Assembly: GCA_021812805.1 (NCBI GenBank)
Contig: JAKAMQ010000008.1
Span: 1 to 36,100 of the forward strand
Reading direction: 5' to 3'
DNA length: 36,100 bases
From: Acidobacteriota bacterium
Lineage (GTDB): Bacteria; Acidobacteriota; Holophagae; Holophagales; Holophagaceae
Below are positions 1 to 36,100 of this stretch, piece by piece. The notes under the pieces were generated by a model. That model searched no databases. It had not been told where the DNA came from and saw only the letters and a list, made by a program, of their open reading frames with translations. How positions within the stretch are numbered: the stretch's first letter is position 1; each line of letters starts with the position of its first letter. A program made the translations under genes and the position numbers.

Positions 1-1979
1 CCATGGGCAAACCCATCACCGTGGCCATCCTGGACGGGGCCCGCCAGATCGCCGTGCCCGCCATCGTGGCCACCCTGGCCATCTGCATCGTGTTCTTCCC
101 GGTGGTGCTGCTGGTGGGACCGGCCCGCTACCTCTTCACGCCCCTGGCCTTGGCGGTGGTCATCTCCATGCTGGCCTCGTACCTGCTGAGCCGCACCCTG
201 GTACCCACCCTTTCCAAGCTGCTGATGCGAGGCGATCCCCACGCCGGGATCGGCTTCTCCGCCCGCTACAATGCTCGGCGGGAGGCCCTCTTCACGCGGT
301 TCCAGGAGGCCTACGGACGCCTGCTGGACGGGGTGCTGCACCACCGGCGCTTCGTGATCGGCGTCTTTGCGGCCTTCACCCTCCTCAGCAGCGGCCTCTT
401 CTTCGTGCTAGGCCGGGATTTCTTCCCCGGCGTGGATGCGGGCCTCATGAGCCTGCATGTACGGGCCCAGCCGGGCACCCGCCTGGAGACCACCGAGGCG
501 CTGGTCGCCCAGGTCGAACAGGCCATCCGCCGGATCGTCCCTCCGGAGGAGCTGCACACCCTGAACGCCAACATCGGAGCCCCGGCCTCCTTCATCCAAG
601 CCTTTATCCCCTCGGACAATGTCACCAGCCAGGATGCGGACCTCCTTATCTCCCTGGCGGAACGCCACCACCCGACGGCCCAGTACATGAAGCGGATGCG
701 AGAGGCGCTGCCCAGCCAGTTCCCCGGTGTGGCCTTCTACTTCCAGCCGGCGGACATCGTCAGCCAGGTGCTGAATTTCGGTGTCTCCGCGCCCATTGAC
801 CTCAAGGTGGAAGGCATGAACCTGGCGGCCACGGAAGGGGTGGCCCGCCGCCTGGAGGCGTCCCTCAAGGACATCCCGGGCGCCGTGGACGTCCGCATCA
901 AGCAGGTGCTGGACGCGCCCACCTACCAGGTGGACGTGGATCGCATCCAGGCGGCCCGCCTGGGCCTCTCGGCCAAGGACGTGACCAACGGCCTGCTGGT
1001 CGCCCTTTCCGGCAATGGGCAACTGGCTCCGAACTTCTTCCTGGATCCCCGCAATGGCGTGTCCTACCAGGTGATGGTGAAGGCGCCCATCCCAGCCCTG
1101 GACACGCCGGACAAGCTCCTGGCGCTGCCCTACGCCCTGCCGGGCCGGGCGGCTCTGCTCCAGCCGGATGTCCGGCCGGCGCCGGGCGCGGGCCCCCAGC
1201 CCGCTGAGCCCCTGGCCAATTTCGCGACCCTGAGCCGCACCGTCAGCCCGGCGGAGGTCTCCCACAGCACCGTGCAGCGGGTCATGGATGTCATGGCCGG
1301 CGTGGAGGGGCGGGATCTGGGCAGCGTGGTGAGGGACATCCGGGGTCGCATCGCCGCCCTGGGGGAGCTGCCTCCGGGGGTGAAGGTCGTGCTCACGGGC
1401 CAGAACACCGTCATGGAGGACTCCTTCCGCAGCCTCGGGGGCGGCCTCCTCATCGCCATCGCCCTGGTGTACCTGCTCATGGTGGTCCTGTTCCAGAGCT
1501 GGATGGATCCCTTCATCATCCTCTTCGCCGTGCCCGGGGCCCTGGTGGGCATCCTCTGGATGCTGGTGTTCACGGGCACGAGCCTGAACGTGGTGTCCCT
1601 CATGGGCAGCATCATGGCCGTGGGCATCGCGGTCTCCAACGCCATCCTCCTGGTGAGCTTCGCCAACGATGTGCGCGTGGCCCAGCCAGAGCTGGACGCC
1701 ACTCAGGCGGCCCTCCTGGCGGGCAAGACGCGGCTGCGGCCGGTGCTGATGACGGCCCTGGCCATGATCATCGGCATGGTGCCCATGGCCTTGGCCCTGG
1801 GCGAGGCCGGCAGCCAGAACGCCCCCCTGGGCCGCGCGGTCATCGGCGGCCTCGTGGTGGCCACCGTCGCCACCCTCTTCCTGGTGCCCGTGGTCTATTC
1901 CCTGCTCCGCAGGAAGCCCCCCACAGCCCACCTGCTCGAAACCCAATTCCAGAAGGACCAGCAAGGGAGCGAGGCATGA
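1..1979 (+). CDS. RND-family efflux transporter permease, C-terminal part (truncated by window start)
   Basis: ORF open to the window edge. Translation has RND features (repeated TM bundles, GQNTVMEDSFRSLGGGLLIAIALVYLLMVVLFQSWMDPFIILFAVP, GIAVSNAILLVSFAND). ATGA overlap with the next gene. Confidence 0.93.
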   Translation, partial: MGKPITVAILDGARQIAVPAIVATLAICIVFFPVVLLVGPARYLFTPLALAVVISMLASYLLSRTLVPTLSKLLMRGDPHAGIGFSARYNARREALFTRFQEAYGRLLDGVLHHRRFVIGVFAAFTLLSSGLFFVLGRDFFPGVDAGLMSLHVRAQPGTRLETTEALVAQVEQAIRRIVPPEELHTLNANIGAPASFIQAFIPSDNVTSQDADLLISLAERHHPTAQYMKRMREALPSQFPGVAFYFQPADIVSQVLNFGVSAPIDLKVEGMNLAATEGVARRLEASLKDIPGAVDVRIKQVLDAPTYQVDVDRIQAARLGLSAKDVTNGLLVALSGNGQLAPNFFLDPRNGVSYQVMVKAPIPALDTPDKLLALPYALPGRAALLQPDVRPAPGAGPQPAEPLANFATLSRTVSPAEVSHSTVQRVMDVMAGVEGRDLGSVVRDIRGRIAALGELPPGVKVVLTGQNTVMEDSFRSLGGGLLIAIALVYLLMVVLFQSWMDPFIILFAVPGALVGILWMLVFTGTSLNVVSLMGSIMAVGIAVSNAILLVSFANDVRVAQPELDATQAALLAGKTRLRPVLMTALAMIIGMVPMALALGEAGSQNAPLGRAVIGGLVVATVATLFLVPVVYSLLRRKPPTAHLLETQFQKDQQGSEA

Positions 1980-3145
1980 ACGGCCTTCAGGATTCCCCCC
2001 ATCCGCAAGACGGATCCCACCCCCTCTCCCGGAGCATCCTCCAGGCCGGGATCGGCCTGCTGGTCCTTGGCGCCCTGGCGCTCGGGGCCATTCTCGTGGG
2101 CCAGCGCCGTAGCCTGGCCCGAGAGGCCGAGGCCCACCAGAAGGCCCAGGAGGCGGGACCCCAGGTCCGCATCCTCGCCCTGGGCGGCCCCGACACCCTG
2201 GGCGATCCCGTCTACCAGGGCGAGGCCCTCCCCTACCTGAGCACCACCCTCTATGCCCGGGCCGCGGGCTTCCTGCGGGAGATCCGGGTGGACAAGGGCA
2301 GCCGCGTGCGGAAGGGCCAGGTGCTGGCGGTCATCGAGTCCCTGGAGACGGACCAGGATCTGGCGGCCCTGCGGGCGGATGCCGAGAACAAGCGCCGGAA
2401 CGCCCAGCGGCTGGCGAACCTCCTGAAGGACAAGCTGGTGAGCGCCCGCGATGCGGAGCAGGCCGCCACCGATGCCCACATGGCCGAGGCCAAGCTCCAG
2501 TCCCTGGGCGTCACCCGCGGCTACCAGCGCCTGCAGGCCCCCTTCGACGGCGTGGTGACCCAGCGCTTCGCCGACCCCGGCGCTCTCATCCAGAACGCCA
2601 GCAACAGCCTCAGCGCCCAGCCCGTGGTGACGGTAGCCCAGGTGGACCGCCTGCGGGTGACCCTGTACCTGGACCAGGCCGCGGCCGCCAAGGCCAGGAT
2701 GGGGGATTCCGTGCAAGTGGCCGCCAGCGACGCCAACGGCCCGAGGCGCCTGGCGAAACTTTCCCGGCTGGCGGGGGCCCTGGATCCCCGCACCCGCACC
2801 CTCACGGCGGAAGCGGACCTCGACAACCGCGACGGGGCCTTCCTGCCCGGCGGCTCCGTGCGGGTGACCCTGAGCCGGTCGGGATCGGGCGGCCTGGTAA
2901 TGCCCCTGGAGGCGGTGGCCCTGCGCCAGGGCAAGCCCTTCGCCTTCGTCCTGGATGCGACAGGCCATGTCCATATGAAGCCCCTCCAGCTCGGGGAGGA
3001 CAATGGCCAACGGGTGCGGCTGCTGGGTGGGCTCCAGCCCGGCCAGAAGGTGGTGCTGAGCCCGCCGCCCGCCCTGGCGGACGGCGCCAAGGTGCGCCCG
3101 CTGCAGCCGGCCCCCGTTCTCGCGCCCAAGGCCCCGGGGAAGTGA
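1976..3145 (+). CDS. RND efflux periplasmic adaptor (membrane fusion protein)
   Basis: N-terminal TM anchor, lipoyl/barrel-like segment (LRE IRVDKGSRVRKGQVLAVIES), coiled coil, QAPFDGVVTQRFADPGALI; located between RND permease and TolC-like gene. Confidence 0.92.
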   Translation: MNGLQDSPHPQDGSHPLSRSILQAGIGLLVLGALALGAILVGQRRSLAREAEAHQKAQEAGPQVRILALGGPDTLGDPVYQGEALPYLSTTLYARAAGFLREIRVDKGSRVRKGQVLAVIESLETDQDLAALRADAENKRRNAQRLANLLKDKLVSARDAEQAATDAHMAEAKLQSLGVTRGYQRLQAPFDGVVTQRFADPGALIQNASNSLSAQPVVTVAQVDRLRVTLYLDQAAAAKARMGDSVQVAASDANGPRRLAKLSRLAGALDPRTRTLTAEADLDNRDGAFLPGGSVRVTLSRSGSGGLVMPLEAVALRQGKPFAFVLDATGHVHMKPLQLGEDNGQRVRLLGGLQPGQKVVLSPPPALADGAKVRPLQPAPVLAPKAPGK

Positions 3146-4668
3146 GTCTCGCCATGACAAGCCTCCGAGCCCTTCCGCTTCTTTTTTGCGTCCCCCTGCT
3201 GGCGGCCCAGCCCGCCGCCCGGTCCCTCACCCTGCGCGAGGCCCTGGCCCAGACCCTGCACGCCAACCTCCAGGTGGACCAGGCTCGGGAGAGCCGCGCC
3301 TACACCCAGGCGGGCGCCACGATCGCCGAGGGGGCCTTCGACTGGAACCTGACCGGCAGCTTCAGCTATCTCCGCCAGGATGCCGCCACCACCAAGGCCC
3401 TCTACCCGCTCGGTCCCTATGCCACCACGGAGGGCACCCTCTGGTCCCGGAGCCTGGGCCTTGGGCTCCAGAAACCCTTCACCTGGGGCGGGAGCTTCCA
3501 GACCACCTACACCCCCTCCTACGCCTTCTCCAGCGGCACCTACGGCGATCCCGCCACCGGCGCTCTGCTGGGCCGCTTCAACACGAAGGCGCCCTACAGC
3601 GGGGCCTTCTCCGCCAGCTACAGCCAGGCGCTGCTCCGGGGCTTCGGCCGCACCGCCACCGAGGCGCCCCTCCGGGCCGCCCGGAAGGGATCCGAAGCGG
3701 CGGACGCCCAGTTCGAACTGGCCATGATCCAGTTGGTGGCCACCACCGAGGCCCAGTACTGGGACCTGGTCTATGCGGTCCAGAACCTCGCCAACGCCGA
3801 GAGCGCCCTGGCCCTGGCGGAGGAACAGCTCGCCGACAACCGAGGCAAGGTGCGGGAAGGCACCCTGCCTGAAATCGAGATCACCAGCGCGGAAGCGGCC
3901 GTGGCCCAGCAGAAGCGGACGCTCATCGCCGCGCGGAGCCAACTCCGCAATGCCAACGACACCCTGTTTCGTACCCTCTATCCCGATGAAAACACCTTCA
4001 CCAACCTGGTGCCCCTGGATCCGCCCGAGCCCGGGGCGCCGCAGGTGGATGAGCACGAGGGGGAACGCACGGCCCTGGCCCACCGGCCCGAACTGGCGGT
4101 CGCTCGGCTGCGCCGGGAGGCCAGCGGCATCCTCCGCGCCGCCGCCGAGAACCGCCTCCTGCCCCAGCTGAACGCCTATCTCACCTACACGTCCACCTCG
4201 GACACCTACGGCGCCCCGGGCCCCGTGAACGGGGAGTTGGCCCGGGGCGACTACCCCGGCTACGGCGTGGGATTGGCCTTCCTTCTGCCTTTGGGCAACC
4301 GGGCGGCGAAGGGCAGCCTGGCCCAGGCCCGGGCCGACGAGCGGCTCAACCAGCTAGGCCTCCAGGATCTGGAGCTCGCCATCCGCCTCCAGGTGCGCCT
4401 GGCCTTCGAGAACGTGGCCTCCGCGCGGGCCGGGGTGGAGGCCGCCCGGGAGGCTCGCCGCTTCCGAGAAGCGGATCTGGCCGCCGAACAGAAGAAGTAC
4501 GAGAACGGCATGAGCACCAATTTCTTCGTATTCGCCAAGCAGAACGATCTGAACAGCGCCCGCGCCACGGAGCTCCAGGCGCGGATCGCCTACGCCAAGG
4601 CCGTCACCGCCCTGGAGCAGGCCATGGGCACCCTGCTCCAGGCACGGGGCTTCGCGCATCGGTCTTGA
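3142..4668 (+). CDS. TolC-family outer membrane efflux protein
   Basis: Signal peptide, SLTLREALAQTLHANLQVDQAR N-terminus, OEP-type helical repeats; third gene of RND operon with 4-nt overlap (GTG at 3142 or ATG at 3154). Confidence 0.92.
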   Translation: MSLAMTSLRALPLLFCVPLLAAQPAARSLTLREALAQTLHANLQVDQARESRAYTQAGATIAEGAFDWNLTGSFSYLRQDAATTKALYPLGPYATTEGTLWSRSLGLGLQKPFTWGGSFQTTYTPSYAFSSGTYGDPATGALLGRFNTKAPYSGAFSASYSQALLRGFGRTATEAPLRAARKGSEAADAQFELAMIQLVATTEAQYWDLVYAVQNLANAESALALAEEQLADNRGKVREGTLPEIEITSAEAAVAQQKRTLIAARSQLRNANDTLFRTLYPDENTFTNLVPLDPPEPGAPQVDEHEGERTALAHRPELAVARLRREASGILRAAAENRLLPQLNAYLTYTSTSDTYGAPGPVNGELARGDYPGYGVGLAFLLPLGNRAAKGSLAQARADERLNQLGLQDLELAIRLQVRLAFENVASARAGVEAAREARRFREADLAAEQKKYENGMSTNFFVFAKQNDLNSARATELQARIAYAKAVTALEQAMGTLLQARGFAHRS

Positions 4669-4669
4669 C

Positions 4670-4683
4670 CGGGAACATTCCCG
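4670..4683. repeat. Short perfect inverted repeat CGGGAA-CA-TTCCCG just after the RND operon
   Basis: Read directly; overlaps the intergenic space between the TolC-like gene and osmC-like gene. Confidence 0.4.
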
Positions 4684-4737
4684 CCTCCCCCTTCATCCCA
4701 TATCCAGGGCCCCCATAGCCCCTCAAGGAGATGCCTC

Positions 4738-5199
4738 ATGAATGTTGAATCTTGTTCCGTGCCTCGGGAAGTCAAAGTGATCGTGCGCGGCGAGAGCGCG
4801 AATGCCACTCGGCTGGATCTGACGGCCGGCCCCTTCCGCATGGTCATTGACGAACCGGAGGCCATGGGCGGCACCAACGCGGGCCCTTCGCCCATCCAGG
4901 TGCTGCTCATGGCCCTCGCGGGCTGCCTGAATGTGACGGGCCATGAAGTCGCCCGGCAGAGGGGCCTGAAGCTCCAGGGCATGAAGCTGCGGATCGAAGG
5001 CGTGATGAATCCCTGCGCGTTCATTGGCTGCAGTGCCGAGGAGCGGGCCGGCTTCCAGCACATCCGGGTCGAGGTGGACGCGGATATGGAGGGCGCCAGT
5101 CCCGACGCGGTCGCCGCCTGGCTGGAGGAGACGGAGCGCCGATGCCCCGTCACCGACAACATCCGCGCGGATACGACGGTCGCCGTCACCCTGCGCTGA
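4738..5199 (+). CDS. OsmC/Ohr-family protein
   Basis: 153 aa, GGTNAGPSPIQVLLMALAGCLNVTGHEVARQRG and late CPVTDNIR Cys motif characteristic of OsmC-like proteins. Confidence 0.88.
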   Translation: MNVESCSVPREVKVIVRGESANATRLDLTAGPFRMVIDEPEAMGGTNAGPSPIQVLLMALAGCLNVTGHEVARQRGLKLQGMKLRIEGVMNPCAFIGCSAEERAGFQHIRVEVDADMEGASPDAVAAWLEETERRCPVTDNIRADTTVAVTLR

Positions 5200-5235
5200 T
5201 CCCGGCGCGCGCCACTACCCATGCAGGGAGCCTGA

Positions 5236-6078
5236 ATGTGGCCCATTGATCTGGATCTAGGATTCAAGGTCATCTACGGCTACGAGGGGTTGTACTTCGT
5301 CCTGTCCATCGGGGTGGCCGCTCTGCTGATCGTGCGCCGGATGCACAAGGCCGACATGGATCCCGGTCCCTTCCTGGACAGCCTGGTCTGGATCCTCCTC
5401 GGTGCCATCCTCGGGGCCCGCCTGTCGGACTTCCTGTTCTGGGACACCCGGTCGTTCCTCGCGGATCCGTTGTCCCTCCTCCGGGTCTGGGAAGGCGGTC
5501 TTTCGATCACCGGCGGGCTGGCGGGCGGGGTGATCGCGGGCTACTTCGCCTTCCGGCGGAAGGGGGTGGATTTCTGGCGTCTCTTCGCCGTGGCAAGCCC
5601 CGCGGTCCTGGTGGGCCAGGCCCTGGGCCGGGTCGGCTGTTTCCTGAACGGGGATGCCTGGGGCACCCCAACCCGCCTCCCCTGGGGAGTGGCCCTCCCT
5701 AAATTCGGAACCCTGGTCCCCGACATGGTGCGCGATACCCGGGTGCCCACGGACGCCTGGCTGTGGAGCGTCCGCATGGGATTCACGCCTCCCTTCGCGG
5801 GTGCGACAACACCGCTCCATCCCGTCCAGTTGTACGAAGCCTTCGGGGATCTCCTCCTGGCAGCCGCCATCCTCCATCTGGGCCGCCAATGGCAGGCCAC
5901 CCGCCGACCATGGCCGCGGATCTTCTGGGTGCATCTCGGGGGCTACGCGCTCCTCCGGTTCGGTCTGGAGTTCCTGCACGGCGACCGGAGCGCCTTGCTC
6001 TGGGGTCCCATGACGGCCCTGCAGATCGGGATGCTGCTCTTCGCCGGCTTGGCCGGCGTTCAGCTGGTGCGGACATGA
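5236..6078 (+). CDS. lgt: Prolipoprotein diacylglyceryl transferase
   Basis: WEGGLSITGGLAGGVIAGYFAFRRK, GQALGRVGCFLNGDAWG, LHPVQLYEA, LRFGLEFLHGD: Lgt signature regions. Confidence 0.93.
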   Translation: MWPIDLDLGFKVIYGYEGLYFVLSIGVAALLIVRRMHKADMDPGPFLDSLVWILLGAILGARLSDFLFWDTRSFLADPLSLLRVWEGGLSITGGLAGGVIAGYFAFRRKGVDFWRLFAVASPAVLVGQALGRVGCFLNGDAWGTPTRLPWGVALPKFGTLVPDMVRDTRVPTDAWLWSVRMGFTPPFAGATTPLHPVQLYEAFGDLLLAAAILHLGRQWQATRRPWPRIFWVHLGGYALLRFGLEFLHGDRSALLWGPMTALQIGMLLFAGLAGVQLVRT

Positions 6079-8828
6079 GGGCCTCCGGTGCGCTTGGGAA
6101 CACTGCACGACTTACGCACCGGGCCCGAGGGATCTACCTGCTGCTTCTCCCTATCCTGGTTGGGGCGCAGCAGCCACCTCGCCGCTTCGAGGTGCAGGTC
6201 AGACCTGCGGACATGATCTTCCGCTTCGCCCCCACCGTGGACATCCCGGGCCTTCCGAAGGTGGCCCTGGTACTGAGCGGTGGTGGCGCACGGGGCATCG
6301 CCCATGTCGGCGTCATCCAGCGTCTGGAGGAGGTCGGCTATCCCATCGCGAGCGTCACCGGCACCAGCGCCGGATCACTGGCGGGGGCACTCTTCGCCAG
6401 CGGTTTCTCCGGTGCAGAGATCGAAGCCATCTTTCAGCGCCTGAACCTGGGCCAAGCGGCCCTGGACCCCCTGCGCCGAGAGCCAGGAACCACACTGGAG
6501 GAGCAGGAGAAGGCGAACGATACCTTGGTCACGGCAGAATTCGACCGAGGGACCTTCCTGGCGGCCCAGAGCCTCCGAAGCGGCCGTGCCCTGCGCCACA
6601 TCCTCGAGCGAATGCTGGCCCGGGCCACCTACTATTCCGGAGGCGACTTCGATCACCTCCGCTTTCCGCTGCGAGTGCTGGCCACGAATTTCACCACAGG
6701 GGAAGGGAAGCTCTTCCGGCAAGGTGACCTCGCCCAGGCCGTCCAGGCCTCCATGTCCATTCCCGGGGGTTTCCGCCCGGTGATCGTGGAAGGCCAGCCC
6801 TATGTGGATGGGGCCCTCGTGGAGAACCTCCCCGTGGAAGAGGCGCGGAAAGCCTTCCATCCCGACCTGGTTCTGGCCGTGGACGTCAGTGCCACCGTGC
6901 GGGAGGCTCCTCCTAGCAACTTTTTCGCCATTGCCACGCGCAGCCTGGACCTGATGGTGGACCGCCGCCAGCGGGAGAGCCGCCGCCATGCCGATCTGCT
7001 CGTGCGGGTGGACCAGCCGGATGTTCCTTTCCTGAGCTATGCCGGCCTCATGCCCCGCCTCATCGCCGATGGCCGGGCTGCCTTCGATGCGGTGGCCGAC
7101 GCCTTCAACCAGCGTCTCCTACAGTCCCTGGGGCGCCAAGCGCGCCTTCCGATCAAAGAAGTTGCCATCGATTGCGACGGCGCCCTCCCCGAGAACCTTG
7201 AGGTCCTGCGTCGCCGCTACCTGGATGTCTCTCATCTCATCCGGGAGCAGGATGTTCTGGTCTTCCTCCAGCAGGCCCTCGTCCACGGCTGGGCCCGCCA
7301 GGCCTGGGCCGACCTGCCTTCGGACCATCCGGGCCGGCTTCGGGTCCATCTGCGCCTCTACCCGGAGGTCCGCTCGGTCGCGCTCGAGGTCCCGGCCCCC
7401 TGGCGTCCCCTAGTCGAACGCCGGCTGGCGGCAAGGATGCCCGTGGGAGCCCGGTTCAATCCCGAGGCCTTCGGTGCGGTCCTCAGTGGCACGGTGTTTG
7501 AACTGGTCATGCAGGGCCACCCCCTGGTCGATCTGCGGGGTTCGGGCTTCGATGGGGATACCGGAATCCTAAGAGTCCAGGTGAGGGAACCGGAACTGGA
7601 CCACCTCCAAATCCAGCCAACCGCGAGCCGGACCCCGATGGATGCCCCCGGCATCCGAGTCGCCCTTGAGCCATTGCTGGGACACCCCTTGAACGCGGAT
7701 CACCTCCAGGCCCGCATGGACCTCGCCGCCGCGCGTTTCCATCTGGAAGGCCTGGGGTGCTCGGTTCTGCCCGCCGGGGATGCCACCGGCGCCCGTCTGG
7801 TGGTGGCGCCGCGCCATCTCCCCCGCCACCGGTTGGATCTCTCCCTTGGCTATGAAACGCACCTGGGCGGCCAGCTCGGACTCGCCTACCTGGGGCGCGA
7901 CCTGGTGGGCACAGGAACGGAACTCGAAGTCAGCGCCGCGAAGAACCGGTTGCAGGAAGCCCTGGATCTGGACTTCCGCCGCAGCCTCTCCACACGGACC
8001 GAAACCGGCCTGGAAACGGGTCTTTCCGGCTGGAGCCAGCGCCTGGACGAATCCGAGGCCCTGGCGACCGGGGATCTCCTCTCCCGCTATCCGGGCACGA
8101 CCCTGCGCGTGGGGGAAGTCCATCTGGGGGCCTATGCCCGCTTCGGTGGGAGTCAGACGGGGAAGGCCACTTTGGCTCTTTCCCGCCGGGAGGTGGCCTT
8201 CACCGGCCAGCCCGGCCATGCGATCCAGACCGCCGCCACCCTGGATGCGGGGTGGGACAACTTCGACCGTCACACCCTTCCCACGCGGGGACTCCTCCTG
8301 CGGGGAAAAGTCAGCGCTGGCCGGACCGACACCCCCACGCCCACGACCTTCACCCAGGCCTACCTGCGAGCCAAGGGGCTGCAACCCCTCACCAGAACCC
8401 TGGGGCTGGATCTCGATCTGGAGGGGGCCACCGCCCGACGGCTGCCCCTGGATCGGTGGTGGCTTCTCGGCGGGCCCGGCTTCGTGCTCGGCAGCCTCCC
8501 GCTCAGCTACCTGGCCCCGACCTTCGCCGTGGCGAGGGTGGGCCTGCCTCTCCACTTCCCGACGGCCATGGGCCTCATCCTGGAAGTGGAACCCCGGTTC
8601 GATCTGGCCCGGGTGGCACCCTCGACCGCCGGCCTCTGGCAAAGCGGCAGCTACCACCAGTCTCAGGGTGCAGGCTTGCTGCTGCGCACCACCCTGATCG
8701 GCCCGTACTACCTGGAGGCCTCGTACGGCTGGCGGAGCAGACGCGGGCCTGCGGGATCCCTTCCTTCCGACCGCCAATTCACCCTGGCCTTCGGGACCCA
8801 GCCCTTCGACCTCTGGCGCCGCCGCTGA
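6075..8828 (+). CDS. Patatin-like phospholipase with C-terminal POTRA/BamA-like beta-barrel (PlpD/type Vd-like)
   Basis: GGGARGIAHVGV, GTSAGSLAGALFASGFS, DGALVENLPV patatin motifs; C-terminal half reads as an Omp85/surface-antigen barrel (LDLSLGYETHLGGQLGLAYLGRDLVGTGTEL...FTLAFGTQPF). ATG at 6075 overlaps lgt stop; the listed ORF start at 5763 is an upstream extension. Confidence 0.88.
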   Translation: MRASGALGNTARLTHRARGIYLLLLPILVGAQQPPRRFEVQVRPADMIFRFAPTVDIPGLPKVALVLSGGGARGIAHVGVIQRLEEVGYPIASVTGTSAGSLAGALFASGFSGAEIEAIFQRLNLGQAALDPLRREPGTTLEEQEKANDTLVTAEFDRGTFLAAQSLRSGRALRHILERMLARATYYSGGDFDHLRFPLRVLATNFTTGEGKLFRQGDLAQAVQASMSIPGGFRPVIVEGQPYVDGALVENLPVEEARKAFHPDLVLAVDVSATVREAPPSNFFAIATRSLDLMVDRRQRESRRHADLLVRVDQPDVPFLSYAGLMPRLIADGRAAFDAVADAFNQRLLQSLGRQARLPIKEVAIDCDGALPENLEVLRRRYLDVSHLIREQDVLVFLQQALVHGWARQAWADLPSDHPGRLRVHLRLYPEVRSVALEVPAPWRPLVERRLAARMPVGARFNPEAFGAVLSGTVFELVMQGHPLVDLRGSGFDGDTGILRVQVREPELDHLQIQPTASRTPMDAPGIRVALEPLLGHPLNADHLQARMDLAAARFHLEGLGCSVLPAGDATGARLVVAPRHLPRHRLDLSLGYETHLGGQLGLAYLGRDLVGTGTELEVSAAKNRLQEALDLDFRRSLSTRTETGLETGLSGWSQRLDESEALATGDLLSRYPGTTLRVGEVHLGAYARFGGSQTGKATLALSRREVAFTGQPGHAIQTAATLDAGWDNFDRHTLPTRGLLLRGKVSAGRTDTPTPTTFTQAYLRAKGLQPLTRTLGLDLDLEGATARRLPLDRWWLLGGPGFVLGSLPLSYLAPTFAVARVGLPLHFPTAMGLILEVEPRFDLARVAPSTAGLWQSGSYHQSQGAGLLLRTTLIGPYYLEASYGWRSRRGPAGSLPSDRQFTLAFGTQPFDLWRRR

Positions 8829-8832
8829 CGCG

Positions 8833-9561
8833 CTACACGCCGAAATAGCGGCGACGCTGGGCCACGAGAAGGGGACCGGCCATGGCGGGTCCCAGATCGC
8901 CCAGTTCCCGGAAAAGCCCGCCGGCCCTCGGCAGGAACACCTCCAGGATGGCGGTGTCGAACTGTCCCGCGGCGCCCTGTTCGAGGAATCCCACGGCCGT
9001 TGCGAGGGGCAGGGGTGGCTTGTAGGGGCGCTCCGAAACCAGGGCGTCGAACACATCCACCACCGTGAAGATCCTCGCCGCCATCGGGATGGCCTCCCCG
9101 GCAAGACGGCCGGGGTATCCAGCCCCGTCCCAACGCTCATGGTGGTGGGCGACCACGGGGGAGGCGTCAGCGAACCAATCGATCTCTCGAATCAGCTCGA
9201 GGCCCAGTTCGGGATGACGGTTCATCACCTGGCGGTCCTCCTCGGTCAGGGGCCCGGGCTTCAGCAGGATGGCGTCTGGAATGCCGATCTTCCCCACATC
9301 GTGGAGGAAGGCGCCCTTCATGAGGGACTGCATGGCCGCCCTGTCCAGATTGAGCGTCTCGCCCAGGCGGCTGCTCATCCACGCCACCCGCATGTTGTGG
9401 GCGCCCGTATCGTGGTCCCTCAGGGCTACGGCGTGGCCCAGGAGTTGCGCGGCATGGATGTGGGTCTCCGCCAGTTCCCTCCGGCAGGCGGGATCGATCC
9501 CCCGTCCCTCATCCCGGCTCCGGAGGCGCCGCAACCAGGTGGCCAAGCCCAGGCCGCCCAT
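8833..9561 (-). CDS. HD-GYP domain protein (putative c-di-GMP phosphodiesterase)
   Basis: LRDHDTGAHNMRVAWMS, FLHDVGKIGIPDAILLKPGPLTEED, HHHERWDGAGYP. Confidence 0.92.
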   Translation of the reverse strand: MGGLGLATWLRRLRSRDEGRGIDPACRRELAETHIHAAQLLGHAVALRDHDTGAHNMRVAWMSSRLGETLNLDRAAMQSLMKGAFLHDVGKIGIPDAILLKPGPLTEEDRQVMNRHPELGLELIREIDWFADASPVVAHHHERWDGAGYPGRLAGEAIPMAARIFTVVDVFDALVSERPYKPPLPLATAVGFLEQGAAGQFDTAILEVFLPRAGGLFRELGDLGPAMAGPLLVAQRRRYFGV

Positions 9562-9562
9562 G

Positions 9563-10738
9563 TCACCGCACCAGGCCGGCCGCGCCCGCCAGCGCGCCCA
9601 GGCCCAGCACGAAGGCGGGATGCCACCGGAAGCGCAGCAGCAGGATCAGGGCGAGGAAGGCCAGCGCAATTCCGGAAAAGCCATGGATGGTGCCCTTGGC
9701 CAGAAGCAGGGCCGACCCGAAGATGAGGCCCACCACCACCGGCGAGAGACCTGCCAGCAGGTCCTTGGCCCGGCCCAGATCCTTCAGGCGGGTGTAGAAG
9801 TGGGACAACAGGCTCATCAGAGCCATGGCCGGGAGGAAGAGGGCCGCCGTGGCGACCAAGGCGCCCCCCACGCCCTGGACCCGGTAGCCCGCGAAGGTGG
9901 CCAGCACGGCGATAGGGCCCGGGGTGAGGTTGCTGATGGCCACGCCGTCCAGGAACTGCTGGGGGCTGAGCCAATGCAGGCGCTCGACCAGGCTCTGATG
10001 CAGGATGGGCACCAGCACGAAGCCCCCGCCGAAGAACACGAAGCCCACCTTCAGGAAGGTCCAGCCCAGGCCCAGCAGCGAGGACGCGGCCCCGGCGGCC
10101 GCAGGGGCGGGAAGCGCCAGCATCGCCGGAGCGGCGGGCGGGGAGGTCTCCGGCGCCTTCGAAGGGGATGGTCCTTTGGCCAGCCGGTCCCTGCCTAGCC
10201 AGAGGCCCACGGCGCCACCCGCCGCGAGGATGCTGAGGCTGTTCCATTTCAGGAGGGAGAGACCTAGCGCCAGGGCCAGCAAGAGGATCGCGGGAAGGGT
10301 GCGCACCGCCTTGCGGCCCATGGACCAGGCGGCGCTCAGGATGAGGGCGATGACCACCGGCCCGAGCCCGTGCAGGGCCGTCTGGAGCGCGGGGATTGAG
10401 TGGAAACTGAAGTAGAGCCAGGAAAGCAGGATCACCAGGATCACGGAGGGCGCGAGAAACGCCGCCGCGCAGGCCAGCCCGCCCAGGAAGCCGAAGAGCC
10501 GGTTTCCCACGAAGAGCGAGGCGTTCACGGCGAAGGGGCCGAGGATCTGCCCCAGGGCGACGCCATGGAGGAATTCCTCGAGATCCAGCAGTTTCCGCTT
10601 CCGGACCAGATCGTGCTCCATGAGCGCCACCACCGCCATGCCGCCCCCGAAGCCGATGGCCCCCAGGCGGAGAAACAGCCACACCAGCTCCCGGAGGCGG
10701 GGAGCCGGCCTGGACGCGGGATCGGGAGGGATCAGCAT
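9563..10738 (-). CDS. chrA: Chromate transporter (two-domain CHR family)
   Basis: FLRLGAIGFGGGMAVVALMEHDLV and the duplicated second half FLKVGFVFFGGGFVLVPILHQSLVERLHWLSPQQFLDGVAISNLTPGPIAVLATFAGY. Confidence 0.92.
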   Translation of the reverse strand: MLIPPDPASRPAPRLRELVWLFLRLGAIGFGGGMAVVALMEHDLVRKRKLLDLEEFLHGVALGQILGPFAVNASLFVGNRLFGFLGGLACAAAFLAPSVILVILLSWLYFSFHSIPALQTALHGLGPVVIALILSAAWSMGRKAVRTLPAILLLALALGLSLLKWNSLSILAAGGAVGLWLGRDRLAKGPSPSKAPETSPPAAPAMLALPAPAAAGAASSLLGLGWTFLKVGFVFFGGGFVLVPILHQSLVERLHWLSPQQFLDGVAISNLTPGPIAVLATFAGYRVQGVGGALVATAALFLPAMALMSLLSHFYTRLKDLGRAKDLLAGLSPVVVGLIFGSALLLAKGTIHGFSGIALAFLALILLLRFRWHPAFVLGLGALAGAAGLVR

Positions 10739-10753
10739 GGCGCTCCAGGGACC

Positions 10754-11929
10754 TCAGGGCAGCAGGTACTGGATTTCGGCGGTGAGGGCGTGCCGGGCCT
10801 GGATGCGTTTCAGGGCGGCCATCTGGGCCTCCAGGAGCTGGCGGCGGATGGGGAAGGCCTCCGAGGGCTGGTCCTGGCCCGAGGCCAGCCGTGCTTCGAC
10901 GGTGGCGAGGGCCCTCGAGAAATCGGGCACCGGCGTCACCTCCGAGGCCTTGCGGAAGCGGTACCACACCCCCAGGATGCGGGCGTCCAGCTCGGCCAGG
11001 GCCTGCCGCAGCTCCCCCCGGACCACCCGGATCTGAGCGTCGATGCTCTGCTTCAGGACGGCGCTCTCCCCCGGCCGGGGCAGCCGAACGGAGACGCCGA
11101 GCCGCAGGATGTGGTCCTCCGCCTCGGTGCCGTAGCTCGTCCGCAGGCTCCAGCGGGCCTGGGCCTGGGCCTCCTTCAGGCGCAGGCTCCGGGTCTCAAG
11201 GTCCGCCTGGGCCTGGAGGGCGCGCCGCAGCGGCCCCTGCCGGAGCCGGACCTGGATGTCCTCCTCGGGCACCGGCTGAACTACCCCGGGATCCGCCAGG
11301 GGCACCGGGGTGGCGGGCACATCGGCGAGGGCCACAATCGCGGCCCAGGCTTCGGCCATGCGCGTGCGGGCCTCGTCCAGATCCTGCTGGGCCTTCATGC
11401 GCTCGCCTTCCACCAGGTCCACCTGGTAGGCGGGTTCCTTCCCGTCCCGTGCGCGGCCGCGGGTGACCTCGAGCCAATGCTCCACCGTGGCCAGATCCGC
11501 CTCGCGGAGTGCGAGGGTGCGCTGGGCCAGCCAAGCTTCCAGGTAGCCGAACTTCACGCGGAGGGCCGCCTCCCGCCGGGCCGATTCCGCCAGCAGGGGG
11601 TGGGCCTGGCCGAGGCTGGCCTCCAGCTCGCCGCGAACCCGTGGCGCCAGGAAGAGGGGAAACTCGATCTCGGCGGCCTTGTCCGTGTAGGAGGGCAGGC
11701 CCGAGGGCCTCCGCGCGGCGCCCTCCAGGGAGACCGTCGGCCCCTCCCGGAGGAATCCCCGGGTGTCCTGGAGCTGCATCTGGAGGTCGGCGAGCCTGGA
11801 TTCCAGGCGGTACTGCTCAGTGGTCGGCCGCACCCGGGCGAGGAGGTCGGCATAGGAAAGCGGAGCCTGGGCCGCAGCAGGAAGGGCGAGCACCGCCGCC
11901 AGGACCCACGGGGAGCGGGGACGTTTCAC
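10754..11929 (-). CDS. TolC-like outer membrane efflux protein
   Basis: Signal peptide, LSYADLLARVRPTTEQYRLESRLADLQMQLQDTRGFLREGPTVSLEG; coiled-coil-rich OEP-like sequence; ATGA overlap with the upstream ferredoxin gene. Confidence 0.7.
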   Translation of the reverse strand: MKRPRSPWVLAAVLALPAAAQAPLSYADLLARVRPTTEQYRLESRLADLQMQLQDTRGFLREGPTVSLEGAARRPSGLPSYTDKAAEIEFPLFLAPRVRGELEASLGQAHPLLAESARREAALRVKFGYLEAWLAQRTLALREADLATVEHWLEVTRGRARDGKEPAYQVDLVEGERMKAQQDLDEARTRMAEAWAAIVALADVPATPVPLADPGVVQPVPEEDIQVRLRQGPLRRALQAQADLETRSLRLKEAQAQARWSLRTSYGTEAEDHILRLGVSVRLPRPGESAVLKQSIDAQIRVVRGELRQALAELDARILGVWYRFRKASEVTPVPDFSRALATVEARLASGQDQPSEAFPIRRQLLEAQMAALKRIQARHALTAEIQYLLP

Positions 11930-12561
11930 AGTTTGACCTCATTCACCAACACGAACCCGTTGCGGCGGGCCAGGTCGCGGAGGAGGGGCAGAAAGGCCTG
12001 GATGTCCGACTGGCCCGTGGAGACCACGTCGAACCGCATGAAGGCGGGCGTCTTCTCCGCCAGGCCCTTGGCGGTGGGCACGTGGAGTTCCAAGTCCACG
12101 AGGTCCATGGGGTGGTCGGCGATGAGTTCCTGGAGTTGAAGGAGGAAGTGCTTGTCGCCGAAGGCCCCGGCGATCTCCAGGCGGGTGCGGCAGGTGAGGC
12201 GGCTGAGCGCCTCCTCCGCAGTGGCCCGGGCCTTCTGGGCCTCCTGCTTGCTGCGCTTGGTCTTGGCCTCCTTCTTCACGACCTGAAGGATCTTGTGCTC
12301 TCGCTCCACCCGGCGGACCAGATCCCGATCCGCGAAGCGAATGGCGTCCGTGGGGCACACCATGGCGCAGGTGGTGCACCCTACCATGCAGGCGTAGGGT
12401 TGAGTGACAATGGCCTTCCGATCTCTGATGTCATAGACGCCCCGGCCACAGGTGACGTAGCAGAGCTCGCAGCCGATGCAGGCTTGGAGATCCACGATGG
12501 GGTACCAGGGCACCTCCTCGCGGGGAATGCCGTGCCAGCGTTCAGGGGTGGGAATGGACAT
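11926..12561 (-). CDS. 4Fe-4S ferredoxin-domain protein with additional C-terminal domain
   Basis: CIGCELCYVTCGRGVYDI and CMVGCTTCAMVCPTDAI; start taken as MSIPTPERWHG (12561). ORF track extends upstream to 12705, overlapping the CDF gene. Confidence 0.85.
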   Translation of the reverse strand: MSIPTPERWHGIPREEVPWYPIVDLQACIGCELCYVTCGRGVYDIRDRKAIVTQPYACMVGCTTCAMVCPTDAIRFADRDLVRRVEREHKILQVVKKEAKTKRSKQEAQKARATAEEALSRLTCRTRLEIAGAFGDKHFLLQLQELIADHPMDLVDLELHVPTAKGLAEKTPAFMRFDVVSTGQSDIQAFLPLLRDLARRNGFVLVNEVKL

Positions 12562-13519
12562 GGCTTGTCTCTTTTGATGCACGGCCGTGATGCGTTTGAG
12601 GATCGACTTCTGAGTGGAGGAGGCAGTCTCCGCCCGTGACGGACTCGACCTGGATCGTGGCGTGATCGATGTGACAGTAGTGTTCGAGTCCATGAGCCAG
12701 GTCATGCACCAGGGCAGCGGCGTCAGTCTCGGGTTCGGCCACCAGATGCACGCTCAGGGCGGTGGAGGTGGTGGAGATCGCCCACACATGAAGGTGGTGG
12801 AGATCCCGCACACCGGGGGCCTCCAGCAGCAGTGTCCGGACCTGGCCCAGATCCACGTCCGCGGGGACGGCGTCCAGGGATAGATCCAGAGCGCTCCGGA
12901 ACAGGGGCCAGGACTGGACCATCACGAGAATGCCCACGACGAGCCCGATGGCCGGATCCAGCCAGAGCCATCCCGTGAGCAGAATGCCGATCCCTCCGGC
13001 CACCACCCCCAGGGAGACGGCAGCATCGCCCATCAGATGCAGGAAGGCTCCGCGCACATTCAGGTCCCCATGGCTGCCGCGGAGGAAGAAGAGGGCGCTG
13101 CCCAGGTTGATCAGGGTGCCCAGCCCGGCCACCACGATCATGGTCATGCCCTGGGAAGGCTCGGGGTGCCAGAGGCGCTGGAGGGATTCCCACAGAATGC
13201 CCCCCGTGGCCGCCAGCAGGAGCATCCCGTTGACCAGCGCCGCGAGGATGCCCGCGCGCCGGTAGCCGTAGGTGCGCCGTGCCGTGGCCTGCCGCCCCAC
13301 CAGCCAGGCCGCGAACCAGGAGAGCCCCAGGCCCAGCACATCCCCGAAGTTGTGGGCGCCATCCGCCACCAGCGACAGGGAGTGGCTGCGCAGGCCGTAG
13401 ACCACCTCCACCAGCAGGAAGGCGGTGTTCAGGAGGATGCCCGCCAGGAAGGCCCGGTTCATGGCCTCCGGAGCTGGTGCATGGCCGTGAGCATGGCCGT
13501 GAGCATGGTCGTGGCTCAT
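12542..13519 (-). CDS. Cation diffusion facilitator (CzcD/ZitB-like)
   Basis: His-rich N-terminus (MSHDHAHGHAHGHA), SLSLVADGAHNFGDVLGLGLSWFAAWL, RRTYGYRRAGILAALVNGMLL, HLMGDAAVSLGVV. Confidence 0.94.
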   Translation of the reverse strand: MSHDHAHGHAHGHAPAPEAMNRAFLAGILLNTAFLLVEVVYGLRSHSLSLVADGAHNFGDVLGLGLSWFAAWLVGRQATARRTYGYRRAGILAALVNGMLLLAATGGILWESLQRLWHPEPSQGMTMIVVAGLGTLINLGSALFFLRGSHGDLNVRGAFLHLMGDAAVSLGVVAGGIGILLTGWLWLDPAIGLVVGILVMVQSWPLFRSALDLSLDAVPADVDLGQVRTLLLEAPGVRDLHHLHVWAISTTSTALSVHLVAEPETDAAALVHDLAHGLEHYCHIDHATIQVESVTGGDCLLHSEVDPQTHHGRASKETSHVHSHP

Positions 13520-13953
13520 GGGTGCCTCGGTGAATGTTGGATGTCAAATACGGTGCCCCCCATCTGGACGGCAGCCTCCAGATCCTTGAGCCAGACACAC
13601 TCTAGGTTCCGATAATGATGGGCCTTCCCGGCGCCGTATCCACCCCAGGCCAGGAGCAGGATTCCCACCCCGGACGCGCTCCACCGGAGGAGCAGGATGC
13701 GCGGCCAGTCGGATGGGAGCAGGAGGGCTGCGGCCAGCAGGAGGAGCCCCACGATCAGGGCCGCGACGGCACGCCGCCGCCAGGGCCGGATCAGACGCTC
13801 GCGGACGGTCTGGCGGAGATCCCCGATCAGATCCATCTGCTCATCCCGGTTAAGGCTTCCCTGGGTCCGTTCGATCTCCAGTTTCTCCACGGCCTGTGCC
13901 AGGCGGCCCGTGTAGTCGTCCAGGTGCGCGGCGAACTCCTTGATGGTGGTCAT
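13516..13953 (-). CDS. Small membrane protein of unknown function
   Basis: 145 aa, MTTIKEFAAHLDDYTGRLAQAVEKLEIERTQGSL... with two predicted TM helices; 4-nt overlap with CDF gene. ORF-track start at 14640 is an unrelated frame extension over the FmdE-like gene. Confidence 0.75.
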   Translation of the reverse strand: MTTIKEFAAHLDDYTGRLAQAVEKLEIERTQGSLNRDEQMDLIGDLRQTVRERLIRPWRRRAVAALIVGLLLLAAALLLPSDWPRILLLRWSASGVGILLLAWGGYGAGKAHHYRNLECVWLKDLEAAVQMGGTVFDIQHSPRHP

Positions 13954-13979
13954 GGCAGGCTCTCCTGGATGAGGTGGAT

Positions 13980-14600
13980 TCAAGCTTTGGATGGGGCGGC
14001 GGCCGAGCAGGGGATGCAGAGCCTTCGATCGCCCTGGGTGCGGCCATAGGCCGCCACGGTCACCTCGCCGCAGTGCTCGCAAAGGAAGATGTCGAAGGTT
14101 TCTCCGCTGCCGACGATGACCGGTCCCGATTCCACCTCGCCCACCTTCAGGAGCTGCCCCACGGGCGCGCTCATAACCCTTTGGATCAGGGGCTCCACAA
14201 CCTCCGAGGGGACCTGAGAGGCAGGTACGCCCTGCCTCCGATAGTCCAGAAAGAAGGGGCTCTGTCGCGAACCCATCTGCGCCTCCGCCCGGGGAGCCAC
14301 GCGCACCCGGCGCCCTGTGGCGCGGTCCACCAGGGTCAGGCCGAACTTGCCATAGCCCAGCTTCCGGATGTTGCCCTTGCCGAAGGTGCAGCCGGTGATC
14401 ATCTGCACGCCATCGGCGAAGCAGTGCGAGCAGTGGCCGTCCCCCAGCTCCAGGATGGCCTCGAGCTGGCCATCTGTGGATCGGGCGACACCCAGGGCAT
14501 CCAGCGCCGCAGCGCCGGCCCGCAGGCCCAGGGGCATGGCGGGGCACTTGTGGCCATGGAGAAGCTGTCCCGCGGAGAGGAAGGCGTGGGGATCGGTCAT
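13980..14600 (-). CDS. FmdE-family protein with C-terminal zinc-ribbon
   Basis: HGHKCPAMPLGLRAGAAALDALG, DGHCSHCFADGVQMITGCTFGKGNIRKLGYGKFGLTLVDRATGRRVRV, and CEHCGEVTVAAYGRTQGDRRLCIPC. Confidence 0.85.
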   Translation of the reverse strand: MTDPHAFLSAGQLLHGHKCPAMPLGLRAGAAALDALGVARSTDGQLEAILELGDGHCSHCFADGVQMITGCTFGKGNIRKLGYGKFGLTLVDRATGRRVRVAPRAEAQMGSRQSPFFLDYRRQGVPASQVPSEVVEPLIQRVMSAPVGQLLKVGEVESGPVIVGSGETFDIFLCEHCGEVTVAAYGRTQGDRRLCIPCSAAAPSKA

Positions 14601-14676
14601 GGGACTCCCGGCGCGGCGTGGTTTCAGCCGCCATGCACAAGATCCGCCCACCCCAGGCTGCGGGCCTTGTCTTGGA

Positions 14677-15609
14677 TCAAGTCCGGTCGGAATCCATCCC
14701 CGAAGCCAGGTGCCGGAGTGCGTCCAGCCGAATCACCTGGTACTTGCCCGGGCCCAGGCGGTGCAGAACGCCCCTGCGCACCAGCAGGGCCAGAGCCCGG
14801 GACAAGGAAGCGGGAGTCAAGCCGATGGCATCCGCGAAGGCCTGGGAGGTTCCAGGGATGGCGACCATGGGGTAGGGGCCGCCGGGCACGAGAGGTTCCA
14901 GGGCCGAAGCCACCCGGTTCACAGCGCTGCGGATGGAGAGATGTTCGATCGTGTCGAAGGCCTTGCGGAGCTGCCGCGCCAGGAGCGCCAGGAGCGCCAT
15001 GCTGATGCGGGGATCCTTCATGGCGGCTTCGAGGTCCTGGCGATGGACGATCCGCACGCGGGAGGCCTCCAGGGCCTCCACACTGGCGGGATAGCCCACT
15101 CCATCGAAGAAGGGCGCGAACCCCAGCACATCGCCGGGTCCGAACCGGATGAGGGTGGCGTTACGGCCATCCTCGAAGGTCCGGATGGCCCGGAGCAGCC
15201 CGTGTTCCACCTGCACGAGCCGATCTGCGGGATCTCCTTCGTGCCAGAGGAATCCGCCCTTGCGCAGGGGCACCGTCCTCGCATGGGCTTCGAGCAGGCT
15301 TATGAACGCCTGAGGGCCGCTCATCGAAACAGGAGAAAGGGCAGATGCGGGACGTGCGGGAGCGCGGACCTCGATGGCGAATTGTCCGGTTCGGGTCAAA
15401 CGGATGGCGCGGGCGCGTCCGGGTTCCAGCGCCACCAGACCTTTGGCCTGGAGGCGCCCGAGGTACTCGCGTGCGGAGGCAGCCGTGGTCCAGCCCAAAG
15501 CGGCGGCAAGCTCGCGCAGTGTTGGGGGCAGTCTGTCGCCGGGCCAACCTCCCAGGACATGAAGCACCCGGGATTCAGTGGCGGTGAGAGCAGATCCAGA
15601 CTGGGCCAT
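14677..15609 (-). CDS. CRP/FNR-type regulator with extra N-terminal LexA-like winged HTH domain
   Basis: N-terminal ALTATESRVLHVLGGWPGDRLPPTLRELAAALGWTTAASAREYLGRLQAKGLVALEPGRARAIRLT resembles LexA DNA-binding domain; then cNMP-binding-like GGFLWHEGDPADRLVQVEHGLLRAIRTFEDGRNATLIRFGPGDVLG and C-terminal HTH QAFADAIGLTPASLSRALALLVRRGVL. Confidence 0.85.
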   Translation of the reverse strand: MAQSGSALTATESRVLHVLGGWPGDRLPPTLRELAAALGWTTAASAREYLGRLQAKGLVALEPGRARAIRLTRTGQFAIEVRAPARPASALSPVSMSGPQAFISLLEAHARTVPLRKGGFLWHEGDPADRLVQVEHGLLRAIRTFEDGRNATLIRFGPGDVLGFAPFFDGVGYPASVEALEASRVRIVHRQDLEAAMKDPRISMALLALLARQLRKAFDTIEHLSIRSAVNRVASALEPLVPGGPYPMVAIPGTSQAFADAIGLTPASLSRALALLVRRGVLHRLGPGKYQVIRLDALRHLASGMDSDRT

Positions 15610-15744
15610 ATAAAAGTATGGTCCACTTCGAACCCCATGCGCGATCCCAGATGTGATCCGTTCCACCCCGGTTCCGCAGAACCCGGAGAGGCGGGCGACT
15701 ACCATGGACATGCGGCCATGGACGTAGGTTGCAGCAGGTTCTGG

Positions 15745-16170
15745 ATGATCAGGGACACGCACCAGACATTCTCGCCGGAGCGCCGGAAGGCGCTCCGGCA
15801 CGGAATCCTGTTCCTGTGCGGCGCGTCCTTCGCCGGGGCCTTGGTGGCCATGCTGCGGGAGGTCCGCACCCGGCAGGAACCTGAAACGGTCCACCTCCCC
15901 CCGGATCTGGCGGAGGGGCTTTCCATCGAAGGCCCGGTGATCGTCTTCCGCGAGGCCTCCGGTCAGCTCCTCGCCTTCTCCAGCCGCTGCACCCACCTGG
16001 GCTGTCGTCTGGACCGCATCCAGGGCGGAGAGGCAGTCTGCCCTTGCCACGGCTCACGTTTTCATCCAGACGGATCTGTGGCCCAAGGGCCGGCCTCGCG
16101 CCCGCTCCTCCCCGTGAAACTTGAACCGGACGGATCCTCGGGGGGATGGATCGCCCGTGTCCAGTCCTAG
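15745..16170 (+). CDS. Rieske [2Fe-2S] protein
   Basis: CTHLGCRLDRIQGGEAVCPCHGSRFHPDGSVAQGPASRPL canonical Rieske motifs; one N-terminal TM. Start uncertain (15718 also possible). Confidence 0.92.
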   Translation: MIRDTHQTFSPERRKALRHGILFLCGASFAGALVAMLREVRTRQEPETVHLPPDLAEGLSIEGPVIVFREASGQLLAFSSRCTHLGCRLDRIQGGEAVCPCHGSRFHPDGSVAQGPASRPLLPVKLEPDGSSGGWIARVQS

Positions 16171-18880
16171 ACCCACACCCCTCGCAACCCCCTGGGGCAC
16201 TCTGGGGGACTTGGCCACGGCATCCTTCGTCCTGGCGGCCCTCACGGGCGCGGTCCTGGCCATTCCCTACGACCCCGCGAACGCCTACGGATCCATCGCC
16301 ACCCTGCTTCTGGCCAACGCACCCGGCAGCTTCTTCCGCAACCTGCACTACTGGTCAGCCCAGTTCTGTCTGGTGTTGTCGGTCCTGCACCTCGCGGATC
16401 ACCTGTGGCTGAGCACCGAAGGCAGGGTTCGACGCGGCGCATGGCTTCGACTCACCTTGTCGCTGCCGATCCTGGTCTACCTCATGCTGAGCGGATTCCT
16501 CCTCCGGGGTGATCTGGAAGGCCAGCAGGCCCTGCGCATCGTCTCCCAGATCTTGGGTCAGGTCCCAGTCCTGGGTGCGCCGCTGGTCACCCTCCTGTTT
16601 GGCCGTGGGGGGCGCCTGGACGTGGTGTACGTGCAGCATGCGGCCACGGCCACGATCCTGGTGTGGCTCTTCATCCAGGAGCACACCCGCCGGCTCTGGC
16701 CCCGCCCGGCGGCCTTCCTGGCCGCAGGCCTGGCCGCAACGCTTCTCTCCCTGGGGTTTTCGCCGGGCCTCCACGACGGCCTGGATCCCATCGTCAAAGG
16801 CCCTTGGTACTTCCTGGGTCTGCAGGAGATCCTCCACTGGACCCGCTGGCCAGTCCTGGTGCCCTTCACCATCGTCCTCCTGGTGGCCATTCTCTACGCC
16901 ATTCCTCGATTGAAATCCCCCTGGGCCCGGCGGGCCAAGTGGACCCTGCTGGGGCTGGGCCTGGTGTACGGGGGGCTTTGCGGCGTGGGGGGCGTGTTAC
17001 GTGGAGAATCCTGGAGCTGGGGCCCCGCCTGGCCCCGGGGGGGCGGGAACCTCCAGGTGGGCTGGGTCTTCGCGCGGACGCCTGCTGCGCCAGTGCCTCT
17101 GCCTCTGGTGCAGGGGCACCCCGAAGGCTGCCTCGTCTGCCACGTCGGCATGACCGGCCTCGGGAACGCGCATCGACCCGAAGCCGTGGGCTGTGCATCC
17201 TGCCACGGCGGGAATCCCCTCACCCTGCAGAAGAGCAGAGCCCACGCGGGCATGATCCGGATCCCGGGCAACCTGGCCGACGCCGCCCGAAGTTGCGGCA
17301 CCTCGGCCTGCCACGCCGAGATCATCCCCCGGGTGGATCGATCCGTGATGACCACCATGGCGGGCGTGGTGGCCGTGGACCGCCATGCTTTCGGGGAGGC
17401 CCCCGCCCCTGGGGGCGGAATCCCCAAGGTGGCCGCCCTGGGGCACAGCCCGGCGGACACCCACCTGCGGCAACTCTGCGCCGGCTGCCACCTGGGCACT
17501 CCCAAGGAGCACCTGGGCACGGACACCGGAGACACCCCCGGCGGCGGATGTCTGGCCTGCCATCTGGTGTACAGTCCGGCGGCACAGAAGGCCCTCGCAA
17601 CGGATCAGCGCCAGCGGAGCACGGGGCGCGCAGAGGCCCCCAAGGTGCATCCGGCGCTCTCCCTGGACCTGGACGATGGGAAGTGTTTCTTCTGCCACAG
17701 CCGCTCTGGGCGGATCTCCCTCGCCTATGAGGGCTGGATGGAGCTGCAGGATCCCCCGGACAGTCTGCGCGGCACTGCCGACCAGATCAGCGGCCGGTAC
17801 CGCACCCTGGCGGATGACCGCGTGCTCGAGCGGATCACGCCCGACATCCACCAGGAGAAGGGCATGGCCTGCGTGGATTGCCACACGGCCACGGAGGTCA
17901 TGGGGGACGGTACGACCCACGCCTTCAAGCGGGAGCAGGTGCGCCTCGCCTGCCAGGACTGCCACAGCCGGCCCGGACAGCCGCTGCCCTCCCTGCCCCT
18001 GAAGGCCCTGGATCCCGAATCCCGAAGGCTCCTGGTCCTGCGGGCCTGGCCGGGTGGCACCCCCCAGCGCTTCATCCGAACGGAGCGCGGAGAGGCCCTA
18101 GTGAACGGCACTTTCGACGAGACGAGCGGGCGGCCCATGTTGATCCGCAAGAAGACGGGACAGCGCCTGCCCCTCTTGTCCCAGATCAGCGACTGCTCGG
18201 CCCCCGCTCATGCCCGCCTCGCCTGCGGCGCCTGCCATACCGCCTGGACCCCCAGTTGCGCCTCTTGCCACACCTCCTTCGACCGCACTGCAGAATCCTA
18301 TGACTGGATCGCCCGCAAGGATGTAGCCGGTGCCTGGGTGGAGACCTCCCAGGCCTTCGAGGCCCGTCCGCCCACTCTCGGCATCCAGGCGGGCGAACCT
18401 GGCGGCCAATCCACGGTCCAGACCTTCGCGCCCGGCATGGTGATGACCCTGGATCGCCCCGGTGTGCCGACCACCTTCCAGCGCCGCTACGCGCGGAGCG
18501 AGCCCCACACCACCACTCGGAGATCGCGCCCCTGCGCCTCCTGCCACAACGATTCCCAGGCCCTGGGCTATGGCCGGGGGCAGCTCCGCTTCGCGGCCAC
18601 GGGCCGGGACGGGCGCTGGACCTTCATCCCTGCCTTGCCTCCGGGCCCCGATGGGTTGCCCGCCGATGCCTGGATCCCCTTCCTCGGCACCCGGACAGAA
18701 CCCGTGTCCACGCGGCTGGACGTGCGGCCCTTCAGCGTGGATGAGCAACGCCGCATCCTCACCGTCGGCGCCTGCCTCACCTGCCATGATGGCGCGTCCC
18801 ACGTCATGCGGAATTCCCTTCACGACTTCAAGGGGCTCCTGGCGCGCCGCAGCCCACGTTGTCGCCTACCGGTCTGGTGA
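16157..18880 (+). CDS. Cytochrome b (b6/subunit IV-like) fused to multihaem cytochrome c domain
   Basis: N-terminal cyt b-like TM region (NLHYWSAQFCLVLSVLHLADHLWL, VQHAATATILVWLFIQEH, IVKGPWYFLGLQEILHW) followed by 11 CXXCH motifs plus one CX4CH (CGTSACH). GTG at 16157 preferred over TTG at 16121; overlaps Rieske gene. Confidence 0.9.
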   Translation: MSSPRPTPLATPWGTLGDLATASFVLAALTGAVLAIPYDPANAYGSIATLLLANAPGSFFRNLHYWSAQFCLVLSVLHLADHLWLSTEGRVRRGAWLRLTLSLPILVYLMLSGFLLRGDLEGQQALRIVSQILGQVPVLGAPLVTLLFGRGGRLDVVYVQHAATATILVWLFIQEHTRRLWPRPAAFLAAGLAATLLSLGFSPGLHDGLDPIVKGPWYFLGLQEILHWTRWPVLVPFTIVLLVAILYAIPRLKSPWARRAKWTLLGLGLVYGGLCGVGGVLRGESWSWGPAWPRGGGNLQVGWVFARTPAAPVPLPLVQGHPEGCLVCHVGMTGLGNAHRPEAVGCASCHGGNPLTLQKSRAHAGMIRIPGNLADAARSCGTSACHAEIIPRVDRSVMTTMAGVVAVDRHAFGEAPAPGGGIPKVAALGHSPADTHLRQLCAGCHLGTPKEHLGTDTGDTPGGGCLACHLVYSPAAQKALATDQRQRSTGRAEAPKVHPALSLDLDDGKCFFCHSRSGRISLAYEGWMELQDPPDSLRGTADQISGRYRTLADDRVLERITPDIHQEKGMACVDCHTATEVMGDGTTHAFKREQVRLACQDCHSRPGQPLPSLPLKALDPESRRLLVLRAWPGGTPQRFIRTERGEALVNGTFDETSGRPMLIRKKTGQRLPLLSQISDCSAPAHARLACGACHTAWTPSCASCHTSFDRTAESYDWIARKDVAGAWVETSQAFEARPPTLGIQAGEPGGQSTVQTFAPGMVMTLDRPGVPTTFQRRYARSEPHTTTRRSRPCASCHNDSQALGYGRGQLRFAATGRDGRWTFIPALPPGPDGLPADAWIPFLGTRTEPVSTRLDVRPFSVDEQRRILTVGACLTCHDGASHVMRNSLHDFKGLLARRSPRCRLPVW

Positions 18881-18899
18881 TCCGGCACGCCAAACAAAC

Positions 18900-18925
18900 G
18901 CGGGGCCCGGTCACCCGGGCCCCGC
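18900..18925. terminator. Likely bidirectional terminator hairpin
   Basis: GCGGGGCCCGG-TCAC-CCGGGCCCCGC, 11-bp perfect arms between convergent genes (18880 + / 18949 -). Confidence 0.75.
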
Positions 18926-18948
18926 TCCTCGCCGCATGCTCCAACCCT

Positions 18949-19239
18949 CTAGCACCCCGCAGCGGCCAGGCTCTTGTCGAAGGTCACTTCCTCGCCATCC
19001 TTCAGCTCGTTGGCCTTGGGGGAGGAAAGGGTCACGGTGACACCTTCCACCGCCGTGATCTTGCCGTTGATCTTGTGGTTGATCTTCACCTGGATGCCCT
19101 TCTTCACCCAGGAGGCGAGCGCGCCTTCGGTCTTCACCACCACGGTCCGATCCTTGACGGACACGACCTTTCCCTTGGCGGGGGCGGCGAACGCGGCAGT
19201 GGCCACGAGGACGGCAAGCAGGGCAGAACGCTTGAACAT
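18949..19239 (-). CDS. Small secreted protein of unknown function (paralogue of 25785..26123), C-terminal Gly-Cys
   Basis: Signal peptide MFKRSALLAVLVATAAFAAPA; GKVVSVKDRTVVVKTEG...VKKGIQVKINHKINGKITAVEGVTVTLSSPKANELKDGEEVTFDKSLAAAGC; good RBS AGGAGCTCCCATG. Confidence 0.85.
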   Translation of the reverse strand: MFKRSALLAVLVATAAFAAPAKGKVVSVKDRTVVVKTEGALASWVKKGIQVKINHKINGKITAVEGVTVTLSSPKANELKDGEEVTFDKSLAAAGC

Positions 19240-19277
19240 GGGAGCTCCTTTTAGGAAACGGGCCGGGCCCGGGGGAT

Positions 19278-20603
19278 CTAGAAGACGATCTGAAGCATCA
19301 TCCGATAGGTGTTGTAGGAGGTTACCTTCGGCGTGGTTCCGACTACGTCGCCAACCAGGTTCGTGGGCTGGTCGAAGTCGGTCTTCAGGTACTCCGCGGT
19401 GAGTCGCACGTTCTGGCCGTGGATGTAGTAGTTGATCCCGCCACCGGTCTGCTTAATGCGCTGGTTCGTGGCATTGAGCAGGGACGGGAAACGCCAGTTT
19501 TCCGCCAGAACGTAGGGCTGGACCAGGCCTTCCTGGCCCACGGTGACGGGCAGGAGGTAGGCGCCCTTCACATAGTTGCCTTCCTTCTGACCGTTGAGAC
19601 CGCCGATGTTGGCCAGCAGGTCGCCGGGGTTCTTGTTGGTGAGGTAGGCATCCTGGAAGTCGTTTTTTAGATACTGGCCCGTGAGGGTGTAGGTGCCCGC
19701 GTTGGCTGTGGGGTATTCGAACAGGAAATCCCCGGCTATGGCTTTGTAGTCCACCGTATCGCCGTTGAGGATGTTGCCGGTGGCATCCACGTTCTTGTAG
19801 ACCGCCGAGGCCTGGTAGGCATAGCCGCCGCCGACGGTGAGGATCGTCGCCTGCCCCAGATAGCTCCCCGCGTAACCAGAACCCGGCTCGGGATCCAGGA
19901 AGGCGTAAGCCACACGGCCCACGTACTCGAAGGTGTTCTTAGGCTGCATGGAGGACTTGAAGGTCGCTCCCGTGAACGGGTTGGCGGCCGTGGTGTAGCC
20001 CTCTCTCCCCTGGAAGGCGCCGAGCCAGTAGTCGAGCTTGTGGTCGAAGAATCCGCCCCAGGCCACCGCGCCGGTGTCACGACTGAACTTGGCGGCGGAG
20101 TTGCCATAGGCGGTGTAGACGAACATGGAGCGGTCCTGGGACAGCGGCGCGAAGCAGTCATCCAAGTTGGCCCGGGTAAGGGGAAGCTTGGTGAGGCCGA
20201 TCTTGAAGTTCAGCGCGTCGCTCAGTCCAGCCGTGATGTAAGCATCGATGATCCGCACATCCCGATCATCCGCATTCGTGTCCTGCCCCGAAACGCCATA
20301 GCCGAGGGGACCCTGCTTGGAGGTACCCGTGGCGCCGCAAGACTGCCACTTGAAACCCCACACGTCATTGAATTTGCCAGTAAGGGTCAACCGGAGACGC
20401 TGGAAATGGATGTCCGTACGGGAGCCGCGATGGTCCATGCCGTTGCCCAGGTCGGTCTCCTCGGCGAACACCTGGCCCTTGAGGTTGATCTTGATGTTCT
20501 TGACCCATTCGGGGACGTCCTGGGCCCGTGCGATGGTGGCGAAAGCGAACGCCGTCAGGCCCAGCGTCAAAGGGCGCCGGAGGGTGTGTCGGGGGGAAGC
20601 CAT
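19278..20603 (-). CDS. Outer membrane porin (OprO/OprP-like beta barrel)
   Basis: Signal peptide; barrel-like alternation, IKINLKGQVFAEETDLG...GSRTDIHFQRLRLTLTGKFNDVWGFKWQ, KIGLTKLPLTRANLDD, C-terminal ...YNTYRMMLQIVF ending in Phe. Start at MASPRHTLRR (20603). Confidence 0.82.
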   Translation of the reverse strand: MASPRHTLRRPLTLGLTAFAFATIARAQDVPEWVKNIKINLKGQVFAEETDLGNGMDHRGSRTDIHFQRLRLTLTGKFNDVWGFKWQSCGATGTSKQGPLGYGVSGQDTNADDRDVRIIDAYITAGLSDALNFKIGLTKLPLTRANLDDCFAPLSQDRSMFVYTAYGNSAAKFSRDTGAVAWGGFFDHKLDYWLGAFQGREGYTTAANPFTGATFKSSMQPKNTFEYVGRVAYAFLDPEPGSGYAGSYLGQATILTVGGGYAYQASAVYKNVDATGNILNGDTVDYKAIAGDFLFEYPTANAGTYTLTGQYLKNDFQDAYLTNKNPGDLLANIGGLNGQKEGNYVKGAYLLPVTVGQEGLVQPYVLAENWRFPSLLNATNQRIKQTGGGINYYIHGQNVRLTAEYLKTDFDQPTNLVGDVVGTTPKVTSYNTYRMMLQIVF

Positions 20604-20637
20604 GGATCGCTCCTTGAGAAACGGGGGGGGGATGAGT

Positions 20638-20663
20638 GTTAGACGATGGCTTAATCGTCTAAC
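20638..20663. repeat. Perfect inverted repeat (10-bp arms, 6-nt loop) upstream of porin
   Basis: GTTAGACGAT-GGCTTA-ATCGTCTAAC. Confidence 0.8.
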
Positions 20664-20712
20664 GAGCATGCTTCAATCTGAGGTCTTCACCGGCCCGAAG
20701 CCAAGTGAATGG

Positions 20713-20733
20713 TTCGCATGGAGGCCATGCGAA
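20713..20733. repeat. Perfect inverted repeat (9-bp arms, 3-nt loop)
   Basis: TTCGCATGG-AGG-CCATGCGAA between cytochrome b gene and porin gene. Confidence 0.8.
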
Positions 20734-20746
20734 AACCGCATGGTTC

Positions 20747-21559
20747 CTACGTGGAGGAAGACTCGTTTGCCTTGGTGGGATCCGGTTGGACGGCCTGGTC
20801 GTGCTTCACTTCCCAGGCCTGTTCCTTGAGCTTCATCTCCCTCCACCACTTGAAGTGATGGGAGTAGGCGAACACCTCGTCCACCACGCCGGAGAACATG
20901 GAGAAGAAGGCAGGCTTTTCTTCCGGGAACACCGCGCCCATGTAGACGTGGACGATCAGCCCTGAGAACACGCCGCCCACGGCGCAGAAGTGGATGAGGG
21001 CCGCCCAGCCCACCACGGCCGTTCCGAACAGGTGGAACGCCATGATGAGGCCCGTGGCCATGATGACCGGCAGGGCCGCGTACACCATCAGGGCGAACAG
21101 CTTCTGGCCTGCGTTGTAGACACCCTGGGGAGGGAGCGATTCGCTGGAGCGCCCAAGGATGCCCAGCACCCGGATGCGCAGCCAGGCCATGTCGTCGGCA
21201 TCCAGGGCGATCTCCCGCTTCAGCACTTCCTGGGAGAGGTAGGTCCGCCAGCCGAACAGGCCATAGACCAGGAAGACCGCGATCCAGGTGAGGCCGAGGC
21301 CCAGGTGGATGCGCATCAGGTTGGCCCGTGACCCGGCCAGCTCTGTGAGGGTCTGGATGAAGGCCACGGGCACCACCCGGAGACGATCCGCGGAAACCAG
21401 CGCGACCCCGGTGCTCAGCTCCCAGATCCACACCAGGGCATTGAACCAGTGCAGCAGGATGATGGCGATGTGGTGCTTCTTGAGGTGCCGCTGCCGCATG
21501 GCCTCGACCTGCTCGCCGCTGAGTGGAATCGGATGTTCGGGAATCGGACTAGTCTTCAT
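20747..21559 (-). CDS. Membrane cytochrome b subunit (FdnI/PhsC-like)
   Basis: Four TM segments with His residues (HHIAIILLHWFNALVWIWELSTG, LMRIHLGLGLTWIAVFLVYG, FSGLIVHVYMGAV); follows FeS subunit gene. Start may be 21574. Confidence 0.85.
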   Translation of the reverse strand: MKTSPIPEHPIPLSGEQVEAMRQRHLKKHHIAIILLHWFNALVWIWELSTGVALVSADRLRVVPVAFIQTLTELAGSRANLMRIHLGLGLTWIAVFLVYGLFGWRTYLSQEVLKREIALDADDMAWLRIRVLGILGRSSESLPPQGVYNAGQKLFALMVYAALPVIMATGLIMAFHLFGTAVVGWAALIHFCAVGGVFSGLIVHVYMGAVFPEEKPAFFSMFSGVVDEVFAYSHHFKWWREMKLKEQAWEVKHDQAVQPDPTKANESSST

Positions 21560-22280
21560 AGTCTTCCTCTCCATGCCAGAGCTGATGGAAGAAGGCGACG
21601 GCCTGGCCCGCGAAGGTCAGCCCCACGGCCCCCACGACGACCGGTCTTGCCACCTTCTCCCAGAGGCTTCCGGAAACCGGCATGTGGGGCGGTCGGGGAG
21701 GGAAGGCGTCCATGACGAGGGCCACTTGCTGGGGCTTGCCCTGGTAGTAGACATGGGGCCCCACGTGAATGGCCTGGGTCTCCCGGCGCTGGGCACCCAG
21801 GTCGTACACCAGCTTGAAGACCGGGCTTTCGCGATCCTCCAGGTTCCCAAAGACCTTGGCGTGGGTGGGACAGGTCGCCACGCAGGCCGGCTCCTGACCC
21901 CGTGCGACGCGCGGGGCGCAGAAATCGCACTTGTCGGCCTTCTTGAGGACGGGATGGATGTAGCGGGCGTCGTAGGGACAGGCCGCCACACAGTAGCCGC
22001 AGCCGATGCACACCTCGCGGTTCACCCGGACGGCGCCGTTGGCATCGCGGAAGGTGGCGCCGGAGGGGCAGGCGGGCAGACAGGGCGCCTCGTCGCACTG
22101 GGCGCACTGGGCCACCAGGATGCCCGCCGCCAAATCGGGGAAGGTGCCTTGCACAGGCGTGTGCTGGATGTGCGTGCGGGCATAGCCCGCCGGCACGTCC
22201 CATTCGGCGTTGCAGGCGGCGGTGCAGGCCTGACAGCCCACGCACCTCCGAAGATCCGTGACCATGGCATGGCGGGTCAT
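21549..22280 (-). CDS. 4Fe-4S electron transfer subunit (PhsB/PsrB-like) with C-terminal TM segment
   Basis: CVGCQACTAACN, CAQCDEAPCLPACPSGA, CIGCGYCVAACPYDARYIHP, CDFCAPRVARGQEPACVATCPTHA. Confidence 0.9.
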   Translation of the reverse strand: MTRHAMVTDLRRCVGCQACTAACNAEWDVPAGYARTHIQHTPVQGTFPDLAAGILVAQCAQCDEAPCLPACPSGATFRDANGAVRVNREVCIGCGYCVAACPYDARYIHPVLKKADKCDFCAPRVARGQEPACVATCPTHAKVFGNLEDRESPVFKLVYDLGAQRRETQAIHVGPHVYYQGKPQQVALVMDAFPPRPPHMPVSGSLWEKVARPVVVGAVGLTFAGQAVAFFHQLWHGEEDYED

Positions 22281-22290
22281 GGGTTCCTCC

Positions 22291-24513
22291 TCAGCGTTCG
22301 GATGCGATGGCCACAGGCTTCACGAAATTCACGCGCATGCCAGTTCCCCCCATGAGGGGATCCACTTTCACGCGAGTCATCAGATCGGTGTCCGAAGCAC
22401 CCATGCCCCCCGCGCGGCTGAGCAGCCGCGACCGCTGGCCGAACCCGTGGACAAGGTAGACGCAGTCGGAGCGGATGCCTTCCGTCGCCTTCAGGCGCAC
22501 CGGCAGGGTCTGGACCCCGTCCTGGTTCTGGACCACCACCCGCTGGTGGTCCTGCAGGCCCAGGCGCGCAGCGGCCGAGCTGTTGATCCACAGCTCGTTC
22601 TCGGGCATCAGCCCGTGCAGCATCTCGTTGTTCTCGCTCCGGGCGAAGGAATGCACCGGGGCGCGTCCGTAGATGAGCCTGAAATGGCCGGCGGGCGGCT
22701 CCTCCACGGGCGTGTAGCGCGGCAGGGGATCGAACCCCAATTCCTTCAGGCGGGTGGAATGGAGTTCGATCTTCCCGCTATCGGTCTCGAAGAGCGTATC
22801 GCCCGAGGCGATCCGGTCCTCAAGATAGGGCCTTCCGGGGAAGGGCATCGCGCCCCGCACCTTCAACGCCTCCGGGTTGATCTCCATGGGCTCGACCAGC
22901 GTGGCGTAATGTTCTTCCGGGGTCTTCCAAGGGAAATACGCCTCGAGGCCCAGCCGCCTGGCCATCTCTTGAGCGATCCACCAGCCCGGCTTCGACTCGT
23001 ACTTCGGTTCGACCGCCGGGAATCTCACCGACACGAAGGGGACTTTCGCGCTCTCGGCCACGGCGGGCGGATCGTACCGTTCCAGGTAGGTGGCCTCGGG
23101 CAGCACGAGATCCGCCCACAGCACATGATCGTTGGGCATGATGTCGACGACCACCATCAGGTCGAGGCCCTTGATGGCCTGTTTGGTCCGCTCGGGCTGG
23201 GGGATGCTCTGAACCACATTTTGGCCGTAGACGATCCAGGCCTTGATGGGGTACGGCTTCCCGGTGAGCGTGGCCTCCACCAGGCCGTTGGTGACCCCCA
23301 GTTCCTCGGAGGCGAGGGGGAACGTGGTGCCCGCACCATCCGCCCGGCCCTTCGCCGATTCCGGGAAATCCGGCAGGTCGAAGCTGCCCTTGGGCACCGA
23401 GGTGGGAAGCGTGATCCCGCCTTTACGGCCCCAACTCCCCAGCAGGGCCGTGAGGATGGCCATGGCGCGGGCCCGCTGGGTATCGTCTCCGTACCAAGTG
23501 GCGTGGCGTCCGGGATGCAGCGCCACCGCTGGTTTCGCGGCACCCATGGCGCGGGCTGTTGCCCGGATGCGCTCGGCGGGAATCTCGGTGATCTGGGCCG
23601 CCCACTCCGGCGTGAAGGGGCGCACATGCTCAGCCAGCTTATCGAATCCATTGGCGTACTTCCGGATGTAGTCCTGGTCGTAGAGGTTCTCCGCGATGAG
23701 GACGTGCATCCAGGCCAGCAACAGGGCGATGTCCGTGCCTGGCTTGATGGGAAGCCACCAGTCGGCCTTCTCGGCCGCAGTGCTGAAGCGGGGATCCACC
23801 ACCACCAGCTTCGCCCCCTTGGCAAGCCCTTCGGCGAAGGACGCGACCTGGCTGGTGAAGACGTTCTCGCCGATGTGGGTGCCGATGAGCACCATCAGCT
23901 TCGTCTCGTCCAGATCCACCGGCTCGGGAGACCCGAGTCCCCGCCCGAAGGTCAGGGCGTAGCCCACCTCCCGGGGACCCCGGCACTGGGCGAAGGCGGG
24001 CTCGGCACTGTTGGGTGTGCCGTAGGCCTTCATCAGGGTGTGGAAGAAGCCCGCGCTGACGCCATGGGGAAAGAAGGCCACGGATTCAGGCCCGTGGGTC
24101 TGCTTGAGGGCCTTCAGCTTGCTCGCCAGGAAGTCCAGGGCTTCCTCCCAGGTTACGCGCTTGAAGCGCCCTTCGCCCCGCTCGCCCACGCGCATCAGGG
24201 GATACTTCAGGCGGTCCCGGTCGTAGAGCAGAAAGGCGCCCGCGTTGCCTCGGGCGCAGATGCGGCCCTTCGTCAGCGGGTGGTCCGGATTGCCCTCCAC
24301 CCGCAGCACCCTGCCATCGGCCACGCTGGCCAGGATCCCGCAGCGCCAGAAACACATCTCGCAGACCGAAGCGACCTTCTTGACGCGCTGTTCCCCCCGC
24401 CATCCCGGGGGATTCCCTGGAATCGTGATGGGCCGGCCTGCACCGAGGAGGCTGACGGAGCCCACGGCCCCCCAGGTTCCAATGAATGACCGACGACTGA
24501 TCGCTTTCGCCAT
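22291..24513 (-). CDS. Tat-exported molybdopterin oxidoreductase (Phs/Psr-like: thiosulfate/polysulfide or related reductase)
   Basis: Tat motif SRRSFIG; CEMCFWRCGILASVADGRVLRVEGNPDHPLTKGRICARG FeS motif; FAQCRGPREVGYALTFGRG candidate active-site Cys; VDPRFSTAAEKADWWLPIKPGTD. Confidence 0.88.
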   Translation of the reverse strand: MAKAISRRSFIGTWGAVGSVSLLGAGRPITIPGNPPGWRGEQRVKKVASVCEMCFWRCGILASVADGRVLRVEGNPDHPLTKGRICARGNAGAFLLYDRDRLKYPLMRVGERGEGRFKRVTWEEALDFLASKLKALKQTHGPESVAFFPHGVSAGFFHTLMKAYGTPNSAEPAFAQCRGPREVGYALTFGRGLGSPEPVDLDETKLMVLIGTHIGENVFTSQVASFAEGLAKGAKLVVVDPRFSTAAEKADWWLPIKPGTDIALLLAWMHVLIAENLYDQDYIRKYANGFDKLAEHVRPFTPEWAAQITEIPAERIRATARAMGAAKPAVALHPGRHATWYGDDTQRARAMAILTALLGSWGRKGGITLPTSVPKGSFDLPDFPESAKGRADGAGTTFPLASEELGVTNGLVEATLTGKPYPIKAWIVYGQNVVQSIPQPERTKQAIKGLDLMVVVDIMPNDHVLWADLVLPEATYLERYDPPAVAESAKVPFVSVRFPAVEPKYESKPGWWIAQEMARRLGLEAYFPWKTPEEHYATLVEPMEINPEALKVRGAMPFPGRPYLEDRIASGDTLFETDSGKIELHSTRLKELGFDPLPRYTPVEEPPAGHFRLIYGRAPVHSFARSENNEMLHGLMPENELWINSSAAARLGLQDHQRVVVQNQDGVQTLPVRLKATEGIRSDCVYLVHGFGQRSRLLSRAGGMGASDTDLMTRVKVDPLMGGTGMRVNFVKPVAIASER

Positions 24514-24558
24514 GGGATCCTTCCTTGGCCGCTCCAGCACCCGATATGCGTGCCTCCC

Positions 24559-24592
24559 ATTGATTTATCTACCGGATGGTATTTAAAACAAT
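24559..24592. promoter_or_regulatory. Imperfect inverted repeat in divergent LysR/oxidoreductase promoter region
   Basis: ATTGATTTA-N16-TAAAACAAT (8/9 arm match) in an AT-rich intergenic stretch. Confidence 0.4.
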
Positions 24593-24599
24593 TGAATGC

Positions 24600-24634
24600 T
24601 TCGCATGGCGCTCATGACGAACCGTCATGAGCGC
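24600..24634. promoter_or_regulatory. Candidate regulator operator: TTCGCATGG element plus perfect 12-bp inverted repeat
   Basis: GCGCTCATGACG-AAC-CGTCATGAGCGC (24608-24619/24623-24634) immediately upstream of the LysR gene; TTCGCATGG (24600-24608) repeated at 20713-20721. Confidence 0.6.
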
Positions 24635-24665
24635 GGTAGAGTGGTGCCCAGGCAGGGAGCCCCTG

Positions 24666-25682
24666 ATGGAGTCGGTCTACCTCAAGACCCTGGTGGAAGT
24701 CGTGAAGGCCGGCAGCCTTTCCCGGGCGGCAGAGGTGCTCTGCGTGACTCAGCCGGCTGTCTCCCGCCGGATCAAGTTCCTGGAAGACCAGTACGGCTGC
24801 GCGCTTTTGGATCGCTCGGGCAGCCAGATCCGGCCCACCGAAGCTGGCCGCATGGTGTACCAGAAGGCCGGAGCCCTGCTCGATATCGAAGCCGAACTGG
24901 AAGCCGGGCTCCACCAGCTGGAAGGGAAGACCCGCCTGTCTTTCAGCTGCACCCCCGCCTTCGGCTCGGCTCACATGCCCGGTGTCCTCCGTGATTTCAT
25001 GCTCACGTGCGTGGACACCGCGGATCTCAAATTCCTCTTCCTCTCGCCCAACGAAACTTTGCGCGGCCTGGGGGAGGGGATCTTCGATGCGGGCGTGGTC
25101 GAGGGCGCAACCCTGTTCGATCCTGCCTCCTTCTCCACCCATCCCCTTCCCGAGGCGGAAACGGTCTTCATGGCCAGTCCTGAACTCGCCCTACCCTCGA
25201 CGGGGGCCCTCATCGACTCGCTGCTGGAACTGCCCCTCTACACCCGACGGGAGGGTTGCTGTTCTCGCATGCTCATGGAGCGCGGGCTCAAGGGAATCGG
25301 CCTCAGCCTCAGTTCCTTCCGCAAGGTGATCATCCTCGACGATCTCCACCTTCTGATCCAGGCCGTCCTGGCCGGAGAAGGCATCTCGTTCCTGCCCACG
25401 GACCTGGTCCAGGAGCACATCGCCGCGGGCCGGATCAACCTGCACCGCATTCCTGGATTCGATCACTCACGATCCCGCACCCTGGTCGTCAATGACCGCC
25501 TGGGATCGGAGGAGGCTCTCGGTCATTTCGTGAACGTGATCCTTGCCCATTTCGGTCTTCCTTCCACCAAGACTTCCGCAGCGCTTTCCCCGAAACTGAA
25601 CCAGGCCCCAGCTTCCAGAACATCCTTGATCTCCCCAGGCGCAGGCTGCCTGCCCCCGCTGTGTTCTTGCCCGAGGGCCTGA
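24666..25682 (+). CDS. LysR-family transcriptional regulator (CysB-like layout)
   Basis: MESVYLKTLVEVVKAGSLSRAAEVLCVTQPAVSRRIKFLEDQYGCALLDRSGSQIRPTEAG; substrate domain GAVEG...LAGEGISFLPTDLVQEHI. Final ~30 codons look atypical for the family. Confidence 0.92.
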   Translation: MESVYLKTLVEVVKAGSLSRAAEVLCVTQPAVSRRIKFLEDQYGCALLDRSGSQIRPTEAGRMVYQKAGALLDIEAELEAGLHQLEGKTRLSFSCTPAFGSAHMPGVLRDFMLTCVDTADLKFLFLSPNETLRGLGEGIFDAGVVEGATLFDPASFSTHPLPEAETVFMASPELALPSTGALIDSLLELPLYTRREGCCSRMLMERGLKGIGLSLSSFRKVIILDDLHLLIQAVLAGEGISFLPTDLVQEHIAAGRINLHRIPGFDHSRSRTLVVNDRLGSEEALGHFVNVILAHFGLPSTKTSAALSPKLNQAPASRTSLISPGAGCLPPLCSCPRA

Positions 25683-25784
25683 ATTTGACGCTACCCGGGA
25701 TGCGGCCAGGTTCCTTGAGCAGATCGCCAAGAAGGTCCGCAGTCCGGGGTGGGAGGGGCTGAAACCGGTCGTGGACGTGACGCC

Positions 25785-26123
25785 CTAACATCCACCCTTG
25801 TCGAGGCTGTCATCGAAAGTGACCTTCTCGCCCTTCTTCAACTCCTTGGCCTTCGGAGAAGCCAGGGTCACGGTAATGCCCTTGGCCAGCTCTTCGGTCT
25901 TCGGGAATGAGAGGGTCACGCTGCCCCCCCCCACCGCCATGATCCTGCCAAAGAGCCTCTTGTTGATCTTCACTGGGGCACCGCGCCTTGCCCAAGGCGG
26001 GAGGGCGCCGCGCAATTCCACCACCACGATCCGGCCATTCACCGAAACCACCTTCCCTTGGGTAGGGGCTCCGAAGGCGGTGACCGCCAGAAGCATGATC
26101 AATGCCAGGGGACGCTTGGACAT
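25785..26123 (-). CDS. Small secreted protein of unknown function (paralogue of 18949..19239), internal 16-aa tandem duplication, C-terminal Gly-Cys
   Basis: MSKRPLALIMLLAVTAFGAPTQGKVVSVNGRIVVVELRG...VKINKRLFGRIMAV...SVTLSFPKTEELAKGITVTLASPKAKELKKGEKVTFDDSLDKGGC. Confidence 0.85.
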   Translation of the reverse strand: MSKRPLALIMLLAVTAFGAPTQGKVVSVNGRIVVVELRGALPPWARRGAPVKINKRLFGRIMAVGGGSVTLSFPKTEELAKGITVTLASPKAKELKKGEKVTFDDSLDKGGC

Positions 26124-26150
26124 CGCCACTCCGATGATCGCGAGTTAAGC

Positions 26151-26486
26151 CTACTCTCGGGGCAGATCCTTGTGAGTGACATCGCGCACCCAGGTGAAGG
26201 CCGCCACGGTGGCGGGCATCCCCAGGGTGCCCGCGGCCAGAGCCACCACCTGTTCCATCTCTTCGGCAGTGATGCCAAGGTCCAGAGCCTTTCGAGCGCT
26301 GGCGTGGACGGCGCCTTCCCGCAGTCCGCCGATGGCCACGGCGAGTTTTACCAGCCTCTGGGTTTTCTCGTCCAACGGGCCTGTGGCCCCCGCCTCGTGG
26401 ATGGCATCCCAGGCCTCGGCCAGCTTGGGGTAGCGGCCCACGAACTCACGGTACTTCTTCGGGGGATCGGTCTTCATGCGGGACAT
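26151..26486 (-). CDS. Carboxymuconolactone decarboxylase/AhpD-like family protein
   Basis: LDEKTQRLVKLAVAIGGLREGAVHASARKALDLGITAEEMEQVVALAAGTLGMPATVAAF. Confidence 0.88.
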   Translation of the reverse strand: MSRMKTDPPKKYREFVGRYPKLAEAWDAIHEAGATGPLDEKTQRLVKLAVAIGGLREGAVHASARKALDLGITAEEMEQVVALAAGTLGMPATVAAFTWVRDVTHKDLPRE

Positions 26487-26517
26487 GTGTCCTCCTGGAA
26501 TGATCAAGACAGGATAC

Positions 26518-26547
26518 GGCGGACCCCGAGGAAAACCGGGGTCCGCC
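26518..26547. terminator. Hairpin between tatA-like and CMD-family genes
   Basis: GGCGGACCCCG-AGGAAAAC-CGGGGTCCGCC, 11-bp perfect arms, no clear T-tract. Confidence 0.6.
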
Positions 26548-26570
26548 CTGAAGCACCCTGGATGGAACGA

Positions 26571-26726
26571 CTACTTCAAGTCTTCCGTGATGGCCTTGGA
26601 CGCCTTCTTGAACTCCTGGATGCCCTGCCCGAGGGACTTCCCCAATTGGGGCAGCCTGGACGGGCCGAAGAAGACCAGGAGGGCGACGCCGATCAGGAGA
26701 ATTTAAGTCATGCCGATATTGCCCAT
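26571..26726 (-). pseudogene. TatA/TatE-like Tat translocase subunit interrupted by an in-frame TAA at codon 8
   Basis: Minus-strand translation MGNIGMT*ILLIGVALLVFFGPSRLPQLGKSLGQGIQEFKKASKAITEDLK. Clear TatA N-terminus, FGP hinge and amphipathic helix; TAA at 26703-26705. Confidence 0.85.
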
Positions 26727-26735
26727 AGTGGCTCC

Positions 26736-28010
26736 CTAGAACCCGATCTGAACCGACATCACCATGCTGTCGCCGCCCTGCTCGCCGGTCTGGCCAGCCC
26801 GCGGTGCGAGGAAGTTCTTGCTGCGGTGGATGTAATCGAACTTCACCTTGCCATCGACGTACTTGGCCGGCGTAAAGAGGTAGTTGTAGCCCACGATCGC
26901 TTCGTAGTACTTCGGTGAGAAGTCGTTGCCCGTGGGTGCTCCGGTCGTGGTGTTGGTGGTGTAGGGATCCGTGGCCGTGTACCAGTCGTCACCCTGGTTG
27001 AAGTTCAGGTAGTCGAACCGCGCCGTGAACCAGTGGCGGCCCAGCTTGTAGGCGCCGGATAGGGTGTAGCCCAGGTACTTCTGGTCGAGGTGCTGGCGTT
27101 GGGCGGCAGTCCCGGCGGCGGTCCCGGCGGGGAACACCGAGGGATAGCGTCGGCCCAGAAGGCCTGTGGTCACTTCCACCGCACCCTGCCACTGGGTGTC
27201 GTCGAACACGTAGTAGGCGCCGATGTTGGTGGTCTTGTCCTTATTGTCTAGCACCGCTGCGGCGTCGGGGGCATTCACGCCCGTGAAGGTCCCGGATACC
27301 AGACCCACATCGCGGACATCGGTACTGCCCTGGCGGTACCAGGCGCCGAAGCTGTGATCCGCGCCGTAGGTGGCGTTCACTGAGAAGCTGTAGTCCTTCT
27401 GGGCGTTCGTGTCGTTGGCCTTGAAAGTGAGGCTGGAGTCGGTCATGCCGTTGCCCACGCCCAGGTTGAACTTCGCGGCGATGCCATTCGAATCCCCAAC
27501 ACTGTAGGTGGCCAGGGCCCCACGGTCCCGCTTCTCGGCCCACATCCGAGCGGTCATGGAGCGGTCGTAGAACAGGAGCTTCTGCCCGCCACCAATCGTG
27601 GACTCGTAGTTCATGGGCATTTTGAACTGGCCCATCTTGATCGAGAACTGCTTGTTGAAGGCGAAGGCCATCCAGGCGTCGAGCAGGTTGTTCGTGGCCG
27701 CGGGCTGGCTGTTGCTGGAGGTATTCGGGTCGAACAGGACACCCCATGTCACCTGATCGCCTGCATTGCCGTTCAGGTAGATTTCGGTGCGACGCATGTA
27801 GAACTGGTTCTCCTTGAACGCCGTGTTCACGGCGCCGTTGGCGTAAAAGGGCGCCACCGATGGAGCCGAATCCAGCCGCAGGTTGTTGTTCATCATCTGC
27901 GTGTACCAGGCCTCTAGCAGGGCGTGGATCTGGACATTCTGCTGGGCCTGGGCCAGAGGCGCCATGCCTGCGAGGACCGCCGCTAGTGTGGCGATTTGTG
28001 TGATTTTCAT
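26736..28010 (-). CDS. Outer membrane porin (OprO/OprP-like)
   Basis: Signal peptide MKITQIATLAAVLAGMAPLAQA; FYMRRTEIYLNGNAGDQVTWGVLFDPN, FSIKMGQFKMPMNYES; barrel ending ...SVQIGF. Confidence 0.85.
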   Translation of the reverse strand: MKITQIATLAAVLAGMAPLAQAQQNVQIHALLEAWYTQMMNNNLRLDSAPSVAPFYANGAVNTAFKENQFYMRRTEIYLNGNAGDQVTWGVLFDPNTSSNSQPAATNNLLDAWMAFAFNKQFSIKMGQFKMPMNYESTIGGGQKLLFYDRSMTARMWAEKRDRGALATYSVGDSNGIAAKFNLGVGNGMTDSSLTFKANDTNAQKDYSFSVNATYGADHSFGAWYRQGSTDVRDVGLVSGTFTGVNAPDAAAVLDNKDKTTNIGAYYVFDDTQWQGAVEVTTGLLGRRYPSVFPAGTAAGTAAQRQHLDQKYLGYTLSGAYKLGRHWFTARFDYLNFNQGDDWYTATDPYTTNTTTGAPTGNDFSPKYYEAIVGYNYLFTPAKYVDGKVKFDYIHRSKNFLAPRAGQTGEQGGDSMVMSVQIGF

Positions 28011-28054
28011 GAAAGCTCCTAGGGAAGATGTTGGGGGGGAAGAGAATAGAGATG

Positions 28055-28090
28055 GATCGGCGAGGCGCGCCGCTGCAGGCCTCGCCGATC
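28055..28090. repeat. Perfect inverted repeat (12-bp arms) between Mo-oxidoreductase and porin genes
   Basis: GATCGGCGAGGC-GCGCCGCTGCAG-GCCTCGCCGATC. Confidence 0.8.
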
Positions 28091-28097
28091 ATCGTGG

Positions 28098-31000
28098 TCA
28101 GTCACCGGTGTGCACGCTCTCGCGATCCGAGGCTCCGCTGGCCACCTTAACCAGCTTGATGCGGCTCCCACCGAAAGCCGAATCCCCGGCAATGGGATCC
28201 GTCAGGCATACATCCTTGAGATAGCTGTCCACGGCCATGGCCGGGTTGGGCACCAGGCCCTTGGAGCGGGCGGGTTCGCCCTTCACCAACTGGCCATTGA
28301 TGGTCATGTCTTTGGAGCCATAGGCCCAGTGGCCGAAACTCCAAGAGACGGCTACGGCGCCAGGACGAATGCCCTGGATTACCTTGACCTTGCCCTGGAC
28401 GGTCACTGTCTCTCCGGAGGCCAGGTTGAAGGTGCCGTTGAAGCCGGGGGCTTCCAGGCGGACCGTATCATAATCCTCGAGGCCCATCCGTTTGGCGTCG
28501 CGGGCGTTCAAGTAGACGAAGTTTTCCGGCATGAGGGCCATTTGTCCGGCGTAATTGCTGATCGTGCGGGACTGGCCGCCGAAGATGTCCTTGTAGGTGA
28601 AGAGGGCCAGATCGTACTCGGAGCCGAAGACCACCGGCTTGCCGTCGAAGCTGGTCAGTTCCTGGAAGACGGGCACGCCCGAGAGAAACTTGCCTGTGAC
28701 GGAGTGCCTGGCCGACCCGATAGGCTCTACGTATAGGTTCATCTGCTTGCCCCAGGTGTGGCCCAGAAAGGCCCCGTCGTGGGCCTTGTCGGCCTTCTCG
28801 AAGCGCCCACCATGGTTCAGGACTGTGACCACCTTTGACCACTCCCCCCCCACGGCGGCCCGCCACTTCGCAGGTTCGAACACGCCTCGGGGAAGATGGC
28901 GTCGTGCCCTGAGGAAGAGATCCTGGTCTTCCCGGCTGGCTTCCTTGACAGCGTCGCCCTCTTTGTCGCCCGAGGCCACATTGGCCACCATTTTCAGGTA
29001 GAACTGCTCGGGGCGCTTGAGGTCCCATCCAGAACCCATGCCATCCTTGCCATAACCAGGCGCTTTCAACTTCTGGGCCACGGCAATCATGACGGCATCC
29101 ATGCTGATGGGCATGTCCTCGCCCTGGACCGATACGACCTCGGGAATGGGTGTAACTACGGGCTGGCGGATCTTTGTGGTCTTGGTGAGAGTCACCGGGC
29201 TAGTGCCCATGGGATTGCCCCAGCGCTCCAGGTAGGCGATGTCGGGGAAGACGTAATCGGCGAACATGCTGGTCTCGCCCAGGACGATGTCCGTGCAGAT
29301 GAACAGTGGTAGGCGCTCCGTATCCTGGAGCATCTTGATCTGGAGGTGCCCCGCCGGGCTGGACAAGACCGGCGTACCGTAGTGGAGCCAGAGGATCTTG
29401 ATGGGGTAGGGATACCCCGCGTGGGCAGCGGGGATGATCTCCTGGTAGACATCATCTGTGAAAGGGAACCAGGGGCGCTTGGCAGGGTACCCATCGCGCT
29501 TGAAGATCGTGCTGCTCTCGTAGGAACCGCTGGACTCCCGGGTCAGCTTTACCCCGAATGGCTTCAGGGCTCCGGGGTGCATCTTGCCGATGTCGAAGGG
29601 CTTGCCAGGCTTCCCGCCCATGCTGTCCCAGGCGCCGCCGCCAGGGGCGAACCCGCCTACGTGGTCAATATTACCGATGAGCAGGTTCAGGGCGATGATC
29701 GCCTGAGCCGCATAGTAACCGTAGGTCAACTTGATGGGGCCACGGTAGAAATCAATAGCAGCCTTCTTCCCGTGGGCCGTGAATTCCCGCGCCAGCGATT
29801 CAATGGTGGCCTGGTCCACGCCACTCTTCTCGACGTAGTGGGTCATGCCGTGTTCGAAGACAGAATCGCGGAGGGCGCGGAAGCCAGTCTTGATCTTCAT
29901 GCCTCGGAGGGTGGTATCCACATCAAGATCTCCGACGACGGACTTCTTCTCGTCCTCGGGATCCACGGCTGTGGGACGTCCCCCGACCAGGGCCACGAAC
30001 TGGGTTTCGTTGCCCACGCCCAGTTCCTTGGCGCGGATCAACTTGCCCGTTTCTACATTGACCAGCCAGCAGGCATTGCTCCAGGTCTTCTCATCCCCAG
30101 CCTTGGCGGCGGCTTTGTTGGCATTGCGCAGGAAGGCCTCATCGTACCGCTTGTTCTCGATGATCCAGTTGAGCATGCCGAAGGCCAGGGCAAGGTCTCC
30201 GCCGGGCGCAACGGGCACCCACCAGCCCTTGGCCGCGGTCTTGGAAAGCCGCGGATCTACGACCGCCACCTTGAGCTTGCCATCCACAATGGCCTGGGAT
30301 ACCTGCGGTCCCATGGGGGTAGGACCGAAATTGGCCTCGGTGTAACCAGTGCCCCAGAAGATCACGAACTCGGACTTGGTGTAGTCCGGCTTCATGTGGT
30401 TGGTGCCTTTGTTCCAGCTTCCCACGCCATCCTTCACAGCCCACTGCGCGGTGGCCCAGAGGAAGGCCACATGGTGGGCCTGTTCGCAGATGGTGGTGTG
30501 GGCGTACCAGTTGACGGATCCGATGCCGTTGAAGGTGAACCGCTTCGCGAATACTTCGCGGTCGGGGCCGATGCGCCCGCCCTGGAAAACGAACTGGTTG
30601 TTCTTGGGCCCGAGGTCCGGATGGTCGGGATCAATCAGCACATCCAGATGATCCTTGTGCTTCGACTTGAAATCCTCCACGGTCATCGTCCCGGCGCGGA
30701 CCTCGCTCACATCCTCGCCTAGCGCCTTGGCCAGGGAGGCATCTTTCAGGACGAACACCTCTTTGAATCCAGGCACATGCCGGGTTTCGCCGATGTCGGC
30801 GAAGAGCTGGCCGCCCTCGGTGATCTCTTGGATGGCCTGCTCGAAGGGGATGGCCTTCCACTGGCGGGACCCCCGCGGTCCATTGCGCTTGAGCACCATG
30901 CGGATGCGATAGGGGTCGTAGATGCTCTGGACGCCCGCTTGGCCCTTGGGGCAGAGATGCCCGTCCACCTTGGCCACGGCCTGGGGACTGAGATCGTAAC

Positions 31001-31274
31001 TGAGCTGGGGCTGCAGGTTCATGGGGCTATAGGGATTACCGTCAATCTTGACCAGCAGGCCGTTCTGGATCTTTGCTTTCACGGTGCACTGCGTGTTGCA
31101 CTGCAGGCACTGGGAATAGAGGATGTTCTCGGGCTGGGCCAGATCATAGCTGTCGTGTCCATCGGGGCCGGAGCCCTGGATGGCGGCCATCAAACGGTTG
31201 CCCTCGCTACCGAGGAGGGCGCCGGCACCGGCCAGGACGCCGCCCTTGAGAACATCGCGGCGGGAGAGTTTCAT
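28098..31274 (-). CDS. Tat-exported molybdopterin oxidoreductase, catalytic subunit (Ttr/Srd/Arr-like)
   Basis: Tat signal MKLSRRDVLKGGVLAGAGALLG; CLQCNTQCTVKAKIQNGLLVKIDGNPYSPMN...GHLCPKGQAG; TTICEQAHHVAFLWATAQ candidate Mo-ligand Cys; ~1058 aa, matching the TtrA-like size class. Confidence 0.88.
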   Translation of the reverse strand: MKLSRRDVLKGGVLAGAGALLGSEGNRLMAAIQGSGPDGHDSYDLAQPENILYSQCLQCNTQCTVKAKIQNGLLVKIDGNPYSPMNLQPQLSYDLSPQAVAKVDGHLCPKGQAGVQSIYDPYRIRMVLKRNGPRGSRQWKAIPFEQAIQEITEGGQLFADIGETRHVPGFKEVFVLKDASLAKALGEDVSEVRAGTMTVEDFKSKHKDHLDVLIDPDHPDLGPKNNQFVFQGGRIGPDREVFAKRFTFNGIGSVNWYAHTTICEQAHHVAFLWATAQWAVKDGVGSWNKGTNHMKPDYTKSEFVIFWGTGYTEANFGPTPMGPQVSQAIVDGKLKVAVVDPRLSKTAAKGWWVPVAPGGDLALAFGMLNWIIENKRYDEAFLRNANKAAAKAGDEKTWSNACWLVNVETGKLIRAKELGVGNETQFVALVGGRPTAVDPEDEKKSVVGDLDVDTTLRGMKIKTGFRALRDSVFEHGMTHYVEKSGVDQATIESLAREFTAHGKKAAIDFYRGPIKLTYGYYAAQAIIALNLLIGNIDHVGGFAPGGGAWDSMGGKPGKPFDIGKMHPGALKPFGVKLTRESSGSYESSTIFKRDGYPAKRPWFPFTDDVYQEIIPAAHAGYPYPIKILWLHYGTPVLSSPAGHLQIKMLQDTERLPLFICTDIVLGETSMFADYVFPDIAYLERWGNPMGTSPVTLTKTTKIRQPVVTPIPEVVSVQGEDMPISMDAVMIAVAQKLKAPGYGKDGMGSGWDLKRPEQFYLKMVANVASGDKEGDAVKEASREDQDLFLRARRHLPRGVFEPAKWRAAVGGEWSKVVTVLNHGGRFEKADKAHDGAFLGHTWGKQMNLYVEPIGSARHSVTGKFLSGVPVFQELTSFDGKPVVFGSEYDLALFTYKDIFGGQSRTISNYAGQMALMPENFVYLNARDAKRMGLEDYDTVRLEAPGFNGTFNLASGETVTVQGKVKVIQGIRPGAVAVSWSFGHWAYGSKDMTINGQLVKGEPARSKGLVPNPAMAVDSYLKDVCLTDPIAGDSAFGGSRIKLVKVASGASDRESVHTGD

Positions 31275-32452
31275 TTCGACACCTCGTGGCTCGTGGAATT
31301 CGGGACCAGGGGCAGATGGCGGCGGCCCAGGTAGAAGATGGCGATGCCGAGCGCAACGACACCCATGAGGATCTGCCACTCGAAGAAACTGGGAACGTAG
31401 TGGTACGAGAGGTGGTTCCCGATGGGATCCACGTAGGCGTTCTCGAGCCCCTTCAGTTCAGGCGTGACAAGGCCAGGAATCACCAGGTTCAGGCGAATGG
31501 CGAAGAAGGTCACGGCCACCAAGGCGCTGGCCAAATTGATTGACTTGGCATCTCGCTTTGCCGCCAGAAGGTAGATGGGGACCGCAACGCCCAGGAGGAT
31601 GTGGACGACCCAGTAGACGTACCAGAAGGGACCGAAGAGAACGTACTTGACGAGGCTTGCTTCGGGCCCCACCCCGTACCAGAGGGGGATGGAGAACTCG
31701 GCCCATTCGAGCAGCAGATCGAACAGTAGGAAGCCCAGGACGATCTTCCCGAGGAACTGGAGCAGATCCAGCCAGGCCTCGTCTTTGTCAGGCCAGAAGG
31801 AGGCCACGATGAAGGTCATCAACGCGCCTCCTGAAAGCAGGGCGCCGACCAGGAACATGATCGGATAGATGGGGCTGTTCCAGAACGGGCGCGCCGACAC
31901 GGTCCCAAATAGGGCGCCCACACCGCCATGGAAGGCGATGGCCAGGGGAATGCCGATGGTCGCGAGGCGTTTCAATTTTCGGTCATCTTCCCGGATCGCC
32001 TCCGCTGAAAGGGACTTCATGTCCCGGCGCAACGCGTAATAGAGCTCCCCCAGAAGTAGGGCGAAGTAGGCTGAGTAGAGCCATACCATCCAGGCCATCA
32101 TCGAATGGAAGTGGGGGCGGGTGAACACCTCGTAGTTGCGTTCCATATGGCCCAGATCGAACCAGATGGTGAGCAGGGACATGACGAGCGTGGTGGCAGC
32201 CACGAACAGCGCCAGCTTGGCGATCCGCTCCAGTTTGTGGACACCGAAAACGTACACTAGGCTGGAGAGCAGGAAGGCGCCCGCAGAGAGCCCGATGAAA
32301 AAGATGTAAGCCGCCACCCACATACCCCAGGGCACGTAGCTGGTGTAGGCGGCGAGGCGATGGCCCAGGAACAGGCGTTCAATCAGGCCGATCCCGCCCA
32401 GGAGAGCCAGGAGGGCCCAGATCGCCCAGAGGATTTTGGCGTTTCGGTTCAT
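31271..32452 (-). CDS. NrfD-like polytopic membrane subunit
   Basis: Polytopic ~393 aa, YTSYVPWGMWVAAYIFFIGLSAGAFLLSSLVYVFG typical of the NrfD/PsrC/HybB group; ATGA overlap with the catalytic subunit. Confidence 0.9.
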   Translation of the reverse strand: MNRNAKILWAIWALLALLGGIGLIERLFLGHRLAAYTSYVPWGMWVAAYIFFIGLSAGAFLLSSLVYVFGVHKLERIAKLALFVAATTLVMSLLTIWFDLGHMERNYEVFTRPHFHSMMAWMVWLYSAYFALLLGELYYALRRDMKSLSAEAIREDDRKLKRLATIGIPLAIAFHGGVGALFGTVSARPFWNSPIYPIMFLVGALLSGGALMTFIVASFWPDKDEAWLDLLQFLGKIVLGFLLFDLLLEWAEFSIPLWYGVGPEASLVKYVLFGPFWYVYWVVHILLGVAVPIYLLAAKRDAKSINLASALVAVTFFAIRLNLVIPGLVTPELKGLENAYVDPIGNHLSYHYVPSFFEWQILMGVVALGIAIFYLGRRHLPLVPNSTSHEVSK

Positions 32453-32461
32453 CGCGTCCTC

Positions 32462-33391
32462 CTAGCTCAGGTAGAAAACTTGGGGCTGGGTGCCCGCTTC
32501 GGGCTTGAGGACCTTGGCGTTCGCCTGGCCCGCCAGTTCGGACACCAGGGATTTCGGGTCATTCAGGTCACCAAAGAAGGTCGCCCGACCCACACAGGTG
32601 GACACGCACATGGGCAGCATCCCCTGGTCGAGACGGTGGGTACAGAAGGTGCACTTACGGGCATTCCCAACGGGGCTGCCGGGAATGAGCCCTTCGCTCC
32701 GTTCCCAGTGCTTGCCGTACTCAAAATTCGGCGGATTCTGATAAGCTCGGGCCTCCGTGAGGGCCAGCGCCCCATCGGCACCCTTGGCCGCATTGTCTGT
32801 CCAGTGCTCGCCGAAATCGAAGGTCCGGGCCTGGTAGGGGCAGGCTGTGAGGCAATAGCGGCAGCCGATGCAGACATCGTAGTCAATCACAACGATGCCA
32901 TCCGCACGTTTGTAGGTGGCTTCCACAGGGCACACCGGCGTGCACCCGGGATCCTCGCAATGCATGCAGGGACGGGGCGTGAAGGTGCGCGCCACATCTG
33001 GGTAGGTGCCCCTCTCTTCATTAATCACCGGCCGGTACACCACCCCGGGCGGCAGCTTGTTCTCCATGACGCAGCCGACCGTGCATGAGGAACATCCTGT
33101 GCACTTCCGGGTGTCAATGACCATGCCCCATCGGCGCTCCTTGAATGGTTTCTTCATGGTCCGCTCAAGCTCAGCCTGCATGCGGATCAGAACGTCCTGG
33201 TCCACATGTTCGGAAAGCTGGAAGGGGGAGGCGGGCATCGGAGGAAGGCCCGATGCGGGCATTGTGTTGGTCTTTTCCTCTGCGCCCAGCTTGACCCCGT
33301 TGAGCGCCAAGCCGGCGAAGACCGCGGAGCTCACCTTCTCGATAAAGGCCCTCCGGGAATCGGGGGCAGATGGCTGAAGGGACTGTTCCAT
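32462..33391 (-). CDS. 4Fe-4S electron transfer subunit (TtrB-like) with N-terminal Tat-like signal
   Basis: [114 protein letters not shown]. Confidence 0.92.
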
Positions 33392-33456
33392 GAATACCTC
33401 CGGGACGGGGCGTGGTGGGGGACAGAGATGCCTCTAAGTTGCTCGGGCCTCTTCAA

Positions 33457-33472
33457 TGCAGGAAGCAGGCCA
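33457..33472 (-). promoter_or_regulatory. Putative sigma54 (-24/-12) promoter of the Ttr/Srd-like operon
   Basis: Minus strand TGGCCTG-CTTC-CTGCA versus TGGCACG-N4-TTGCW: GG-N10-GC spacing exact, 9 of 12 defined positions match; about 65 nt upstream of the FeS gene start. Confidence 0.65.
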
Positions 33473-33478
33473 AACGGT

Positions 33479-33491
33479 CATCAATGATTTA
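33479..33491. promoter_or_regulatory. Putative IHF-like site
   Basis: CATCAATGATTTA versus WATCAANNNNTTR (one mismatch), 6 nt upstream of the sigma54-like element and next to an AT-rich tract (33481-33522). Confidence 0.4.
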
Positions 33492-33704
33492 AATAATTTA
33501 TTCTATTTATTTTACTCTATAGTTTCCTTGCACACGCTGGCCAGGCCCCGCCCACTTTTCAGCAAGCCGATCCGTGCCTATTTCGGGGCCCCTGACGGAG
33601 GACACCAAGCCTCGCAAGAACTTCAGGGGCTTTTCCGTCACGAGAGCCGAGGGCCCAAAAGGATTGCCAGCTTTTCGGCGCGCGCCAGGTTTTCGGCGAG
33701 TTCC

Positions 33705-35090
33705 TCAGGCTTCCTTGCCGGCTCCCGGAAGGCCCAGGCGCCGGGCGCGATACTGGAAGGTGCTCCTGGGGATGCCCAGGAGGGCCGCCGCCTCGGACTG
33801 ATTGCCCTTTGCTTTCTCAAGTGCCCATGTGAGAAGACGTTGTTCCGTCTGGGCCAGCATTTCGTCGAGCTGGACACGCCCTGCGCAAAGCTCCTGGCCC
33901 GGGGCGTTCTCCAACGGGGAGGAGCCACCCGCCAGGGCCTTCGGCAAGTGGGAGGGTAGGATTTCCGGGCCCGCACAAAGGGCCAGGGCCGCCTGCATGG
34001 CATGCTCCAACTCCCTGATGTTGCCGGGCCAGTCGTGGGAGCGGAGCAGATCGCAGGTGTCCCGGTGAAGGTCAGGAATGGAATCGCGCATTGCGCCCGC
34101 CGCTTTCCGAAGGAAGAAGTGGGCCATCGGCAGAATGTCCTCGCGGCGGTGGCGCAGCGGCGGAAGATCCACGTGGATTACGTGAAGCCGGTAGTAGAGA
34201 TCCTGGCGGAACTGTCCCTCGGACACGAGTTGGGCCAGATCCTTCTTCGTCGCCGAGACCAGGCGGAATTCAGCGGGGCGAGCCTGGACGGAACCCAGGC
34301 GCTCGACCCGCCGCTCCTGCAGCACCCGGAGCAGCTTGGCCTGGGTCTCCAGAGGGATGTCGTCCACATCGTCCAAGAAAAGGGTTCCGCCGGCAGCAGC
34401 TTCAAAACGGCCCATGGCCGCCTTGTCTGCGCCGGTGAAGGCGCCCTTCTCGTGACCGAACAGTTCGTTTTCCAGGAGCGAGCCAGAAAGGATGGCGCAG
34501 GACACCGGCATGAAAGGGCGTGAGGCCCGCGGGCTGGCCGCATGGATAGCGCGGGCGAGCACCTCCTTGCCGGTGCCGGTCTCCCCCTGGATCAGGACAT
34601 CCACATCCATCGGCGCCACCCGATCCACTATCGCCCAGAGTTCTCTCATGGCCAGGGTCGCGCCCAGGAAAAGGCTGGGGCGGGTGAACTGCTCCAGGCG
34701 TTGTTCCAGTTCGGCCTTCTCCCGGCGCAGATCCAGGAGTTCGGACACGCGCCGTACCCGCTCCAGAAGTTCCTCCCGCTCGAAGGGCTTGACCAGATAA
34801 TCCGTAGCTCCTGCCTGGAGCGCCGTGACCGCGTCCTTGACGGATCCGAAGGTGGTCATAAGGATGAACGCCATTCCTGGCTGGGCCTGCCGAGCGCGCT
34901 GCAGGAGGCTCATGCCATCTAGCCCTGGCATGCGGACATCCGATAAGACCAGCATGGGTGGCGTCCGCTGGATCAAGTCCCAGGCAGCAAGCCCGTTGCC
35001 CACCACCTCGACCTCGTGGCCAGCCTCGACTAGATCATCGTGGAGGGCCATGGCCAGCAGGGCTTCGTCTTCAGCCACCAGGATCCGCAT
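33705..35090 (-). CDS. NtrC-family sigma54-dependent response regulator
   Basis: Receiver domain (VAEDEALLAMAL, LVLSDVRMPGLDGM); AAA+ GETGTGKEVLARAIH, sigma54-contacting GAFTGA, C-terminal Fis-type HTH NQSEAAALLGIPRSTFQYRARRLGL. Confidence 0.96.
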   Translation of the reverse strand: MRILVAEDEALLAMALHDDLVEAGHEVEVVGNGLAAWDLIQRTPPMLVLSDVRMPGLDGMSLLQRARQAQPGMAFILMTTFGSVKDAVTALQAGATDYLVKPFEREELLERVRRVSELLDLRREKAELEQRLEQFTRPSLFLGATLAMRELWAIVDRVAPMDVDVLIQGETGTGKEVLARAIHAASPRASRPFMPVSCAILSGSLLENELFGHEKGAFTGADKAAMGRFEAAAGGTLFLDDVDDIPLETQAKLLRVLQERRVERLGSVQARPAEFRLVSATKKDLAQLVSEGQFRQDLYYRLHVIHVDLPPLRHRREDILPMAHFFLRKAAGAMRDSIPDLHRDTCDLLRSHDWPGNIRELEHAMQAALALCAGPEILPSHLPKALAGGSSPLENAPGQELCAGRVQLDEMLAQTEQRLLTWALEKAKGNQSEAAALLGIPRSTFQYRARRLGLPGAGKEA

Positions 35091-36100
35091 CAGACCTCCA
35101 AGGCCCGGAACCGCAGGGTCACACAGGTTCCCTCGCCCGGATTGCTCGCCAGTTCAATGTCCCCGCCATGATCGCGCATCATCTGGCGGGCGATAGCCAG
35201 GCCGAGGCCCGTTCCCCGCCCGGGTGGCTTGGTGGTGAACAGAGGATCGAAGGCTCGGGCCAAAGCCTCGGGGTGCATGCCGATGCCCGTGTCCTGGACG
35301 GCAATCGTGACGCGCCCAGCCTCCTCGCTGGCACGGAGGACGATCCGCCCTTCCCGCTGGTCCATGGCATCCGCAGCGTTGATTAAGATGTTGACGAGAA
35401 TCTGGAGGAGGCCCGCCGGGTCGAAGAAGATGGCAGGCAGGCTATCGGGCACCTGTAGATCCAGGCCCACACCGGCTGGCAGGCTGTGTTCCACCAGCAT
35501 TCTGGCTTTCTGGGCCGCATCCTTGAGATCCACGGGGATCTCTTCATAGCGGGTGTGGCGGACGAATTGCAGGAGTCGCTGGAGCACGCCCTGGATGTGC
35601 CAGGCGGCTTCCTTCATCGGCGGAAGATAGGCAGCCAGGCGGGTCGCATCTTCTGGTTTTCGTGAGAGGCGATCCAGAGAGGCCATGAGGCCTGAGAGCG
35701 GATTGTTGATATCATGAGCCAATCCCGCAGCGATGAGCCCCACGCTGGACATGCGGTCCGCGTCCCTGAATCGGGCCAGAAGGGCCAGGTTCTCCTGCTG
35801 AAGATCCTTCAGGCGCCCCATCATGTCCTGGACGGCCCGGGCCACCAGACCGATCTCATCTCCACGTAGTACAGGCAGAGCAGGTACCAGCCCGTCCATG
35901 CGGAAGGCCGCCACGGCGGAGGAGAGCCGGAGAGCGTCGCGGTGGACATCCTGCGCGATGAGGAACGATCCGCCCACGCCCGCCAGCAGGAACAGCAGCA
36001 CCATGCCCTGGATCGCGCTCTCGCCGAAAGCCGCACGCGAACGGATGGCATTCTCCGAAAGCCCAAGCCTGACCATTCCGAGGGATCCATGGAGGATCGG
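35090..36100 (-). CDS. Sensor histidine kinase, N-terminally truncated by window end
   Basis: HAMP-like segment, LIAAGLAHDINNPLSGLMASLDRL H-box, NILINAADAMDQREG N-box, DTGIGM, GRGTGLGLAIARQMM; frame stays open to 36100 (PILHGSLGMVRLGLSENAIR), so the listed start at 36076 is probably internal. Confidence 0.93.
   Translation of the reverse strand, partial: PILHGSLGMVRLGLSENAIRSRAAFGESAIQGMVLLFLLAGVGGSFLIAQDVHRDALRLSSAVAAFRMDGLVPALPVLRGDEIGLVARAVQDMMGRLKDLQQENLALLARFRDADRMSSVGLIAAGLAHDINNPLSGLMASLDRLSRKPEDATRLAAYLPPMKEAAWHIQGVLQRLLQFVRHTRYEEIPVDLKDAAQKARMLVEHSLPAGVGLDLQVPDSLPAIFFDPAGLLQILVNILINAADAMDQREGRIVLRASEEAGRVTIAVQDTGIGMHPEALARAFDPLFTTKPPGRGTGLGLAIARQMMRDHGGDIELASNPGEGTCVTLRFRALEV

Follow-up and report, generated by a model that had tools for sequence, protein, structure and literature searches.

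A LexA-type winged helix-turn-helix fused to a CRP/FNR-type regulator, with a candidate operator at its own start codon, in Holophagaceae

The CRP/FNR proteins are a very large and well-studied family in which one DNA-binding head is the rule. In a 36,100-nucleotide stretch of DNA (the window) from a soil/sediment bacterium of the Holophagaceae (Acidobacteriota), one gene appears to encode two: a winged helix-turn-helix (wHTH) resembling that of LexA, and a C-terminal CRP-type HTH. Is this a genuine fusion, and which DNA would each head read? A conserved natural fusion to a LexA-type head would illustrate how second DNA specificities are acquired by regulators and, here, would point to a protein that may control metal/chromate efflux in the Holophagaceae.

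The regulator gene (positions 14677–15609, minus strand, as are the parts of the gene, its upstream elements, and its downstream neighbors given below) is one open frame of 310 amino acids, from an ATG at 15609 to its stop. The N-terminal LexA-like wHTH (amino acids 8–74; 15388–15588), with a recognition helix at ~43–55 and a wing at ~59–71, was delimited by Pfam, AlphaFold, fold search, and purifying selection. It is followed by a linker (amino acids 75–98; 15316–15387) that is fast-evolving by dN/dS and, from its pLDDT, probably disordered; by a cNMP-binding-type β-barrel (amino acids 99–199; 15013–15315), placed by Pfam, AlphaFold, and alignment to CRP; by a long, dimerization-type C-helix seen in the AlphaFold model (amino acids 200–240; 14890–15012); and by a CRP-type HTH, assigned by Pfam (amino acids 232–301; 14707–14916) and conserved residues, which overlaps the end of the C-helix. 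LexA_DNA_bind (PF01726; amino acids 26–68, 1.1e-10), cNMP_binding (PF00027; amino acids 114–198, 2.5e-16), and HTH_Crp_2 (PF13545; amino acids 232–301, 1.1e-12) all lie above their curated Pfam cut-offs in the window protein, and all three are matched in 12 of 12 intact family members. The single frame with these three parts, as described in the initial annotation, thus holds, and so does its claim of two DNA-binding domains within one CRP/FNR-like protein, which Pfam, AlphaFold, and fold search support. The fusion of a LexA-type head to a CRP protein is real and conserved.

Searches of the PDB with phmmer divide the protein in the same way. LexA entries span residues ~7–77, with the E. coli LexA DNA-binding domain (1LEA) matched at residues 7–74 (E=1e-4), and CRP/FNR chains span residues ~103–305. 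Among NCBIfam models, solely sub-threshold pieces of CRP/FNR proteins and positions 22–70 of the LexA model were matched; the S24 peptidase part of LexA is absent from the window protein. The LexA model TIGR00498 scores 39.4 bits against a cut-off of 110.95, its match being confined to residues 25–73. The protein accordingly has the sensor barrel and C-terminal HTH of the CRP/FNR family together with a second DNA-binding head per subunit at amino acids 8–74, and has the LexA-type wHTH while falling below the LexA cut-off and having no self-cleaving S24 domain. No description of this architecture was found in the literature, and it is apparently undescribed so far.

The window frame stays open far upstream of its ATG, and the start was therefore checked in relatives. 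In two of them, L032 and L034, the conserved ATG is preceded by an in-frame stop at distances of 5 and 10 codons, respectively. The dN/dS of the wHTH ranges from 0.02 (against a 94% identical relative) to 0.41, whereas that of linker residues 75–98 is 0.77–1.0 in all comparisons except two (one saturated, one between near-identical copies). These close upstream stops, the contrast in dN/dS, and the presence of LexA_DNA_bind in all 12 members indicate that the wHTH is translated and under selection as a domain, and that its tether is loose. That translation begins after the wHTH, named in the initial annotation as evidence that would count against the fusion, or that the wHTH belongs to a separate, unrelated frame upstream, is almost certainly wrong. 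An internal methionine does occur at about residue 95 of the window protein, but it is not conserved; an internal start is ruled out by the stops and by selection on the wHTH, and a chance frame overlap by the occurrence of the domain in 12 members.

AlphaFold, run on a 12-row alignment, predicted the wHTH in the full-length protein, with helices at 10–20, 31–38, and 43–55 and strands at 59–62 and 68–71. The N-terminal domain modeled alone was also a winged helix, and across the models the first helix was placed at 10–21 as well and the strands at 59–61 and 69–71. The remainder of the full-length model consists of a linker (pLDDT <50 at amino acids 81–96), a β-barrel, a 41-residue C-helix, and the C-terminal HTH. 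The overall pTM is low (0.43), so the relative placement of the domains carries no meaning. For the N-terminal domain, the first fold match was the LexA-DNA complex 3JSP (TM 0.73 by query, 1.8 Å), with 1LEA third and MarR- and DtxR-type winged helices close behind; the whole model matched CRP/FNR structures. The possibility raised earlier that the N-terminus does not fold as a wHTH is thus contradicted by the models.

Members of the regulator family are 36–94% identical; 8 of 77 Holophagaceae genomes, belonging to two genera, have full-length matches. Of the 12 intact members, three are in G346; G000 (in the window and on contig C61), G300, and G331 have two apiece, and G011, G019, and G034 a single one. 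A broken copy in G349 (L076, contig C93) is interrupted by frame disruption and stop codons and is located just upstream of a ChrA gene. In a profile search of a sample of 396 Acidobacteriota genomes, full-length members scored 461–525 bits, after which scores dropped to 150 bits or less; hits outside the family covered essentially the CRP part alone, and no evident wHTH precedes the non-fused CRP relatives inspected among the matches listed. Plasmid sequences likewise matched the CRP part alone, and a search of viral contigs returned no match to the regulator. The protein is most likely a lineage-specific regulator in which a flexible linker connects a LexA-type wHTH with an entire CRP/FNR-type protein.

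The start of the gene overlaps a candidate autoregulatory operator, CCATAC-TTTT-ATATGG (15606–15621), one mismatch from CCATAC-N4-GTATGG. In the seven copies of clade A, the regulator starts at CCATAC-TTTT-GTATGG or a near variant, the final ATGG of which holds the start codon, and when the seven upstream regions are aligned, this palindrome is the sole invariant block upstream of the gene. The window copy is imperfect and as a dyad on its own is not significant (P=0.40), its support coming from conservation. Exact CCATACN4GTATGG occurs in 4 of the 77 family genomes, each time at the regulator gene only. In G331, CCACAC-N4-GTGTGG occurs exactly twice, at its two regulator copies, which are ~37% identical. 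Two copies in G346 have CGAAC-N4-GTATG and CGAAC-N4-GTGCG, and the third CCCAC-N4-GTGTG. The pattern CnnAC-N4-GTnnG is exact at 9 of 12 regulator promoters, the other three having the same dyad with one mismatch, against a background rate of 0.015 per 100 bp; as the sequences that were scored had also served to define the pattern, the independent evidence is the conservation and uniqueness of the palindrome. A wide regulon was considered and rejected: exact palindromes are found at the regulator gene only, and one-mismatch sites are overall no commoner than those of a reversed-pattern control. The resident LexA has a gene of its own, and derivation of the palindrome from its operator was also rejected, no such dyad being evident in the sequence upstream of lexA. 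Upstream of lexA at L089, L090, L091, and L093 (also L092) lies a promoter-like stretch, AAAAAAAAGGGATTGAC, and farther upstream in the first four of these is a conserved AGTATGSCAGA element.

The position of the palindrome relative to the start of the gene suggests how it may act. A -10-like hexamer, read by eye, lies ~5–7 bases before the ATG in 12 of 12 members (CATACT, TAATGT, TAGTGT, TAGTCT, TATCCT, and similar); in the window, the possible -10 element is CATACT, five bases before the ATG (15615–15620). No convincing Shine-Dalgarno sequence is present at the 12 regulator starts, and the regulator transcript is probably leaderless. The center of the palindrome shifts from -4 in clade A to about -20 in the other clades. 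From these positions we infer that the operator lies over the -10/start region in clade A and just upstream of the -10 element in the others; in either type it would be expected to block RNA polymerase, which argues for autorepression.

Which head would read this site? The Gram-positive LexA box is GAAC-N4-GTTC (PMC3323433). The palindrome shares with it the N4 spacing and the inner AC, and CGAAC, found in two members, contains GAAC. FNR- or CRP-type half-sites fit poorly. The LexA-box-like spacing and half-site, together with this poor fit, point to the N-terminal head as the reader of the palindrome. The recognition residues of both HTHs vary between clades together with the operator, a covariation that does not prove which head binds. 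Binding of the palindrome by the C-terminal HTH, as in FNR-type proteins, with the wHTH as an added specificity or cooperativity module for another site, is unlikely, though it has evidence in its favor. FNR sites also have N4 spacing; S270 and R271, which align with conserved CRP/FNR recognition positions, are invariant; and the clade whose operator has ACAC instead of ATAC carries Glu rather than Ala where CRP has E181. Against it, CATAC/CACAC in register agree by eye with the FNR half-site TTGAT at a single base (A) and with the LexA half-site CGAAC at C..AC, and only weak matches to TTGAT-N4-ATCAA lie near the palindrome. We consider it slightly less probable still that one head alone binds DNA, the other being kept for dimer contacts or being lost. 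CRP/FNR proteins normally need one HTH, and the position of CRP E181 is Ala in clade A, including the window protein, but purifying selection acts on both heads, and each has invariant residues: in the N-terminal head, R47 of the recognition helix and R67 and R70 of the wing; in the C-terminal head, S270 and R271 of the recognition helix.

These invariant residues, along with a weak, tentative second site, leave room for the bivalent DNA binding suggested in the initial annotation. The site is a pair of CRP-like half-sites, GGTGG-N6-TCACA (15652–15667), located ~50 bp upstream of the ATG in the window and in its 94% identical relative L038, and ~60 bp upstream in L032. It was not found upstream of the other family members, and no second operator conserved in all members was found. 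A bivalent dimer, with LexA-like heads on the start-codon operator and CRP heads on the CRP-like site ~46–57 bp away in helical phase, might either loop the DNA and repress the metal/chromate efflux operon or activate it in the manner of CRP, as switched by a ligand bound in the CRP core, an arrangement we regard as rather improbable. The looping first proposed, in which a single dimer would connect the promoter of the efflux/FmdE genes with that of the divergent Rieske/cytochrome genes, is more doubtful again. With two HTHs in each chain and a linker that is long and flexible, it would be feasible, and the distances of the half-sites in the window and L038 differ from that in L032 by about one helical turn. 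However, the divergent Rieske/cytochrome b neighbor is found in the window and L038 only, other members having different upstream genes; L032 has the same half-sites next to a different upstream gene; there is no second palindrome before the Rieske gene; and the one invariant noncoding element is the start-codon palindrome. Looping between these operons thus does not stand as a conserved function of the family.

The CRP-like core appears to sense something other than cAMP. The cAMP contacts R82, S83, T127, and S128 of CRP align with Y173, P174, A217, and F218 of the window protein and are therefore replaced. CRP E72 lies opposite a gap; in the alignment with Thermus CRP, the GE motif corresponds to G163–F164, placing F164 at the Glu. 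The set of cAMP-binding residues of CRP is thus not found in the window protein, nor are the ligands of the N-terminal cysteine cluster of FNR: the window protein and seven other members have no cysteine, one member has one, and three have three. With its cAMP contacts replaced and no cysteine, the window protein probably has a ligand other than cAMP and no FNR-type Fe-S cluster; heme, an oxyanion, and a metal are possible candidates.

Downstream of the regulator, the window encodes in order an FmdE-family protein (13980–14651), a small predicted membrane protein with no Pfam match (13516–13953), a CDF cation efflux transporter (12542–13519), a 4Fe-4S ferredoxin-like protein whose true start is probably inside the frame (11926–12705), a weakly matched outer membrane efflux protein (OEP; 10754–11929), the chromate efflux transporter ChrA (9563–10738; TIGR00937 above cut-off), and an HD protein. 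Efflux genes adjoin nearly all regulator copies, although their content varies. OEP-MFP-RND clusters lie beside the regulator in L031, L033, L034, and L071; L032 has FmdE followed by OEP and RND, L069 ChrA-RND-MFP, L070 ChrA, and L074 FmdE-ChrA. At L075, the copy at 11440 has FmdE and ChrA upstream on the same strand and the copy at 6913 has RND; in G019, ChrA is on the same strand, beyond RND and the gene that follows it. Two RND permeases tested were below the cut-offs of both heavy-metal and drug subfamilies. ChrA occurs in 7 of 8 regulator-positive family genomes and 16 of 69 regulator-negative ones (Fisher P=0.0007, in a test that ignores genome relatedness). With neighbors this varied, several metals or oxyanions, or else a redox signal, are possible inducers.

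On balance we lean towards a self-regulating local repressor of metal/oxyanion efflux, with the LexA-like head on the palindrome and a non-cAMP CRP pocket as sensor. The CRP part would dimerize, placing two LexA-like heads on CnnAC-N4-GTnnG over the -10/start region of its own gene. The regulator would repress itself and a downstream efflux operon comprising combinations of OEP-MFP-RND, ChrA, FmdE, the 4Fe-4S protein, and CDF, and the signal would release this repression. The C-terminal HTH probably still binds DNA, perhaps contacting a second, weaker site near the promoter. The candidate operator is unique in the genome, so the assignment of head to site is directly testable.

Known systems resemble this protein in parts. 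CRP/FNR proteins (FixK, DNR, and Thermus CRP-like regulators) share its barrel, long C-helix, and C-terminal HTH (aligned over amino acids ~103–305), whereas the regulator has an extra N-terminal LexA-like wHTH with linker, and replaced cAMP contacts; unlike FNR, most members have no cysteine and thus no FNR Fe-S site. The SOS repressor LexA has the same N-terminal wHTH by profile, fold, and the P-G-R-x-R-A-I-R-L wing, and its Gram-positive box resembles the candidate operator in spacing and in the CnnAC pattern of the half-sites; without an S24 domain, however, RecA-triggered autocleavage is not expected of the regulator. In Ochrobactrum tritici, ChrB, the regulator of the chr chromate-resistance operon, has a promoter inverted repeat that overlaps the -10 element next to chrA (PMC3817168), a likeness to the arrangement here. 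ChrB was not among the family hits of the regulator, whose sensor is a cNMP-type domain.

Several further features of these loci were observed. The second fusion copy in the window's own genome (L031; contig C61, 5251–6165) is ~66–68% identical to the window copy, has the same palindrome, and adjoins an OEP-MFP-RND-4Fe-4S cluster; the two copies might engage in cross-talk. The FmdE-family protein is repeatedly linked to ChrA and the regulator (in the window, L032, L038, L074, and L075); the L032 protein carries a dksA/traR-type zinc finger at its C terminus, as does, by a weak match, that of L038. Directly after the Rieske gene (15766–16170), a 919-amino acid frame (16121–18880, plus strand) begins with a membrane domain of the cytochrome b type and continues into a multiheme c-type cytochrome region, which makes for an unusual electron-transfer unit of the bc type.
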